From Chloroflexota bacterium (lineage in GTDB: Bacteria; Chloroflexota; Dehalococcoidia; JABGRK01): 64,000 nucleotides of DNA. The notes under the pieces were generated by a model. That model ran no database searches. It worked only from the letters and a program-made list of their open reading frames with translations, and had not been told where the DNA came from. The position numbers and the translations under genes were made by a program. Below are positions 1 to 64,000 of the stretch, one piece after another; positions within the stretch are counted from its first letter, which is position 1; each line of letters begins with the position of its first letter. Location of the stretch: NCBI GenBank assembly GCA_018648325.1, contig JABGRK010000011.1, positions 85,578 to 149,577 on the forward strand, written 5' to 3'.

Positions 1-495
1 TCTTTCAGCCGGCCTTTCTATTGGCCTCTCAACGTGTCTTTCAGCATATCTTTCAACAGGCCTTTCGATTGGCCTTTCAGCATGTCTTTCAATTGGCCTT
101 TCGATTGGCATTTCAAAACGTCTCTCAATCGGTGTTTCCATTGGTTTCTTCGCCACCACCTCTTCTATTTGCGGAGCTACGACTTCTACTGGCTTAGGCG
201 CTACTGCTCTGGTGCCTTTCCATTTGGATTTGTCCTTAAGCATCCATTTGCCTCTGCCGGTTTTTTTCTTGGATTCCAGCGCATTACGTTTGGATCGAGC
301 CATGTACGCCGCCTGATAAACCCTGTGATCAAAAGATCTGCGTCCCGATTGAGACACCTCTTCTCGTTCTTCAGTCGTAAGGTTAAAGCGATCAGCTAGT
401 CCGTCGATCAGGGCTTGTGGTTCTGCGGTTCCACCTGCTTTTTCCAATTCATCGATTAGTGCATCAACAATTTCAGTTTGATCGGGTATTGACAT
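1..495 (-). CDS. Mrr_N-like winged-helix protein with PxER tetrapeptide repeats (partial)
   Basis: The gene runs off the left edge; 165 codons are visible, starting at an ATG at 495 with GGAGG upstream. Residues about 8-90 resemble the N-terminal winged-helix domain of Mrr-type restriction proteins: a helix, an acidic helix around TEEREEV (41-47), then SGRRSFDHRV (50-59), a long helix and a basic end. From residue 122 the chain becomes a run of four-residue units (PIER, HAER, PVER, YAER, HVER, PAER) that is still going at the edge. The low-complexity tail is probably extended and highly charged. The Mrr_N match is by eye. No nuclease domain is visible, so a restriction role cannot be claimed; DNA binding is an inference. 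Confidence 0.75.
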   Translation of the reverse strand, partial: MSIPDQTEIVDALIDELEKAGGTAEPQALIDGLADRFNLTTEEREEVSQSGRRSFDHRVYQAAYMARSKRNALESKKKTGRGKWMLKDKSKWKGTRAVAPKPVEVVAPQIEEVVAKKPMETPIERRFEMPIERPIERHAERPIERPVERYAERHVERPIERPAER

Positions 496-718
496 AGGTC
501 CCGTGTGACCTCCTTCCCATCTTTTCGAGCGTTCAGCTTCGGAGCCAAATAGTAGCATATAATATCACGAAATGCAAGTCCAGATTGTTCATTGGCTCAA
601 AATACTTAAAAAGTTTTTGGATGCTGGTTGCACATCACGATTATTATCACGATGGAATGTAATATTAGTTGACTTGAACAACGCCGTCGTTATTTTTCAA
701 AGAAAATACTTATTTTAG

Positions 719-1804
719 TTGTGCAATATCACTCGTGAAAATTTCGAGAACTCACGTATGGTATGTGCATCTGTTTCATTAGCCAAGAGATATGTTGATG
801 AAAATGGCGGGGTTGACGAGATGCTTGGTGAGACAGAGAAGGCATGCTTGCAGGCTAAAGACCTGACACAGCAGCTGCTTACCTTCGCCAAGGGCGGTGC
901 TCCCATAAAATGACTTTCTTCTATTAAGGAACTCATAGTGGATACTTCCAATTTCGCTCTGGCCGGTTCCAACGTAAAATGTCAGTTTGAGATACCGGAT
1001 GACCTTAGAAGAGTGGAAGTAGATGAGGGACAGATAAGCCAGGTCATGAACAACCTTGTGATAAACGCATCCGAGGCCATGCCCGCCGGTGGTGTAATTA
1101 AAATCAAGGCGGAAAATGCATTAGATAAACCGGAAGATACACTACAACTGGCCGGTGATTCTTTTATCAGAATAGTTATATCCGATAAGGGTATTGGCAT
1201 ACCTCATGATTTTCTGAGCAGAATATTTGAGCCTTATTTTTCTACCAAAAAGAAGGGGAGTGGTCTTGGCCTGGCCACCAGTTACTCCATCATAAAGAGC
1301 CATGGGGGCAGTATTCGCGTCGAGTCTGAAATAGGCAAGGGCACCACGTTTATTATATACCTGCCTGCTTCCAGGAGGGCGAGTCCGGTAAAGAAAATCA
1401 AGCAGCATGATATACCTGTTGTGGGTAAGGGCAGAATTCTGGTGGTTGATGATGAAGAGGTTATCAGGATGTTACTAAGGCGCGTGCTCATTGATGCCGG
1501 TTACAAGGTAGAAACTGTTAGTGATGGCGCAGAGGCTATTGAGCTGTACACCGTGGCTATGGATACAGGTAATCCATTTAGCGCTGTAATAATGGATTTG
1601 ACTATACCCGGAGGTATGGGGGGCAAAGAGGCCGTTGGTAAAATACTTCAGATCGATCCAGGTGCCAAGGTTATAGCATCCAGCGGCTATTCCACCGATT
1701 CCATTCTCGCCGATTACGGCAAATACGGTTTTAGCGCTGTTGCCACCAAGCCGTATACACTGGGAGAGCTTGAGGCAACCCTGCAGCAGACGTTGCAGAG
1801 CTAG
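719..1804 (+). pseudogene. Hybrid histidine kinase remnant (in-frame stop, 5' truncated)
   Basis: The frame encodes the end of a HisKA domain (LTQQLLTFAKGGAP), an in-frame TGA at 911-913, and then the rest of a hybrid kinase in the same frame. Downstream are a HATPase domain with N box (NLVINASEA), G1 box (DKGIGIP) and G2 box (GSGLGLA), and a receiver domain (VVDDEE, phosphoacceptor D in MDLTIPGG, K in TKPY). The sensor region and the H box carrying the phosphorylated histidine are absent; homology starts near VSLAKRYV. A GTG at 938 could give a 288-residue HATPase-REC fragment, but without the H box it could not work as a normal kinase. I read it as a decaying gene. The first homologous codon cannot be fixed. 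Confidence 0.75.
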
Positions 1805-1860
1805 TCAATACGTTTTGTTTTAGGGGTCGTATGTTTATGTGCGGCCTCTTTACTCGTACC

Positions 1861-1890
1861 TTGACAGGCGTGTCGTTTTGCCCCTACTAT
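1861..1890 (+). promoter_or_regulatory. Sigma-70-like promoter before the AprAB-like pair
   Basis: TTGACA at 1861-1866 and TACTAT at 1885-1890 are separated by 18 bases. The -10 box lies about 40 bases before the ATG of the flavoprotein gene, and GGAGA precedes that ATG. The boxes are close to consensus; promoter activity is inferred. Confidence 0.5.
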
Positions 1891-1927
1891 TTCTTTTATA
1901 TACATGCCGGAAGGAGACGTTGTTTAG

Positions 1928-3886
1928 ATGAGTGAAGATAGTTCGTTTATCAAGTGGCCCTATCCAATACTTTATGAGCAAGAGGACGTAGTAAGCTCTG
2001 AAGTGCTTGTTTTGGGCGGAGGTATAGCTGGGTGCTGGGCGGCCATATCGGCAGCTCGTCAGGGAGCTAGTGTTGTCCTTGTGGATAAGGGTTGTGTCAT
2101 AAGAAGCGGATGCGGCGGTCCGGGCTGTGATCATTGGGCCTGGTCTGGAGATAATCCCGCCAGCACGCTTGATCCAGATCAAATGTCGCATGATTTGATG
2201 GAAGCCAGGAGCAACTGGACAAACGGTATTACATCGTATATCAATTGTGCATCGGGATATGAAACGCTGCTTGAATTGGAGCAGATGGGTGGCAAGATAA
2301 GGGACACCGAAGATGAATTCAAGGGAGCCCCTTTTCGTGATGAATCAACCAAAATGATGTATGCCTATGATTATGAGAACTGCACTATCCAGAGAGTTTG
2401 GGGACATAGCTTCAAGCCCGCGCTTCTTGAGGAACTAAAGCGTCTGGGCGTGAAGATATATGAGCGCTGTCAGGCAACCAGCCTGCTTACTGAAAATGGT
2501 AAACCTGGAACCAGAGTTATTGGTGCTACCGGGCTCAATGTTCAAACCGGTCAGTTCGTTATATTCAAGGCCAAGGCCACTGTAATGGCCATGGCAATGC
2601 CCACGCGTAACTGGGTGTTTTCCAGCGAGCATAGGGGTGTTTCTTCGTTCAAACCGATCGTGAATTCAGGCAATGGTCATGCCATGGCATGGCGTGCCGG
2701 TGCTACGCTTACCAATATGGAGCGTTCCATGGCTCTGTTGTTGGATGGGGCCAATACCTATCCGGCGTACGGTGATGGTAATAACAACAACACCTGGCAT
2801 CCCTGTAATATGGTTGATGCCGATGGTAAAGAGATACCCTGGGTCGATCGCGATGGCAAAGAGATTCCTGATGTAGAGTCTCGCAGTCTGCCATCACGAT
2901 TGGGGCAGGAAATGTTCCTGTTTGTACCGGGACTGGGAGGCAAGTCGGCATATGAATCCAAGCCTCCCATGTTGCTTCCTGATATACAGGAGCGTGTGCT
3001 TAAAGGTGAGTATAAGCTGCCTCTCTATGCGGATTTGACTACTATGCCCGATGATGAGCGTAGGGTTATCTGGGGAGTAATGGTTGGCAATGAATCCAAA
3101 ACAAAAACGCCTATTTTGAAAGTCTACTCGGATGCCGGTTTTGATCCTGAACAAGACCTGTTGCAAAGCTACTACATGTTGGGTGGCTCATCGATGATGC
3201 GTGAGCCGGGAAACATCAGGGAGAGAATGATATTCAGCGGTGGTGGAGGTGTGGTTGTCGACTGGAATCTGATGACAACTGTTGATGGGCTATTTGCCGC
3301 CGGTGAGCAGATATTCTCAACCAATGGTCACGCTTCAGCTGCTACTACAGGACGACATGTGGGTAAGCGTATGGTCGAGTACGCTGCAGATGTAAATCAG
3401 GCAGAACTAGAACGTGAGCAGATAGAAGAAGAGAAGAAACGTATTTACGCTCCAATCCATCGTGAAAATGGCGTTGATTGGAAGGAGTTCAATATGGGCT
3501 CCTGTCGTATTATGCAGAACTACTGCTCTGAGCATAAGACGGAAAGCCTGATGCAAATGGGGATTGATGTCCTCGATGAGTATGAGCGTGAAGAACTGCC
3601 AAATTTGTTCGCCGATAATCCGCATAAATTGGGCAGAACAGTGGATGTCATGGACATCATTACAGTCAACCGGCTTATCTTAAATGCCTGTATGATGCGT
3701 AAGGCAAGTAGTGCATACCTGAATTTCGACAGGCTGGACTATCCGCAAAAAGATCCGCCCGAGTGGCATAAATGGCTAACACTAAAACAGAAAAACGGCG
3801 TCATAGAGCGCGGTGAATTGCCGATAGATTACTGGGGTTCGCTTAAAGAGAACTATGAGGCTCACAGCGCAGGAAAGCGGGGTTAA
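1928..3886 (+). CDS. FAD-dependent oxidoreductase, fumarate/APS reductase flavoprotein family (AprA-like)
   Basis: A 652-residue flavoprotein with an N-terminal dinucleotide-binding motif GGGIAG (30-35) and a downstream acidic residue, in the fold shared by fumarate reductase and adenylylsulfate reductase alpha subunits. The region near residues 450-480 (GLFAAGEQIFSTNGHASAAT) is the usual C-terminal FAD-contacting segment. No signal peptide or Tat motif is present, so it is cytoplasmic. The next gene, four bases downstream, encodes a small two-cluster ferredoxin, as AprB follows AprA, so the two probably form one enzyme. The substrate is not evident. True sulfate reducers carry sat, aprAB and qmo together, and none of the other members is in this window. 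A related fumarate-reductase-like activity is possible. Confidence 0.8.
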   Translation: MSEDSSFIKWPYPILYEQEDVVSSEVLVLGGGIAGCWAAISAARQGASVVLVDKGCVIRSGCGGPGCDHWAWSGDNPASTLDPDQMSHDLMEARSNWTNGITSYINCASGYETLLELEQMGGKIRDTEDEFKGAPFRDESTKMMYAYDYENCTIQRVWGHSFKPALLEELKRLGVKIYERCQATSLLTENGKPGTRVIGATGLNVQTGQFVIFKAKATVMAMAMPTRNWVFSSEHRGVSSFKPIVNSGNGHAMAWRAGATLTNMERSMALLLDGANTYPAYGDGNNNNTWHPCNMVDADGKEIPWVDRDGKEIPDVESRSLPSRLGQEMFLFVPGLGGKSAYESKPPMLLPDIQERVLKGEYKLPLYADLTTMPDDERRVIWGVMVGNESKTKTPILKVYSDAGFDPEQDLLQSYYMLGGSSMMREPGNIRERMIFSGGGGVVVDWNLMTTVDGLFAAGEQIFSTNGHASAATTGRHVGKRMVEYAADVNQAELEREQIEEEKKRIYAPIHRENGVDWKEFNMGSCRIMQNYCSEHKTESLMQMGIDVLDEYEREELPNLFADNPHKLGRTVDVMDIITVNRLILNACMMRKASSAYLNFDRLDYPQKDPPEWHKWLTLKQKNGVIERGELPIDYWGSLKENYEAHSAGKRG

Positions 3887-3890
3887 TGAT

Positions 3891-4196
3891 ATGAGTAAAT
3901 ATGATAAGCAAGTGTATGCAAAACCAAACCAGGTAACCCCGGCAAGGCCTGCTATATTCAATGAGGACCTTTGTACCGGATGCAACGCCTGTATGGCTGC
4001 CTGTCAGGCAGATGTTTTTATCCCAAACCCGGTTGAAGGGAAGCCGCCAATTATACTTTTCCCTGACGAGTGCTATTATGACGGTTGTTGTGTTGAAGAA
4101 TGTCCTGTTGAAGGTGCTATTAGGCTTAACCACCCGCTTATGCAGAAGGTACGCTGGAAGCGCAAAGCTACCGGTGAGACCTTCAGAGTTAAATAA
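3891..4196 (+). CDS. Two-cluster ferredoxin subunit (AprB-like)
   Basis: A 101-residue protein, probably the electron-transfer partner of the preceding flavoprotein. The ATG at 3891 is chosen because it lies four bases after the upstream stop. The first cluster motif is standard: C28, C31, C34, C38. The second is not: C61, then Asp at position 64 where the second cysteine is expected, an extra C66, then C67 and C71-P. This gives the C-x2-D-x2-C-x3-CP pattern known from aspartate-ligated ferredoxins of hyperthermophiles. An Asp ligand or a [3Fe-4S] cluster is therefore likely, which would change its potential. The assignment to a ferredoxin is firm; the partnership rests on context. Confidence 0.85.
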   Translation: MSKYDKQVYAKPNQVTPARPAIFNEDLCTGCNACMAACQADVFIPNPVEGKPPIILFPDECYYDGCCVEECPVEGAIRLNHPLMQKVRWKRKATGETFRVK

Positions 4197-4303
4197 CTTA
4201 TCAAGCAGTTAAAGAAATCGGGCAGCTTTTGCGGTCCGATTCCCTTGCCCGACAGCAGTTATTCAGGTACAATCTATGAAAATTCAAGATGGTTTGAGGA
4301 GTT

Positions 4304-4846
4304 ATGGAAGTAATAGCACTTGTAGGCATGGCTGGTTCCGGTAAATCGGAGGTGTCACGAGTATTTGAAGATGCTGGTTTTAAGCGTGTCAGGTTTGGCG
4401 ATGTCACTGACGAGGAGATCAAAAGACGTGGTCTTGAACTGAACGAGACAAACGAACGACAGGTCAGGGAACATCTGCGTCAGGATTATGGTAAGGCGGT
4501 TTACGCCATATTGAGCATTCCTAAAATCGACAAGTATCTGGTCTCATCAGACGTAATAATCGACGGCCTTTATTCCTGGGAAGAGTATAATGTGCTCAGG
4601 GAGAAATACGCCGATAACCTGATCCTTGTGCTGGTGCATTCATCACCCAAAACAAGGTATGCCAGACTGGCGCAAAGGCCTATACGCCCGCTTACAAAGC
4701 AAGAAGGCCAGAGCCGTGATGCCGCCGAGATAGAAAACATCAACAAGGGCGGGCCCATCGCCATGGCCGATCACGTTATCATCAACGAATCCAGCATGGA
4801 GCAAATGACACAAGACACCGAAAGGATTATTACAAAACTTAAATGA
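4304..4846 (+). CDS. P-loop nucleoside/dephospho-CoA kinase-like ATPase
   Basis: A 180-residue protein with a Walker A motif GMAGSGKS near residue 8 and the overall pattern of small AAA_18/UPF0200-type kinases related to dephospho-CoA kinase. The C-terminal segment (DHVIINESS) matches the region that contacts the base in such kinases. It overlaps the following dCMP deaminase gene by four bases (ATGA), so the two are translationally coupled. Together they suggest a role in nucleotide metabolism, but the substrate cannot be read from sequence. Classical bacterial CoaE is about 200 residues; this one looks more like the archaeal type. Confidence 0.65.
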   Translation: MEVIALVGMAGSGKSEVSRVFEDAGFKRVRFGDVTDEEIKRRGLELNETNERQVREHLRQDYGKAVYAILSIPKIDKYLVSSDVIIDGLYSWEEYNVLREKYADNLILVLVHSSPKTRYARLAQRPIRPLTKQEGQSRDAAEIENINKGGPIAMADHVIINESSMEQMTQDTERIITKLK

Positions 4847-5325
4847 GTGAGATAAAAAGACCGGATATCGACGAATACTTTCTTAAAATAGCCTCTGTTG
4901 TAGCGGAGCGTGCTACCTGCCGTCGTCATCATATTGGCGCGGTGGCGGTAAAAGACAAGCATATACTGTCCACCGGCTACAACGGCGCCGCTGCCGGGAC
5001 AAAAGATTGTCTGGAACTTGGCTGTCTTCGTGATGAGCTGGGCATCCCGTCGGGAACAAGGGCTGAGATTTGCCGAGCCATTCATGCCGAGCAGAACGCT
5101 ATTATTCAGGCTGCGCTGCACGGGATCAGTCTGGACGGCGCCACCATTTACTGCACTCACTCACCCTGCATACTGTGCGCCAAGATGATGGCCAATGCCA
5201 GGATAAAGCGGGTGGTTACATATCACAGTTATGCCGACAGGTCTTTTATCGATCTTTTCGACGAGGTTGGAATTGAGTATGAGCTGCTGCCCGCCCCGTC
5301 CTCAGAGATAATCAATTTGGAGTAG
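4843..5325 (+). CDS. dCMP deaminase family protein
   Basis: A 160-residue zinc-dependent cytidine/deoxycytidylate deaminase. It carries the HAE motif (IHAEQNA), giving one zinc ligand and the catalytic Glu, and the PCxxC motif (PCILCAKMM), giving two zinc cysteines. The family converts dCMP to dUMP and so feeds thymidylate synthesis; a thymidylate synthase gene lies 8 kb away at 13003. The start overlaps the stop of the upstream kinase gene. Length and motifs fit the ComEB/dCMP deaminase group. Confidence 0.88.
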   Translation: MSEIKRPDIDEYFLKIASVVAERATCRRHHIGAVAVKDKHILSTGYNGAAAGTKDCLELGCLRDELGIPSGTRAEICRAIHAEQNAIIQAALHGISLDGATIYCTHSPCILCAKMMANARIKRVVTYHSYADRSFIDLFDEVGIEYELLPAPSSEIINLE

Positions 5326-5339
5326 GGCGTATTTTTTAG

Positions 5340-5678
5340 CTAGTGTCTTTTCTTTTTCTTCTTTTTGGACGTGTTACGTTCTGCCTCTGATAGTTCGCCG
5401 TTTTCTTCTGCCTCGATCACCCGGCGTTTGGTGAACATTCCCTTGCACTTCTTGTTCAGGCACTCGTATACTTCGTTTTGGGAGTTAAAGAATAGCGATG
5501 GACGCCCGCATTTAAGACATTTCTTTAGCTCATGAGTTACCTCTGGGACGACTTTGGGCTTGAAATCATCAAAGGCGCACTGCTGGCATCCGAACTCGAT
5601 ATAGTAGTAGGTCTGGTGCTCGGTGCAGTACCTCTGGTCTGTTTTCTTATTTGAATGTCGCTCTTCTTCTCTGGACAT
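5340..5678 (-). CDS. Zinc-ribbon protein of unknown function
   Basis: A 112-residue protein with three cysteine pairs: a CTEH/CQQC pair near residues 18-37, CLKC (55-58), and CLNKKC further on. These would form two small zinc ribbons. The C-terminus is a lysine-rich tail (TSKKKKKKRH) that suggests nucleic-acid contact. It lies downstream of the RdhA/QueG-like gene on the same strand and is probably its operon partner. No specific family is recognised. Confidence 0.6.
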   Translation of the reverse strand: MSREEERHSNKKTDQRYCTEHQTYYYIEFGCQQCAFDDFKPKVVPEVTHELKKCLKCGRPSLFFNSQNEVYECLNKKCKGMFTKRRVIEAEENGELSEAERNTSKKKKKKRH

Positions 5679-5778
5679 GTCAATTACTCCTGCGATTAGA
5701 ACTCATTATATATCATTGATGGATGGCGAAGATACAAACTCGACCGAAGACGCTGTTGTGGTTGTCGCTTGTAGTATT

Positions 5779-7008
5779 CTACCGTGCAACTGTTGGTTCG
5801 GTAGCCAGCTCGGCCATTTTCTGGTAGAAGTCTTTAGCAGCGTGCTTTCTTCTAACGCCCTGATTAACGCATACGGAAACACATCGGGCGCAAGACCATT
5901 CGGGGAAGAGGCCGGCCATCTGCCCTCTTTCATCACAGCACTTACCGTGGTCGAACTGGAGCTGACCCTCCCAGAAGCGGTGTTTCTGTCTGGCTACATC
6001 TTCTGCATAGATGCCTGTAGGGGCTGGGACAGAACTGGGTTGTGCTCCGGAGGGGCAGTTCTCAATGCACCTGCCGCAGCCTTTGCTATTCTGGGGTATG
6101 TAAGAGCAAAAACGGTATTGGTTAACCTCCGGGTCGGTATTGGTGAAGTCGCTTAGTTTAAAGAGAAAGTTACGCCAGGCAGCAGAGGGATAGATTATGC
6201 CGTCACTGCCGTCAGTAACCAGTTCCTGTGTGTCAAATAAGATGATCGACCTTACAGGCCCGGCAAAGCGCTGGACTTTATTGTCGATAAGTTCGTCGCG
6301 GAAGACAAATCTGCCTGTGCCAAACTGTGCCAGCCCCGTGAGAACGGCAATGCTCTTCTGGGGAAAGTTGCCACCTTTCCTTGGGCCATGAGAATCCCCC
6401 TGATGGGTTAAAGGTATGCTTTCTGTAGAAATATTGGCAACGTTGTTGTTATTCATGACCAGTACAACATTATCATCGGCTACCAGTTCGATGGCTGCTC
6501 TGGTGGTGGCCATATCAAGCATTTTATTTACGTCCTCATACATTCTGGCCAGGGGATGAGAGGAGCCCTTTTTCTTCTTACTGACTTGGTCAGTATAATC
6601 GCCGGTGATCTGATGGGAAAAGGGCAGCATGACCGAGGCGATGACAACCCGCCGGTAGTTTCGTCGGGCAAAATCGAATGAACGGGGTATCTTGAAGATG
6701 GTGGGGCGGCCAGTTTCATCAACCTTTTCTTTTGTGCGGTTAGCGTAGAACTCCCATAGTTCGGGTAGTCCAGCCGGATAAAGGCCAACCAAAGCCGGGT
6801 TTCTCAGTCCCTCCCACAAGTCGTAGTCCAGAGGGACATTAGCCAACCCCAGTTTGACCAGCGGCTGGCCACTGGTATCGGTGGCGTATTTTGTCTTATC
6901 CGGGCTTCTCTGAAACTCTGGCTCTTCCTGAACTTCTGTTATTTTCTCCGTAAATAGCTCGGCGAGCCGGTTGAGGGTAAAACTGGTTCCCATTGATTGA
7001 CCACCCAT
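5779..7008 (-). CDS. RdhA/QueG-like double-cluster Fe-S protein
   Basis: A 409-residue protein whose C-terminal third holds two Fe-S motifs: C311-x2-C314-x3-C318-P with a distant C301 in place of the expected -3 cysteine, and C357/C358, then C373-x2-C376-x3-C380. The preceding stretch (VLTGLAQFGTGRFV, then VRSIILFDT) resembles the core just before the clusters in epoxyqueuosine reductase and reductive dehalogenases, which bind cobamide. There is no Tat signal and no adjacent RdhB anchor, so a respiratory dehalogenase is unlikely. The second Met (start 6993) is preceded by GGTGG and may be the real start. An SAM methyltransferase gene lies 39 bases upstream. Superfamily placement is by eye; the reaction is unknown. 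Confidence 0.55.
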   Translation of the reverse strand: MGGQSMGTSFTLNRLAELFTEKITEVQEEPEFQRSPDKTKYATDTSGQPLVKLGLANVPLDYDLWEGLRNPALVGLYPAGLPELWEFYANRTKEKVDETGRPTIFKIPRSFDFARRNYRRVVIASVMLPFSHQITGDYTDQVSKKKKGSSHPLARMYEDVNKMLDMATTRAAIELVADDNVVLVMNNNNVANISTESIPLTHQGDSHGPRKGGNFPQKSIAVLTGLAQFGTGRFVFRDELIDNKVQRFAGPVRSIILFDTQELVTDGSDGIIYPSAAWRNFLFKLSDFTNTDPEVNQYRFCSYIPQNSKGCGRCIENCPSGAQPSSVPAPTGIYAEDVARQKHRFWEGQLQFDHGKCCDERGQMAGLFPEWSCARCVSVCVNQGVRRKHAAKDFYQKMAELATEPTVAR

Positions 7009-7047
7009 TTAGTTACAAATTTTCGGAAAATGTATTAGCGGATTACA

Positions 7048-7800
7048 TTAAATTGGGATTTTCTTTTTTTTTCTGATAACCATGGCGGAGCAGGTTATTT
7101 TGGTTTCCAGCACATCGTTTTCTTCTTCCTGCTTCGCTATATAATCAAGGAAAAGGCTGGTTTTATGCGGCTCCCTTACGATTAGCTCCTGACATCGTGC
7201 TTTTAGTTTGTTGAAGATGAAGTCATCGGATTCCTTAATCTCATCCACGCTGGTAAAGGCCTCATCTATCAGCTTCATTCCTGCATTATCGATGTGTTTC
7301 ATTACCGTCGACTTTTTCTGTATAAGCGAGTGTGAATAGCTGCTGTCGTTTTCGATATAGCCGTCATCCAGTATTATCAGGCCATTTGGTGTAAGGCACG
7401 TTTTTAGGATCGTTAGCGTTTGTAAATGATTGCCGAACACGGGGCCGATGGAACCGAGAACGATGATGTCGAAGCCTTTTAGGTCGTCAACCATGGTTCT
7501 GATATCACCGACCTCGAAATGGCAGTACTGCTCAACGCCGTACTCTTTGGCTTTGCCTTTTGCTTCGTCGATGAACACCGGTATGGCGTCTATGCCATGA
7601 CAGTGGCACCCAAACGCCTTTGCCACTTTTACGGAAACGGCGCCCTTACCGCAGCCCAGATCGAGCACCTTCAGATTTGCATGATTGCCGACGTGCTTAC
7701 GCATTAGATCGATGACGATTGAAGGCGACGTGCCTATCTCCCATGTGTCCTGCAATATATAAGGCAGGTAGGGGAACAGAGCAACGTCCGTTCCATCCAT
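7048..7800 (-). CDS. Class I SAM-dependent methyltransferase
   Basis: A 250-residue protein with motif I LDLGCGKG near residue 46, followed by an acidic residue in GIDAI and motif IV-like IIVLGSIGP. This is the standard Rossmann methyltransferase fold. The substrate is not identifiable. It is followed after 39 bases by the RdhA/QueG-like gene, so co-transcription is likely. Confidence 0.8.
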   Translation of the reverse strand: MDGTDVALFPYLPYILQDTWEIGTSPSIVIDLMRKHVGNHANLKVLDLGCGKGAVSVKVAKAFGCHCHGIDAIPVFIDEAKGKAKEYGVEQYCHFEVGDIRTMVDDLKGFDIIVLGSIGPVFGNHLQTLTILKTCLTPNGLIILDDGYIENDSSYSHSLIQKKSTVMKHIDNAGMKLIDEAFTSVDEIKESDDFIFNKLKARCQELIVREPHKTSLFLDYIAKQEEENDVLETKITCSAMVIRKKKKIPI

Positions 7801-7873
7801 GGCTATTACTACGCTTTATTCAACGGATTTCATATTTTATACCACCCCACACACCAGCTCAGACGAAAACGCT

Positions 7874-8236
7874 TTATTCGGTTTTCTCGTCATTATCCAC
7901 AGTTGTTACTGTAGTAATGGTTTTGATACTCTTCTTTCTCTTTTTCTTCGCTCCGTACCCGCTACCGCTGAAAACAATGACTATACCGAGCATGAACCCG
8001 AAGTCGTACCAGTTACCGCTGTTGTACACCTCATACACGCTGACCTTATCAGTGAACAGCGAGATGATAAAGGTAACACATGCGATAAGCCCGTGCCACA
8101 AACCCAGCCAGAAACCGGAGATTTGACCACCCGGATCGGTCGTACCTGCGGTAGGATTGGTACCACCGGCACAGCTGGTAAACAGTAACGTGGTAAGGAT
8201 TACGATAGATACGAGAAATAAGTGCTTCTTCTTCAT
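7874..8236 (-). CDS. Small lipoprotein with membrane segments
   Basis: A 120-residue protein starting at the ATG at 8236, preceded by AGGAGG. It opens with a lipoprotein signal peptide: MKKK, a hydrophobic stretch and a lipobox ending FTSC, with acylated Cys near residue 22. After a Gly/Thr-rich linker come two hydrophobic segments (around FWLGLWHGLIACVTF and FGFMLGIVIVFSG) and a basic tail KKKRKK. The segment pattern resembles small lipoproteins of unknown function found in anaerobes. No enzymatic motif is seen. Confidence 0.7.
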   Translation of the reverse strand: MKKKHLFLVSIVILTTLLFTSCAGGTNPTAGTTDPGGQISGFWLGLWHGLIACVTFIISLFTDKVSVYEVYNSGNWYDFGFMLGIVIVFSGSGYGAKKKRKKSIKTITTVTTVDNDEKTE

Positions 8237-8286
8237 AGGTCTTCCTCCTGATTTAATTATATTAATCAACTGATTCAATCTTCGTA

Positions 8287-8936
8287 CTAATAATCTTCAT
8301 CAATATAAGTAAAATGTCCGATAAGGTCTGAAATCCTTCTACAATAAGCAGGAAATAAGTTGAAATTGAAGTAAGAAGATTCTCTGTCAAAATCTGTGTG
8401 TGTGGGGTGTCCTGCATCATTTCGGTGATATTTAATGATAATGAAAGCACCATCAAGGTAAGTTTCGAGGTCATTACTCAAATTTCTGGGTAAACCTTTT
8501 CTAATATCCTTGAGATAGTCTCTGAGTTGATAGAATATTTTAGAGATACTATAGGATTGCTATATAGAATGAACGCATGTTTATCTATGTATCCTAGGTA
8601 ATTAGTTGGGTCATAAGGTATAGGTTTTTTGGATTCAAGAACCTTCTTACCATATTCAGATACTCCGAATTGAGGGAAAGTGGATGAGGTATTATCAGGT
8701 ACAGTGGAGCCAGGTACTAAGATGCCTTGTAACATAAATGACCAGTATATTTCGCGTATTTGAATTTGTTCTGTTTTTGTGAGTAATGGGTTATTGTTGT
8801 GTTTTTCTTCTATAGGAAAATTTAGATTATCAGCAGTCTGCGCAATATCACTATATATATTACTGATAGTTAATAATGAATTAGAGTGAGTACGCAAAAA
8901 TTCAAGGAAGCATATGCGTAGTTGTTCAGTATCCAT
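8287..8936 (-). pseudogene. Broken gene: N- and C-terminal parts of one protein joined by a deletion and frameshift
   Basis: The 5' part (8936 down to 8478) encodes 152 residues that look like the N-terminal half of a larger protein, ending in an unnatural tail after DPTNYLGYID. In the frame shifted by one, an open stretch from about 8560 reads FYQLRDYLKDIRKGLP and continues through RNDAGHP to a LFPAYCRRI-like C-terminus. That arrangement is typical of a family in which a DP..Y segment is followed about 100 residues later by the RN(D/E)AGHP motif. The middle is missing here, and the two halves are out of frame. AT content is higher than in neighbours. I read it as an inactivated gene of a defence-associated or HEPN-like family; that family label is a guess. 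Confidence 0.6.
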
Positions 8937-8960
8937 ATTGAACCTCGCTTTAAACTTATT

Positions 8961-10361
8961 CTAAACCAACTCACTCACGAATTCTGCAAATACGCTGTTG
9001 TGATGATCGATATCCTCTACCGTGCACTCCGGCGGGATGAGCACCATGCTGTGCGGTGGGGTCAGCAGTATGCCGCGGTTCATGAAGTACAGGTGCACCA
9101 GTTCGTGTAGGGCGCTATCAGTTGCAGCGCGTGCCTCCTTGCCGTTACGAGGTGGCGTCTTGCTCCAGCGCCACTCAGCCCTGCACCCCAGTCTGAGCAC
9201 GTGCCATGGCAGATCATTTGCCTTTATTATGCCGTCCACGCCGTCAACCAGCTTCTCGCATAGCGAAATGGTATATTCGTAAGTAGCCTCTGTTAGCACG
9301 TGTTCCAGCGTTGCCCTTGCCGCCGCCAGTGATAGCGCATTCCCTGATAGCGTACCCCCACCGATGCTCTTGAGCGCCTTGCCCACCTTCTGGCTTTGCA
9401 GTACCTTTTGAACATCTTCACCTATGCCCATGAATGCGGTGGGTATGCCGCCCGCTACCGGCTTGCCTATTGTATAGATGTCCGGCTCAAGCTTCCACGG
9501 CTTGGTGTAGCCATAAGGCCCTCCGCAGATAGTGTGTGTTTCATCGATGATTAGCAATGTGCCGTACTTGCGTGTCAGTCGACGCAGTTGCTCGTGATAA
9601 CCGGGGTCCGGCATGATGATGCCTACGTTGGTCATTGCAGGTTCGCACAGCACACACGCTATGTCCTCTGTCGATAATGCTTTTTCCAACGCATCCAGAT
9701 CGTTAAAGTCGATTACGCGTGTCCCCGTCGATGTGGTTGGCTCTATGCCCTGAGCATGTGTACCGCGCCAGACGACTCCGTCCCGAATATCGACCATGTC
9801 GTGCTTGCCGCGAGGCTCAGGCCATATGTTGTCGTTCATCAGTCCCAGTCGTGATTCCGGCACGTGGCCGTGGTAGGAGCCATTGAAAACAATGATAGGG
9901 TAGCGCTGGGTAACGTCCCGCGCCACGCTTAAGGCAGCGTTGTTGGCATCCGACGCGCGCAGGTACACCTGCCAGTAGGGCAGCCCGAAACGGCGTGTCA
10001 GTTCCTTGCCAACCCATATTGAATCCTCGGTGGGCAACCAGAAGGTAAAGCCCCTGTTTATCTGTGTAGTCACTGCATCGATGGTGGCCTGAGGTGTGTG
10101 ACCGCACATCGAACCACTGTCACCCAGACACAAATCGAGGTAGCGGTTCCCGTCAACGTCGGTTAGATACGCCCCGTCGCCCGCCTCAACATAGATGGGG
10201 AAATCGCCCACCCACTCATTCATCCCGGCCATGGGCACACCGAATATCAGCGATGATTGCGCCTGCTCAAACAGTTCGCGAGACTTTGGCCTCTCGTCTG
10301 CATAGCGCTCATTCTCTCGCTGTATCAGTTCTTTTACTTTTGTTCGATTGATGGTAGTCAT
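8961..10361 (-). CDS. Class III aminotransferase, glutamate-1-semialdehyde aminomutase-like
   Basis: A 466-residue PLP enzyme. Visible features are a DVDGNRYLDLCLGDSG N-terminal motif, the phosphate-binding region near SYHGH, the Asp of LLIIDETHT that contacts the pyridine nitrogen, and the Schiff-base Lys in YTIGKPVAGG. It is related to glutamate-1-semialdehyde aminomutase and beta-amino acid aminotransferases, but the haem-pathway gene is normally about 430 residues and sits with other hem genes. Here it overlaps an SDR gene by one base, which suggests a joint catabolic or biosynthetic step on an amino compound. The substrate is unknown. Confidence 0.8.
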   Translation of the reverse strand: MTTINRTKVKELIQRENERYADERPKSRELFEQAQSSLIFGVPMAGMNEWVGDFPIYVEAGDGAYLTDVDGNRYLDLCLGDSGSMCGHTPQATIDAVTTQINRGFTFWLPTEDSIWVGKELTRRFGLPYWQVYLRASDANNAALSVARDVTQRYPIIVFNGSYHGHVPESRLGLMNDNIWPEPRGKHDMVDIRDGVVWRGTHAQGIEPTTSTGTRVIDFNDLDALEKALSTEDIACVLCEPAMTNVGIIMPDPGYHEQLRRLTRKYGTLLIIDETHTICGGPYGYTKPWKLEPDIYTIGKPVAGGIPTAFMGIGEDVQKVLQSQKVGKALKSIGGGTLSGNALSLAAARATLEHVLTEATYEYTISLCEKLVDGVDGIIKANDLPWHVLRLGCRAEWRWSKTPPRNGKEARAATDSALHELVHLYFMNRGILLTPPHSMVLIPPECTVEDIDHHNSVFAEFVSELV

Positions 10362-11149
10362 TAGAAATCTCCCTTTTGCTCCTGTATGATGTTGCCGCCG
10401 TCTATCACCGTTTCCGTTCCGGTGATATATGCCGCACCGTCCGATGCCAGAAATACGGCCAGATCGCCAACCTCTTCCGGCTGACCAACTCTGCCCAGGG
10501 GTATCGATGCATTAAGCTTGGCAGAACGGTCGCTAATCACAGCGCCTTTGGCGGTCGGGTCGCGCTTGATCCAGCCGGGGCATATGGCGTTAACAGTTAT
10601 GCCGTACTGCGCTAAATCCAGCGCCAACGCACGTGTAAATCCGGAGATAGCACCTTTGGACGCGGCATACGCCGTCCAACCCTTGTTGGCCACCATCGGC
10701 CCGGTTACAGACGATATATTGATGATGCGCCCATACTTTTGCTTGATCATATATGGCACCGCTGCCTTGGAGCAGTCCCACGTTCCTTTCAGGTTGGTGT
10801 TCCATACGTCGTCGCGCTTTTCATCGCTTATCTCGACAAAAGTCTTAACATTGGCTATTCCTGCGCAGTTTACCAGTATGTCGATCTTGCCGTACTGGTC
10901 GATGGTTGTCTGTATCAGCTTGTCGACGTCTGCTTTCTGCGATACGTCGGTGGGAACGGCCAGCGCCTGCCCACCCAGCGCTTTGATCTCGTCGCATACC
11001 TTGTCGAGAATATCCATCCTGCGCCCTGCTACAACGACGCTTGCACCAGCACGGGCCATTCTTATAGCAATCCCTCGCCCAATGCCGCTGCCGCCTCCGG
11101 TTATAATCGCTACTCTTCCTGCAAGTGGTGTTCCTATAGAATTACTCAT
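10361..11149 (-). CDS. Short-chain dehydrogenase/reductase (SDR)
   Basis: A 262-residue classical SDR with the NAD(P)-binding GGGSGIGRG, the NCAG motif, catalytic Ser in NISSVTG and the Tyr-Lys pair in YAASK. The C-terminus (YITGTETVIDGG) is typical of FabG-like reductases. An Arg in VVAGRR at the end of the second strand favours NADP(H), but this is not decisive. Its stop overlaps the start of the aminotransferase gene, and a PPC-domain gene is 9 bases upstream, so all three are in one operon. Confidence 0.88.
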   Translation of the reverse strand: MSNSIGTPLAGRVAIITGGGSGIGRGIAIRMARAGASVVVAGRRMDILDKVCDEIKALGGQALAVPTDVSQKADVDKLIQTTIDQYGKIDILVNCAGIANVKTFVEISDEKRDDVWNTNLKGTWDCSKAAVPYMIKQKYGRIINISSVTGPMVANKGWTAYAASKGAISGFTRALALDLAQYGITVNAICPGWIKRDPTAKGAVISDRSAKLNASIPLGRVGQPEEVGDLAVFLASDGAAYITGTETVIDGGNIIQEQKGDF

Positions 11150-11158
11150 ATCTATCTC

Positions 11159-11587
11159 CTACTTAATATCCCAAAGTGACAGGCCGGTTAAACCATCGTA
11201 TTTGCGCTCAAGGTCTGGCCCTGTCAGTTCCGTTAGATGAACCTCGGCGGCAAAGACTCTTCCGGAGATAAGGTGGCCTGACTTGCTATTTCCGGCGTCG
11301 TCCGAAAGCACTACATGTGCATGAACAAAAACCCCGCCGTCCTTCAGCGATACGTTGCCAATGCAGGCTGCTAGTTCGCAGTGCTGGTTAAACACTATAT
11401 CCTCATACTTCTTCATATCCTGGTTGTAGTAACCTATCTTTGCGTTTTTTAGGGCACCGATAGCAGTAAATCGTCCTGCTTTAATTTTAGTGTTTTGCGC
11501 CAGCTCAGTAATTGCTTCAAGCAAATCGGCAAAGTGGTCAAGTCTGGCGATATACTCTTTCCCTGGTTTGTATTCGTAAAAACTCAC
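11159..11587 (-). CDS. PPC/DUF296 domain protein
   Basis: A 142-residue single-domain protein of the PPC (DUF296) family, with the characteristic core ranging from a FTAIGALKNAKIGYY strand region to GGVFVHAHVVLSD and GHLISGRVFAAEVHLTEL. The family is known from plant AT-hook proteins and bacterial trimeric proteins, some of which bind DNA. No AT hook is present here. It lies between a GNAT gene and the SDR gene in the same operon; its role there is unknown. Confidence 0.82.
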   Translation of the reverse strand: MSFYEYKPGKEYIARLDHFADLLEAITELAQNTKIKAGRFTAIGALKNAKIGYYNQDMKKYEDIVFNQHCELAACIGNVSLKDGGVFVHAHVVLSDDAGNSKSGHLISGRVFAAEVHLTELTGPDLERKYDGLTGLSLWDIK

Positions 11588-11591
11588 TTAA

Positions 11592-12068
11592 TTATCCTCT
11601 CTCATTTTCATTTTGTACAAGAATAGTGGTCTTAGGGTAGAAACTGAACTGTTTATAAAAATCAAATACCTCTTCGTTGCCATCAGCAACCACAAGCATT
11701 TTTCGAGTGACCGACTTGCTGTTCATCCAGCTTATGGCTCGCTCCATCAAACTTTTCCCGATGCCATCCCTGCGGTATTCAGGTTCCACGTATATAGAGT
11801 CGATCTCGCCTTGCCTGTTCATGTCGATGGTGCTTACACAATACCCGACAATGTTTTTAGTGCTCACGTCTTTTACCAGATCAATGAGCATATCTCCATG
11901 TTCTGACTTACCTAGTAATTCTATCGCCCTACCTTCAAACGTTGCACTGCCAAGTTGCTTTTTAAAATGCTTAGAATGTGTCATGTGGTGCTCAAGCTGT
12001 TTTTGCCACAATGGACCTATGATATTGAGATCCTTGTGATTTGCTTCTATATATTCTACTTCTAGCAT
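11592..12068 (-). CDS. GNAT family N-acetyltransferase
   Basis: A 158-residue GNAT acetyltransferase. The acetyl-CoA binding motif A is seen as YVEPEYRRDGIGKSLMERAI (R/Q-x2-G-x-G/A pattern), preceded by a strand IDSIYVE and followed by a DFYKQFSFYPK segment typical of the C-terminus. It is the first gene of the minus-strand operon leading into the PPC, SDR and aminotransferase genes, separated from the next by 4 bases. The acceptor is unknown. Confidence 0.85.
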   Translation of the reverse strand: MLEVEYIEANHKDLNIIGPLWQKQLEHHMTHSKHFKKQLGSATFEGRAIELLGKSEHGDMLIDLVKDVSTKNIVGYCVSTIDMNRQGEIDSIYVEPEYRRDGIGKSLMERAISWMNSKSVTRKMLVVADGNEEVFDFYKQFSFYPKTTILVQNENERG

Positions 12069-12186
12069 ACGATCCTCTGTAATGCCATTTTGCGGTAGTT
12101 TATTGCCCTATATAATATGTCGAACTTGAAGCGATGTCAAAGCATTCGTATGAGGGAGTCGAAGGGTGGATAAGGTCGTTGCAAGA

Positions 12187-12894
12187 TCAGATCAGAGAAA
12201 TCAGGTATATGTTTCCAAACAATACTGGTTGGTGTACAAGGTAAATAAGCAGCGAGTTCTTTCCCAGAAAACCGAGTGATTTGGTAACCCGATCTTCTCT
12301 TGCTGGAATCCTGAAGCGCCTTTGCCCTTGTGGATAAAGCAGCTTGCCTGTAAACACTCCCAGCAGAGTAACTCCGAACCATGGTAAAAGCGGAAGGTAA
12401 TCCATATAATTCGCGTCTGCCGGTGTAAGTCCCAGCCACATCAGGTATGAAAAACTGAAATATACGGTGTGCAGGTATATCCCTATTGCGATACAGGCGA
12501 TACCCAGTAGCAGGTTGAGCCAGTAAAATCTGAGAAAGAAGTATGACAGGATGACTGCCACACCAATGAAATGCAGTATGCCGAATACAACGTATCTATC
12601 CGGGGAAATTATCCACGTAGCCAGTGTAATGGCCATTCCCAGTACAAAGATTCGTGCGCCTCTTTTAGCAAACCTTTCAAACTGGGTAGACCTTGAGTAA
12701 TTTATTGTCATCGATATGCCGACAATAAAAATAAATGAACCTGCTATTATTCTGGCCGCCCACCACCAGAACCCAAGTTCGAACTCGGTGCTATGAACGC
12801 CATAGTAGTTTAGATCGAACATAGTATGGAAGAACACCATCGCCAGTATTGCAATACCACGAAGGCAGTCTATTTCCCAAAAGCGGTTTCTCAT
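12187..12894 (-). CDS. Membrane protein, DUF1624 / heparan-alpha-glucosaminide acetyltransferase-like
   Basis: A 235-residue polytopic protein with about seven hydrophobic segments. It opens RFWEIDCLRGIAILAM followed by FFHTMFDLNYY, the signature N-terminus of the DUF1624/YeiB-like acyltransferase group, where the Arg/His region is thought to bind the acyl donor. The frame is open for another 210 codons upstream, but the ATG at 12894 is chosen because the conserved N-terminus begins there and the extension has no family resemblance. It is divergent from the thymidylate synthase gene. Confidence 0.75.
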   Translation of the reverse strand: MRNRFWEIDCLRGIAILAMVFFHTMFDLNYYGVHSTEFELGFWWWAARIIAGSFIFIVGISMTINYSRSTQFERFAKRGARIFVLGMAITLATWIISPDRYVVFGILHFIGVAVILSYFFLRFYWLNLLLGIACIAIGIYLHTVYFSFSYLMWLGLTPADANYMDYLPLLPWFGVTLLGVFTGKLLYPQGQRRFRIPAREDRVTKSLGFLGKNSLLIYLVHQPVLFGNIYLISLI

Positions 12895-13002
12895 ATCGTG
12901 TCTACTATAAGTCATAGGGCCGTGCAAACACAATTGCCAAAAAAGGTATTTTCTATTAAAGTAAGTAATCCGGGTGATTATCATGCGCAAAAAGGGAGAA
13001 TG

Positions 13003-13650
13003 ATGAAGGTAACCAATCTTGAGGCAAGAGATCTTTCCGAGGCATTTTTCAAGTGCTGTCGAGCTGCGCTTACCGATGGGTATGAATATGTAATAGACAG
13101 CGGCAGTTTTGAAGGAGCACGCAGAAAGGAACTGGACTTTGTGGTCGTAAAAATCGAAAAACCGGGAACCCGGCCGCTTGTTCCTGATGTTCCTCAGGGC
13201 GTTCCCGCTCCCTCCAGCATTGATTATATCGAGGAATACATGAGTTACCTTGTTACTCCTGATAAACAGCCACATGAGATATATACCTATGGTGAGTATC
13301 TGGCTCCACAGGTGGAAGCCGTTATTCAGCGATACAAGAAGGATGGCCCTGAATGTAATCAGCTTTGTATGATGGTGGGCGGGCTGGAATCTATGGATCA
13401 GGAGCATCCGCCGTGCCTTCGTCTGATAGATACGCGTATAAGATATGGCAAACTGCACTTTGTTATCTATTTCCGCAGCTGGGATCTGTGGGCCGGTTTC
13501 CCTACCAATCTGGGCGGTTTGCAACTCCTAAAGGAGCATATGGCACAGGAGATAGGTGTTGCTGATGGCGAAATGATTTGCGTCAGCAAAGGACTGCACC
13601 TGTATGATCACTCGTGGGAACTTGCCGAACAAGTGGCCAGACTCGATTGA
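13003..13650 (+). CDS. Thymidylate synthase, archaeal-type
   Basis: A 215-residue protein that matches the shorter, archaeal-type ThyA family. It has the catalytic Cys in HPPCLRLID, the segment YFRSWDLWAGFPTNLGGL that binds dUMP, and GLHLYDHSWE near the C-terminus. Classical bacterial ThyA is about 264 residues. The ATG at 13003 is preferred to the ATG at 13000 because GGGAG sits four bases before it. It would convert dUMP, supplied in part by the dCMP deaminase at 4843, to dTMP. No thyX is seen in the window. Confidence 0.82.
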   Translation: MKVTNLEARDLSEAFFKCCRAALTDGYEYVIDSGSFEGARRKELDFVVVKIEKPGTRPLVPDVPQGVPAPSSIDYIEEYMSYLVTPDKQPHEIYTYGEYLAPQVEAVIQRYKKDGPECNQLCMMVGGLESMDQEHPPCLRLIDTRIRYGKLHFVIYFRSWDLWAGFPTNLGGLQLLKEHMAQEIGVADGEMICVSKGLHLYDHSWELAEQVARLD

Positions 13651-13792
13651 TGGCAGAGCGATGAGGCTGATGTAACGGACGCTGGTTTGTCCCGGATGCG
13701 TGGCAAAAACAACTAGCCCGCGTTGATTTGTTCTTATTTTTAAACTACAATTAATTCCAGTTCAGGTATATTCAAGCAGGGGGATTTTTGGT

Positions 13793-15508
13793 ATGAGTGA
13801 AAAACTTGAGGCACTAAGGCACTCGGCGTCACATATCATGGCCGAGGCAGTTTTAAGCGTGTTCGGCGATGTTAAGTTCGGCATAGGCCCATCCATCGAA
13901 GATGGATTCTACTACGATTTCCAACTACCACGAACACTAACACCGGACGACCTTGTTGCTATCGAGGCCAAGATGACAGAAATCGTTGCTTCCAAAACCC
14001 CGTTTACTCAAGAGGATTTGAGTAAAGATGAAGCGAAAAAACTTTTCGCCGATCAGCCGTATAAGCTTGAGCTCATCGCAGAGCTGCCTGATGAGAGCGT
14101 GTCCATTTATCGTCAGGGCGACTTTGTAGATCTTTGCAAAGGCCCTCACGTAGAGTCCACTGCGCAGATCAGGGCATTTAAACTGCTCACCATCGCTGGT
14201 GCATACTGGCGTGGCAATGAGAAAAAACCCATGCTGCAACGTATCTACGGTACCGCCTTTGATAACAGAAAAGCCCTCAAAAAGCACCTTGCCAGACTCG
14301 AGGAAGCGGCCAAACGTGACCATCGCAGAATCGGTAAGGACCTTGATCTGTTCAGTATCCAGGATGATGGTGGAGCCGGTCTTGCTCACTGGCACCCCAA
14401 GGGCGGCATGGTACGAATGCTGATAGAAGACTTCTGGCGTGCTGAACACATCAAGCGCGGTTACGATATTGTCTACACTCCGCATATCGCCAAAATAGAT
14501 TTGTGGAAAACAAGTGGGCATCTGGATTTCTATAAAGACAGCATGTATTCTCCAATGGATATCGACGGGCAGGATTACATGATCAAACCGATGAATTGTC
14601 CGGCGCATATTCTGATGTATAAAAACAGATTGCGCAGCTATCGCGAGCTGCCGCTTAGGTGGGCAGAACTGGGAACGGTCTATCGTTACGAGCGTTCCGG
14701 TGCACTACATGGCATGACCCGTGTGCGTGGTTTCACTCAGGATGATGCGCATATCTTCTGCACTCCTGATCAGCTCGAGTCCGAAGTCGCAGATGTTGTT
14801 GAGTTTGCTCTGTTTATGCTTAACAGTTTTGGCTTTGTCGAGTATGAGATTTACCTTTCGACTCGCCCGGACAAATATGTGGGAAGCATTGAAGTGTGGG
14901 ATATGGCCACCGAGACGCTTGAAAAAGCCCTCAAAAAGCTCAATGTAGACTACACCGTAGATCCCGGTGAGGGCGTTTTCTACGGACCCAAAATCGATAT
15001 CAAGCTCAAGGATGCACTGGGTCGTACCTGGCAGGGGCCCACGACTCAGGTCGATTTCAACTTGCCTGAGCGCTTTGATGTGAACTATATCGGGCAGGAC
15101 AGCGCAGAGCATCGTATCGTTATGGTTCATCGCACCGTACTGGGCAGTATGGAGCGCTTTATGGGCTGTCTTATCGAACATTACGCCGGAGCGTTTCCGG
15201 TGTGGCTGGCGCCATTGCAGGCCATGCTCATACCCATCGCAGATCGCCACATCGAATATGCGCAAAAAGTCGCGGCCCAGCTTAAATCCCGAGGCATAAG
15301 ATCTGACGTTGATGCACGTTCGGAGCGTATGAACCTCAAGATACGCGATGCCCAAATGCAGAAGGTACCGTACATGCTGATAGTTGGGGATGATGAAGCT
15401 GAGAATGACACCGTATCGGTACGTACCCGTGAGGGTCAGGATATAAAGGGTAAATCTGTTGCCGATTTCATTGACCTTGCAAAAGAAACAATAGAATCAA
15501 AGACTTAA
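13793..15508 (+). CDS. thrS: Threonyl-tRNA synthetase lacking the TGS domain
   Basis: A 571-residue class II aminoacyl-tRNA synthetase. It begins directly in the editing domain (RHSASH near residue 9, giving HxxxH; CKGPHV further on), followed by the catalytic core with the zinc-ligand region MNCPAHI, motif 2 (YRYERSGALHGMTRVRGF) and motif 3 (GSMERFMG), then the anticodon-binding domain. The usual N-terminal TGS domain of about 60 residues is absent, and only 142 bases separate it from the upstream stop, so the shorter form is genuine. GGGGG precedes the ATG. No T-box leader is recognised. Confidence 0.95.
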   Translation: MSEKLEALRHSASHIMAEAVLSVFGDVKFGIGPSIEDGFYYDFQLPRTLTPDDLVAIEAKMTEIVASKTPFTQEDLSKDEAKKLFADQPYKLELIAELPDESVSIYRQGDFVDLCKGPHVESTAQIRAFKLLTIAGAYWRGNEKKPMLQRIYGTAFDNRKALKKHLARLEEAAKRDHRRIGKDLDLFSIQDDGGAGLAHWHPKGGMVRMLIEDFWRAEHIKRGYDIVYTPHIAKIDLWKTSGHLDFYKDSMYSPMDIDGQDYMIKPMNCPAHILMYKNRLRSYRELPLRWAELGTVYRYERSGALHGMTRVRGFTQDDAHIFCTPDQLESEVADVVEFALFMLNSFGFVEYEIYLSTRPDKYVGSIEVWDMATETLEKALKKLNVDYTVDPGEGVFYGPKIDIKLKDALGRTWQGPTTQVDFNLPERFDVNYIGQDSAEHRIVMVHRTVLGSMERFMGCLIEHYAGAFPVWLAPLQAMLIPIADRHIEYAQKVAAQLKSRGIRSDVDARSERMNLKIRDAQMQKVPYMLIVGDDEAENDTVSVRTREGQDIKGKSVADFIDLAKETIESKT

Positions 15509-15553
15509 CATAATATCTGGATATTTGTCAGTCATTGGTGTAAACTAATTATT

Positions 15554-15914
15554 GGCCAAGTAAACCGGGTGACCGCCGCTTAACTTTTGTTAAGGGGAGG
15601 AAAGTCCGAGCTCCTTCAGGCAGGATGCTGGATAACGTCCAGGAGGGGAAACCCTACGGAAAGTGCCACAGAAACATACCGCCTCAGCGCAAGCTGCGGT
15701 AAGGGTGAAATGGTGAGGTAAGAGCTCACCGCTCCGATGGTGACATCGGTGGCGGGTAAACCCCATCCGGAGCAAGACCAAATAGGGGGACATAAGGTGC
15801 CTGTCCTGTTCCCGGGTTGGTCGCTAAAGGTGGCGAGTAATCGTCACCGTAGATAGATGGTCACCGCTTCGCTTTTAGCGGAGTACAAAACTCGGCTTAC
15901 AGGTTTACTTGGCC
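15554..15914 (+). ncRNA. rnpB: RNase P RNA, bacterial type A
   Basis: The catalytic RNA of ribonuclease P. The ends pair as helix P1: GGCCAAGTAAACC at 15554-15566 with GGTTTACTTGGCC at 15902-15914. Conserved blocks occur in order: GAGGAAAGTCCGAGCTCC, ACGGAAAGTGCCACAGAAA, GGTGAAATGGTGAGGTAAGAGC, and the 3' AGATAGATGGTCACCGC segment. It lies 45 bases after thrS on the same strand. Confidence 0.95.
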
Positions 15915-15940
15915 TTTTAAAGCTGCTTTGCAGGAACATA

Positions 15941-15975
15941 CTTCAATAATTGATATTCGAGCAATTATTGTGAAG
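15941..15975. other. Inverted repeat in the rnpB-amidohydrolase gap
   Basis: CTTCAATAATTG pairs with CAATTATTGTGAAG across a nine-base loop, with two unpaired bases in one arm. It is AT-rich and has no T-tract directly after it. It could act as an operator or weak terminator between the converging rnpB and amidohydrolase genes, or be chance. Confidence 0.3.
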
Positions 15976-16061
15976 CTATAACGTCAATCAGTACAGACTT
16001 TCCTTTACGTGTTTATTCACACTTCGCATGTTCATACATCGTAGCTGATAGTTCCTATGAT

Positions 16062-17051
16062 TTATAACCCGTAGAACTGCGCAGCGTTACCACCTAGCAT
16101 CGCCTCAATATCGTCTGCCGGCAGATCAAGTTTACGGATATCCTCAATGTACTTCTTTAATACATCCGGATAATAGTCGTAATTGAGTGGCCAGTCGGTT
16201 GCAAACAACAGTTTTTTCGGGCATATATTGGTTAAGGCACATTTTATGGTAGCTATACTCGCTCCGCGCCCGGCCATATTGAAGTAGAGCTTGTCAAAAT
16301 ACTCTCTAAACGGTCTGCTGATGAGCGGCTCTCCATGATAGAATCCTGGTCCATCAAGGTCATCGGCCAACTTTGCATACAAATCAAAACGGTCTATAAC
16401 AGATGAGATTCCCCCACCAAAATGGTTCATTAGCAGTTTCAGGTCAGGGAACTGCTCTAATACGCCACCAAAACAAACACGCATGACAGCCGAAGCCATA
16501 TGGAATTCCCTGGCCGCCACGTAATGAAGGGCATAATCTGCTTTGAGGTTTTCAAAGCCCAAAGTATCTGCCTGAATATGAACATCAACTGGTATATTCA
16601 ACTGTGAGACTAGCTCATAAAATGGCCACATTTCTTTAGAATCCAGCTCCACGTTATTATTACTGGCCGAAATATGCACTCCTTTTAGACCACACTCTTT
16701 TATTGCCCGTTCCAGCTCCTTGAGCATCCCTTTGACACCAACGGGTTTGATGGTAGCTATGCATGCCAAACGTTTCGGATATTTCTGCATGAGCTCAGCG
16801 GCATAATCATGCCACTTTTTGGTCTCATCCAGGTCAACAAGAGCTGGTGTCTGGCTGGTCAGTACTGCCATGTCAATGCCCGCTTCATCCATGAATTGAA
16901 TATATCTCCCAACATTCGCGCTGTCTTTTGATAAACGGAAGCCAAAACTGCCGTCTTCTTTCCAAAAGCGTTCTGTGGCCTTACCCGATTCGAATGTAAT
17001 ATCCCCCGCATGAGCCGGTATACGAATATGATTTTCTACATCAATGATCAT
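16062..17051 (-). CDS. Amidohydrolase-2 family protein (ACMSD-like TIM barrel)
   Basis: A 329-residue metal-dependent hydrolase/decarboxylase fold. Candidate metal and catalytic residues are H in VDVHIQAD, H in LMNHFGGG and the C-terminal Asp in LLFATDWPLN. The N-terminal motif is ENHIRIP rather than the usual HxH. The family includes aminocarboxymuconate-semialdehyde decarboxylase and gamma-resorcylate decarboxylase. It is three bases downstream of an enoyl-CoA hydratase gene, which suggests a ring-cleavage or acyl-CoA degradation pathway, but the substrate is not determined. Confidence 0.8.
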   Translation of the reverse strand: MIIDVENHIRIPAHAGDITFESGKATERFWKEDGSFGFRLSKDSANVGRYIQFMDEAGIDMAVLTSQTPALVDLDETKKWHDYAAELMQKYPKRLACIATIKPVGVKGMLKELERAIKECGLKGVHISASNNNVELDSKEMWPFYELVSQLNIPVDVHIQADTLGFENLKADYALHYVAAREFHMASAVMRVCFGGVLEQFPDLKLLMNHFGGGISSVIDRFDLYAKLADDLDGPGFYHGEPLISRPFREYFDKLYFNMAGRGASIATIKCALTNICPKKLLFATDWPLNYDYYPDVLKKYIEDIRKLDLPADDIEAMLGGNAAQFYGL

Positions 17052-17054
17052 GAT

Positions 17055-17801
17055 TTATTTTCCCTCCTTAAATTCATCGGTGCTGGTGGCTATTCGCTGG
17101 AAGTTCCCCTCCAACTCCATTTGCGCAAACAGGTCTTTTTCTTTTGTGGCATTGCGAATCAGCCGTTTAGATAGCTGTGTTGCAATAGGAGAACCTTTGC
17201 TCAGATGCTGCGCCAGATTTTTGGCTTCGCTCAACAGTTCATTATGAGGAACGACCTTACTGACAAGGCCAATGCGTTCCATCTCAGTTGCGTCTATGCT
17301 GTCCCCGGAAAAGGTAAGTTCATATGCTTTGGATAGTCCAATTAGGCGTACCAGAAAGTATGATGCGCCGTTATCCGGTACCATACCTCTTTTGGCCCAT
17401 ACCATCAAGAATTTTGACATATCTGACGCTATTCTTATATCGCATATCATGGCCAGCGCCGTTCCCGCCCCGGCAGTCATCCCGTTGATGGCGCAGATAA
17501 CAGGCTTGTCAAAGTCCCATAGCCTGCTGATTATCGGATAAAGGCGCCATTTATATTTGATGATGGCCGGTACTCCTAAAAGCGGCTCAGCCGGGTCACG
17601 ATTGTCCACGCCTGAGCAAAAACCGCGTCCGGCACCCGTAATAATTAAAGCTCGGATGTTGCCATCAACGGCAGCATCATCGATGGCCTGGGCCATCTCT
17701 CTGACCATCGCAACATTATAGGCATTGAGCACGTCAGGCCTGTTAAGGGTTAATATCGCAACTGCCCCGTCTTTTTCATAGATGATGTTTTTATAATCCA
17801 T
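17055..17801 (-). CDS. Enoyl-CoA hydratase/isomerase family protein
   Basis: A 248-residue crotonase-fold protein. The oxyanion-hole region is visible as RGFCSGVDNRD and the second segment as NGMTAGAGTALAMICDIRIAS. The usual pair of active-site glutamates of true hydratases is not obvious: the position after the second motif reads RGMVPDNGASYFL, with D rather than E, so an isomerase, hydrolase or other crotonase reaction is possible. It is followed after 3 bases by the amidohydrolase gene, so the two are co-transcribed. Confidence 0.85.
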   Translation of the reverse strand: MDYKNIIYEKDGAVAILTLNRPDVLNAYNVAMVREMAQAIDDAAVDGNIRALIITGAGRGFCSGVDNRDPAEPLLGVPAIIKYKWRLYPIISRLWDFDKPVICAINGMTAGAGTALAMICDIRIASDMSKFLMVWAKRGMVPDNGASYFLVRLIGLSKAYELTFSGDSIDATEMERIGLVSKVVPHNELLSEAKNLAQHLSKGSPIATQLSKRLIRNATKEKDLFAQMELEGNFQRIATSTDEFKEGK

Positions 17802-17891
17802 GACGCTACCTTTTTTTCTAATGTTATGATATTACACTGTAACGCTTGCAGATTCAATTCCCAAAATTATCCGTATTACACTTGAGAACAT

Positions 17892-17931
17892 AAAAAAAGC
17901 GCCGGAATGGATGGTCCAACCGGCGCTTTTT
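17892..17931 (-). terminator. Intrinsic terminator after the nfeD-slipin operon
   Basis: GCGCCGG at 17899-17905 pairs with CCGGCGC at 17920-17926. The stem is flanked by A7 and T5, so it can work in both directions. On the minus strand it follows the slipin gene by about 40 bases and precedes the enoyl-CoA hydratase gene. Confidence 0.8.
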
Positions 17932-17968
17932 AATTTATGTATGACTTTTTATTCTAGTGCAATTCGAT

Positions 17969-18742
17969 TTATTTGCCGCCACTGTCCTTTTTCATGTAGC
18001 TCATAAACGTAGAAATAAGGTCTATCGGTATTGGGAAGATCAGCGTGCTGTTCTTTTCTGTGGCTACCTCAGTCAGCGTTGACAGATAGCGCAGTTGCAG
18101 TGCGATGGGTTCCTGAGCAATAACCTTACCGGCCTCGGCCAGTTTCTTGGATGCTGCAAACTCACCATCGGCATGGATCAGCTTGGCGCGCTTTTCTCTC
18201 TCGGCTTCGGCCTGTGCTGCCATGGCACGTTTCATGGTTTCCGGTAGCTCGATCTCTTTCATCTCAACAACGCTTACCTTAACACCCCATGGATCTGTGC
18301 TTTCATCGATGATTTTGGCCAGCGTCTGGTTGATTTTCTCCCGATTGGCCAGCACCTCATCCAGGTCCGACTGTCCAACGATGCTGCGCAGTGTGGTTTG
18401 AGCTATCTGAGAGGTAGCTCTAATGTAATCCTCTACCTCAAGTACTGCTTTTTCGGGCTCAAGAACGCGGAAAAATACCACAGCGTTTGCCCTGATGGTA
18501 ACGTTATCCTTGGTTATGGCTTCCTGAGTGGGAACGTCCAGTGTGATGGTACGCAGATCTACAATTGCCGGTCTTTCCAGAAAGGGAATCAGCCATACCC
18601 ATCCGGGGCCTCTTGTACCTACGTATCGCCCTAATCTCAGAATAACGGCTCGTTCGTATTCTTTAACGACTCTGACTGCCTGTGGCACAAGCATGAGTAA
18701 TGCTAGAACTATTATGACTACTATCCAGATTGCTGGGTTCAT
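17969..18742 (-). CDS. Slipin / SPFH-domain membrane protein
   Basis: A 257-residue stomatin-like protein. An N-terminal hydrophobic anchor (WIVVIIVLALLMLVP) is followed by the SPFH domain with EYERAVILRLGRYVG and the conserved GPGWVWLIPF segment, then a coiled region rich in AEAEREKRAKL. It is 15 bases downstream of the NfeD gene on the same strand. The nfeD-slipin pair is widespread, and the NfeD protease of some archaea cleaves the slipin C-terminus; the biological role is still poorly defined. Confidence 0.92.
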   Translation of the reverse strand: MNPAIWIVVIIVLALLMLVPQAVRVVKEYERAVILRLGRYVGTRGPGWVWLIPFLERPAIVDLRTITLDVPTQEAITKDNVTIRANAVVFFRVLEPEKAVLEVEDYIRATSQIAQTTLRSIVGQSDLDEVLANREKINQTLAKIIDESTDPWGVKVSVVEMKEIELPETMKRAMAAQAEAEREKRAKLIHADGEFAASKKLAEAGKVIAQEPIALQLRYLSTLTEVATEKNSTLIFPIPIDLISTFMSYMKKDSGGK

Positions 18743-18756
18743 TTTATTGTAACCTC

Positions 18757-20052
18757 CTATTTTGATTTTTTAACTTTTAATTTAAGTCCGGCAACTTCAG
18801 TAATTTTTACCTCATCACCATGGCTTATCTTACCACCTTCGCTTGTGGCATTCCAGTTTTCTCCGTGCAAAAACACCACACCCGCCGGATTAAGGTCGGT
18901 TTTAGCTACTGCAAGCATATTAACCAACCCTTCTGCACCGGTTGCGGGTTGCCTGCGATGCCCCCTTATAATTGCCGAAACAACAAAGACAAAGAATATG
19001 GAAACAATTATAGCAACCCCTGCAATAAGCCATGGATTTATCTGGAATACCGCTGGATGATCGCTAAAGAGCACCATCGAACCCATTATCAGTGATGCTA
19101 TTCCTCCGGCGACAAGCAATCCTCCGCTGGTAACAAACGTTTCCAGTAAAAACAGTACGCATGCCAGAACCATCAGCAGTATCCCGGACCACTCCGCTGA
19201 AAGCATCGAGAGCGAATATAGTGCCAGTAGCAGTAAAATCCCGCCTATCACTCCAGGGAAAATAGTTCCCGGGTTGGACAGCTCCAAAAATATACCCAGC
19301 ATGGCCAGACCCAGTAGGATATATGCTACGTTGGAGTCGCTTATGGCCAGTAAAAAGCGCTCGGCCAGGTTCATAGGGATTGCTGTTGTAACGCTGCCGT
19401 CGGTATCCAGTGTTACCTGTCTATCACCTGTCAGATTGACTGTAAATCCATTGAGCTGGTTAAGCAGGTCTTGATAGTCGTCTGCCAGTATATCAATGAC
19501 ATTATTTGCCAGTGCCGTTTCCCCATCTGCCGATGCGGCTTCTCTTACTGCCTGTTTTGCCCATTCCACATTGTGTCCACGATCTTTAGCCAAGGCTGCT
19601 ATGTAAGCTTCGTAAAAGTTAATCGCTTTCCGTTTTACCGTTTCGGGCAGCTCCTCGCCCTCACCCGAAATAGGAGTGGCGGCACCGATGGCTGAACTCG
19701 GTGCCATGGCTGCGACATGTGCAGCCATAGTAATAAACGTTCCGGCAGATGCCGCCCATCCCTCTGGCTCTACATAAACGATCACAGGGACTTCTGACCT
19801 GCCGATGCGCTGGCAGATTTCCTCCATAGCCGTGCCCAGCCCTCCCGGAGTATCCATCAGGATAATAACAATGGAATCGTTTTGCTCGGCAATGGTAATT
19901 CCCCGGTTAATGTAATCGGCGGTTACCGGTACTATGGCGCCTTTAATTTCAAGCGTCTCAATGCTCTGAGCCGTTGCCCCAGCCTTGGTTATAGCCAGAA
20001 CGTTGGACGTAATTGCCAGACAAATTATCACTAAAACTACAAAATGTCTCAT
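18757..20052 (-). CDS. NfeD-type membrane serine protease (ClpP class)
   Basis: A 431-residue protein. A signal-like N-terminus is followed by a ClpP-fold protease domain with the nucleophile in WAASAGTFI (near residue 100) and the probable general-base Lys in ETVKRKA. Then come several transmembrane segments (residues about 230-340) and a C-terminal OB-fold NfeD domain (VVFLHGENWNATSEGG). This is the long form of NfeD. Its partner slipin is directly downstream, and the two form one operon ending at the terminator at 17892. Confidence 0.92.
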   Translation of the reverse strand: MRHFVVLVIICLAITSNVLAITKAGATAQSIETLEIKGAIVPVTADYINRGITIAEQNDSIVIILMDTPGGLGTAMEEICQRIGRSEVPVIVYVEPEGWAASAGTFITMAAHVAAMAPSSAIGAATPISGEGEELPETVKRKAINFYEAYIAALAKDRGHNVEWAKQAVREAASADGETALANNVIDILADDYQDLLNQLNGFTVNLTGDRQVTLDTDGSVTTAIPMNLAERFLLAISDSNVAYILLGLAMLGIFLELSNPGTIFPGVIGGILLLLALYSLSMLSAEWSGILLMVLACVLFLLETFVTSGGLLVAGGIASLIMGSMVLFSDHPAVFQINPWLIAGVAIIVSIFFVFVVSAIIRGHRRQPATGAEGLVNMLAVAKTDLNPAGVVFLHGENWNATSEGGKISHGDEVKITEVAGLKLKVKKSK

Positions 20053-20102
20053 GATTTTTGATTATAATCCATTGCAACCGTTTTGTGAATGAGCCTGCTT
20101 TA

Positions 20103-20132
20103 TTGAAACAGGTTGCCGAATTGGTGTAAAAT
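20103..20132 (+). promoter_or_regulatory. Candidate promoter of the histidine operon
   Basis: TTGAAA at 20103-20108 and TAAAAT at 20127-20132 are separated by 18 bases. The -10 box is 26 bases before the ATG of hisZ. No his leader peptide or T-box is recognised between them; activity is inferred. Confidence 0.45.
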
Positions 20133-20158
20133 ACGTATAAAATGATGTGTATAGAAAG

Positions 20159-21379
20159 ATGGAAAAAATGAAAGTACCACGATGCAAGGGTACAAAAGAT
20201 CTGATGCCATTGGACATGGCTCTTTTCCGGCGTATCGAAAATGTATTTACCACCTCATGTGTTAAATGGGGGTATAAGGAAGTAAGAACTCCAACCCTGG
20301 AATACCTGCACCTTTTCACCTCTGCAGGAACACTTACGCCGGAAATGCTGGGTAGGGTTTATTCCTTTCTGGATTGGGATGGCTGGAGCGGGGAGAGAGT
20401 AGTGCTCAGGCCCGATGGAACCATACCGATCGCCCGTATGTATGCGGAAACCATGAGTGAGAGCGGTCTGGCAAAGCTTTTTTATGTAGAAAATCTGTTT
20501 GCCTTTGATAGCACGGGCCATGAGTCCCGAGAGCGCTGGGAGTGCGGCGTGGAGCTTATTGGCGATACAGGCATCAGTGGTGATGTCGAACTTATTATGC
20601 TGGCGCTTGAGACACTGGCAAAACTTGGCATTAACGACGTTGAAGTTAGATTATCCCATGCCGGACTGATACGTGAGCTTTTGGACGAAGTAGGCTCTGC
20701 CGAACTGCTGCAAAAACTTATAGATGGTAAAAAAGACGCTATTAACGAACTCAAAAGCGTCAATACGGATCTGGCAAAAAAACTGTCTCTTATTTTCGGC
20801 GTCAATGGTAAAAACAAGGGCTACCTTGATAATCTGCGTGCCATTTTCCCCACTCTGAGTGCTACATTTGATGACTTATCCAATGTGACTCAACTTCTGG
20901 AAGCAGCCGGATTAAATTACAATCTGCAACTTGCTTCTGGTTTGGGTTTTGAATACTACACCGGCACTATCTTCCAGCTCTACTACAAAGGGAAAAAACT
21001 GGGTGGTGGCGGCAGATATGATGAACTGATACCGCTGGTTGGTGACGGACCGACTCCTGCTTCTGGATTTGCGCTGTACGTTGGACATATTATGCAGATA
21101 GTACAGCCAATCAAGCCTGCGGATGCTTCTGCTAAGAGGATTCTTATAAAACCATCCGGTACAGATGCCGATAGTATGAAAGGCTGCTACGGATTGGCCG
21201 ACAGCTTGCGGAAAAAAGATTACATAGTTGAGCTTGAGCTCTGCTGCCGGGATGAGGATGGCTATAGCTGGATCATAACTGGTGATAAAGAATTTAGTCT
21301 AACAGAGAACACCACTGGTAAGCAGCAAAAAGGCTTATCGGGTGCCCAGGTTATCAAGTGTCTGGAGGCGTCCCTTTGA
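20159..21379 (+). CDS. hisZ: ATP phosphoribosyltransferase regulatory subunit
   Basis: A HisRS-like paralogue of 406 residues that lacks the anticodon-binding domain and activates short-form HisG. Class II core features are VPRCKGTKDLMP at the N-terminus, motif 2-like VLRPDGTIPIAR, and ASGLGFEYYTGTIF and GGGGRYDELI near the C-terminal half. The ATG at 20159 is preferred to an upstream GTG at 20147. It is the first gene of the his operon and overlaps hisG by four bases. Its presence implies that HisG needs it, yet this hisG is unusually long. Confidence 0.9.
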   Translation: MEKMKVPRCKGTKDLMPLDMALFRRIENVFTTSCVKWGYKEVRTPTLEYLHLFTSAGTLTPEMLGRVYSFLDWDGWSGERVVLRPDGTIPIARMYAETMSESGLAKLFYVENLFAFDSTGHESRERWECGVELIGDTGISGDVELIMLALETLAKLGINDVEVRLSHAGLIRELLDEVGSAELLQKLIDGKKDAINELKSVNTDLAKKLSLIFGVNGKNKGYLDNLRAIFPTLSATFDDLSNVTQLLEAAGLNYNLQLASGLGFEYYTGTIFQLYYKGKKLGGGGRYDELIPLVGDGPTPASGFALYVGHIMQIVQPIKPADASAKRILIKPSGTDADSMKGCYGLADSLRKKDYIVELELCCRDEDGYSWIITGDKEFSLTENTTGKQQKGLSGAQVIKCLEASL

Positions 21380-22761
21380 AGCTAAAACTGGCATTGCCCA
21401 AGGGATGGCTACAGGGATCTACATCAGAACTGCTGGAGCGCATTGGTTTCGCGTTTGATGAGTATCATGAAAAGTCGCGCTCATACCGGCCACTGTCTAA
21501 AAAGTTCCCCGATCTGTTCATAAAGGTGTTTCACGAGAAGGACATTGCTATTCAGGTGGCAATGGGCAACTATGATCTGGGAATTTGCGGATTTGACTGG
21601 GTTGACGAACTGCTCTCCAAATACCCCAGCGACGCTGTGCTCAAACTTCGTAATCTGGGATACGGCCACGGCAACATTTATGTTGCTACCAGCAAATTAT
21701 CAAACATAACGCTGGACGACCTGAAGTCAGGCGACGATGTTGTACGTATTGTTACCCAATACCCCAATCTGGCAGAGGCATATGCTCTAAAGCAACGTTT
21801 CAGGCGCTTTAAGGTTCTTCCAGTGTTGGGTGCAGCCGAGGTTTATCCGCCGGAAAACGCTGAGCTTGCTATCCTGGCTGAAACGTCAGAGGACGAGCTG
21901 CGTGAGCGTGGTATGGTTCTGCTGGATACCATAGGCATGACCGATGCATTTCTGATTGCCAACAGAGACAGTCTGGAAAAGAAAAACCTTAGCGCTCTAC
22001 TTACACCGTTACTGGATGCCACCCTTAAAGAAATAAACTTGTCTGTGCCTTCTAAAAAAGCGGTCAGTACGACATGGGGTCCGCTGGAACCCGGAACAGT
22101 ACGTCTGGCCTTGCCGGATGGGCACCAGCAGAAACATACCATTGGCTTTCTTGAAAGAGCTGGTATCAGGATGAATGGATATCAGCAGGGTAATCCTGTC
22201 TGCCGACCTGACATAGGTATAGATGGCGTTGTGGTAAAGGTCGTCAGGCCGCAGGACATGCCACTGCAGGTGGCCAACGACAACTTCGATCTAGCCATTA
22301 CCGGTCAGGATTGGTTGCGTGATCATCTGGTTCAGTTTCCGTCCAGTCCGGTTCATCAGCTTCTGGACATGAGTTATGGTAAAATACGGCTTCTGGCAGT
22401 GGTACACAACGATGTACCTGTAAATAGTCTTGAAGAGTTGAAAGAAATGATGGTATCGGGTAAGCTGACCAGGATAAGGGTTGCGTCCGAGTATATTAAC
22501 ATAGCCGATAAGTATGCCAGAGATAATCATCTGGCTCCATATAGCATAGTACCAACCTGGGGTGCCAGCGAATCGTTCTTGCCGGAGGATGCAGATCTGT
22601 TAATCGAAAATGCAGAAACTGGTGCTACGTTGTTAAAAAACAACCTTAAAATAATAGATCAGTTGATGGAAACTACACCATGTGTTATCGGTAACAAAAA
22701 CAACGTTGCCAAACGAGATAAAATTGCACAGGTCATGGAAATACTAAAAAAAGGCCTTTGA
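21376..22761 (+). CDS. hisG: ATP phosphoribosyltransferase, tandem two-domain form
   Basis: Catalyses the first step of histidine synthesis, joining ATP and PRPP. The TTG at 21376 is chosen because GGAGG lies eight bases before it and it overlaps the hisZ stop (TTGA). The protein is 461 residues, twice the short-form length, and consists of two HisG domains in tandem. Domain 1 (about 1-225) begins LALPKG (5-10) and has CGFDW near 72. Domain 2 (about 242-461) begins LALPDG (244-249) and has ITGQDW. The PRPP-loop motif is canonical only in domain 2 (ETGATL, 414-419); domain 1 reads ETSEDEL at the same place. The LPKG lysine is kept only in domain 1. The two halves may share one function or one may be structural. 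Confidence 0.9.
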   Translation: MKLKLALPKGWLQGSTSELLERIGFAFDEYHEKSRSYRPLSKKFPDLFIKVFHEKDIAIQVAMGNYDLGICGFDWVDELLSKYPSDAVLKLRNLGYGHGNIYVATSKLSNITLDDLKSGDDVVRIVTQYPNLAEAYALKQRFRRFKVLPVLGAAEVYPPENAELAILAETSEDELRERGMVLLDTIGMTDAFLIANRDSLEKKNLSALLTPLLDATLKEINLSVPSKKAVSTTWGPLEPGTVRLALPDGHQQKHTIGFLERAGIRMNGYQQGNPVCRPDIGIDGVVVKVVRPQDMPLQVANDNFDLAITGQDWLRDHLVQFPSSPVHQLLDMSYGKIRLLAVVHNDVPVNSLEELKEMMVSGKLTRIRVASEYINIADKYARDNHLAPYSIVPTWGASESFLPEDADLLIENAETGATLLKNNLKIIDQLMETTPCVIGNKNNVAKRDKIAQVMEILKKGL

Positions 22762-22765
22762 TTTA

Positions 22766-24112
22766 TTGAAGATAATAACTGACAAGCAAAAAGCCAGAGA
22801 GTTTCTTACTCGATCTAACGTTGAGTCCGAGGCTACACCTGCGCTTAAAGCGGGCATCAAGCAGATGTTCGGCAAAGAAATGAGTCTTGAGCAGACCGTG
22901 CAGCATATTATTAACGATGTGCGTAAAGACGGGGACAAGGCGCTGTTTGAACTCACAGCAAAAATAGACGGCGTCCATTTGTCTGGCCTTGAAGTAAGTA
23001 AAGATGAAATAGCCGCTGCCTACGATGTTATCGATGATGAACTACTTGGTGCTCTGGAACTGGCTGCTCAGAGAATCAGGGCATTTCACGAAGTACAGAA
23101 ACGTAGTTCCCGTACCGATTTCATGGATGACGAGTTGGGGCAACTGGTCTTTCCGCTGGGGCGGGTGGGATTATATGCGCCGGGTGGCAAAGCCAGTTAT
23201 CCTTCTACAGTGTTGATGACCGCCATACCCGCTAAAGTAGCCGAGGTCAGCGAAATAGTGGTAACTACCCCGCCTGCTAAAGACGGCTCGATTATACCTG
23301 CCATTCTGGTAGCTGCTGACATTGCCGGCGTGGATAAAATTTACAAGGTTGGTGGAGCACAGGCAGTCGCTGCTATGGCCTATGGCACCAAGTCTATACC
23401 TAAGGTAGATAAAATATGTGGCCCGGGCAATATATTCGTTACGCTGGCAAAAAAAATGGTCTATGGATCTGTGGATATTGATGGCATTCAGGGGCCTACC
23501 GAGACCATCGTCTTGGCCGATGACAGTGCTAATCCTCTTTACTGTGCCCTCGATTTGCTGGCGCAGGCTGAGCATGATGAAATGGCCTCAGCAATAATGA
23601 TAACCGATTCTAAAACGCTTGCGGATAACGTTGTCATACAAATCAACAGGCAACTTGAAACGCTTGAGCGCAGCCGGATAGCAAAAGAGGCTATGAAGCG
23701 TAATGGCGCTATCATTGTTGTGGATAAAATAGATGATGCTGTTGAACTAGCCAATACCTATGCGCCGGAGCACCTGTGCCTGACTGTTGCTGATCCTGAA
23801 TTCTGCATGAGTAAAATCACAAACTCCGGTGGTATATTCATAGGTGAGAGCTCACCTGAGGGTGTGGGGGATTATACGGCCGGACCAAGTCATGTTATGC
23901 CCACCAGCGGCACTGCTCGCTGGAGCTCACCCTTAAGTGTAGATGATTTTCTGCGCACATCAAACGTAATTGCTATCCAAGAACACTCCTTAAGAGAGAT
24001 CGGTCATGCGGCAGCCATAATTGCGCGCGCCGAGGGACTTACCGCCCATGCAAAGGCGGTCGAGGCCAGACTTCAGGGCCTGGAGGATAAAAGTGAGCAA
24101 GGACAAGGATAA
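22766..24112 (+). CDS. hisD: Histidinol dehydrogenase
   Basis: A 448-residue zinc enzyme that oxidises histidinol to histidine in two steps. Recognisable blocks are GRVGLYAPGGKA, VGGAQAVAAMAYGT, DKICGPGNIFV, GPTETIVLAD, and LLAQAEHDE with Gln and His of the active site, plus TYAPEHLCL and VGDYTAGPSHVMPTSG. The start is TTG at 22766, five bases after hisG. Length and motifs are typical. Confidence 0.96.
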   Translation: MKIITDKQKAREFLTRSNVESEATPALKAGIKQMFGKEMSLEQTVQHIINDVRKDGDKALFELTAKIDGVHLSGLEVSKDEIAAAYDVIDDELLGALELAAQRIRAFHEVQKRSSRTDFMDDELGQLVFPLGRVGLYAPGGKASYPSTVLMTAIPAKVAEVSEIVVTTPPAKDGSIIPAILVAADIAGVDKIYKVGGAQAVAAMAYGTKSIPKVDKICGPGNIFVTLAKKMVYGSVDIDGIQGPTETIVLADDSANPLYCALDLLAQAEHDEMASAIMITDSKTLADNVVIQINRQLETLERSRIAKEAMKRNGAIIVVDKIDDAVELANTYAPEHLCLTVADPEFCMSKITNSGGIFIGESSPEGVGDYTAGPSHVMPTSGTARWSSPLSVDDFLRTSNVIAIQEHSLREIGHAAAIIARAEGLTAHAKAVEARLQGLEDKSEQGQG

Positions 24113-25211
24113 GAATCTCACCCGGAAACTGGTACGGCAGCATATCATTGATCTTGATCCGTACAAGCCCATCGTGCCTCTTGATATGATCTCGGAGCTC
24201 ATTGGTATTCCCGTCAGTAAACTGATTAAGCTGGATGGTAACGAAAACCCGTATGGCTGCTCCCCTAGAGTCAATGTTGCCTTAACCAACTGCAATGCTT
24301 ATCATATCTATCCCGACTCGTCGTATCAGACGATGTGCAAGCTGCTGGAGAGATATGTAGGTGTTGATAGTGAGAACATTATTGTAGGCAGCGGTAGCGA
24401 CGAGCTTATTGATCTTATTCTGCGCCTTTATTTGGAACCGGACGATGAAGTGATTAATTGCGGTCCCTCGTTCGGCATGTATCCATACTGCACTGCAGTC
24501 AACAACGGTAAGCTGGTTGAGGTCCCGCGTGATGCATTGTACAACGTTGATATTGCTGCGGTGAAAGAAGCTGTTAGTAAACGTACTAAAGTGATCTTCA
24601 TTGCCTCACCCAACAATCCTACTGGCAATGTAACCCCTGAGAAAGATATATTGGAACTACTCAAGATGGGAATCGTTGTAGTTGTTGATGAGGCCTACTT
24701 TGAATTCTACGGTATATCCATGGCACGTTTAGTGGAAAAACATGAAAATCTGATTGCGTTGCGTACTTTCAGCAAGTGGGCCGGGCTTGCCGGACTTCGG
24801 GTTGGTTATGGTATATTCCACAGTAACGTTATCGAGTATTTAAACAAGATCAAACCGCCGTACAACGTGAACGTGGCAGCTCAGATTGCTGTGGTGGAAT
24901 CGCTGGCCGATATCGATTATCTGATGGGTACGGTTAATGCTATTAAGAAGGAACAGGCCCGGCTAATTGAAAAGCTTAACGAGCAGGGTATATTGAAACC
25001 CATTCCATCGGTGGCAAATTTCGTGCTATGTAATGCTCCTGAGGGGAAAGCAAGAGAGATAAAGGAACTGCTGGAGAGTGCAGGCATTTTCGTGCGATAC
25101 TTTGATACCCTGCAACTGAAAGATATGATTCGCATCAGCGTTGGCAAACCGGAGCATACCGATGCTTTGATTGAAGCACTGCACCGGATAGGAGGAGCGA
25201 GCAATGACTAA
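24093..25211 (+). CDS. hisC: Histidinol-phosphate aminotransferase
   Basis: A 372-residue fold-type I PLP enzyme. The GTG at 24093 is chosen because GGAGG precedes it; a longer reading frame starts at 24021 but lies inside hisD. Features are KLDGNENPYGCSP near the N-terminus, NNPTGN, DEAYFEF with the PLP-binding Asp and Tyr, the Schiff-base Lys in LRTFSKWAGLAGLRVGY and the phosphate-binding Arg in MIRISVG. It overlaps hisD by 20 bases and hisB by 8 bases. Confidence 0.95.
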   Translation: MSKDKDKNLTRKLVRQHIIDLDPYKPIVPLDMISELIGIPVSKLIKLDGNENPYGCSPRVNVALTNCNAYHIYPDSSYQTMCKLLERYVGVDSENIIVGSGSDELIDLILRLYLEPDDEVINCGPSFGMYPYCTAVNNGKLVEVPRDALYNVDIAAVKEAVSKRTKVIFIASPNNPTGNVTPEKDILELLKMGIVVVVDEAYFEFYGISMARLVEKHENLIALRTFSKWAGLAGLRVGYGIFHSNVIEYLNKIKPPYNVNVAAQIAVVESLADIDYLMGTVNAIKKEQARLIEKLNEQGILKPIPSVANFVLCNAPEGKAREIKELLESAGIFVRYFDTLQLKDMIRISVGKPEHTDALIEALHRIGGASND

Positions 25212-25797
25212 AAGAACGGCGGTGGTTACAAGGGAGACCAAAGAGGTCAAGCTCAGCGTTAGCCTGAATATCGATGGAAAAGGCAAGGGCGAGATCAATA
25301 CCGGAGTCGGCATGCTCGATCATTTGCTGCTGCAGATAAGCCGCCATGGTTTAATTGACATAACAATCTCGGCAGAAGGTGATTTGCATGTCGATGAGCA
25401 TCATACTGCCGAGGATGTGGCCATTGCTCTTGGTCAGGCGTTTGATAAGGCGCTGGGGGAGAGAAGAGGCATCAGAAGAATGGCCAATGCCGTTGTGCCT
25501 ATGGATGAATCACTGGCAATGGTTGCTCTGGATATCAGCGGCAGGGGATATGCCGTAGTTGAGGCTGCTTTCAGTGGTAGCAAAATAGGCGAATTGCCTG
25601 CCGATATTATTAAGCACATGCTGGAATCCTTTGCATCCGCAGCCAAGATTAATCTGCATGCTATCGTCCTTGCCGGTCAAGACGACCACCACAAGGCAGA
25701 GGCGCTTTTCAAGGCACTTGCCCGTGCTCTGGATGAGGCCACGCAGATAGACACACGAATCAAAGATGATCTGCCCAGCACAAAAGGTATGATCTAA
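25204..25797 (+). CDS. hisB: Imidazoleglycerol-phosphate dehydratase
   Basis: A 197-residue dehydratase of the monofunctional type. Both metal-binding motifs are present: DEHHTAED near residue 63 and DDHHKAEA near 161. GGAGGAG precedes the ATG at 25204. It makes imidazoleacetol phosphate, the substrate of HisC. The phosphatase domain found fused to HisB in enteric bacteria is absent, and a HAD gene follows immediately. Confidence 0.96.
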   Translation: MTKRTAVVTRETKEVKLSVSLNIDGKGKGEINTGVGMLDHLLLQISRHGLIDITISAEGDLHVDEHHTAEDVAIALGQAFDKALGERRGIRRMANAVVPMDESLAMVALDISGRGYAVVEAAFSGSKIGELPADIIKHMLESFASAAKINLHAIVLAGQDDHHKAEALFKALARALDEATQIDTRIKDDLPSTKGMI

Positions 25798-25798
25798 T

Positions 25799-26560
25799 AT
25801 GGCAAAACTCAAGTTGAGTGAGGTTATCTCCTCCAAGCCAGTTGTTATCTTCGATTTGTTCCACACACTTACCTCACTAGAGTCCACCGGTCGCGTGGAA
25901 GTATCCGCTGACAATGCATTGCAAAACGGTAGCCAGTTCAGTGAGACTTGGTCCACCGGCCCAACAACCTCTCAACTGCTTGGTGTAAGTAATGATGCAT
26001 GGATAGAGCAGCTGCATGAAAAATCGCGCCAGCGGCTTGCCGGAGCTTGGAAAGATCCCTATGTTTTCATAGAAAAAATGGCCCATGCCATCGATCCCGA
26101 TATCTCAAGCGAAGTCATAAGAGTGGCAGTCGAAAATCGCATCAACAGGTTCGCCAGCGCTATGAGAGACATACCCGGCCAGAGTGCAGACGTGCTAAAA
26201 ACCCTTAAAGGCCGCGGTAGAAAGCTTGGCCTTATCAGCAATGCCGATGTTACAGAGGTTGCCGCCTGGGACCAGTCACCCATCGCGCATTTGTTCGACA
26301 GCACCGTTTTTTCCTGCGTGGCGGGTTTTGTAAAACCCGAACGCCAAATCTACGATGTTTGTCTTGCCGAGCTTGGCGTATCCTCAAATGACTGTGTCTA
26401 CGTTGGCGATGGAGGTTCTGATGAGCTTAAGGGTGCCAGGTCGCTTGGTATGACCACAGTTATGATCACCGGCGAAGTTGAGCGCCTGTGGCCCGACAAA
26501 CTAGATGTCAGAAAAAAAGACGCCGACTACGTTATCAGAGAACTTTCTGAGTTGCTGTAG
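25799..26560 (+). CDS. HAD-superfamily hydrolase at the end of the his operon
   Basis: A 253-residue HAD phosphatase. Motif I is FDLFHTLTS (nucleophile Asp first), motif II LISNAD, the Lys in GFVKPERQIYD, and motif IV VYVGDGGSDE. It starts one base after hisB and is the only phosphatase candidate in the operon, which otherwise lacks a histidinol-phosphate phosphatase. That makes HolPase activity a reasonable inference from position, but nothing in the sequence proves the substrate. The DxFxT form of motif I also occurs in haloacid dehalogenases. Confidence 0.75.
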   Translation: MAKLKLSEVISSKPVVIFDLFHTLTSLESTGRVEVSADNALQNGSQFSETWSTGPTTSQLLGVSNDAWIEQLHEKSRQRLAGAWKDPYVFIEKMAHAIDPDISSEVIRVAVENRINRFASAMRDIPGQSADVLKTLKGRGRKLGLISNADVTEVAAWDQSPIAHLFDSTVFSCVAGFVKPERQIYDVCLAELGVSSNDCVYVGDGGSDELKGARSLGMTTVMITGEVERLWPDKLDVRKKDADYVIRELSELL

Positions 26561-26679
26561 CCCAACTGTTACCCAATTTCCACGTGTTTTTCACCTTACT
26601 GTTCACCGCGTTTGCCATCGCTGTCACCTTTGCCGTTTATTATTGAATTAAGGTTACTGGTGGTAAAGGAGTGAAGGTT

Positions 26680-26919
26680 ATGGCTAAGAGAATACAAACC
26701 AAGATGCAGGTACTAAAACTTTTCTTTCCCAATGACATGGAGCTTCTTATTCTGGGTGGTCCTGATAAAATGACCTGCCTGCAACTCATCAAAGGTGGCG
26801 AGTTCACCGAAATTAGCCCTGATATCCTCAGGCGAGTAGATCCCGGTCATGTACTGGGTAACATCAAGAGTGCCGATCTTCACTTCAATCAGCTGGTGCA
26901 GAGCTGCCAAGCTAAGTAA
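26680..26919 (+). CDS. Small conserved-looking protein, unknown
   Basis: A 79-residue protein from the ATG at 26680, with AAGGAG upstream. The composition is globular, with a central LILGGPDK motif and two short helices. No family is recognised. It converges with the DUF2161 gene and overlaps its end by eight bases. Confidence 0.5.
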   Translation: MAKRIQTKMQVLKLFFPNDMELLILGGPDKMTCLQLIKGGEFTEISPDILRRVDPGHVLGNIKSADLHFNQLVQSCQAK

Positions 26920-27622
26920 TGCTGCCATGATCGTCTTCAATCGCATGGCTGCCTTTATGGTTCATTGTCCAATATTTATATTCTATTCTTCCTTTGGGAG
27001 ATAATTCGTAAACTCCTTTTCCACATTTCTCAAACCACCCATATACATTGGTATAGAGTATGGACCAGGTCTTTGGTTCATTAAGTTCATTCCTGATATC
27101 ACTAGCTTTTTTCTTGCCGCTTTGTAATAGATATCCTGAAATTTCCACTGCCTTTTGCCTGTAAACAGTCATGATACCTGATATCTTTTGGCTCCCGCCT
27201 TTATTTGGGTCTCCTACCAAATCATGATATTCCTTTAATAATTTACTCTTTTTGTTCGTTCTTTTTCTCGGTCTATATTCAGAAGGGTCAAGCAATGCAG
27301 TCACTCTATTCTTGCCAGGATTGACTGAAAGTAAACCAATTCCCAGGAGTCTTAACAACCTCAGGAATTGCTTGCGATTGGATTTTAAGATGGTGCTGTT
27401 TTCAGGAATACCGACATATACATTGTCAGTGATATCTTTACGGGTAATGGTTTGAAGAATCAGCTTCAGGCTGGCACTGGTTTTCAATTCAACAATAACC
27501 ACTGTCCCAACGTCATTTACTGCAACGACGTCACAATCAACAATTTCCGATTTAACACTGTAACCCTGTTTTTCAAGGAACTCCTTAACGGGATAATAGA
27601 GTTCCGTTTCTTTTATTGGCAT
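26912..27622 (-). CDS. DUF2161 protein, PD-(D/E)XK nuclease-like fold
   Basis: A 236-residue protein that matches the DUF2161 pattern: ETELYYPVKEFLEKQGYSV, then CDVVAV and VVIVELKTS, giving the D...ExK signature of PD-(D/E)XK enzymes (Asp near 29, Glu-x-Lys near 45-47). The C-terminal half looks like a winged-helix region (DIRNELNEPKTWSILYTNVYGWFEK). A nuclease or phosphodiesterase role is likely by fold but unproven. Confidence 0.75.
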   Translation of the reverse strand: MPIKETELYYPVKEFLEKQGYSVKSEIVDCDVVAVNDVGTVVIVELKTSASLKLILQTITRKDITDNVYVGIPENSTILKSNRKQFLRLLRLLGIGLLSVNPGKNRVTALLDPSEYRPRKRTNKKSKLLKEYHDLVGDPNKGGSQKISGIMTVYRQKAVEISGYLLQSGKKKASDIRNELNEPKTWSILYTNVYGWFEKCGKGVYELSPKGRIEYKYWTMNHKGSHAIEDDHGSIT

Positions 27623-27640
27623 TTTATCAAACCGTAATCC

Positions 27641-28291
27641 TTATTCCACGCCCAGCACAGATAAAATCTTGCCCGGTCTATCACAGATGTGGTCCGGCGT
27701 ACAATCCTGCAGATCCTGTCTGCTGCCGTATCCGTATGTCACTCCGATCGTACGTGTCCCGTTTGACTTTCCTGCTATGATGTCCACTTCCCTGTCTCCG
27801 ATCATGATTGTCTCTGATGGAATAAGGCTGTGTTGTTTAAGGACATGCCCGATTAGTTCTGCCTTGTCATCGAATAGTCCGTTCAGCTCCGGACCATACA
27901 CCTGCTCGAAGTAGTCATTCAAGCCGAAGTACGCAACGATTCGCTTCGCATATACAGTTGGCTTTGATGTAACTACAAACAACCTCATATTGCTAGAGAC
28001 AAGTCTTTGCAGCAGCGCCTCTACACCGTCATACAGCTGATTTTCGTACATACCGACTTCGGTGAATCGCTCGCGGTACAAAACCATTGCTTTCTCGATT
28101 AAAGCCTCATCGCCGGTTTCAAAAATGCTGGCATATGATTGACGAAGGGGTGGCCCGATGAATTCTATAAGTTCTGCTCTTGGTCGTGTAGGCTTCCCCA
28201 GCTTTTCCAGTGAATAGTTAATGCAGTTGGTTATCCCCTCCATGGGATCGGAAAGCGTACCGTCCAGATCAAAGAAAACATTCTTTATCAT
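27641..28291 (-). CDS. HAD-family phosphatase, phosphoglycolate phosphatase-like
   Basis: A 216-residue protein with complete HAD motifs: FFDLDGTLSDP (I), VVTSKP (II), and MIGDREVDI (IV), with a helical cap after motif I. It resembles Gph/PpaX-type phosphatases by length and by the GVTYGYGS segment after motif IV. The substrate is not known. It is the downstream gene of the minus-strand run starting at 36 kb. Confidence 0.82.
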   Translation of the reverse strand: MIKNVFFDLDGTLSDPMEGITNCINYSLEKLGKPTRPRAELIEFIGPPLRQSYASIFETGDEALIEKAMVLYRERFTEVGMYENQLYDGVEALLQRLVSSNMRLFVVTSKPTVYAKRIVAYFGLNDYFEQVYGPELNGLFDDKAELIGHVLKQHSLIPSETIMIGDREVDIIAGKSNGTRTIGVTYGYGSRQDLQDCTPDHICDRPGKILSVLGVE

Positions 28292-28319
28292 AACTATCTA
28301 ATCAAAACCTATCTTGGAT

Positions 28320-29180
28320 TCATTTTTGCCTCATTGCTGTAATGAGATCACCTATTTTCCTATCTTCATGCTCAAGGTATTTATAATTAAGAAGTTCGGC
28401 AGTTTCTCTTGCTGTGTCTCGAAAAACCGTCATTGTAGTGAAGAGCGCATCCCAGCTATCATCTGCATCGAAATGTGCAAATGCTGTGTGAAGCGATTGC
28501 CATATCTGCGGATCAATCCACTGCTGCATGTGCTTGCCCAGCCACGCTGTGTCATAGTCCCAGCCATGTTTGGCGTGAGCGTTCCACTCAAGCATCGTAA
28601 GCAGACACAGTTTTGTTTGCCAGCCGCGGAACTTGGCAGACCACAGATCACCTTGCGCAAGATACCTGGCTACGTTGTGAGCCTCATGCCAGAAATCCTC
28701 TATTGTTTGCTTGAACTCCTGTTCACTCGGTTTTTGGTAAGTCAGTGGTATGGATAATGCAGGAGCCATGTTGGCAGTCAAGTTGTCTTTATCCAATAGC
28801 ACTTTGTATCCAAGCGTATAAAGGTTGGTCCCTGCCGGTGGCGCAGCGGTAATGATCTTATCCAGCATGCCCGTGGAATAAATACTGAAGTCCACTCGAG
28901 TTCCCGGTGCAAAGACTGTTAGCCGATAGAATACGGGATAGGTACTTGCTTCTCCATGGCTGGTGTTTTTCTGGCACAGCCATACTTCTGAAATTTCATC
29001 AAGCCAGCTATGATCATTTTCGTACCTGTCCTGATCCGTCACGAAAAAGGCAACGTCGTAATCCGAGAACTCGTCAGTTATGCTCCCGCCTGCATATGAT
29101 CCTACTAACATGACAACGCGTATGTCCTCATGATTGCCGGCCCAGTCAATAATCCTCTCAAGGATATGTGGATCACTCAT
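28320..29180 (-). CDS. Aminoglycoside 6-adenylyltransferase (ANT(6)) family protein
   Basis: A 286-residue nucleotidyltransferase. The catalytic signature is LVGSYAGGSITDEFSDYDV near residue 27, giving GS and DxD, and the C-terminal half has the helical domain with WHEAHNVARYLAQGDLW typical of streptomycin adenylyltransferases. The ATG at 29180 has AGAGG six bases before it. Family members can inactivate streptomycin, but environmental homologues may do something else. It is an ordinary chromosomal copy with no mobile-element signature nearby. Confidence 0.8.
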   Translation of the reverse strand: MSDPHILERIIDWAGNHEDIRVVMLVGSYAGGSITDEFSDYDVAFFVTDQDRYENDHSWLDEISEVWLCQKNTSHGEASTYPVFYRLTVFAPGTRVDFSIYSTGMLDKIITAAPPAGTNLYTLGYKVLLDKDNLTANMAPALSIPLTYQKPSEQEFKQTIEDFWHEAHNVARYLAQGDLWSAKFRGWQTKLCLLTMLEWNAHAKHGWDYDTAWLGKHMQQWIDPQIWQSLHTAFAHFDADDSWDALFTTMTVFRDTARETAELLNYKYLEHEDRKIGDLITAMRQK

Positions 29181-29189
29181 TTGCACCTC

Positions 29190-30008
29190 TTAGCTTATCG
29201 GCACCTTGCCTTTGAAAACGGAGTACGTATAAAAGCCATAGTAGTCCGGCATATTTAGTACAAAATCAGGTGAATCAGGATCGGTGAGGCACTGGAATAG
29301 CTCAAAGTCATCCTTAGATAGTTCTGTCTCCACACCCGGCCAGCGCATCTCGATAATATCCGTCATTGCAGTGCGCATTTCATCGCTCAGTGGCGCATGA
29401 ACAGTTTCGACAAAGGTTGAAGCCTGTAATTCCGTTAGCCCCATTTCTTTGAATTTCGACAGCATCCTTATGTGATGAGCTTCCGGTTTGCTTCCCTTTG
29501 CAAAAGGCGCTAAGCCCGCGCTGGTTGCCTTAAGTTTTGCCTCCAGAATTGGGTATCCCGGCAGCAGTTGTTCATATGACCAGAATACGATATTCAAGCT
29601 GCCACCCGGTTTCACTACCCTCGCTATCTCATTTGTTGTTGGTAGGGGACCTACGCAATCAGAGCTCCATAGCCAGTCGAAGGTGTTGTCGGCAAATGGC
29701 AGTTTGGCGAAATTACCCTCTCTAAACGATACTCGATCTGATAAGCCCTTTTTTGCTGTAAATCCGTTTGCGTATTCCAGTAACTCAGGACTGATATCAA
29801 GACCGGTAACGTGTCCCTGCGGTCCTACTGCGTTTGCCAGCATTAGTGCCTGTGTGCCACCGCCGCAACCAACATCCAGACCATTGCTTCCCGATAGCAG
29901 ATCAAGCGTTTTGATGATATTAAGAGTTAGCTGCTCCCTCAGTGGGTCGGTTTCCCGCAGATAACGCAGCATTTTGTCTGTACTGGATTCAGCATTTCTA
30001 TCGCTCAT
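29190..30008 (-). CDS. Class I SAM-dependent methyltransferase
   Basis: A 272-residue methyltransferase with motif I LDVGCGGGTQAL, an acidic residue in GLDIS, and FDWLWSSDCVGP as motif IV. The ATG at 30008 overlaps the stop of the next methyltransferase gene by four bases (ATGA), so the two are translationally coupled. A longer frame starts at 30095, but it lies inside the neighbour. The substrate is unknown. Confidence 0.82.
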   Translation of the reverse strand: MSDRNAESSTDKMLRYLRETDPLREQLTLNIIKTLDLLSGSNGLDVGCGGGTQALMLANAVGPQGHVTGLDISPELLEYANGFTAKKGLSDRVSFREGNFAKLPFADNTFDWLWSSDCVGPLPTTNEIARVVKPGGSLNIVFWSYEQLLPGYPILEAKLKATSAGLAPFAKGSKPEAHHIRMLSKFKEMGLTELQASTFVETVHAPLSDEMRTAMTDIIEMRWPGVETELSKDDFELFQCLTDPDSPDFVLNMPDYYGFYTYSVFKGKVPIS

Positions 30009-30808
30009 TTTACAGCCACACCCTTGAAAAACGTATAGCAGAACGTACCGTCGTCTTCCGCTGTACGATAGAGATCGCGTACGCCTTTGTCCCATGCTTG
30101 CTTGTCTATTAATCCCAGCTTTATGGCCTGATCTTTTACGCCCTCAACCATGGCGTTAAACGTGTTCCTCGTAAAGCCTTCTACCATACCCGGCCTGCTG
30201 GCATCGGCGTAAACAAACCTCGGCGAAACACTTACGTCTCTCAATCCAACGTCGACTAGCAGTGGATACAATCGCCGCCCGATAAGCGAGTCGCCACCCA
30301 TATGCGCCTGTATGTCGATCAGACACTGTATGTTGCGCTGCGCATGCTCGCTGGCAGGATGGTAGTACGCCGATCCATGGTCTCCCTCGATCACCGTAAT
30401 CGTACCGTCCGGCTTGAGTAAGTCTTTTAGCTTCAAAAGCGCCTTTTCCGGTTCACTGAGGTGTTCCAGTACAAAGCAGATGAAGATATGATCGAAGCTA
30501 TCCTTGTCAAAAGGCAGATCGAATATATCCTCATGGCTGAATGTAACATTAGTTATCCCTGCAGAGGATACGGCCTTTTTCGCCGCCTTGAGCGATTCGG
30601 GTGAGATATCGACCGATGTTATGTGAACGTCAGGGTTGTTGCCTGCCAGTATGCACGTTTGTGCTCCTATGCCGCAACCCGCCTCCAGCACCGTGCTACC
30701 CGCCGGATATATCGTGTCGTGGTGCAGCAGGTCGCCCAGCGTGACAGACTGATCTTTAAGTCTGACGCTTTCCTTGTCTGAGTAGCCATGTACGTATTTA
30801 TCGTTCAT
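30005..30808 (-). CDS. Class I SAM-dependent methyltransferase
   Basis: A 267-residue methyltransferase. Motif I is LEAGCGIGAQT, the acidic residue follows in SVDIS, and motif IV reads DHIFICFVLEHLSEP. This is the UbiE/Coq5-like subgroup. It is coupled to the methyltransferase downstream and separated by 17 bases from the HAD gene upstream. Its product pattern suggests a small-molecule substrate, but none is identified. Confidence 0.83.
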   Translation of the reverse strand: MNDKYVHGYSDKESVRLKDQSVTLGDLLHHDTIYPAGSTVLEAGCGIGAQTCILAGNNPDVHITSVDISPESLKAAKKAVSSAGITNVTFSHEDIFDLPFDKDSFDHIFICFVLEHLSEPEKALLKLKDLLKPDGTITVIEGDHGSAYYHPASEHAQRNIQCLIDIQAHMGGDSLIGRRLYPLLVDVGLRDVSVSPRFVYADASRPGMVEGFTRNTFNAMVEGVKDQAIKLGLIDKQAWDKGVRDLYRTAEDDGTFCYTFFKGVAVK

Positions 30809-30825
30809 TGGTTTTATTAGTGCTC

Positions 30826-31509
30826 CTACTTCAGTATGTCCAGCAGTTCGCTTAGGTGATTTATCTCGTATGTGATCATGCCATCGTAGTCGTGCGGCAG
30901 GCGCTGGGGATTGAACCAGCAGGTGTCCATGCCGAACTCATGTCCGCCCTTGATGTCCGATATCAGGTTGTCGCCGATGACTAGCACTTCTTCTTTGGGC
31001 GGATTGCCTATTCTACCAAGCGCTTGCTCAAAAAAGCCTGCGTGTGGCTTGGATACACCAATCTCTTCTGCCGATACAATGTCGCTAAAATAAGAGACGA
31101 GCTCAGATTTGGCGAGTCTCGGTTTGCACACGTCCACCAGCGCGTTGGTGATAATTGCCAGCTTGGCTTTCTTAGCCAGAGCGCTTATCACGTCCTGCGC
31201 TCCGTCTATCAGATATGTGCCACCAGCCATATTGGAGATATGCCCATCTCCAAAAGCAGCACAGTCGAGTGGAATCCCAATGATACTGGATAGCTGCTCG
31301 AACCTGTCATATCGCACCTGATTGGTGGTAATAGCCCCTTGAGCGTAAAGATGGAACATTCGCACGTTTATAAGCCTGAACTCATCAAGATATGCAGGGT
31401 CAAACGCATACCCTAACTGCTCAAAAGTTGCCTGCAGCGCCAGCGCCTCGGCCTTGTCATAATCAAAGAGTGTGCTGTCCGCATCAAACAACAGCCACGT
31501 GTATTTCAT
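30826..31509 (-). CDS. HAD hydrolase, YjjG-type nucleotidase
   Basis: A 227-residue protein starting at the ATG at 31509; a longer frame exists, but the family N-terminus YTWLLFDADSTLFDYDKAE begins here. Motif II is IITNAL, the motif III Lys is in GVSKPHAGFF, and motif IV is VIGDNLISDI. The N-terminal block closely matches YjjG-type nucleotidases, which act on non-canonical pyrimidine nucleotides. The assignment to that subfamily is by motif only. Confidence 0.82.
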   Translation of the reverse strand: MKYTWLLFDADSTLFDYDKAEALALQATFEQLGYAFDPAYLDEFRLINVRMFHLYAQGAITTNQVRYDRFEQLSSIIGIPLDCAAFGDGHISNMAGGTYLIDGAQDVISALAKKAKLAIITNALVDVCKPRLAKSELVSYFSDIVSAEEIGVSKPHAGFFEQALGRIGNPPKEEVLVIGDNLISDIKGGHEFGMDTCWFNPQRLPHDYDGMITYEINHLSELLDILK

Positions 31510-31528
31510 ATGTAATCCTTTGTAATCC

Positions 31529-32227
31529 CTACTTAATCGCGTAAAACCCCGCCTGCATATTGGAGTACCAAAGCAGCTCAACATCCCTGAACCCACATGC
31601 TGTAAGCAGATCAAGATGATCACTGACACTTATGGGGAAGTACTCGCTGTTGAATCTAGTACGATGATATTGCACTGACTCTTCGTCACGGCCCTGCGCC
31701 CTTTGATAGTTTTGCCAGCGCTCATGCCCTATATTAAGCCCCATATTTGTATTAGGGTGTATGTTCTCAAACGTAACGTACAGACCGCCGTCGGCCAGCA
31801 TGTCATAACACTTCTTTGCGGCAATGCGCCTTGTCTCCACATCAAGGTAGTGATGGCATTGTATCGCAGTTATTACATCCGGCGTAGTGTCGTCGGCCAG
31901 TTCGATGTCCTGCGTTCCAACCGGTGGCAGAAAACGTATCCGGTCCTGTTGCAGTGTCGCCAGCTTTGTTTTAGCTTCATCCAGCATGCTACGTGATGGA
32001 TCTACAAGTACAAAATGAGTGTGTGAAAAATGGACGTACGCTTCACTCACCAGCCAGCCTGTGCCACATCCCGTGTCCAGCCAGATTCTTGCATCCGGCT
32101 TAACGGATTTCACCAGATCGATCGTCTGGTTATAGAAGTGGTCGTAGAAGGGCACGGTTCTGCGTACCTCTACATCGTAATTCGCTGCTTTATGTGGTGT
32201 GGTGTTATCCTTATCGCTTTTATTCAT
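31529..32227 (-). CDS. Class I SAM-dependent methyltransferase
   Basis: A 232-residue methyltransferase with motif I LDTGCGTGWLV, the acidic residue in LVDPS, and VITAIQCHHYLD as motif IV. It is one of four small methyltransferases in this 5-kb stretch. It starts one base after the stop of the GyrI-like gene. Confidence 0.82.
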   Translation of the reverse strand: MNKSDKDNTTPHKAANYDVEVRRTVPFYDHFYNQTIDLVKSVKPDARIWLDTGCGTGWLVSEAYVHFSHTHFVLVDPSRSMLDEAKTKLATLQQDRIRFLPPVGTQDIELADDTTPDVITAIQCHHYLDVETRRIAAKKCYDMLADGGLYVTFENIHPNTNMGLNIGHERWQNYQRAQGRDEESVQYHRTRFNSEYFPISVSDHLDLLTACGFRDVELLWYSNMQAGFYAIK

Positions 32228-32228
32228 G

Positions 32229-32843
32229 TTATTTCCTCATCGGTTGCCTGATGACTATCTTAAACTTCTCCGGTGGCGTGCGTCGCGGATCAGAGAGGTA
32301 AATCTCATGGTGTTTACCGCGTCGTTGGAACCCTTTAGATTCGATATAGTCATGCAGTTTCTCAATTGTCGGTCCCTCCTCGGAGTAAGATCCGATATGC
32401 ATGATTTGAGCGCATAATCCCTCTCCATATTGCTCATAACGAAGCTTCTGAAGACCCGGTGGATCTTTTTTGCGTTTTAGTTCTTCAGCTGCCTGGCTGA
32501 CATGATCTGCGGTTACAAAATCAGGTTGCATTATGAGCGATGTCCAGAGCCAGTTGTCCTTGTTGCCTAAAACGAAATCATCCATGTTGTCTGCCCCCCA
32601 TAGCCCTTCCAGCGGTGGCACAACGTAGTCCGGCCAAGGCCCCTTGCCCTTGAGCATGAATTTAAGCGTGTAGGCAATCCCGTAGAGAACCCCCATTGCC
32701 TCTATATACTCCTGCGATGTATTTGGATCACCCTTGCCATCGAACATCAGGTAATTCATAGGTGGAACTTCAACGGTCACAACCTCCTTGGTTGATGGCT
32801 GAAACAGATACTTAAGCTCTTTTTTAAGATCAAGTTTTTGCAT
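32229..32843 (-). CDS. GyrI-like small-molecule-binding protein
   Basis: A 204-residue protein with the duplicated GyrI/SBP fold: VEVPPMNYLMFDGKGDPN near residue 25, LEGLWGADN in the middle, and IMHIGSYSEEGPTIEKLHDYI near residue 150, which is the second SHS2-type module. Family members bind small molecules and some hydrolyse cyclopropanoid drugs. There is no DNA-binding domain. It overlaps the hydrolase gene upstream by one base. Confidence 0.85.
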   Translation of the reverse strand: MQKLDLKKELKYLFQPSTKEVVTVEVPPMNYLMFDGKGDPNTSQEYIEAMGVLYGIAYTLKFMLKGKGPWPDYVVPPLEGLWGADNMDDFVLGNKDNWLWTSLIMQPDFVTADHVSQAAEELKRKKDPPGLQKLRYEQYGEGLCAQIMHIGSYSEEGPTIEKLHDYIESKGFQRRGKHHEIYLSDPRRTPPEKFKIVIRQPMRK

Positions 32844-33592
32844 TATTTGACTCCTTTAAGAAAAGCCTTAATATGTGGAAGCATAAGATCGCTACGTTTG
32901 AGCGTATCGTAATGTCCCAACCCCTGCATCGGCATAAACGTGGCGCTCGCAATACTGCCTGCACATTTGGCAACGTCAGCATACATCATGTCCTTGTCTC
33001 CCACAAATATCAGGCTGGGTACGTTGATAGCCGCTAGCCCGTCCTCGGTAGATGCAAATCCCTGTTTCAGCGATGCTGCTATTGCACGAAGATCGTTTTG
33101 CAGCAGCGTAGCTTTCATCTGCGGGCTGACTGCCTGTCCAATCAATCCTTCAAACGCTACAAAAAACGCCTCGGTGTCGGCAGGATTGAGGTGCGCAAAT
33201 GACTTGGATGTAAGTGTATACGGATGCGCCGCGCCGATCATCAGCGATTTAAGTCTATCCTGTGCATACTTTGCCACCGCAAACCCGATGAATCCGCCGG
33301 TGGAATATCCCAGAAAGTGAGCCTTGTCTATGCCCATATTGTCCAGTACAGCCACGATGTCCATTGCACGAATCTGCTGTGTGTAGGCCTGTGGCTCGTG
33401 CGGCTTGTCGCTGTCGCCGTGCCCGCGTATATCCGGCAGTATGATTTTGTGGCTGCTTTTGAGCGCATCTACATAGCCGTTGGCATACCAGACCTTGTGG
33501 CTGGAGAGGACCGGATGCAGCAGCACCAGCGGTGGCCCGTCCCCCTCAACCTTGTAGTATATACGCACTCCGTTGTTATTGGCATGTGGCAT
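32843..33592 (-). CDS. Alpha/beta hydrolase
   Basis: A 249-residue alpha/beta hydrolase with the HG-type oxyanion region (LLHPVLSS), the nucleophile elbow GYSTGGF near residue 97, an Asp in FVGDKDMMY and the C-terminal His in GLGHYD, giving a complete Ser-Asp-His triad. The ATG at 33592 is preferred over one 12 bases upstream because of GGGA spacing. The substrate is unknown. Confidence 0.85.
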   Translation of the reverse strand: MPHANNNGVRIYYKVEGDGPPLVLLHPVLSSHKVWYANGYVDALKSSHKIILPDIRGHGDSDKPHEPQAYTQQIRAMDIVAVLDNMGIDKAHFLGYSTGGFIGFAVAKYAQDRLKSLMIGAAHPYTLTSKSFAHLNPADTEAFFVAFEGLIGQAVSPQMKATLLQNDLRAIAASLKQGFASTEDGLAAINVPSLIFVGDKDMMYADVAKCAGSIASATFMPMQGLGHYDTLKRSDLMLPHIKAFLKGVK

Positions 33593-33609
33593 GAAGTGTC
33601 CCATCCTTA

Positions 33610-34392
33610 CTATCTTACAACCAGAAAACGCAGTCCCCAGTCGATCGTGTCCTTATCGAGGATGTTTCCGTATCTGGCCTTCCATGCCCCATTATCAAGG
33701 TCGGCGCTCAATCGTTCAAGCCCCCTGTTTGTTTCGACTTCTTCTGCCAGTGCAAAGCCGGAGGTGCATTTTCTTGCATCCTCATCCAGATAAATCTCGG
33801 GCCTGCGCCATCCCGCTGTCATGAACTGGTCCTCAAGGTCGTGCGGCGTTAGAAAGGTGACTATTTCGACGTTCCTTCCGCTTGCTTCTTTGATCGTCTG
33901 GCGTACTTCCCTAATAGGCGGAAGCGTTTTGTATGTCTCATACCAGATTTCCGGGAAGTAGTCCTTAAACCACGGGTCTTTAGCCTCTCTATGATCGCAG
34001 GTAAACCACACTATCGGCCCGGCAGGGCAGATGCGGCTCATCTCGATTATCGCTTTTGTCTGCGATGTGAAGTGATGCGATGTAAGTACCGCCACAACCC
34101 CGTCCACAGATGCGTCAGCAAGCGGTATGTTCTCCGCAACGCCGTACGTCCACTTAACGTTCTCATGCGGTGATGCCTGCGCCATCATTGTATCTGACGG
34201 CTCTACTGCGATAACGTTATACCCTTCACCAGCAAGCGCGCGGCTGTAGTTGCCCGTGCCCGCGCCGACATCTGCGATTGTTGCGCTCGCTCTCAGCCCC
34301 ATCAGTTCGATCATTGCTCGTGTAATGCGCGCATCAGCCCGGCGATACTTGTTGTAGCTTTGCCCTATGCTATTGTAGATAGGATTATTCAT
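33610..34392 (-). CDS. Class I SAM-dependent methyltransferase
   Basis: A 260-residue methyltransferase. It begins YNSIGQSYNKYRRADARIT, a start typical of UbiE/ArsM-like enzymes, with motif I IADVGAGTGNYS and acidic residue in AVEPS. The segment VAVLTSHHF is motif IV. It heads the downstream set of methyltransferase, hydrolase and GyrI genes on the minus strand. Confidence 0.84.
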   Translation of the reverse strand: MNNPIYNSIGQSYNKYRRADARITRAMIELMGLRASATIADVGAGTGNYSRALAGEGYNVIAVEPSDTMMAQASPHENVKWTYGVAENIPLADASVDGVVAVLTSHHFTSQTKAIIEMSRICPAGPIVWFTCDHREAKDPWFKDYFPEIWYETYKTLPPIREVRQTIKEASGRNVEIVTFLTPHDLEDQFMTAGWRRPEIYLDEDARKCTSGFALAEEVETNRGLERLSADLDNGAWKARYGNILDKDTIDWGLRFLVVR

Positions 34393-34408
34393 TAGTTATT
34401 TAGTATCC

Positions 34409-34996
34409 CTACAAGGCGACTTCACTGTCTCCTCTTAAAAACTTATGCTTTGGAAGGTTCGCTACGAAAGCACATTCTGGGAGCGAATTGTGTTCTGAAG
34501 CTTGTTCCGTTTGTGGAGAAAGTTCAACCCAAGCGGTTGGCATGGTCTTTCCCAATGTCAATTTACCAAGTAGGGCATCAAGAAACCCACCGAAGTATTT
34601 GTCCTTTCGGTTTATAGTCATAACCAGATTGAAACGTCCCGGCTTGAAGTTCTGAATATAGGTATCGGGCAAATTACTATGAGCAAAGAAGAGCAGCTTC
34701 ACATTTGTCTTAGCGCAAATATCAATAACATTTTTAATGGATGTTTGTCCAACCGTCCCATCGGCATTGACACGAGCAAGGAGGTGCACTATATCAAACT
34801 CCTCTGCCGAAATCAAGTCAATCAGAGCATCTGCGTTGTCAACGGCTTTGTTAGTAACCTGTGAATAGTGTTTTGAGTATATCTCAGCGTCACTATCCGC
34901 AGTGGTCCGCAGTTCACTGTCATCTCCAATTGCAGATACCAACACTCTGGTTGGGGGAACCGGTTTCTTTTCTTTATTTCGTTTGAACCAACTCAT
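34409..34996 (-). CDS. Unknown protein, CHAT-like fold suspected
   Basis: A 195-residue protein with no confident family. After a charged N-terminus the segment FDIVHLLARVNADG, a helix, KLLFFAHSN, FNLVMTINRK and GFLDALLGKLTLGKTMP recall the order of elements in CHAT/caspase-like domains, but the catalytic His-Cys pair is not seen, so any such domain would be inactive. This is a visual impression. It sits at the upstream end of the methyltransferase run. Confidence 0.5.
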   Translation of the reverse strand: MSWFKRNKEKKPVPPTRVLVSAIGDDSELRTTADSDAEIYSKHYSQVTNKAVDNADALIDLISAEEFDIVHLLARVNADGTVGQTSIKNVIDICAKTNVKLLFFAHSNLPDTYIQNFKPGRFNLVMTINRKDKYFGGFLDALLGKLTLGKTMPTAWVELSPQTEQASEHNSLPECAFVANLPKHKFLRGDSEVAL

Positions 34997-35213
34997 GAAT
35001 TCTCCTTATCATCGACGTAACGTATTTACGACGATATGTCTATTTAGTATGCCAATACTACAAGATAAACGTGTGACAATCAAGAAGAACTAAGGTGGTT
35101 TTTGGCGGTCGTTGTACAACAAAAAGCGTTAAAAACGCATACTGTGGTTATACATAGTTTCTTACGGAATCAGACACAAACGAGGAAGACAAAACAGCGG
35201 GTAATACTAAATA

Positions 35214-36074
35214 CTAAGCGCCGTTCCAAATACTTTCGAGGACAACCCATTGGTCGGGGAAGCGGCCTATGTACTTTTCCATAACTTTGGATATGGCGCG
35301 TACGTTGTGTGCCATTGCATCAGGCCCGGTGTACTCAACGTCAATTTCAGGCTCAACGTAGATGTTGTAGCCACCATCAGATCGCCTGTTGTTGAAAACG
35401 GGCACCAGCGCCGCACCTGTGCGCATGGCAATTTTGACCGCCTCGGCGGGCATATTGGCGTCCCTGCCAAAAAACGGCGAGTTCATTCCGGCGTTCATGG
35501 TATCGCGGTCCAGCGCAAAAAGCAGTGTTTCGCCCTTGCGCAGTATTTTGATTATCTGCTTGAGTGAGCCGCTTACGGCAGGTACAATGTTAACCCCATG
35601 CATCTCCCGCATACCCGTTACGTAGTCCAACAGAATCGGCGGGCTTATCGGCTCAACCACAACGGTAACCTGTGTAGGAAAGGTGCTAAATCTCTGAAAC
35701 GCGGTATCAAAGCTGCCCAGGTGTGCCGTAAACATGATTACCCCTTTGCCCTTGGCCACTGCCTTGTCCAGATGATGCCTGCCCGTTACGTCTACCATTT
35801 TAATGATCTTTTTTCGCGATAACCTTGGTATCCTGACCAGATCGAGGTAGTTTTTGAATGTGCTTGAGAGCACCCCTCGAACGGTTTTGTTCAGCTTGCT
35901 ATTGGATGCCTGTGGTCCCAGCACTTGCGATATGTTTTTTGTCACGGTGCGCCGCAGCGATGGCACCACCCTGAAGGCAACTGCACCCATCACACTCGCT
36001 AGAAAATAGCACAAACGCTTAGGCAGAAAGCCCAGCGTCATCTCTAAAGTCTTAAATAAATAATACTGCCCCAT
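35214..36074 (-). CDS. Lysophospholipid acyltransferase, LpxL/HtrB-like
   Basis: A 286-residue membrane-associated acyltransferase with an N-terminal hydrophobic segment, the catalytic H-x4-D motif in AHLGSFD (near residue 118), and PFFGRDANMPAEA followed by GAALVPVF. This matches the LpxL-type family, which in monoderms or in Chloroflexota acylates phosphatidylinositol mannosides or similar lipids instead of lipid A. The acceptor is not identified. Confidence 0.82.
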   Translation of the reverse strand: MGQYYLFKTLEMTLGFLPKRLCYFLASVMGAVAFRVVPSLRRTVTKNISQVLGPQASNSKLNKTVRGVLSSTFKNYLDLVRIPRLSRKKIIKMVDVTGRHHLDKAVAKGKGVIMFTAHLGSFDTAFQRFSTFPTQVTVVVEPISPPILLDYVTGMREMHGVNIVPAVSGSLKQIIKILRKGETLLFALDRDTMNAGMNSPFFGRDANMPAEAVKIAMRTGAALVPVFNNRRSDGGYNIYVEPEIDVEYTGPDAMAHNVRAISKVMEKYIGRFPDQWVVLESIWNGA

Positions 36075-36286
36075 ACGGGCTTATACTCCTTGATACTGCT
36101 GTCGTACATTATATATCATGCTGAGCTAAAATAAAAAGACATCGTGTAACAAGGCCTAGCACAAATGTTCTGTTTATGGTAGAATATGGACCATTCTTTC
36201 GTACTAAAATACCAACGCTATCTACGTGTGTAGTGCCGATTTGAACTTACGGGATACATAGTAGAATACGGAAAAGGAGGATTGAT

Positions 36287-37399
36287 ATGGCTGGATCGAG
36301 ACGAACCGGCATCGCACACCTGCCGTTGCACCCCGGTAAGGCACCGCGCTGGCTTTTCCAGCGTATGGTCAAGCTATCGCATGAGATAGTCATTGCCATC
36401 GTTTCCGAGTTTGGCGCTGATGAAATGCTAAAACGCCTGTCCGACCCGTTCTGGTTTCAGTCACTGTCCTGTGTGCTTGGGTGGGACTGGCATTCCAGCG
36501 GCACCACGACGGTCGTCTGCGGCGCAATCAAGGAGAGCATCAAGGACATCAACCACGAACTGGGCCTGTACGCTGCTGGAGGCAAGGGCGGTACATCACG
36601 CAAAACCCCCGCTGAAGTAACGAAAGTTGGCGACGACACAGGACTGGACGCAGAGCCGTTGGTCTATGCCTCAAAGATGTCGGCCAAAGTCGATAACACC
36701 GCTGTTCAGGACGGATACCAGCTCTATCATCATTCGTTCTTTTTTACCGATAAAGGCCAGTGGGCTGTGGTGCAGCAGGGCATGAACAACGTAAACAACT
36801 ACGCACGCCGCTATCACTGGCTGGGCGAAACGGTGCAGGATTACGTCTGTGAGCCGCATGCAGGCATATGCACGCAGGTCAGAGGGCAAACACTGAACCT
36901 GGTGGCTCAGCAGAGCGAAAAGGCGCGTGGTGTGGTAACCCGGCTCGCTGCCGAAAAATCACCAGACAAAATGCTGGCAGAGATAAAACACTTGCAGTCG
37001 TGTGACCTGCCCGCGCGCCACCAGATCGTTGCCCGTGACATTCACCCCGATCGCCTGTACAAAACATTCGTCTCTACCTACGAGCTCAAAGCGCCAGACT
37101 TTGAAAGCCTGCTGGCAATCCCCGGCGTCGGCCCCAAAACGATACGTGCGCTCAGCTTGTTATCGGAGCTTTTATACGGTACAGCGCCCAGCATGTCTGA
37201 TCCGGCGCGGTTCAGTTTTGCGCACGGCGGCAAGGACGGCATACCCTATCCTGTCGACAGGCCTACCTACGACAAAACTATCGACGTGCTCAAGAATGCA
37301 GTACGCAAGGCAAAACTTGGCATCCGTGAGGAGATGGAGGCACTACGCCGCTTACACCGCGTATTTGACAGGGATTATCAGGGAACTCTGGTAAAGTAG
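36287..37399 (+). CDS. DUF763 family protein
   Basis: A 370-residue protein that matches DUF763: it starts RRTGIAHLPLHPGKAPRWLF, contains DWHSSGTTT and a central HSFFFTDKGQWAVVQQGMN segment, and ends with a helix-hairpin-helix motif (LAIPGVGPKTIRAL, near residue 275) that usually contacts DNA. AAAAGGAGG precedes the ATG. The family is common in archaea and thermophilic bacteria and has no established function; a nucleic-acid role is inferred from the HhH. Confidence 0.85.
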   Translation: MAGSRRTGIAHLPLHPGKAPRWLFQRMVKLSHEIVIAIVSEFGADEMLKRLSDPFWFQSLSCVLGWDWHSSGTTTVVCGAIKESIKDINHELGLYAAGGKGGTSRKTPAEVTKVGDDTGLDAEPLVYASKMSAKVDNTAVQDGYQLYHHSFFFTDKGQWAVVQQGMNNVNNYARRYHWLGETVQDYVCEPHAGICTQVRGQTLNLVAQQSEKARGVVTRLAAEKSPDKMLAEIKHLQSCDLPARHQIVARDIHPDRLYKTFVSTYELKAPDFESLLAIPGVGPKTIRALSLLSELLYGTAPSMSDPARFSFAHGGKDGIPYPVDRPTYDKTIDVLKNAVRKAKLGIREEMEALRRLHRVFDRDYQGTLVK

Positions 37400-37490
37400 C
37401 GACTGATTTATTTGTATCGAGCAGAAGTGATTATCTCCGTTTGTATAGTATTTCGATTTATCGTGTAGTACAGTAGAATCAGAGGAAAGC

Positions 37491-37577
37491 GGTGCAGGAT
37501 GCAATCCTGCCGGGGGCATTGGGGGTGTCCCCCAAATCTTAAAATACTTCCCCCAAGATTGGGGGTCAGGGGGTTGA
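37491..37577. repeat. Intergenic GC-rich repeat, copy 1
   Basis: About 87 bases sharing an ordered set of segments with copies at 37810 and 39570: GGTGCAGGAT-GCAATCCTGCC (a palindromic stem), then GGGGGTGTCCCCC (a second stem), then a less conserved middle, then a CCCCC...GGGGG element ending AGGGGGTTG. It lies between the DUF763 gene and a small reading frame. The paired stems suggest a RNA or DNA hairpin element, like REP or a MITE. Confidence 0.75.
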
Positions 37578-37583
37578 TTCTAA

Positions 37584-37733
37584 TTAGCTATCGTCGTGTT
37601 TAGACGTATACCGCCTCGTAACCATTTGTCCTACTACCACACCAACTACCACCCCGATAATGCTTAAGGTTGAATTGTCAGTGGTTAGCACAATTACTAC
37701 GCCAATGGGCACCCCAACCAGTAGTGCAATCAT
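37584..37733 (-). CDS. Possible small membrane protein
   Basis: A 49-residue frame from an ATG at 37733 encodes two hydrophobic segments (ALLVGVPIGVVIVL and GVVVGVVVG) with a basic, hydrophilic tail RRYTSKHDDS. The frame stays open upstream, where AAGGAG occurs without a standard start codon at usable distance, so the start is doubtful. It lies between two copies of the intergenic repeat. It may be a real small protein or a leftover. Confidence 0.35.
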   Translation of the reverse strand: MIALLVGVPIGVVIVLTTDNSTLSIIGVVVGVVVGQMVTRRYTSKHDDS

Positions 37734-37809
37734 AATACCCAGTAATATTCCTATAATATCTCTTCTATTCGTTTGCTTGCTCCTTATAGTGACTTGTTCA
37801 TAAATAAGC

Positions 37810-37893
37810 GGTGCAGGATGTAATCTTGCCGGAGGCTGGGGGTGTCCCCCAAAGCGCTCTCCTCCTCCATGAGCGGGGGATAAAGGGGGTTGG
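37810..37893. repeat. Intergenic GC-rich repeat, copy 2
   Basis: Same orientation and layout as copy 1: GGTGCAGGATGTAATCTTGCC, GGGGGTGTCCCCC, then GGGGGATAAAGGGGGTTGG. The first stem has two compensating-looking changes (C to T in each arm), which keep it mostly paired. It ends just after the stop of the immunity-protein-like gene. Confidence 0.75.
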
Positions 37894-37900
37894 CTAGCAT

Positions 37901-38323
37901 TTATAACTGCATAAGCGTTTCTTCGTTGATATCGAAAAGCTTATATATATCATTCATAAGTTTGACGTGATCAAAATCCTTTCTTGCTCTTTGCCCCAGT
38001 ATCTTGATTGATTCAACGATATTATTTAGCAGCAGCAGTTTTCTTTTTTCATAATCTGCAGCTTTGAATTTGTTGTAATCTATTCTTAATCTAAAATCCG
38101 CTTCTGCGGTTTTTCTCTTAAATAGCTTTCGTTCTTTAAAGAAACCCTCTTCTAATAGCCCTCGCTTTGGATCTATGATAATCGGAATTATTCCTATATC
38201 AACAACTTCTGACCCATAATTAGTGTTTTCTAAAGTATTTAGTATTGGCTCAATTTCCATCTCAATTTGCATGCAGGCTTCACTGATGCCATGATCTAAT
38301 TCTCCACTCAAGAAAAACTTCAT
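37901..38323 (-). CDS. Immunity protein-like (Imm44-like), unknown
   Basis: A 140-residue protein starting MKFFLSGELDHG with a mid-region IIPIIIDPKRG and a long charged helix (DYEKRKLLLLNNIVESIKIL). This pattern resembles Imm44-type immunity proteins of polymorphic toxin systems, but the match is from memory of the pattern. No toxin gene is adjacent; the neighbour three bases upstream encodes an MgtC protein. An orphan immunity or a mis-assignment are both possible. Confidence 0.45.
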   Translation of the reverse strand: MKFFLSGELDHGISEACMQIEMEIEPILNTLENTNYGSEVVDIGIIPIIIDPKRGLLEEGFFKERKLFKRKTAEADFRLRIDYNKFKAADYEKRKLLLLNNIVESIKILGQRARKDFDHVKLMNDIYKLFDINEETLMQL

Positions 38324-38325
38324 TA

Positions 38326-38802
38326 CTACTCGCTGCCGTCGTGCTTAACTTCTCGTTTGTCTTCATCTGCCGATAGGTGAATAAAGGCAGGCAGTAGCAG
38401 TATCACCAGCGCTATCACCCACGTAACTGTGGCTATTATGTAGAACCCCGCTCCAAAGGCCATACCTATGGCGGCAATAACCCATATGGTGGCAGCGGTG
38501 GTCAGCCCGCTTATGGAAAACTTGGTGCGAATGATCGTACCGGCGCCCAAAAAGCCTATGCCTATTGCAATGCCCGCCGCTACCCGTGACGTATCGGTTA
38601 CGTCGGAGGCGAACGCATGAATCGATAGTATCGTCAGCAGCGCCGAGCCAACACATACCAGGCTGTTTGTGCGAAAACCAGCCGGCTTGTGGGCATGCCC
38701 GCGCTCAAACCCTATAACGCCTCCCGCTATGGCAGCCATCAGTATGCGCAGTGCCGCATCAACCTCCGGCCATGGCGTCAGTTCTAACGGAGTCAGAGTC
38801 AT
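38326..38802 (-). CDS. MgtC/SapB family membrane protein
   Basis: A 158-residue protein with four to five transmembrane segments. It has the conserved MgtC pattern: ILMAAIAGGVIGFERG, then KPAGFRTNSLVCVGSAL and IGFLGAGTIIRT. It lacks the extended C-terminal domain of the pathogenicity-associated MgtC, so it belongs with the short SapB-like forms. A role in magnesium or envelope stress is possible but not shown. Confidence 0.88.
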   Translation of the reverse strand: MTLTPLELTPWPEVDAALRILMAAIAGGVIGFERGHAHKPAGFRTNSLVCVGSALLTILSIHAFASDVTDTSRVAAGIAIGIGFLGAGTIIRTKFSISGLTTAATIWVIAAIGMAFGAGFYIIATVTWVIALVILLLPAFIHLSADEDKREVKHDGSE

Positions 38803-38859
38803 GTGTTCTCACCTTCGTATCTCAGTATTGATACATTTTTACATGGTGGGATGCGAGTG

Positions 38860-39492
38860 TCAATAAGAGGTGGGCTTATTCCGAAGGTGCTCTTTCCCAA
38901 ACAAGATATCCTTCTCTGCCAGTGTTTCGATTATTTCTGAGGTTAGCTTACTATTACTAAGAAAGTTGCAATCTTCATCTGGCAAAGATGTTAGTACACC
39001 AGTAACCGGAATTGTAGTCTCGGCAAAAGATATGGTATGTCTAATCTTTTCGTTTGTATGGCCTCTTCCGACTAATAACCAATAAACTTCGTCTCCGTAA
39101 GCCCTAAAATATGGCTTCTGTTGCTCCACCCACGCATCAGTAGGTCTTGAAGTTAAATCCTCAAATACACATGCCTGTGCACTGCCGCTATCCATAAACG
39201 TGTGGATGATATCAATTGCATATGAATCAAAATGAAGGAGTGGAACGAAGACACTCCCATCGTTACATTTCTTCCACTCAGATTTAGGTGGCTGTGGTAT
39301 TATCCCACCACCATCAAAATCCTCTATATTCTCAAGATATCCTTCTGAAGGTAGTGCTGTGGTAACCTGTCCGGCTTTTAGATCGAGGTGTTTTAGGACA
39401 TGTTTAGCCAAACTGAGTCCACAAGTCTCCATGGTTTCACGAATGTAGCCTGTAGCCTTAGAACCAAGAGTGTATATTTTATACTCGCTCAT
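38860..39492 (-). CDS. Hypothetical protein
   Basis: A 210-residue protein without recognisable motifs, signal peptide or membrane segments. It has a mixed alpha/beta look with LLVGRGHTN near the middle. Codon usage is a little more AT-rich than its neighbours, and a repeat copy lies just downstream (39570), which fits an accessory gene. No function is proposed. Confidence 0.5.
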   Translation of the reverse strand: MSEYKIYTLGSKATGYIRETMETCGLSLAKHVLKHLDLKAGQVTTALPSEGYLENIEDFDGGGIIPQPPKSEWKKCNDGSVFVPLLHFDSYAIDIIHTFMDSGSAQACVFEDLTSRPTDAWVEQQKPYFRAYGDEVYWLLVGRGHTNEKIRHTISFAETTIPVTGVLTSLPDEDCNFLSNSKLTSEIIETLAEKDILFGKEHLRNKPTSY

Positions 39493-39569
39493 AGTTGTCC
39501 GCCCTCAAAATAATGCTATTAACAGTATATTCTGGCACGGATAACTGCACGTGTCAACAAAAAAAAGAA

Positions 39570-39660
39570 GGTGCAGGATGCAATCCTGCCGGGGGTATTG
39601 GGGGTGTCCCCCAAATCTCTAACCTAACTTCCCCCATGAATGGGGGATCAAGGGGGTTGA
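39570..39660. repeat. Intergenic GC-rich repeat, copy 3
   Basis: Same order as copies 1 and 2: GGTGCAGGATGCAATCCTGCC, GGGGGTATTGGGGGTGTCCCCC, then CCCCCATGAATGGGGGATCAAGGGGG. The first 52 bases are almost identical to copy 1. It lies between the hypothetical gene at 38860 and the acs terminator. Confidence 0.78.
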
Positions 39661-39668
39661 TGCCTTAA

Positions 39669-39702
39669 CAAAAAAGAGCGGCTGGTGAAATACCAACCGC
39701 TC
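39669..39702 (-). terminator. Intrinsic terminator of acs
   Basis: On the minus strand GAGCGGTTGGT pairs with ACCAGCCGCTC across a loop and is followed by TTTTTT. It begins about 30 bases after the acs stop codon. The pairing is perfect except for one wobble. Confidence 0.75.
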
Positions 39703-39731
39703 AAATTTAAAACTATTGTTTTGTTGTGATA

Positions 39732-41702
39732 CTAAACGCGCTCCTGCACCAGCGAATCCACTACAGAAGGATCAGCCAGCGTGCTGGTGTCACCCAGCTC
39801 AGTGTCGCCTGCGCTTATCTTGGTCAGAATCCTGCGCATGATCTTGCCGCTTCTGGTCTTGGGCAGTGCGTTGGCAAACTGAATCTTGTCGGGAGTGGCA
39901 ATGGGGCCGATCTCCTTGCGCACATGCTTGACCAGCTCTTTCTTGAGCTCATCCGTAGTATCAACATCAAGCTTCAGGGTTACGAATGCGTAAATGCCCT
40001 GTCCCTTGATCTCATGCGGGAATCCAACCACTGCGGCCTCGGCTACATGCTCGTGAGCTACCAGTGCGCTCTCAACCTCGGCGGTACCAATGCGGTGACC
40101 CGATACGTTTATAACGTCGTCAATACGGCCCATCAACCAGTAGTAGCCGTCTTCATCAAGCCGACATCCATCGCCCGTGGTGTATACACCCGGGAACCTG
40201 ATGAAATAGGTATTCTTGAATCGCTCTTCCTCACCATACACCTTGCGCATAAGTCCCGGCCAAGGTTTCTTGATAACCAGCCACCCGCCGACGTGAGGCT
40301 CAGTAATTTCTTCGCCTTCATCGTTCAGAATTGCCGGCTCAACGCCAAAGAAGGGAACACTTGCCGAACCCGGTTTAATGGGTGTTGCACCCGGGAACGG
40401 TGTGATTATAAATCCTCCGGTCTCGGTCTGCCAGTAGGTATCTACTATGGGAGACTTGCTCTTACCGATTACCTCGTAGTACCACATCCACGCCTCTGGA
40501 TTGATCGGCTCACCAACCGAACCAAGAATACGTATGCTGCTCATATCGCGGTTATTGGGCCAGTCGTCGCCGTCACGCATGATGGCGCGAATTGCCGTAG
40601 GAGCGGTGTAGAATAGTGTTACCTTGTACTTCTCGACGATCTCCCAGAACCTGTCCGGCTTGGGATAATTGGGTACACCCTCGAACATGATGCTGGTTGC
40701 GCCTAAGGACAAGGGTCCATAAACGATGTAGCTATGTCCGGTGACCCATCCGATGTCGGCGGTGCACCAGTAAATGTCCGTATCTTTGTGATCGAAAACG
40801 TACTTGAATGTCTGGTTTGTGTACAGCAGATATCCTGCCTGCGTGTGCAGTACGCCCTTAGGTTTGCCGGTTGAGCCACTGGTGTACAGGATAAACAGCG
40901 GGTCTTCCGAGTCCATCCACTCCGGCTCACACACGTCGCTGATATCGTCTGCCGCCATTTCCTCGTCGTAATATACATCGCGGCCTGCCTGCATGTTTGC
41001 TTCCGCTGCCGGTGCGCGCTTGACTACCAGGCAAGTCTTAACATCCGGGCAAGACTCCATTGCCATGTCAGCGTTGGCCTTACTGGCAATAACCTTGCCT
41101 CCACGATAGTATCCGTCGGAGCAGATCAGGTAGTTAGACTCACAGTCAATTATCCTGTCTCTGAGTGCCTCAGCACTGAAACCGCCGAATATAATAGAAT
41201 GTATAGCACCGATTCTGGCACACGCCATCATGGTTATGGCCAGCTCCGGAATCATTGGCAAATAAATAGAAACACGATCCCCCTTTTTAACGCCGTGTTT
41301 CTTGAGTACGTTGGCTGCTTTGCATACTTCGTTGTACAGCTGCTGATAGGTAAGGGTAAGCGCATCGCCAATATCCCCCTCCCATATCAGTGCGGTCTTG
41401 TCCTTTTTGTCTGTGGACAGGTGTCTGTCAAGGCAGTTGTAGGTAACGTTGATCTTGCCGCCCACAAACCACTCGTGTTTAGCATTTTTGAAGTCTTCAA
41501 CCAGTACCTTGTCCCATTTTTTGAACCAGTCAAGCTCCTCGGCCCTTTCGGCCCAGAATTTCTCCGGATCTGCGATGGACTGCGCGTACATCTGTTTGTA
41601 CTGATCCATTGATTTTATATAGGCCTGCTCGCTGAGCTTCGGTGGTGGATTAAATACCCGATTTTCAATCATCACCGATGCGATCGATTTTTCTTCTGTC
41701 AT
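39732..41702 (-). CDS. acs: Acetyl-CoA synthetase
   Basis: A 656-residue AMP-forming acetate-CoA ligase. Present are the P-loop-like [13 protein letters not shown], the TYWQTETGG adenylation motif, [20 protein letters not shown], and the C-terminal [11 protein letters not shown] with the lysine that is usually acetylated for control. It converts acetate, ATP and CoA to acetyl-CoA. It stands alone between the repeat-bearing accessory region and the kor operon. TTGAGC/TAAAAT-like boxes occur upstream, but spacing is poor. Confidence 0.96.
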
Positions 41703-41762
41703 TATTTCCTCCTGATTTTATCTTCCTACCCAATATAATTTTAACAAAATTGAGTTCGGCTC

Positions 41763-41813
41763 AATAGCGATAAAACTCCTGATTGTGTCCAAGCTAATAG
41801 AGATAAAACTCCT
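41763..41813. repeat. Pair of 18-base direct repeats upstream of acs
   Basis: AATAG(C/A)GATAAAACTCCT occurs at 41763-41780 and 41796-41813, 33 bases apart, or about three helical turns. The rest of the 288-base gap before the kor genes has no coding signal. The pair could be a regulator-binding site, or resembles the multiple end repeats of IS21-type elements with the transposase lost. The two readings cannot be separated from this sequence. Confidence 0.45.
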
Positions 41814-41990
41814 ATGGTCATCAGGTAGATTCACTTGACTTATACCCATCCATTATTTCAGGATTGGCCAATTCCACTACATATAATTACGTACCAGACG
41901 AAACCCAAATAGGGTAGTTGGGCTCATAAAAATGACTTAAAGCGCTCAAATATCGGGTCATACTTATACTGCAATCAGCATGGTAAATGA

Positions 41991-42548
41991 TTACTTGGGT
42001 AGATAACCGGGACGATTGCTTGCGAAGTCTCGTTCAGGGTTCTTTTTCGATCGCGCGCCACGGCCAAGATCGCCCTCTGTAAGCGAGTAACCGTAGTGCG
42101 TTGCTAGTAAGTTCTCGTCGCGGTATTTAAGAGGTAGTACTTTCATAAGTGCCTCATCCGGTATCTCGATGCCCACCAGCGCAATCAGTTTGCCCAGCGC
42201 TATCATGTTACCGAATATCGCCTTACCGAACCGCTCCTCGCCCAGTTGCTCAAACGGAATCTGTTCATCAGTACAAAGGCCGGTCTGGCATACCGTTTTT
42301 TCGGAAGCAAATCCATCACCTTTGTCCGATAGCTTGAGCAGTATGTCGGCGTCATTACCCACCACCGGATTATCAATTGGCTTATCATCAAAAACAAGGT
42401 AGGCAACACTCATCGCCCCCCGAACAGATGAATCGTAGTCGTTAAGCAGGCTGACTTCATAGCCAAGATTGGTAAGCAGCACGGCCAGCGTATGGCCTAT
42501 CACCCTTACCCCCTGACCACCCTCTCCTGATACAATGACCTTTTTCAT
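41991..42548 (-). CDS. korC: 2-oxoacid:ferredoxin oxidoreductase, gamma subunit
   Basis: A 185-residue gamma subunit. It begins VSGEGGQGVRVIGHTLA, the typical gamma signature, with DYDSSVRGAMSVAYL following. The ATG at 42548 overlaps the beta subunit stop by four bases; a longer frame would lie inside the beta gene. It forms one complex with the genes upstream, in the order delta-alpha-beta-gamma. Confidence 0.88.
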   Translation of the reverse strand: MKKVIVSGEGGQGVRVIGHTLAVLLTNLGYEVSLLNDYDSSVRGAMSVAYLVFDDKPIDNPVVGNDADILLKLSDKGDGFASEKTVCQTGLCTDEQIPFEQLGEERFGKAIFGNMIALGKLIALVGIEIPDEALMKVLPLKYRDENLLATHYGYSLTEGDLGRGARSKKNPERDFASNRPGYLPK

Positions 42549-43288
42549 GCACTTGAGTCCTTTTTGATAATGCCAATCTGGAACGGCTCCAAGACATCGG
42601 TTCCTTCCGGTGCCTGTTTGTAAGTTGAGCGGTAGTATTGCAGCATCTCGTATGCGGAGGCAAATCCCAGCCTGCGCCCGTTGTTTTCGATGCAGTTGCA
42701 TACCAGATCTACAAAAGCAAATCCCGGCCAGGCGATGGCCTCCTTTATGCATTTGCGCAGGTGAGCCTGATGATAGATGGTGGTGCGCGCATAGAAGTAA
42801 CTGGCGTTTGCGCGCATCAATCCCTGTATATTTACCGGCTCGTACGGTGATCCCACGGGTGTGCTGGTTGTTTTCGTACCCTTTGGCGTTGTAGGGCCCG
42901 CTTGTCCGCCGGTTAGTCCGTATACCTGGTTGCTGTTGCAGATGACGGCCAGATTGGCGTTGCGCCTTGAGACGTGAACCAGATGGTTGCCGCCAATGCT
43001 GGCCAGATCACCATCGCCCGATACAACAATGACATTCAGATCGGGATTGACGATTTTGACTGCCTCAGCGAAGGGCAGCGTGCGTCCGTGCAGTGTATAT
43101 GTTCCGTCCATGTTGAAATACTCAGGCATTCTGGCGGTACATCCCACACCTGATACCAGCGTCGAGTTTGTGTGATCCAGCCCAAGCTCATCCATGGTCA
43201 TGGCCAGCTGAATAGCTATCTGCCCGATGCCGCATCCCGGACACCAGCTTGTGGGGTACAGATCAAGTTTGAGTAAGTCTTTAAACAT
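42545..43288 (-). CDS. korB: 2-oxoacid:ferredoxin oxidoreductase, beta subunit (TPP-binding)
   Basis: A 247-residue beta subunit with SWCPGCGIGQI at the N-terminus (cluster ligands) and the TPP motif GDGDLASIGGNH through NSNQVYGLTGGQ. The pattern GLTGGQ-x-SPTTP-like is typical of 2-oxoglutarate oxidoreductase. It overlaps the alpha subunit gene by one base. A further Cys of the family cluster is not clearly assigned here. Confidence 0.9.
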   Translation of the reverse strand: MFKDLLKLDLYPTSWCPGCGIGQIAIQLAMTMDELGLDHTNSTLVSGVGCTARMPEYFNMDGTYTLHGRTLPFAEAVKIVNPDLNVIVVSGDGDLASIGGNHLVHVSRRNANLAVICNSNQVYGLTGGQAGPTTPKGTKTTSTPVGSPYEPVNIQGLMRANASYFYARTTIYHQAHLRKCIKEAIAWPGFAFVDLVCNCIENNGRRLGFASAYEMLQYYRSTYKQAPEGTDVLEPFQIGIIKKDSSA

Positions 43289-44334
43289 TAGTCTATTTCC
43301 AGCCCCAGTTTCTCGGATAGCCCCTGCTTTGCCAACGCCAGATTTATCCTGCCGCCCTGCAGTGGAACACTAATAACATCGCGATGCAGCTCACGCTCAA
43401 CCAGCGATGCGTATTGTCCATCGTTTGCCTCTATTACAACAATGTTCTTGTAGTCCTTAGCGCACTCTTTCAACTCGTGGCTTAGGACCGGAAAAATACG
43501 AATGGGTCTAAACATACCAACCTTTGGAGCAAGCGGTGAGATCACTCTGGAAACGATACCGAAAGATATGAGCAAAGTGTCGCTTGCCTTATTTTCTGTG
43601 TACTCATAATAGATGTGGTTGGCTGCGACTTTTGCGTTTCTCGTTTTGACCTTGCTTAGCCAATCCTTATAATTGTCAGCATCTGCCGTCTGCGAATTGT
43701 TGTCCTCATCGTGAGCAAGTCCTGTAAAAAAGCGCTTGCCCGTTCCCAGTGGCGCTCTGGCCCTCGGAGTAACCTTTACGTCGATATCGTCTAGATCGAC
43801 AACCTCGCTGAGATGTCCGATAAACCCGTCTGCCAGCAGTATCACCGGTGACAGCGACTCCTCCGCAGCGCTGAAGGCAGCAACGGCGTATTTGTAACAC
43901 TCCGCAACCGAGTTAGGATAGAATACTATCGGATAGTAATCGCCTGCGCTGCCGTAGTGCGTCTGGATTATATCCTGCTGTGCCGGCATGGTGGGCATGG
44001 ATGTCGCCGGACCCACTCGCTGTACGTTGACCAGCACAGTTGGTATTTCCACCATATGCCCGTAGCCGATGGCCTCCTGCATCAGTGTGATCCCCGGTCC
44101 CGATGTGGCTGTAAACGACTTGGCCCCGGCAAGCGACGCTCCCATTATGGCATTGGCTGCAGCTATCTCATCCTCGCTTTGCACGAATCCGAATCCGGGG
44201 GTTTTTGATGCGTGCTCTGCCGTCAGTATCAGCATTTCGGTGGCCGGGCTAATGGGGTAACCTGCAAAGAAGTTTGCCCCTGCCTTAACGGCTCCTGCCA
44301 CAATGGCTTCACATCCCTGAACAAGGTGCCTCAT
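43288..44334 (-). CDS. korA: 2-oxoacid:ferredoxin oxidoreductase, alpha subunit
   Basis: A 348-residue alpha subunit with GYPISPATEML, the SEDEIAAANAIMGASLAGAK region and RVGPATSMPTMPAQQD, which marks the 2-oxoglutarate-type alpha subunits. The C-terminal domain ends in a pyrimidine-binding-like segment. ATGA overlap joins it to korD. The best guess for substrate is 2-oxoglutarate, from these motifs and operon order. Confidence 0.9.
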   Translation of the reverse strand: MRHLVQGCEAIVAGAVKAGANFFAGYPISPATEMLILTAEHASKTPGFGFVQSEDEIAAANAIMGASLAGAKSFTATSGPGITLMQEAIGYGHMVEIPTVLVNVQRVGPATSMPTMPAQQDIIQTHYGSAGDYYPIVFYPNSVAECYKYAVAAFSAAEESLSPVILLADGFIGHLSEVVDLDDIDVKVTPRARAPLGTGKRFFTGLAHDEDNNSQTADADNYKDWLSKVKTRNAKVAANHIYYEYTENKASDTLLISFGIVSRVISPLAPKVGMFRPIRIFPVLSHELKECAKDYKNIVVIEANDGQYASLVERELHRDVISVPLQGGRINLALAKQGLSEKLGLEID

Positions 44335-44567
44335 GGTTTGGCTCCCTCGCTTGAGCGCGGAGTAATAACTTCTATGGCAAGATCAGGGCACATCTTCTGG
44401 CACACGCCAATCCTGTCGCAGTTGTCATTCTGGATGATGATGTCGTTTTTGAGCATCAACGCCTGTTTAGGGCAGGCCTCCACACAGATGTGACAGCGCT
44501 TGCACCGGTCGGCGTACCAGCGTATTTTGGTGTACTCTATGATACTTGGTGTTGATACCGTTTTCAT
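44331..44567 (-). CDS. korD: 2-oxoacid:ferredoxin oxidoreductase, delta (ferredoxin) subunit
   Basis: A 78-residue two-cluster ferredoxin subunit. The first motif is complete (C22, C25, C28, C32-P). The second has C50, then Ile53 in place of the second cysteine, then C56 and C60-P. A [3Fe-4S] cluster or a lost second cluster is expected. It is the first gene of the kor operon. Confidence 0.85.
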   Translation of the reverse strand: MKTVSTPSIIEYTKIRWYADRCKRCHICVEACPKQALMLKNDIIIQNDNCDRIGVCQKMCPDLAIEVITPRSSEGAKP

Positions 44568-44582
44568 AAAGCTAACAACTTT

Positions 44583-45107
44583 CTATTCCCCAAGCGGCGT
44601 TTCAAATCTGCGCAACAGGAACATATCGTTGCCTTCTCTGATCAGTTTCAGCTCTTCCGTTAATAGCTCAAGGTGCCCCTTTTCTATTTGAGCCAGTTCC
44701 TTGAGTATCCCCTTGGCCACTATGTCAGATGTTTTCTCGGCCAGGTCTTTATAGAAAGAAGACGCTTGAGCTTCAGCCTTCATGGCGCTTTTTATGATTT
44801 GGACTTCAGCCGCATAAACATCAGATTCTGTGCCAGTCTGCTTAAAGGAAGGTAACTGAGAGCACTCTATGGGTTCTGAAAGGGCTCCGCCTTTCACCTT
44901 TGTTTGGGCGGTAAATTTTCGTCCTTTTTTGTATTGGTTAATTAGTGCGCTAAGGAGAGTTTGATGCCCTAATTCCTCCCGCGCCAGCCATAAATAGACC
45001 TGTTTGTTGTTTGCACTCGTGGTTTTAGACGCGGCCTTTGTGTATAACTTGCCTGCCTCTTTTTCTGCGTCAATGGCCATACTGAGCACTCTCTCAAGTT
45101 CTGTCAT
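44583..45107 (-). CDS. Ferritin-like / rubrerythrin-related diiron protein
   Basis: A 174-residue four-helix protein with two halves, each bearing a Glu helix and an ExxH: EKEAGKLY with EELGH, and AEAQASSFY with IEKGH. These give a diiron site. The C-terminal rubredoxin domain of rubrerythrin is absent. It follows the kor genes' upstream neighbour, the flavodiiron gene, and fits peroxide or iron handling. Confidence 0.82.
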   Translation of the reverse strand: MTELERVLSMAIDAEKEAGKLYTKAASKTTSANNKQVYLWLAREELGHQTLLSALINQYKKGRKFTAQTKVKGGALSEPIECSQLPSFKQTGTESDVYAAEVQIIKSAMKAEAQASSFYKDLAEKTSDIVAKGILKELAQIEKGHLELLTEELKLIREGNDMFLLRRFETPLGE

Positions 45108-45125
45108 GATAAGTCCTCCCTAAAG

Positions 45126-46310
45126 CTATTTAAAACCTGCTTCTTTGTGTTTTTGCGCAATGGCATTTGCCAGAGCGTCCAACGCCTCAAGGTCAGCCTG
45201 TTTGGGCAGCCCCTTACATAGTACCGGGTCCAGTATCTCAACCTTCAGATTGGGTATAGCAGCCGCAATCGTTTCAACCGTCTTGCCTCCCCAGCCGTAC
45301 GACCCGATAATCGATGCAAACTTGGTGGTTGGTCGTAGTGCGTTGGCAAGAATAGCGGCGTAGGCAACAGCAGGGTGTGGTCCGGCCAGTATGGTGGGCG
45401 TTCCGATAACAATCGTGGCCGCATCCACCAGTGCCTCGGCCAGCTTGCCGATATCGGTTACGGTGAGGTCGAATTGTTTAACAGTTACACCCCTCTGGGA
45501 CAGCGCTATTACCAGGTGCTCAACCATAATGCGTGTGCTGCCATGCATTGAAACATATGGCAATACCACAATGTTTTTAGGCTCATCCAGAACCCATCTG
45601 TCATATGCTTCGAGGATACATCCCGGGCAATCATATAATGGCCCATGGCTGGGCGCGATATAGTCTATTTGATAGTCTTTTAGCTTGGTCAGGTTTTTAG
45701 CGATGATGTTCCTAAAAGGCATCATTATTTCGGCAAAATATCTCTTGGCTCCCTCGAAAACATGTTCTGCATCATGCCAATACTGGTCAGTCGTGGCCAG
45801 ATGAGAACCGAAGAAATCGCAGGAAAAAAGTATGTTATCTTCCTTCAAGTAAGTAACCATTGTCTCCGGCCAGTGAACCCATGGCGTATGGATGAACTCC
45901 AGGGTTCTATCACCCAGCGATATGGTTTCCTTGTCCGCAACCGTTATAAACCGCTCCGGCTCAATATTTAGCAGGTCTTCGAGCATCCCCTTGCACTTGG
46001 GCGACGTAATAACCTTTGCTTCCGGATACATTTCCAGAATCTTGGGGATCGTGCCTGCATGGTCCTGCTCGGCGTGATGGCATATGACATAGTCGATACT
46101 GGCAAGCTCAAGCTGACTCAGGTTGTTTAGCAGAATGCTTTCCATTGTTGGGTCTACCGAATCAACCAGAACCGTCTTCTCGCTGCCCTTAATTAGATAT
46201 GAGTTATAGCTTGTGCCGTCGGGCAGCGGTATTAGCGAATCAAACAGTCGTCTGTCCCAATCTACGGCACCAACTTCATAGATGCCCGGTACTATTTCTC
46301 TAGGTCTCAT
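45126..46310 (-). CDS. Flavodiiron protein (FprA type)
   Basis: A 394-residue A-type flavoprotein that reduces O2 or NO to water or N2O. The lactamase-like domain has the diiron ligands in HHAEQDHAG (H-x-E-x-D-H), H in WVHWPETM, D in CDFFGS and H in SHGPLY. The flavodoxin domain follows from about residue 250 with YVSMHGSTRIMVE and PTILAGPHP. The rubredoxin-flavin reductase gene directly upstream, two bases apart, is its probable electron donor. Confidence 0.93.
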   Translation of the reverse strand: MRPREIVPGIYEVGAVDWDRRLFDSLIPLPDGTSYNSYLIKGSEKTVLVDSVDPTMESILLNNLSQLELASIDYVICHHAEQDHAGTIPKILEMYPEAKVITSPKCKGMLEDLLNIEPERFITVADKETISLGDRTLEFIHTPWVHWPETMVTYLKEDNILFSCDFFGSHLATTDQYWHDAEHVFEGAKRYFAEIMMPFRNIIAKNLTKLKDYQIDYIAPSHGPLYDCPGCILEAYDRWVLDEPKNIVVLPYVSMHGSTRIMVEHLVIALSQRGVTVKQFDLTVTDIGKLAEALVDAATIVIGTPTILAGPHPAVAYAAILANALRPTTKFASIIGSYGWGGKTVETIAAAIPNLKVEILDPVLCKGLPKQADLEALDALANAIAQKHKEAGFK

Positions 46311-46311
46311 A

Positions 46312-47001
46312 TTAATCTACCTTTTCAAATTCGTCTTTAGACGCTCCGCACATCGGGCAATCCCAGTCTTCCGGTAAATCTTCCCATGCGGTTCCGGCTG
46401 CAACCCCGTTTTCCGGGTCACCTGCCGCCGGATCGTATATGTAGTCACAAACTGAACACTGATATTTCTGCATTTTTGATACTCCTTCTATTTTCTTTTC
46501 CTCTACATAGGATGGTGCGTTTTTTGGCGTGGTTCCTTTTTTTACCTTATGATAATAAGCGTAGGTCATTGGCTCATCTTTGGTCAGTACCTCCGCTGCA
46601 ACCAGCTCACCGATAAAGTCGGTATGCGTTGCCACCTCGGTCTGGTGATTAACCTTTACCTCAAAGTAGGCTACAGCGTTTTCCAGTACAACAGGAGCAC
46701 CGGTTTGGCCTATCTTGTAATTAATACCATCAAGCTTGCTTGTGTCACGCCCTGACTTGAAACCGAAGTTGCCGATAAAGCTTAATGGTGCATTTTGAGA
46801 TAGCACCGATACGGTAAACACCCCACTTTGTGTAATGAGCTTGTGAGTCAGATTTTCCTTGTTTATACACACCGACAACGTGGGCGGATGCGCAGAAACC
46901 TGAATCACTGTATTAGCTATCTGACCGTTTAGCTTATCGCCTGTACCGGAGCAAACTACGTACAGGCCATAGCTGATGGAATATAGTGCAGCTGCATCCA
47001 T
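46312..47001 (-). CDS. Flavin reductase-rubredoxin fusion (high-molecular-weight rubredoxin)
   Basis: A 229-residue fusion. Residues 1-155 form an FMN-binding flavin reductase domain ([10 protein letters not shown] near the N-terminus, then a VSVLSQNAP segment). Residues about 175-229 are a rubredoxin with CSVC and CPMCG ligands. Fusions of this kind pass NAD(P)H electrons to the adjacent flavodiiron protein in anaerobes such as Moorella. Context here is the same. Confidence 0.92.
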
Positions 47002-47020
47002 ATTCGCCTCCTAAAACTAT

Positions 47021-47554
47021 TTAGTAGTTTTCGGCCATCAGTTCGTAATAGCTTTGTGGATGGTTGCATGCAGGGCAAACGCCCGGCGCGGTTTTGCCCT
47101 TATGTACGTACCCACAATTTCGGCACTTCCACTTGACGATCTTGTCGCTTTTAAATACCCGTTTCTTCTCGATATTTTTCAGCAGTTTCTTGTAGCGCTT
47201 TTCGTGCTGCTCTTCTACCTCGGAAATTTCTTTAAAAGCATTGGCTATTTCAATGAAACCTTCTTCTCGTGCAGCCTTCTCGAAGCTGGGATACATGTCA
47301 GTCCACTCGTAATGCTCACCGGCAGCAGCCGTTTTCAGATTATCTATCGTTGTTCCGATTCCCTTAAGGAACTTGAACTCTACTTCTGCATGTTCTTTTT
47401 CGTTGCCTGCCGTTTCCTCAAAAATTGCTGCTATTTGCTCGTAACCTTCTTTTTTGGCTACAGAGGCGAAATATGTATATTTATTGCGCGCCTGGGATTC
47501 CCCTGCAAACGCTGCTAACAGGTTTTTCTCGGTCTGAGAACCTTCTAGCTTCAT
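47021..47554 (-). CDS. Rubrerythrin
   Basis: A 177-residue rubrerythrin, a diiron peroxidase. The N-terminal four-helix domain has [12 protein letters not shown] and NEKEHAEVE, with further ligands in AREEGF and [10 protein letters not shown]. The C-terminal rubredoxin has CRNCGYVH and CPACNHPQ. It is upstream of the flavodiiron cluster, separated by 19 bases. Confidence 0.95.
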
Positions 47555-47580
47555 AACGACTACTCCTTTTTCTCAGGCAT

Positions 47581-47811
47581 TTACTTTGTTTTTTTCACGT
47601 AAACTTTGATTTCTTCTCCGTCATCCTCGAAGCCCAGAAATTCATTGCCCGTCGTTTCGGCCCAGGCGGGCATATCCTTTATTATCCCCTGATCGTCGGC
47701 TATAACTTCAAGAACTTCCCCGACTTTCAGCTCTTTTATCTTCATACTTGTTTCATAGATTGGCATTGGACAGTAAAGCCCCATGCAATCCAGTGATTGA
47801 TCGGCTTTCAT
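47581..47811 (-). CDS. TusA-like sulfur carrier
   Basis: A 76-residue protein with the LDCMGLYCPMPI motif: the CPxP Cys that carries the persulfide. It sits next to a DsrE-like gene, and the TusA-DsrE arrangement is common in sulfur-trafficking loci. Together with IscU and the IscS-like gene further upstream it forms a sulfur-transfer neighbourhood. Confidence 0.9.
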   Translation of the reverse strand: MKADQSLDCMGLYCPMPIYETSMKIKELKVGEVLEVIADDQGIIKDMPAWAETTGNEFLGFEDDGEEIKVYVKKTK

Positions 47812-47828
47812 ATCGTCCTCCTTGCTCT

Positions 47829-48359
47829 TTACGAGATAAACAGTGTTGATTTTGACTCAACTGCCTCGCCCAGGAAAAATGCTGCGCCTACGATTTCCGG
47901 CTCAACTTCGTCTATGAAGTCGCCTTCAGCCAGTCCCATCAATCCACATGTGGTGGAGCAGGCATGCATTTTAACACCCATCTGGTGAGACATGGTCATG
48001 AGATCTTCCAGCGATGGTAGCTTCATGCCTCGCATCATTTTCTTAATCATACCTGTGCCCATACCCATCATGTTGAATTTGGACAATTTAAGGCGTTTGC
48101 TACCACCCTTGTTGAGCCAGCCGAACATCTTTCTCATGAATCCCTTGTTTTTCACCTTACTATCGTTTTTCTTGATGATATTGAGTCCCCAGAAGGTAAA
48201 AAACATGGTTACCGCTATGCCCATGCTGGCCGCCGTGGCAGCTATCATGAACGCGGCTAGTGCCTTGTCCAGCTCACCTGCGAACACGACTATTGTAAGC
48301 TTCTTTTTTTCTTCAGCCTCGGGCTTGGCTTCAGCTTTAGTTTGTTGTTCCTCTGCCAT
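47829..48359 (-). CDS. DsrE/DrsH-like family protein
   Basis: A 176-residue protein starting at the ATG at 48359, which has AAGGAGAG upstream. A charged, alanine- and glutamate-rich head is followed by the DsrE fold: KKLTIVVFAGELDKAL, then VTMFFTFWGL and the conserved Cys region VKMHACSTTCGLMG near residues 130-145. Such proteins receive sulfur from TusA-type carriers. The linker is rich in lysine and glycine, as in family members annotated as peroxiredoxin-like. Confidence 0.82.
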   Translation of the reverse strand: MAEEQQTKAEAKPEAEEKKKLTIVVFAGELDKALAAFMIAATAASMGIAVTMFFTFWGLNIIKKNDSKVKNKGFMRKMFGWLNKGGSKRLKLSKFNMMGMGTGMIKKMMRGMKLPSLEDLMTMSHQMGVKMHACSTTCGLMGLAEGDFIDEVEPEIVGAAFFLGEAVESKSTLFIS

Positions 48360-48387
48360 GGTTTCTCTCCTTATCAAAGATTGCTAC

Positions 48388-48576
48388 TTACTGCACCTTG
48401 GTGCCGCAGCTGGGGCATTCCCCTTTATCCTTGTTAAATGGTTTGTTGCAGCTTGTGCAGACGTATATCGTTGTGCCGCAACCTCCGCACAAAGCAGAAC
48501 AGGAATCGTCTATCTTGTGATCGCAAAAAGGGCATTTACATGTGTGCTCCTGGGACTGATTATGATTCGCATGCAT
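48388..48576 (-). CDS. Small zinc-ribbon protein
   Basis: A 62-residue protein from the ATG at 48576, with GAGGAG upstream. It has three CxxC-type pairs: CPFC, CGGC, CTSC and CPSC, giving two zinc ribbons (double zinc-ribbon type). The start overlaps the end of the iscU-like gene by 17 bases. Function unknown; its place in an Fe-S locus is suggestive only. Confidence 0.65.
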   Translation of the reverse strand: MHANHNQSQEHTCKCPFCDHKIDDSCSALCGGCGTTIYVCTSCNKPFNKDKGECPSCGTKVQ

Positions 48577-49009
48577 CGTCGTGCTCCTCCTCATCTTCTT
48601 TATGTTTTGTTGCGAATTCTTCCTTGGTCATTCTGCCCTGTTTTACCAGGTAGTCATCCACTGCCTTATTTAGTGCCTGTGCTCCCAGATTAGAGCAGTG
48701 ATGCTTGTTTTGCGGAAGACCTTCCAATTCATCGATTACCGAGTTTGGGGTTATCTGGCGTATCTGCTCCAGCGTTTTCCCAACAGCCAGTTCGCTGGTT
48801 ATGCTGGAAACAGCTATGGCAGCTCCGCAGCCGAACGTCTTGAACTTGACATCGCTTACTTTTTCGTCCTTATCAACCTTTATATAAAAGGTCATCATGT
48901 CACCGCAAACGGGATTTCCCACTTCACCAACGCCGTCGGCATCCTCTATCTCGCCTACGTTGCGCGGCTTCATAAAATGGTCCATCACCTTGTCACTATA
49001 AGCAGGCAT
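48560..49009 (-). CDS. iscU: IscU/NifU-type Fe-S scaffold
   Basis: A 149-residue scaffold with the three cluster-binding cysteines: GNPVCGD, FKTFGCGAAI and KHHCSNLG. The family Asp (VCGD) is present. It sits immediately downstream of the IscS-like gene and would assemble clusters on its cysteines. The acidic C-terminus EEEHDDAC carries an extra cysteine. Confidence 0.92.
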   Translation of the reverse strand: MPAYSDKVMDHFMKPRNVGEIEDADGVGEVGNPVCGDMMTFYIKVDKDEKVSDVKFKTFGCGAAIAVSSITSELAVGKTLEQIRQITPNSVIDELEGLPQNKHHCSNLGAQALNKAVDDYLVKQGRMTKEEFATKHKEDEEEHDDACES

Positions 49010-49010
49010 C

Positions 49011-50198
49011 TTATTTCCCTCCTTGTTCTTTCACATATTTCGCGTATAGTGGCGACATCTGCCTTAGTCTTTCAACTATGGGTGGCAGAGTATCGACAAC
49101 ATAGTCAATATCATCATTTGTGGCGCTTGTACCAATTGTCAGTACCAGCGATCCCGCCGATATCTCCGGCGGCAGTCCCATGGCGGTCAGCACGTGCGAC
49201 GATTTAAGCGCTTTTGATGTGCATGCCGACCCGCTGGATGCAGCCACACCCTGAGAAGAGAGTAGCATCAGCATCGATTCACCCTCGATGAACTCTACAC
49301 AGAAGCTGGCGTGATGTGGCAGTCTGCCGGTTGGATGTCCCGTCAGGATGACGTGTGGAATCGCAGTGACTCCTTTGATTAATCTATCACGTATAGCAGA
49401 CAGCTGCTTAGCCCTTGATTCCATGTCGGCTTTTGCCAGCTCGGCTGCAACTCCCATGCCTACTATCGCCGGAACGTTCTCGGTACCGGCGCGCTTGCCA
49501 CCTTCCTGAATGCCTCCGTCCAGCAGCGGGGTAATGCGGGTTCTCTTCCTTAGATAAAGCGCAGCAACTCCCTTGGGCCCATAAAATTGGTTGGCTGCAA
49601 AACTTAATGCATCAACATTAAGGTCATTAACATCAATAGGTATGTTTCCGGCTGCAGCAACGGCGTCGGTATGAAAAATAATCCCAGCCTCTTTAACGAT
49701 TGCCGCTATCTCTTTGATAGGCTGGATGGAGCCAACCTCACCATTGGCCAGCATTATTGATACCAGGATTGTGTCGCCCCTGAGAGCAGCTTTAACGTCG
49801 TCAGGACTGACCTGTCCGTAGCTGTTTACAGGAACCTCGGTTACCTCGAATCCCAGCTTTTGCAGTGTTTTAGTTGAGTGCAATACAGAGAAATGCTCAA
49901 TAGCCGATACAACGACGTGTTTACCTTTGGTCTGTTGCGCCATCGCCAGGCCTTTTATAGCCAGGTTATTAGACTCCGTACCGCTTGATGTAAAGATAAT
50001 TTCGCTTGCCTCAGCTCCTATTAGGGTAGCAACTTTGGCTCGTGCTTCATCCAGGGCCTCGCGTGGGGCATCACCCCAGTCGTGCATGGATTGAGGATTG
50101 CCGTATGCTTCCTTCAGATAGGGCATCATGGCATCAACTACTGCACTGCGCACTGGGTTTGTCGCTGTGTTATCCAGATAAACTTTCCTGTCACTCAT
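49011..50198 (-). CDS. IscS/NifS-like protein lacking the PLP lysine
   Basis: A 395-residue protein with the overall IscS fold and the persulfide-carrying loop ASSGSACTSKAL (Cys326). The PLP pocket is altered. The motif that should read SAHK before IYGPKG is AANQ (Ala201, Ala202, Asn203, Gln204), so the Schiff-base lysine is replaced by Gln. The Gln that pairs with the cofactor near HTDA is Ala181. His102 and Asp178 remain. Sequence was checked at the DNA level (49587-49592 reads TTG-GTT, complement CAA-AAC). I recall a characterised archaeal IscS, from Archaeoglobus, that also lacks the lysine. If correct, it cannot act as a normal desulfurase. It lies upstream of iscU and overlaps the potassium channel gene by four bases. 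Confidence 0.85.
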   Translation of the reverse strand: MSDRKVYLDNTATNPVRSAVVDAMMPYLKEAYGNPQSMHDWGDAPREALDEARAKVATLIGAEASEIIFTSSGTESNNLAIKGLAMAQQTKGKHVVVSAIEHFSVLHSTKTLQKLGFEVTEVPVNSYGQVSPDDVKAALRGDTILVSIMLANGEVGSIQPIKEIAAIVKEAGIIFHTDAVAAAGNIPIDVNDLNVDALSFAANQFYGPKGVAALYLRKRTRITPLLDGGIQEGGKRAGTENVPAIVGMGVAAELAKADMESRAKQLSAIRDRLIKGVTAIPHVILTGHPTGRLPHHASFCVEFIEGESMLMLLSSQGVAASSGSACTSKALKSSHVLTAMGLPPEISAGSLVLTIGTSATNDDIDYVVDTLPPIVERLRQMSPLYAKYVKEQGGK

Positions 50199-51178
50199 GC
50201 TGCTTCCTCCAGCGGACGAAACTCATCGATTGATCCGATTACCATCAGCTCATCTCCTATTTGTATCACAGATGAACCTTTGTTTACCAGCGAGCCGTTC
50301 TTCCTTTTAATCAGCACAACCGAACCTTTGGAGCAAAGACCCTGAGCATCCTTAAGCGTTCTACCTGCTACTGCTGAATCTTCGTCAACCTTGGTGACCT
50401 CCATACCGATGGCTCCCTTGCGGTTATGCATTGTCGTCTCTATAAAGTCTACCACATTCGGGCGCAGTGCCAGCATTGCTAGGCGCTGTCCTTCCAGACG
50501 ATAAGGATAGATTGTACGGTCGGCACCGGCCCGCTTCAGCTTGGACTCAGAGCTGTCGGTAAGCCCCCGGGCTACAATGGTTATGTTTGGTTGCATGCCT
50601 CTGGCCGAAAGAATTATGTATACGTTATCGGCCTCGACGCTGGTTGCTGCCACCAGTCCGTGTGCCTTTTCAATTCCCGCCTCTACAAGAACCTCATCGC
50701 TTGTGGATTGGCCGTGTATATACAAATACCCTTGCTGAGCCGCTTTTGCTATGGCTTCTTCGTTTATATCTATTACGATGAAGGGGATGTCCTCATCATG
50801 AAAGACGTGGGCAACTTCCTGTCCCACGCGTCCGAATCCGCAGACAATGAAGTGATCTTTTAGTTTTGATATCTTGTCGTTCATACGGCGCCTCTCAAGC
50901 ATCGTTCCCAGATTACCTTCTATTATGTATTGAATAAGTGTTCCTGCCGCGTAAAATACAACGCCTACTCCGCAGACAATCAGCACTATACTGAATATCA
51001 TACCCGTCGAGGACAGAGTAGCTACTTCTCCGTAACCCACGGTGGTTATGGTTATTATCGTCATATACAGCGCATCAAGAAACGTCCATTTCTCGATGAT
51101 CATGTATCCGGCAATACCTATAACAATTATTAGGAGCAGGGCGTATATTACCCACGAAAAACGCCTTCTGGGATCCAA
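50195..51178 (-). CDS. Potassium channel with RCK domain
   Basis: A 327-residue MthK-like channel. Two transmembrane helices flank the selectivity filter TVGYGE (near residue 47), followed by an RCK N-domain with GFGRVGQEVA and an RCK C-domain. It gates potassium flow in response to cytoplasmic ligand. It overlaps the start of the IscS-like gene, an unusual neighbour for it. Confidence 0.92.
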   Translation of the reverse strand: MDPRRRFSWVIYALLLIIVIGIAGYMIIEKWTFLDALYMTIITITTVGYGEVATLSSTGMIFSIVLIVCGVGVVFYAAGTLIQYIIEGNLGTMLERRRMNDKISKLKDHFIVCGFGRVGQEVAHVFHDEDIPFIVIDINEEAIAKAAQQGYLYIHGQSTSDEVLVEAGIEKAHGLVAATSVEADNVYIILSARGMQPNITIVARGLTDSSESKLKRAGADRTIYPYRLEGQRLAMLALRPNVVDFIETTMHNRKGAIGMEVTKVDEDSAVAGRTLKDAQGLCSKGSVVLIKRKNGSLVNKGSSVIQIGDELMVIGSIDEFRPLEEAA

Positions 51179-51230
51179 CTGCTACCCCTTTCCTATATAA
51201 AACAAGTGATCTCGGTATTATTTATAATTC

Positions 51231-51572
51231 TTATACCTTTACGCTGTTTTCCCATAACCCGTGAATGTTGCAATACGAAGTCGCGTAAATGGTCTCAAAA
51301 CCGTCCAGCACAACCTTAAGCTGAATCTTTGGACTGGTGTATGCCGGTGCGAAATCGGCTTTTGCCAGAGATACGACCTGTCCATCACCTTTCACGCCGT
51401 ATACTTCCAGCCAGGCGATATGATGCTCCACCGTGTTAGGATGAGCAATTTCTTTACCCACAATAACGCTTATGGTGTCCGCGCCGCCGCTGCCGGCGCT
51501 TATTTCAATAACGGGTACGTGTTTTTCCTTGCCTTCGCTATCTTTGTTTTTAAGTATATCCGAAAAAGCCAT
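51231..51572 (-). CDS. Superoxide reductase (neelaredoxin)
   Basis: A 113-residue class II-type superoxide reductase that reduces superoxide to peroxide. The iron ligands are visible: KEKHVPVI (with the Glu-Lys region), GKEIAHPN, TVEHHIAWL and SYCNIHGLWE, giving four His and one Cys. The desulforedoxin domain normally fused at the N-terminus in the 2Fe form is encoded separately, 29 bases upstream. Confidence 0.93.
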   Translation of the reverse strand: MAFSDILKNKDSEGKEKHVPVIEISAGSGGADTISVIVGKEIAHPNTVEHHIAWLEVYGVKGDGQVVSLAKADFAPAYTSPKIQLKVVLDGFETIYATSYCNIHGLWENSVKV

Positions 51573-51601
51573 TTTTCAAACCTCCAAAGTTATCCTGTTG
51601 T

Positions 51602-51733
51602 TTACTTGCCTTCTTCAATAAGCTCCATTGGTTTGCCGCAGCATACCAGCGCTCCGCCACCGGCCTTGGTGACTACACACTCGTTGCCGCAGATATTGCA
51701 CCTGTATTTTTCACCATTCTTTTTTACTGCCAT
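51602..51733 (-). CDS. Desulforedoxin
   Basis: A 43-residue protein, too short for most gene callers. The ATG at 51733 has AAGGAGAG upstream. It contains KYRCNICGNE and LVCCGKPM, giving the CxxC and CC ligands of the desulforedoxin FeS4 centre. It lies directly upstream of the superoxide reductase gene, as the two domains of desulfoferrodoxin would in separate chains. Likely an electron donor to it. Confidence 0.9.
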   Translation of the reverse strand: MAVKKNGEKYRCNICGNECVVTKAGGGALVCCGKPMELIEEGK

Positions 51734-51768
51734 TTCGGTCTCTCCTTCCTTTTGATAAGAAAATAGAT

Positions 51769-52335
51769 TTATGACTGGACAAGCTTTTTGCCCAGTTCGA
51801 ATGCATCAGCCAGAGCAGTGGGATGATCTTTTATTTCACCCTTCTGGTCAATCTGACGGAAAAGCAGATTATCGGTGTACTCAACGTCTATGGCATCGTA
51901 GAAGTACTTCATGGTCAGCATAACGCCGTCAAACAGATTCTTGCCCTTGGTGGCGCCTACGCCGATGAAAGCACCCTTTCTTTTCTTTCCACTCACGTCT
52001 TGCTTGAGCAGATACTTTCTGGCCCATATGGCTTGTGCCCTGTCGATCAGTGACTTGAGCTGAGCGGGCACGCTGTAGAAAAACATGGGTGAAGCCACAA
52101 TTATGATGTCAGCTAAAAGAAGCTTCTCATAAATCACGTCCATATCGTCCCGTATGGTACAGATACCCATTATAGCGCAGCCGTAGTCTTCCAGGCACGG
52201 CTTTACCTCAACCTTGGTAATCTTTATTTTCTCAGTGTCAGCACCGGCCTCTTGTGCACCTTTAAGTGTCTGATCAAGCAGGAGATCAGTGTTTCCATGT
52301 ATGCGGGGGCTGCCCATAATTCCTAATACTTTCAA
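51769..52335 (-). CDS. Flavodoxin-fold NAD(P)H-FMN reductase / iron-sulfur flavoprotein-like
   Basis: A 188-residue flavoprotein with the FMN-binding GSPRIHGNT near residue 8, three Cys in KPCLEDYGC and GICTIRDDM near 45-60, and SPMFFYSVPAQLKSLIDR. The Cys pattern is one residue short of the usual four of iron-sulfur flavoproteins, so a cluster is doubtful. It lies upstream of the desulforedoxin gene. Confidence 0.85.
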   Translation of the reverse strand: MKVLGIMGSPRIHGNTDLLLDQTLKGAQEAGADTEKIKITKVEVKPCLEDYGCAIMGICTIRDDMDVIYEKLLLADIIIVASPMFFYSVPAQLKSLIDRAQAIWARKYLLKQDVSGKKRKGAFIGVGATKGKNLFDGVMLTMKYFYDAIDVEYTDNLLFRQIDQKGEIKDHPTALADAFELGKKLVQS

Positions 52336-52402
52336 ATCACTTCTCCACTGTCGTTTTTGATTTCTCCCATTTTGCTACTTGGGCGTACCTAGTGTATGTG
52401 AC

Positions 52403-52867
52403 CTAGGTCATATACCGTGTATCTTTGGGAGGCTTGCCGGTCAGCCGACCAAGAGCATCCTGCCAGCTCCTTAAATGAACCTTCTCATCATTCAGATTCT
52501 TAACGACGATCCTTTTGGATTTGGCATCGAAATTTATCGTTTTTAGAAAAATGCCGTAATCCTTAATCGCTCTTTGTTCTATTTTAGCATCTGCCCAGAA
52601 AACAAATTGCCTTCCGAGTAGAGTGGATAAGAACCCCAGGAATTTGCCCATCACCTCAAATGCAGTCCCCATCCATGATTTCGTTTCCCCTTGTGATATG
52701 ATGCATTCCAGCAAATCATCTATGTGTTCTTGCTCGTTGTGCATAGCAGCCGTCATCTTGTTAATGGAGATCTTATCTTTGAACGCTCTGCGTTGCACAC
52801 GGTAAATCTCGGTAGCGAATCTTTCTATATTGTGCATTTGCTTCAGTGCAGCTATTGTCTTGCTCAA
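52403..52867 (-). CDS. COQ7/ferritin-like diiron protein
   Basis: A 154-residue protein with two ExxH motifs: MHNEQEH near residue 43 and LNDEKVH near residue 130, plus Glu helices RFATEIY and KIEQRA. This matches the COQ7-like ferritin group, although bacterial versions also serve other diiron roles. It ends the minus-strand oxygen-defence block at its upstream side. Confidence 0.75.
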   Translation of the reverse strand: MSKTIAALKQMHNIERFATEIYRVQRRAFKDKISINKMTAAMHNEQEHIDDLLECIISQGETKSWMGTAFEVMGKFLGFLSTLLGRQFVFWADAKIEQRAIKDYGIFLKTINFDAKSKRIVVKNLNDEKVHLRSWQDALGRLTGKPPKDTRYMT

Positions 52868-53036
52868 ACCTGTACACTCCTAATATTTATTAGCTTTGAT
52901 GCGAGACTGTGTACGTAGTATAGTTTATATGGACAATTTGTCAATAGTAAAAAGTCACTTAGTTTATTTATTGCCTGATTTGAGCGGATTTTATTAATTG
53001 AAATATACAATAGATTGATGTATGATTTCAGGTGAT

Positions 53037-53450
53037 ATGGAAGCAAAAGACGACAAATACAAAGATATAAATTTTGATATTCACAGCGATGACGATATCC
53101 GGCCTGATTTGCTGGAGTCGATACCTTTTGAGTATGCGGGTTCTTTAACAGAAGTAACCTATGAAACTGATGAATTTACCTCGGTGTGTCCATGGACTGG
53201 TCTTCCCGATTTCGCCACACTCATAATCAAGTATGTGCCTGATCGTGAACTGGTTGAACTCAAGTCGCTCAAGTACTACCTGACTACTTATCGCAATGTA
53301 GGTATTTTGCAGGAGACAGCGGTAAACCGAATCCTCAATGATCTGGTGGATTTGTTAAAACCGGTATCAATGGCGGTGGAGGGCTATTTCAAGGAGCGGG
53401 GTGGCATCAGAACCGATGCAGTTGCCCGTTACGAGCGTGACAACGACTAA
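53037..53450 (+). CDS. queF: NADPH-dependent 7-cyano-7-deazaguanine reductase
   Basis: A 137-residue unimodular QueF, last step of preQ1 synthesis. The nucleophile is in [15 protein letters not shown] (near residue 51), and [10 protein letters not shown] follows. The family His before Glu (FHE) is LQE here, a substitution I cannot judge. The ATG at 53037 is preferred, with AGGTGA upstream; an ATG at 53022 is possible. It converges with a 52-residue gene and overlaps its end by four bases. Confidence 0.85.
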
Positions 53451-53605
53451 GGTTGTTCGTTCTTAAGTTGATCCAATGCCTCTTCAAGGTCATCCTCAAG
53501 CTCCATCAGACGGCGCATCATATGATTGGGGACAGAATGCTTTGGCATGCGTCCCTGTAGTTCCGCAATTTGCTCTTCAAGTTCTTTTATTCTATCTTCG
53601 GCCAT
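53447..53605 (-). CDS. Small coiled-coil protein downstream of trxA
   Basis: A 52-residue protein from the ATG at 53605, encoding two short charged helices ([12 protein letters not shown] and [15 protein letters not shown]) around a PKHSVPNHM turn. Amino-acid composition is that of a real coiled-coil hairpin. No ribosome-binding site is strong. It is 11 bases after trxA and may be its operon partner. Confidence 0.6.
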
Positions 53606-53616
53606 TTTATAAAAGT

Positions 53617-53940
53617 TTAGATTATGGCTGCTATTTTCTCTTTAATGGCGTTTTCAGGCACTGCGCCCAGAGATTGATCAACCTTCTCGCCATTTTTGAA
53701 AAACAGCACGAGAGGGATACTCATTACCTGGTATTTAGTAGCCATCCCCGGGTTCTGATCAACGTTCAGTTTGCCAAACTTAAATTTACCCTGGTACTCA
53801 GCCTCATCAGACAGCTTGTCGATGATCGGACCAAGCATGCGGCACGGCCCGCACCATTCCGCCCAAAAATCAACCAGTACGGGTATGTCCGATTTGATTA
53901 CTTCCTGCTCAAAATTGGCATCGTTTAGTTCTGTTATCAT
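53617..53940 (-). CDS. trxA: Thioredoxin
   Basis: A 107-residue classic thioredoxin with the WAEWCGPCRM active site near residue 32, and the cis-proline in SIPLVLFF. It reduces disulfides in the cytoplasm. Its length fits standard thioredoxin. Confidence 0.96.
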   Translation of the reverse strand: MITELNDANFEQEVIKSDIPVLVDFWAEWCGPCRMLGPIIDKLSDEAEYQGKFKFGKLNVDQNPGMATKYQVMSIPLVLFFKNGEKVDQSLGAVPENAIKEKIAAII

Positions 53941-54452
53941 ATCTGAATCGCCTCCAAACGTTTAGTGTTAAATTTATGCTTCTATTTAATACTATAGCAT
54001 TACGGTTCAGATTAACAAGGATTTACGTCTGATGAAAACTGCAAAGCAATTTAGTCGATTGTAATTATGAGCTTCAATAGCTCACCCCAACGATACAGGT
54101 TGCCCCTTTTCTAATTACTCATAACTTCTATAATACTGTAATCTGTAAATGGCATATTATAGTAGTGTTTTGGATGAAACATCTATAATTAGGTGTTTTC
54201 CGAAAACAAAACCCAGTATATAAAATAATGAAATATAGTGCTTATACTTGTATATAGAGGCGCGTATTTACGGAAGTCACCATCTATCTATATAGGATAA
54301 ATTTTAATCACAGGTGGGCAAATATTTGCCTACTCCCATTTACATATTGTGAATTCTGTATTGGCAGGGGGTTGTTATCGTAAGGGAATAATGTTGACTC
54401 TTACATTGCAATCAGGTAAAATTTTTATCTAGCATGAAAAGGGGGAGGACTA
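53941..54452. other. AT-rich intergenic region before the molybdoenzyme operon
   Basis: A 512-base stretch with no reading frame or RNA gene that I can support. The last 60 bases hold the promoter described at 54394. It contains a few short AT-rich segments; no clear operator or terminator for trxA, which runs the other way, is seen. Its length suggests regulatory control of the operon. Confidence 0.5.
54394..54422 (+). promoter_or_regulatory. Sigma-70-like promoter of the molybdoenzyme-POR operon
   Basis: TTGACT at 54394-54399, a 17-base spacer and TAAAAT at 54417-54422, about 30 bases before the ATG. GGGGGAGGA precedes the start codon. Spacing is ideal. Confidence 0.6.
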
Positions 54453-57098
54453 ATGGCAAAATCTCCTAGTAGCACAAAGGCAAAACCGGAAATCTGGGAA
54501 GATATATGGATCCATACCTGTTGTGGTGGTTGCTACGGTACCTGTGGTGTAAGAGTACACCGCGTAAATGGTGTACCCATTGCAATTGAGGGTGTGGAAG
54601 GCTCAACTCTGGGAGCTGAAGGCGGACTATGCGCCAAGGGTGTTTCACAGCTTCAAGTGTTGTTCGATCCCAATCGCAGAAATTATCCACTAAGGCGAAC
54701 CAATCCCAAAAAGGGAATGTATGAAGAGGGTAATTTTGAGCGAATAACCTGGGAAGAGGCTATGGATGAGATAATTCCCAGGCTGAAAAAGATTCGCGAA
54801 GAGGACACCAGAAAGCTTGTCTGGATGAGTTCTCCTTCTCCAAATGCAGTGTTGCGGCATAATTTCCTTATGCCGTTTTTTGCTACTTATGGCAAAACGT
54901 CACTGATGGGTGGCGGAGCTGCAGTTCATTGTGGAAACGGAGCTCATCATGTCACGGGCCAGTACTTCGGTTCATGGGACGCAGGTCCCGACTGGAAGTA
55001 TTGTAACTACGCCATGTTCTTTGGCGCCAGCGGCGGTTTTGGCTCAGGCCATGCCGGAACTATGAACATTAGGATGGCAGCAGAGGCCCGCGAGCGCGGT
55101 ATGAAAATGGTTGTGTTTGATCCCATGTGCAATAACACTGGTGACAAGGCTACCGAATGGATACCCATTTTGCCGGGCACCGATGGAGCAGTACTGGTTG
55201 CCATGATCAACGTTATTCTCAATGATCTGGATATATACGATGCTCCTTACATAAAAACAAAAACCAATGGTTCCTATCTAATCGGCCCCGACCAGTTATA
55301 CGTAAGAGACCCTGAAACTAACAAGCCGATGATATGGGATCCCGAGGCTAAAGCGGCCAAAGCGTTTAACGATCCTACTATTAAGGATTATGCTTTGGAG
55401 GGTGAGTTCGAGGTTAACGGCGTCAAGTGCCATCCTTCCTTTGAGCTTATTAAAGAGCATGTTAAGACGTATACACCGGAATTTGCTGAGGAAGTCAGTA
55501 CGGTTCCGGCAAAAACCATACGACGCATAGCCAAAGAGTTTGCCGAGGCGGCGCAGGTGGGCTCAACCATTATGCTTGATGGTGTGGAACTGCCGTTCAG
55601 GCCTGTTGGCACGGCAATATTCAGGGGAGGGCAGGGGCACACAAACTCGCTGCACTCCGTATATGCAACACACATAATCGGGCAGATACTGGGTGCAGGA
55701 GACGTACCCGGTTCGACGATAGCATTGTGTCCATCACGTTGTCTGGGCGACCCCAATACCGGGCGTCCTGAAGTGGCCTGTTTTGCTGATCCCGACGGAA
55801 TGCTTGTTCCGGGACTTTGGTCAACGCTGCAGGCAAGAACTGCTGAGGACTATGTGCCCAGGCACGCGGCGCCAACTGTTCCGTGCGTCGGAACCGGTCT
55901 ACAGGAACTGTTCACTCAGGGAATGGCCTCGGTGTTCCATTCATCAAAAGACAGGCATGAACTGTGGGATAAACTCGGTGTTAAGTTTAATCCGGAGATG
56001 ATGCTGTCCTGGGGAACCAATAATATACATGGACTGGGTAATCCGGAATCGGTTGCCGAAGCTGTGGCAGAGATACCGTTTACAGTATGCTGGGATCTGT
56101 ACCCCACGGAGCTTTCCGAGGGATTTGCAGACATCGTCCTGCCGGGATGCCACCATCTGGAGCATACCGCAAGTTGCGGTGACGCTTATGATCTATACTT
56201 CAATGCACCGATTGCGTATGAGGATTGGACCATACATGGCACGCAGCCGGTAATCGAACCTCAGTTTGAGCGCAGGTTTATCGCTGACGTCCTGTTTGAC
56301 ATTGCCGATGAGCTTGGTATGAGGGACGACTACAACGAAACCTTGAACATGCGCTTTGATATCAAGGATAAATACGCAATCAAAAAGGGTGAAAAACTAA
56401 ATATCACCGAAATCAGTGATCGCGTATTCAAGTGCAATCACGGCGACGATAAGGGTATGGATTGGTTCAAAGAAAACGGCTTCATCAGGTGGCCCAAAAA
56501 GCCTGAGGAGGCTTACTGGCGACCATTCCTGGATGTCAGAGTGCCCATATATTTGCATGATCTAGCGAAAGAGGGCCCAACTATTATCGAACTGGCCGAA
56601 AGCAGGGATGTGCATGCCGACTGGCAGCAGTATACACCGTTTGTGAGCTGGTTCCCAACACCGGTGCAGAAGGTGCCGGATGATGAGTTCGATTTGATTT
56701 GTTATTCATACCGAACCACATTGCATACCGGTGGGCAGACTCATCAGATACCATATCTGGTTGAGGCCAGCCATATGAACCCGCACATCTATAACATAGT
56801 GATAAATCGTGATACAGGTAAGGCCAAGGGCTTTGCTGACGGCGATATTGTCACCATTGAGTCCAACTATGGACGTACAACCAGTGGTCCCATAATTCTC
56901 TCCGACTGTGTGCATCCCAAGTGTATCGGGATCGCATCAACGGCGGGTCACTGGGTCAAGGGGCAGCCGATCGCTTATAAGCAGGGTGTGCATTTTAACA
57001 CACTCATGGAGCTTGATCTAGAGCATTCTGATCCGGTGTGCCTGAGCATAGAAACATCTGCCAAGGTGAAGGTTTATAAGAATGGAGGTGCCGCATAA
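54453..57098 (+). CDS. Molybdopterin oxidoreductase catalytic subunit (DMSO reductase superfamily)
   Basis: An 881-residue enzyme binding a bis-pterin molybdenum or tungsten cofactor and one [4Fe-4S] cluster. The N-terminal cluster motif is C23/C24, C27, C31 and C60 (HTCCGGCYGTC, GGLCAKG). The middle has pterin-binding segments (VFDPMCNNTGDKATEWIPILPGTD) and the C-terminal domain ends with a typical GDIVTIESNYG barrel. The metal ligand is not certain: the position after FGASGGFGSGH lacks an obvious Cys. There is no Tat signal, so it is cytoplasmic. It is followed by a ferredoxin and an NrfD gene. The substrate is unknown. Confidence 0.85.
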   Translation: MAKSPSSTKAKPEIWEDIWIHTCCGGCYGTCGVRVHRVNGVPIAIEGVEGSTLGAEGGLCAKGVSQLQVLFDPNRRNYPLRRTNPKKGMYEEGNFERITWEEAMDEIIPRLKKIREEDTRKLVWMSSPSPNAVLRHNFLMPFFATYGKTSLMGGGAAVHCGNGAHHVTGQYFGSWDAGPDWKYCNYAMFFGASGGFGSGHAGTMNIRMAAEARERGMKMVVFDPMCNNTGDKATEWIPILPGTDGAVLVAMINVILNDLDIYDAPYIKTKTNGSYLIGPDQLYVRDPETNKPMIWDPEAKAAKAFNDPTIKDYALEGEFEVNGVKCHPSFELIKEHVKTYTPEFAEEVSTVPAKTIRRIAKEFAEAAQVGSTIMLDGVELPFRPVGTAIFRGGQGHTNSLHSVYATHIIGQILGAGDVPGSTIALCPSRCLGDPNTGRPEVACFADPDGMLVPGLWSTLQARTAEDYVPRHAAPTVPCVGTGLQELFTQGMASVFHSSKDRHELWDKLGVKFNPEMMLSWGTNNIHGLGNPESVAEAVAEIPFTVCWDLYPTELSEGFADIVLPGCHHLEHTASCGDAYDLYFNAPIAYEDWTIHGTQPVIEPQFERRFIADVLFDIADELGMRDDYNETLNMRFDIKDKYAIKKGEKLNITEISDRVFKCNHGDDKGMDWFKENGFIRWPKKPEEAYWRPFLDVRVPIYLHDLAKEGPTIIELAESRDVHADWQQYTPFVSWFPTPVQKVPDDEFDLICYSYRTTLHTGGQTHQIPYLVEASHMNPHIYNIVINRDTGKAKGFADGDIVTIESNYGRTTSGPIILSDCVHPKCIGIASTAGHWVKGQPIAYKQGVHFNTLMELDLEHSDPVCLSIETSAKVKVYKNGGAA

Positions 57099-57742
57099 TG
57101 AGATGGGGAATGGTAATCGACAAACTAAGATGCGTCCAGTGCTACTCATGTCAGGTAAGCTGCAAGCAGGCATATTTTTTGCCACCGGGCATCTTCTTTA
57201 ACAGGGTAGCTACCGGTGAAACGGGCCAGTACCCAATGGTGCGTAAGCATACTTTCCCGCTGCTGTGCAATCACTGTACAGATGCGCCGTGCGTAAACGT
57301 TTGTCCCACAGGCGCAAGTTATCAGAGAGAAGACGGGATTGTTGTTATAGACTCCGATAAGTGCGTGGGCTGCAAGTATTGCATTATGGCCTGTCCTTAT
57401 CAGCAACGCACCTCATTCAAGTACAAGGAGCAGTATCCTGGGCAAGGGTTCAACAATTACGAGAAGTTTGGCATGGAACATCATCCGTATCAGGAGGGCA
57501 CTGCAGTTAAATGCACCTTCTGTATGGAGCGGGTTGATGATGGTCTGGCCGAGGGGCTTACTCCGGGCGAGGACCGGACTGCAACACCTGTATGTGTGAA
57601 TGCCTGTCCGGCAAAGGCCAGAACTTTTGGCGACATGGATGACCCTGATAGTAAAATAGTCCGACTGATTCGGGAGAGAAACGCGGAACAATTGCGCCCC
57701 GATTTTGATACGGATCCTTCGGTTTACTACATTATATCTTAA
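57098..57742 (+). CDS. Four-cluster ferredoxin subunit (NrfC/DmsB-like)
   Basis: A 214-residue protein with 16 cysteines in four clusters: C12-x2-C15-x2-C18-x3-C22, CNHCTDAPCVNVCP, CVGCKYCIMACP and CTFCMER with CVNACPAKA. It is the electron-transfer subunit between the molybdoenzyme and the membrane protein that follows. Its ATG overlaps the catalytic gene's stop by one base (TAATG). Confidence 0.93.
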   Translation: MRWGMVIDKLRCVQCYSCQVSCKQAYFLPPGIFFNRVATGETGQYPMVRKHTFPLLCNHCTDAPCVNVCPTGASYQREDGIVVIDSDKCVGCKYCIMACPYQQRTSFKYKEQYPGQGFNNYEKFGMEHHPYQEGTAVKCTFCMERVDDGLAEGLTPGEDRTATPVCVNACPAKARTFGDMDDPDSKIVRLIRERNAEQLRPDFDTDPSVYYIIS

Positions 57743-57771
57743 GTATGATCAAGTAAGGGGGGAATTAAGAA

Positions 57772-58767
57772 ATGCATGTAAAACCATGGGAATGGATGGC
57801 AAAACCTACTCCTCAGGAGGAGTGGATTGAGGGTAAAGGACTGCTGTCATGGTTGTCTTTCTTCTCGGTCGCACTCGGCGCGGGAATGTATTTCATAGCC
57901 GTTATTCTGAACTATCCTTTGGCAATGCTTATCGGCTATCTAATTTGTCTGGTAATTGGTGGCGGTACCAAGATGGTAGATCTAGGTAAGCCGACACGCG
58001 CATGGAGAATGATGATCAATTACGATGGCGATGGTGGCCTTATGGGCGCATTGCTTCTGCTGTTTAAAAATCCTGCTAAGTTCATCAAGATGATTATGAA
58101 CAGTGGATGGAGAACCTCCTGGATATCACGCGGAATGTTCTTCATAGGCCTGTTTACCATATTTGGCCTTGTACATATCATCCTCACCTTTGTTGGGGTT
58201 GATGCAACAGGTATAGGTAATCTTGGTTCTGTAACAGGCGTTCTTGCCATAATCATGATTGTGGCATCAATACTGGTAACTGTTTATGCCGGCCTTCTTA
58301 TTGGCTACGTAAGAGCCATTCCACTGTGGGGCAGTGCTATGATGCCGCTGTTCTTCATTGCTTCCGGTTTTCTGGGTGGTGCCGCTCTGGCGGTTGCCGG
58401 CAGAGTAGGCAATATAATTACCGGTCCGGCAGCAATACAGTGGCTGCAAATAACCGTACTGGTTTATGCTGCAGTCGTTATTGTATTCCTATGGAATACG
58501 TGGAACCAGTCAGGTGCCGGAAGGTATTCGATTCGCAAAATGATAAATAGCGGCGGACCGCTTACACTTATTTTTTATATAGGCGTGGTTTTAATGGGTA
58601 TATTCATTCCGGTATCTACCGTAATATACACTTTAACTGCTGCGACTACACCGACTCTAATGCTGGCCATTGCTATAGCAGGAGTGCTTGTCGGTGATCT
58701 CAGCATGCGCTATCTGATAATGAAGTGCGGCGTGTATACACCGCTTATTCCTCAATCGCCATACTAG
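57772..58767 (+). CDS. NrfD/PsrC-type membrane subunit
   Basis: A 331-residue polytopic protein with about eight transmembrane segments. It begins with a soluble PW-x-W stretch and contains KPTRAWRMMIN, a region typical of NrfD-like quinone-interacting subunits. It would anchor the complex in the membrane and exchange electrons with quinone or move protons. Because the other subunits lack Tat signals, the complex would face the cytoplasm. Confidence 0.88.
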   Translation: MHVKPWEWMAKPTPQEEWIEGKGLLSWLSFFSVALGAGMYFIAVILNYPLAMLIGYLICLVIGGGTKMVDLGKPTRAWRMMINYDGDGGLMGALLLLFKNPAKFIKMIMNSGWRTSWISRGMFFIGLFTIFGLVHIILTFVGVDATGIGNLGSVTGVLAIIMIVASILVTVYAGLLIGYVRAIPLWGSAMMPLFFIASGFLGGAALAVAGRVGNIITGPAAIQWLQITVLVYAAVVIVFLWNTWNQSGAGRYSIRKMINSGGPLTLIFYIGVVLMGIFIPVSTVIYTLTAATTPTLMLAIAIAGVLVGDLSMRYLIMKCGVYTPLIPQSPY

Positions 58768-58861
58768 GTTGTGTTTTAACTTCGTTATCGAGTACGATTA
58801 ATTAAGTGACATTAAGGTTTTGATTTTCAAAGTCTGTTGAATAGCTATGGAGGCTTCTTTT

Positions 58862-59422
58862 ATGAAGGAAATTAGGTTACATGGCCGTGGAGGTCAGGGA
58901 GCGGCCAAGGGTTCTGAAATGTTGACCATGGGCTTTGTGTACGATGACAAGTATGCGGCCAGCTTCCCAATGTATGGTGCTGCACGAAAAGGTGCTGCTG
59001 TAGCAGCATTTGTTCGCTATGACGAAATTCCGGTTCGTGAGAAAACGCAGATTTATCATCCGGATTGTCTGATGATCTTTGATGCATCTCTCATGGATTT
59101 TCCTGAGACATGGGACGGATTCAAACCCGGTGGAGTAGTAATACTTAACACCGACGAGGAAATAACTGAGAGTCCTCATCCCAACATTGGCACACTTGGC
59201 ATCATAGATGCTACTAAGATTGCCATGGAAGAGATAGGTATACCGGCGGTAAACACCACCATTCTTGCCTCTCTTGCTGTAACTACCGGCTGGCTAGGTA
59301 TTGAGGGACTCAAAAAAGCTTATGGCGAGTACTTCAGTGGTAAAGCGCTGGATAAAAACAAGAATTGTACCGACAGGGCCTATAAAGAGACCAAGGTCAT
59401 AAAATACGAGGTGAAGCAGTGA
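58862..59422 (+). CDS. porG: 2-oxoacid:ferredoxin oxidoreductase, gamma subunit (POR type)
   Basis: A 186-residue gamma subunit from the ATG at 58862, which has GGAGG eight bases before it. It begins RLHGRGGQGAAKGSEML, with FPMYGAARKGAAVAAF after it. This is the pyruvate-type gamma subunit and differs from the korC gene at 41991. It leads the por genes, 94 bases after the NrfD gene. Confidence 0.9.
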   Translation: MKEIRLHGRGGQGAAKGSEMLTMGFVYDDKYAASFPMYGAARKGAAVAAFVRYDEIPVREKTQIYHPDCLMIFDASLMDFPETWDGFKPGGVVILNTDEEITESPHPNIGTLGIIDATKIAMEEIGIPAVNTTILASLAVTTGWLGIEGLKKAYGEYFSGKALDKNKNCTDRAYKETKVIKYEVKQ

Positions 59423-59697
59423 ACTTCAAATCAAGATACTACAGGTTATGGGGAGCTGCTGCTTCCAAGTGGACTGATAACAAAACAGGTAGCTGGAGGA
59501 CAATGCGTCCGATCATAAACAACGAGAAGTGTTGTCGCTGTGGCTGGTGCTATCTGTATTGTCCGTCTGGCTGCGTTGTGGAAAAAGACAACGGTTTCGA
59601 GCCAAACTTTGATTATTGTAAGGGCTGCGGTCTGTGTGCCGCCGAGTGTCCCGTAGATGCTATAGAGATGGTTTCCGAGAGGAGGAAAAAGAAATAG
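59419..59697 (+). CDS. porD: POR delta (ferredoxin) subunit
   Basis: A 92-residue two-cluster ferredoxin. GTG start at 59419 overlaps porG by four bases. Both motifs are complete: CCRCGWCYLYCPSG and CKGCGLCAAECPVDA. It accepts electrons from the catalytic subunits of the oxidoreductase. Confidence 0.9.
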   Translation: MNFKSRYYRLWGAAASKWTDNKTGSWRTMRPIINNEKCCRCGWCYLYCPSGCVVEKDNGFEPNFDYCKGCGLCAAECPVDAIEMVSERRKKK

Positions 59698-59698
59698 C

Positions 59699-60979
59699 AT
59701 GGCAGATAAAAAAAATTCTAAACTAATGATACTCACCGGAAATCATGCGGCATCTAATGCCGTCAAACTGTGCAGGCCAGATGTTATTGCCGCCTATCCT
59801 GTTACTCCGCAAACCCAGCTGGTCGAGGAGTTAAACAGATTCAGAGCCGAGGGCGAAATAGAGGCTGAGTTCGTAGATGTTGAGAGCGAAAACTCTGCTA
59901 TGGCAGTATGTATCGGTGCATCTAATGCCGGTGCAAGGGTATTTACAGCAACATCATCATTCGGTCTGGTTTATATGTATGATGTTTTCACCAGGGCTGC
60001 CGGACACAGATTGCCCGTGGTAATGGTTAACGCAAACCGCGAACCACCAATAATGGGTGGTCTTGCACGTGGTCGGCAGGATATGCTGATGATGCGTGAT
60101 ACCGGCTGGATACAGCTTGAGTGCCAGAACTGCCAGGAGATATTTGATACCGTAATTGCCGCCTACAGGCTGGCTGAAGATCCGGACGTTCTGCTTCCGG
60201 TAATGGTCAGTTATGATGGCTGGTACGTCTCCTTCCTGCTTGAAAGGGTTGAGATTCCGACACAGGAAGCAGTGGACAAGTTCCTTGCTCCTGTGGCAGA
60301 TGTAGAGCGCTTAAGGATAATACCGGGATATCCAGGTGAAGCGCCCAATCCCCAGCATGCGGCACTTAAACCACCGGAAAATTTCATGGAAGTCAGGCTA
60401 AAGCATGGCCTTGCCATGGAAAAAGCCATGGATGTAATTGAGAAGGTCGCTGATGAGTTCGAAGATGCCTTTGGCAGAGAGTTCATAACCAAGATAGAGG
60501 AATACAAAACCGAAGACGCCGACTGCGTTCTGGTTGCCATGGGTGGTGAGGCGATGACAGCTAAGGTTATTATCGACAAGAAGCGTGAAGAGGGCAAAAA
60601 GGTCGGACTGGTTCGAATTCGTATGTTCAGACCGTGTCCGGAAAAAGAACTTGCTGCCGCGCTTAAGGGCAAAAAAGCGATCGGTGTTTTAGAGCAGGGT
60701 ATAGCTCATGGCTGGAACCGTGGCCAGATTCTAATGGATTTGAAGGCCGTTATGTATAACGCCGGAGAGAACATCCCAATGGTAAATTTCTTTGACGGCA
60801 TGAACGGTGGAGATATCACCGTTGATCATATAGAAAAAGCGGTTGATATCACAATTGATGCAGCCGAAGGCAAAGAGGTTGATGATTATTACTGGCTGGC
60901 ACTTCCGTGGTTAAGCGATGATAAATATGTGTCAGACGGTAGCGAACTGAGTACCCGCAAATTGGTAGAAAAGAAATAA
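59699..60979 (+). CDS. porA: POR alpha subunit
   Basis: A 426-residue alpha subunit. It has AAYPVTPQTQLVEEL and FVDVESENSAMAVCIGASNAGARVFTATSS near residues 30-90, and the REPPIMGG segment. In pyruvate oxidoreductase these shape the pyrimidine and substrate sites. It starts one base after porD. The substrate may be pyruvate or another 2-oxoacid, and the sequence does not decide. Confidence 0.9.
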   Translation: MADKKNSKLMILTGNHAASNAVKLCRPDVIAAYPVTPQTQLVEELNRFRAEGEIEAEFVDVESENSAMAVCIGASNAGARVFTATSSFGLVYMYDVFTRAAGHRLPVVMVNANREPPIMGGLARGRQDMLMMRDTGWIQLECQNCQEIFDTVIAAYRLAEDPDVLLPVMVSYDGWYVSFLLERVEIPTQEAVDKFLAPVADVERLRIIPGYPGEAPNPQHAALKPPENFMEVRLKHGLAMEKAMDVIEKVADEFEDAFGREFITKIEEYKTEDADCVLVAMGGEAMTAKVIIDKKREEGKKVGLVRIRMFRPCPEKELAAALKGKKAIGVLEQGIAHGWNRGQILMDLKAVMYNAGENIPMVNFFDGMNGGDITVDHIEKAVDITIDAAEGKEVDDYYWLALPWLSDDKYVSDGSELSTRKLVEKK

Positions 60980-61019
60980 CCAGCAAGTGTGTTGATATAG
61001 TACTAGGAGGTACTAAAAA

Positions 61020-62330
61020 GTGGCTAAATTCTGCGATACATTACTAGTAAGAAAAGGTGCCTGTCCTGCAGATTGCAGTATCTGTGTTGATGCCTGCGCC
61101 GCAAGAAACGGTTCAGACAATCTGGGGGCGGTAATAAAAATAATTAACGAAGAGGGCAAAGAGCAGCACAGCGTTGCAACCTGCTACCAGTGTGGCGAGC
61201 CGCAGTGCATGGACGTATGTCCCAGTGATGCTATTACCAAGGACGAGGTAAGCGGCATTGTGCGCGTAGATGCTGATCTGTGTACCGGCTGCGAAGCCTG
61301 TGTAGACGGCTGCTCGTACGGCATGATGTTTTTCAACGATGACAAGCAGATCGCCACCAAGTGCGATATGTGTGATGGCCAGCCGGCATGCGTAGAAGCC
61401 TGCCCTTATGGCGTTATAACGTTGCTTAAGAGCTCTTCTGTCAATGATACACTGAAGGGACGCAAAGATATCGTACCCAGTGGTAATCCTCTGTGTGGCG
61501 GTTGCGGAGCCGATCTGGCTCTCAGGCTGTATGCTAGAATACTTGGAGATAATGCCGACAAGATGGTGATGCAGACATGTATGGGTTGTTGTCACCTTAC
61601 CGTTCAGTCGATGATGACGGCGACAGTTTCCAGCCTGTTGCCCAGCGTTCCGGCTCTTATGACCGGAATGTCCCGCTACTGGCGCAAAAAGGGCATGGAC
61701 CATATCCTGACCGGTTACATTGGTGACGGTACCACTGCTGATATCGGTTTTCAGGCGCTTTCCGCTGCTGCGGAAAGAGGTGAGAAATTCATCTTTGCCT
61801 GCTACGATAACGAGGGCTATGAGAACACCGGTATTCAAAAGAGCAGCACGACTCCATATGGTGCCTGGACCACTACCACACAGGTTGGTAAAGAGGGTCA
61901 GGGTAAGGGAACACCGGCCAAGAACGTAGCACTGCTAATGGCAATGCACCGCATACCATATGCTGCAACGCTAAACATTGCCTATCTTGACGATTTCATC
62001 ATGAAGGTGGAAAAGGCCAAGGAAGCGGTCAAGCACGGAATGGTGTATTTGCATATGTTTACCTCATGCCCAACAGCGTGGCGCTCTGAGGTAGATACAG
62101 CTATCGATTTGGGTAGAACAGCTGTAGAGTCCAATTACTATCCGCTGTGGGAAGCCATAGATGGCAAGCTCAAATTAACTTATAAGCCCAAGTCGAAAAG
62201 ACCAATAACCGATTTCACCAAAATGCAGGGGAGATTCAAGCATTTGGATGCTGAGCATCTGAAGATATTCCAGAAATGGGTAGACGATAACTATGCAATT
62301 GTAGCCGCGCTGGATGCCGCAAAGTACTAA
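61020..62330 (+). CDS. porB: POR beta subunit fused to an N-terminal polyferredoxin domain
   Basis: A 436-residue fusion with GTG start at 61020 and AGGAGG upstream. Residues 1-135 form a HycB/NrfC-like ferredoxin with cysteines at 5, 15, 19, 22, 26; 55, 58, 63, 67; 88, 91, 94, 98; and 115, 118, 124, 128, enough for up to four clusters. Residues about 155-436 are the TPP-binding beta subunit (NPLCGGCGAD at 157; GDGTTADIGFQAL and DNEGYENTG). Ordinary PorB is about 300 residues and lacks the front domain. The fusion could send electrons straight to another Fe-S partner such as the molybdoenzyme subunits next door; that is inference. Confidence 0.9.
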   Translation: MAKFCDTLLVRKGACPADCSICVDACAARNGSDNLGAVIKIINEEGKEQHSVATCYQCGEPQCMDVCPSDAITKDEVSGIVRVDADLCTGCEACVDGCSYGMMFFNDDKQIATKCDMCDGQPACVEACPYGVITLLKSSSVNDTLKGRKDIVPSGNPLCGGCGADLALRLYARILGDNADKMVMQTCMGCCHLTVQSMMTATVSSLLPSVPALMTGMSRYWRKKGMDHILTGYIGDGTTADIGFQALSAAAERGEKFIFACYDNEGYENTGIQKSSTTPYGAWTTTTQVGKEGQGKGTPAKNVALLMAMHRIPYAATLNIAYLDDFIMKVEKAKEAVKHGMVYLHMFTSCPTAWRSEVDTAIDLGRTAVESNYYPLWEAIDGKLKLTYKPKSKRPITDFTKMQGRFKHLDAEHLKIFQKWVDDNYAIVAALDAAKY

Positions 62331-62352
62331 AGCTATGTAAAAATGTATGTTT

Positions 62353-62406
62353 GTGCCTGGCGTATCGCACTTAAGTTTTTGGTGATGCGCCGGGCGCTTT
62401 ATTTTA
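62353..62406 (+). terminator. Strong intrinsic terminator after the por genes
   Basis: GTGCCTGGCGTAT pairs with ATGCGCCGGGCGC, with further base pairs toward the loop, for a stem of about 16 pairs including wobbles, followed by TTTATTTTA. It starts 22 bases after the porB stop. It ends the plus-strand redox operon. Confidence 0.8.
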
Positions 62407-62429
62407 TGCCACTGCAGGCAAATTCCCTC

Positions 62430-62457
62430 TTGACAGGCCATGTGGTAATGTTAAAAT
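62430..62457 (+). promoter_or_regulatory. Sigma-70-like promoter before the CNNM/CBS gene
   Basis: TTGACA at 62430-62435, a 16-base spacer and TAAAAT at 62452-62457. The 5' leader to the TTG start would be about 100 bases. Boxes are near consensus; the leader shows no recognised riboswitch. Confidence 0.5.
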
Positions 62458-62560
62458 GGAGCAAATGATCGGATCGCTAGTGCTAAAGATTGCTCAAGCT
62501 TCCGGTCAGTGTTGTATTAGGCAAGGTTCGTAGTAACCCGCTTAAGGGAGTTGAAAGGTA

Positions 62561-63859
62561 TTGGATACTGATGGTTGGCTAGGGGCCGTCCTCTCGCTGC
62601 TTTTCCTGGCACTGCTGATGTTGTTCTGGATAGCCGAGGCAAGCGTTAATAACGCTTCTCGGGGCAGAATAAAACGGCAGGCCGATAGTGGCAGTAAAAA
62701 AGCCCGAGTCATAGATAAACTTCTGGATGACACTGAAAGTCTTTTTTCAACTCTGATTGTTGCTAAAAGTCTGGCAGTCGTAGGGCTCTTTGTGGCGACT
62801 TCGGTGTTTGTTGCCGATGCCTATAACGGATTACGAGTTACCCCTGTAATCGTTACGGTTGCAGTTTTGATTGTAATTATCGCTTTGCTGCAGATTGTTT
62901 GCAGAGAGATAGCGCTGCGCAGGTCAGAGAAAATAGTTGTTGGTTTGTCTGGCGTTCTGTCGGTTACAGCCACAACGCTTGCTCCCATAAGCGGCTTGGT
63001 GTCATTTCTGGCAAGGGCAATAGCAGGTATTTTCCGTGGCAAACCTGATGAGGATACAGATGAGGACGAGTCCGATGAGATGCGTCTTCTGGTGGATGAG
63101 AATCAGGAAGAAGTTGACTTAGAGCAAGACGAGAAGGATATGATCCGCGCTGTAGTAGAGCTGGATGAAACACTAGCTCGCGAGATAATGATACCACGCA
63201 TAGATGTTGTAGCTGCCGCCAAGGAATCAAGTATCAGGCAAATAATTGAGATCATCGTAAGTACCGGTTACTCTCGCATACCGATATACGAAGATACCAT
63301 AGATAATATAGTGGGGCTTGTATACGCCAAGGACCTGCTTCCGATATTGGAGCAGGGTAAAATAGAAGAACCGATAACGGAAATAGCGCGTACCCCTCAC
63401 TTCATACCGGAGTCAAAAAAAGTTGACGATTTGCTGCACGAGTTTCAGCAGAGCAAGGTGCATGTGGCTATAGTGGTGGATGAATATGGCGGAACCGCCG
63501 GGCTTGTTACTATCGAGGATTTGCTTGAGGAGATCGTTGGAGAGATAGAAGACGAATATGATGCGGAGGAATCAAAGGTAGAACGCGTAAGCGATTCCGA
63601 AGCGGTTATGAATGCCAAAGTGAGTATAGACGAGGTAAAAGACATCTTTGGCGTCGATATCGAGGGAGAAGATTACGACACGGTTGGCGGATTTGTTTTC
63701 AGTCGGCTTGGTCGTATACCAGTTGTAGCGGATGTTATAGAAATAGACGGTATAAAAATAGAGGTCCTTACTACCGTTGGCAGACGTGTAAAAGAGGTCA
63801 AAATTAGCAAGATATCCAATGTTAAAACAAAAGACAACGGATCAGATAAACAAGAATAG
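62561..63859 (+). CDS. CNNM/CBS-domain membrane protein (HlyC/CorC family)
   Basis: A 432-residue protein with an N-terminal CNNM transmembrane domain (four segments in residues about 5-150), then a pair of CBS domains (RIPIYEDTIDNIVGLVYAKDL and VHVAIVVDEYGGTAGLVTIEDLLEEIVGEIEDEYD) and a CorC_HlyC C-terminal domain. Such proteins export cations, often magnesium or cobalt; the hemolysin label is historical. The start is a TTG at 62561 after GGGAG. Confidence 0.88.
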   Translation: MDTDGWLGAVLSLLFLALLMLFWIAEASVNNASRGRIKRQADSGSKKARVIDKLLDDTESLFSTLIVAKSLAVVGLFVATSVFVADAYNGLRVTPVIVTVAVLIVIIALLQIVCREIALRRSEKIVVGLSGVLSVTATTLAPISGLVSFLARAIAGIFRGKPDEDTDEDESDEMRLLVDENQEEVDLEQDEKDMIRAVVELDETLAREIMIPRIDVVAAAKESSIRQIIEIIVSTGYSRIPIYEDTIDNIVGLVYAKDLLPILEQGKIEEPITEIARTPHFIPESKKVDDLLHEFQQSKVHVAIVVDEYGGTAGLVTIEDLLEEIVGEIEDEYDAEESKVERVSDSEAVMNAKVSIDEVKDIFGVDIEGEDYDTVGGFVFSRLGRIPVVADVIEIDGIKIEVLTTVGRRVKEVKISKISNVKTKDNGSDKQE

Positions 63860-63884
63860 ACCATTTAATTAGGAGGCAATAAAT

Positions 63885-64000
63885 ATGAATTTACGTATTC
63901 CCGGTCCAACCCCGTTACCTGATAATGTACTTCAGATCATGTCCAAGCAAATGATAAATCATCGTGGAGTTGAGTTTGGGCAGATACTAAACAGTGTTAC
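63885..64000 (+). CDS. Class V aminotransferase, alanine-glyoxylate type (partial)
   Basis: The gene runs off the right edge; 38 codons are visible from the ATG at 63885, preceded by AGGAGG. The N-terminus reads RIPGPTPLPDNVL and NHRGVEF, the usual start of alanine:glyoxylate/serine:pyruvate aminotransferases. The catalytic Lys is outside the window, so the function is only probable. Confidence 0.8.
   Translation, partial: MNLRIPGPTPLPDNVLQIMSKQMINHRGVEFGQILNSV

Follow-up and report, generated by a model that had tools for sequence, protein, structure and literature searches.

A tandem HisG from Dehalococcoidia predicted to form a covalent pseudo-dimer with a single composite active site

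Genomic context of the hisG gene

The window analyzed here, a stretch of 64,000 nucleotides of DNA from a Chloroflexota bacterium of the class Dehalococcoidia, contains an open reading frame (positions 21376 to 22761, + strand) encoding a protein of 461 residues with two matches to the Pfam HisG family (PF01634). The TTG start codon shares bases with the stop codon of the upstream gene (TTGA) and is preceded, with a 7-base spacer, by GGAGG (21364 to 21368, + strand), which reads as a probable ribosome-binding site. The upstream gene (20147 to 21379, + strand), already noticed in the initial annotation of the locus, is hisZ, which encodes the histidyl-tRNA-synthetase-like regulatory subunit. 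It matched TIGR00443 with 204 bits, a score under the curated cut-off of 271.65, and Pfam detected the synthetase-like core (PF13393) alone, without the tRNA-binding C-terminal domain, as expected for HisZ. The true hisS is a separate locus elsewhere in the genome (469 bits). Downstream of hisG, the + strand carries hisD (22766 to 24112; TIGR00069, 526 bits), a probable hisC encoding an aminotransferase (24021 to 25211; PF00155), and hisB encoding imidazoleglycerol-phosphate dehydratase (25204 to 25797; PF00475), giving the gene order hisZ, tandem hisG, hisD, probable hisC, and hisB. A gene for a HAD-family hydrolase (PF00702; 25799 to 26560, + strand) lies right behind hisB and is a candidate for the missing histidinol-phosphate phosphatase.

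Genes of the HisA/F type are located elsewhere in the genome, away from the hisZ-hisG-hisD cluster, and their presence together with that of hisD and hisB indicates that the histidine pathway is in use. The tandem gene is the only hisG copy of the 2.0-Mb genome. Since this sole copy lies inside the his operon, its product would catalyze the formation of PR-ATP from ATP and PRPP, and it is almost certainly the ATP phosphoribosyltransferase of this organism.

Domain organization

PF01634 matched each half of the protein separately, with 85.7 bits for the N-half (residues 3 to 222; 21382 to 22041, + strand) and 112.5 bits for the C-half (residues 238 to 461; 22087 to 22758, + strand), the cut-off being 25.5. 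TIGR00070 applied to each half alone gave 117.3 and 117.0 bits (cut-off of 75.75). The two halves align with each other over their full length with 29% identity (E = 1e-29) and are joined by a linker (residues 223 to 237; 22042 to 22086, + strand), which is the stretch of lowest pLDDT in the structural model. The Pfam result consisted of PF01634 twice and nothing else, a C-terminal regulatory domain (ACT-like, HisG_C) being absent from it.

These results bear out the initial annotation, in which the gene had been described as two tandem HisG domains. The motifs that it listed, LALPKG and CGFDW in the N-half and LALPDG and ITGQDW in the C-half, were found as described, and ETGATL was indeed confined to the C-half, as was the more general PRPP-loop pattern [DE]xxx[TS]GxT. 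The C-half is a HisG domain and not an unrelated periplasmic-binding fold, which the annotation had named as a finding that would overturn its proposal.

Distribution of the tandem form

A total of 190 distinct full-length tandem sequences were read. Conservation of the fusion in all of them indicates that the reading frame does not result from a sequence error, the second possibility against which the annotation had cautioned. In a survey of 294 genomes from the same class, 265 gave a match, and a hand count of the E-value list by match strength assigned ca. 180 of these to the full-length tandem form and ca. 85 to single HisGs. In a survey of 400 Chloroflexota genomes, tandem proteins (537 bits or more) were detected only in the class of the window, the best match beyond this class reaching 132 bits and covering the C-half only. 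A second collection gave matches with the alignment as the query and none with the lone window protein. The named carriers in that collection were Dehalococcoidia, Dehalococcoidales, or unclassified Chloroflexota, and one was labelled Dehalococcoides mccartyi; the tandem form apparently extends to Dehalococcoides. Linkage to hisZ was constant, this gene being found upstream of hisG and on the same strand in all 118 tandem loci whose upstream sequence was long enough for the check, mostly overlapping hisG or almost touching it.

One family (f34) comprises genomes with the tandem form together with genomes with a single HisG (G034 and G076 versus G060, G106, and G128), a mixture which suggests that one type has taken the place of the other. 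In two draft genomes belonging to different families, the N- and C-halves are encoded by adjacent overlapping genes flanked by hisZ and hisD. At one of these loci (L073, 1829 to 3194), a GTG start precedes the TAG stop, and at the other (L077, 2980 to 4451) the genes overlap by TGATG. Such split genes, if real, would show the halves acting as a heterodimer; they are possibly frame errors of the draft genomes. The split halves branch inconsistently between the N and C subtrees, and their families contain no other informative genome.

Origin of the two halves

A phylogenetic tree was built from 46 N-halves, 46 C-halves, and 37 single HisGs. The N-halves formed one clade (support of 100/100), as did the C-halves (100/98), and the two clades were sisters to the exclusion of every single HisG (100/95). 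The stem of the N clade was longer than that of the C clade (1.03 and 0.49 changes per column, respectively). The topology and the stem lengths indicate that both halves derive from a single duplication, which was followed by faster change in the N-half. The divergence of the halves suggested in the initial annotation is recovered both in these unequal stems and in the complementary loss of conserved residues (see below). Comparison of the window protein with a relative sharing 80% protein identity gave dN/dS ratios of ca. 0.09 and 0.07 for the two halves (about 0.13/1.48 and 0.13/1.91), values for which dS is near saturation, indicating that purifying selection acts on both halves.

Complementary loss of conserved residues

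Both halves were aligned with the sequences of solved HisGs in order to apply the numbering of the Psychrobacter arcticus short-form enzyme (HisGS), and this numbering agrees with the published positions of C115, R56/K57, and D179. Loss was scored at columns conserved in the 37 single HisGs. Residues R73, G92, D94, D176, T180, G181, and T183 plus one hydrophobic position were lost in the N-half alone, and R56 plus one hydrophobic position were lost in the C-half alone. In P. arcticus HisGS, R56 crosses the dimer interface toward the PRPP of the partner subunit, where it reaches the pyrophosphate, and bound HisZ makes up in part for the loss of this arginine (PMC9734150). The arginine contacting the γ-phosphate of ATP is R73 (PMC10795190). 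According to this alignment, the losses of the N-half are those of the PRPP loop and of the ATP γ-phosphate arginine. Complementary loss is the pattern expected if only one site is used, since an active half needs the residues acting in cis and an inactive half needs only the residue acting in trans. The assignment of R32, R73, and D94 to cis or trans roles is a putative one drawn from the loss pattern.

In the C-half, which is predicted to be catalytic from its conserved substrate residues, the R73 equivalent is R291 in the motif R291-P-Q-D-M (22246 to 22260, + strand), an arginine in 189 of the 190 sequences, the remaining one having X at this position. The PRPP-binding loop of the same half, E411-NAETGAT418 (22606 to 22629, + strand), is equally conserved (T415 in 189/190 and G416 in 190/190). 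In the N-half, the R73 position is occupied by arginine in only 39 of the 190 sequences, and the PRPP pocket is lost, the loop being degenerate across the 190 homologues. The remnant of the loop in the window protein (residues 167 to 175; 21874 to 21900, + strand) is acidic and has lost the equivalents of D176, T180, G181, and T183; homologues differ greatly in the length and the sequence of this former loop.

The equivalent of the R56 loop is the N-half motif R35-S-Y37-R38 (21478 to 21489, + strand), with R or K at position 35 in 178 of the 190 sequences. The 12 exceptions contain G, S, or H at this position, and all 12 retain R38. We do not claim that position 35 or 38 is always basic, although this holds for 190 of 190 sequences, since ca. 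one exception would be expected by chance. Natural variants of the trans-acting arginine occur within the tandem family, with Lys found in one lineage of closed genomes that is probably Dehalococcoides and Gly in a subclade of Dehalococcoidales (loci L103, L104, and L105 and loci L143, L151, L158, L160, L184, and L187). The occurrence of G, S, or H in the Dehalococcoidales subclade and of K in the Dehalococcoides-like sequences indicates that the trans-acting arginine is not indispensable. The C-half contains a conserved arginine, R277 (179/190), three columns past the R56 column, which might be a shifted functional equivalent of R56.

The initial annotation had placed the lysine of the LPKG motif in the first half only. 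This holds for the window protein but not as a signature of the family, since Lys is found in 108 of 141 N-halves. The C-half counterpart of this lysine is Asp in 140 of 141 sequences, followed by Gly-His, and the resulting motif, D248-G249-H250 (22117 to 22125, + strand; D in 189/190, G in 141/141, and H in 190/190), replaces the KGR motif of canonical short HisGs, including those of known structure. The arginine of KGR is also missing from most single Chloroflexota HisGs, which mostly have K-G-S or K-G-E. Among the aligned sequences, the telling residues are the trans-acting arginine, R73, and the PRPP loop rather than the LPKG lysine, and their pattern implies one working site rather than two.

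Covariation between the halves and predicted structure

Coupling was sought between the R35 loop of the N-half and the PRPP loop of the C-half. Variable columns formed 65,976 pairs in the whole protein, and the top one by normalized mutual information (1.0, the next pair reaching 0.77) associated Y37, two residues past the R56 equivalent, with T418 in the PRPP loop. Tyr at the former position occurred with Thr at the latter in 177 sequences and Leu with Ser in 13, so that all 190 were concordant. Reconstruction on the best tree, from which both columns were omitted, gave four changes (three to four in bootstraps), only one of which was forced by well-supported branches, and a sign test is consequently without power. 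In single HisGs, the corresponding columns are not strictly coupled. Mean-field direct-coupling analysis of the 190 sequences (effective number of 139) had a weak positive control, and a test for pseudo-twofold symmetry gave no signal usable at such depth; the Y37-T418 pair was taken from simple mutual information and not from this analysis. The covariation provides a strong but not conclusive indication that the R35 loop of the N-half is linked to the PRPP loop of the C-half.

AlphaFold2 models were obtained for the window protein (mean pLDDT of 92.9 and pTM of 0.89) and for a second member 38% identical to it (94.6 and 0.90, respectively). In the model, the order of secondary-structure elements of each half is that of HisG. 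A Foldseek search of the PDB returned HisG chains on top, each spanning approximately one half, and such one-half-at-a-time matches are silent on dimer arrangement. The high pTM obtained for two large domains implies that, in the predicted structure, the halves pack at a definite relative placement within the chain. This placement would have a HisG-dimer-like orientation.

Proposed mechanism and alternatives

The tandem domains, the single duplication, the complementary residue loss, the covariation, and the hisZ linkage are read from the sequences, and from them we infer a pseudo-dimer geometry, a single active site, a stoichiometry, and a mode of regulation. An ancestral hisG would have been duplicated and its copies fused, the halves then dividing the labor of one active site. 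The C-half would bind PRPP and ATP via the PRPP loop (E411 to T418), R291, D312, and E399. The N-half, devoid of PRPP binding, would provide the other face of the dimer, chiefly the R35-x-Y37 loop, which is expected to reach the leaving pyrophosphate at the neighboring site, as in the known HisG homodimer. One chain would thereby be equivalent to one HisG dimer with a single working site in place of two. HisZ, encoded just upstream, presumably activates the tandem HisG and confers inhibition by histidine, and the complex is expected to consist of a HisZ tetramer bearing two chains of the tandem HisG. We consider it quite likely that the tandem HisG is such a pseudo-dimer, covalently joined and sharing a single composite active site. 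The built-in dimer suggested in the initial annotation is well supported by the complementary residue loss and the Y37-T418 covariation, its geometry being a predicted one.

By a different arrangement, the C-halves of two chains would pair as ordinary two-site HisG dimers, leaving to the N-half no more than an accessory role in docking HisZ or in stabilizing the complex. Retention of nearly all substrate residues in the C-half and the conservation of R277 near the R56 column are compatible with such pairing. However, an R56 equivalent would then be absent at both sites, yet the unused N-half retains it in most members. The strongest covariation of the protein joins the R35 loop of the N-half with the PRPP loop of the C-half, and the high pTM points to packing of the N-half against the C-half inside one chain. 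We regard this arrangement as unlikely. It appears more doubtful still that the N-half has become a regulatory sensor of a ligand, such as histidine, AMP, or another nucleotide, adding regulation beyond that exerted by HisZ. The N-half is under purifying selection and has invariant residues of its own, and its pocket, in a fold that binds nucleotides, is altered rather than deleted. Nonetheless, the known histidine-sensing partner is encoded at every locus of the hisZ survey, and the variability of the former PRPP loop is unlike that of a conserved new binding site. A sensor role of the N-half would be compatible with its role in a composite site. Catalysis by both halves, with two working sites per chain, is very improbable: each half scores above the HisG equivalog cut-off, but the PRPP loop of the N-half is missing in all members, with acidic residues taking its place in the window protein, and the R73 position has mostly lost its arginine. 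Finally, a sequencing or assembly artefact or a recent accidental duplication has a negligible probability, since the 190 distinct homologues include closed genomes and the halves are just 29% identical.

Returning to the composite-site pseudo-dimer, the tandem HisG would probably add a third class to the known architectures of ATP phosphoribosyltransferase, namely, an obligate catalytic-pseudocatalytic fusion that is fixed across a large clade of Dehalococcoidia, has exactly one composite site per HisG pair, and associates with HisZ in a 2:4 complex instead of the 4:4 octamer.

Significance and comparison with known systems

HisG serves as a model system for studying how a dimer interface mediates allosteric activation. 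In a homodimer, each mutation strikes both sites and both roles together. The tandem HisG would split the two roles into independently mutable halves of one chain, making the idea of a trans-acting arginine, half-of-sites behavior, and the path of activation by HisZ directly testable. It also offers a case of a core biosynthetic enzyme that underwent duplication and fusion and lost one of its sites, and it revises the view of how histidine is made by Dehalococcoidia, a group including organohalide respirers of use in bioremediation. A literature search, thin on subscription journals, revealed no earlier description of a tandem HisG, which is a variant of a known enzyme, apparently undescribed, that merits structural and kinetic study.

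The closest known system is the short-form HisGS-HisZ enzyme of P. arcticus, Acinetobacter baumannii, Thermotoga maritima, and Lactococcus lactis. Each tandem half likewise has the two-lobed HisG fold without a C-terminal regulatory domain, hisZ adjoins the tandem hisG as well, both in the window and at the other loci surveyed, and the PRPP loop, the ATP arginine, and the trans-acting arginine are all identifiable, the last in the N-half only. Short-form HisGS consists of one catalytic domain of ca. 214 residues (PMC8305728), whereas the tandem protein has two HisG domains in a chain of 461 residues, one of which lacks a substrate site. It further differs from the short form in the presence of DGH in place of KGR in the predicted catalytic half and in the single working site predicted per dimer.

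Long-form HisGL, found in E. coli, Campylobacter jejuni, and Mycobacterium, shares the PF01634 catalytic family with the tandem protein, and the Foldseek matches included C. jejuni HisGL chains. Unlike in the long form, the extra length of the tandem protein is accounted for by a second HisG domain, HisZ is present, and the regulatory domain was not detected by Pfam. Fused pseudo-dimers with one composite site are known from other enzymes, as in the pepsin-like proteases compared to retroviral protease and in the C1-C2 domains of mammalian adenylyl cyclase. The folds and the chemistry of these enzymes differ from those of HisG, but the principle would be common, with duplication of a homodimer subunit, fusion of the copies, and division of labor at one site.
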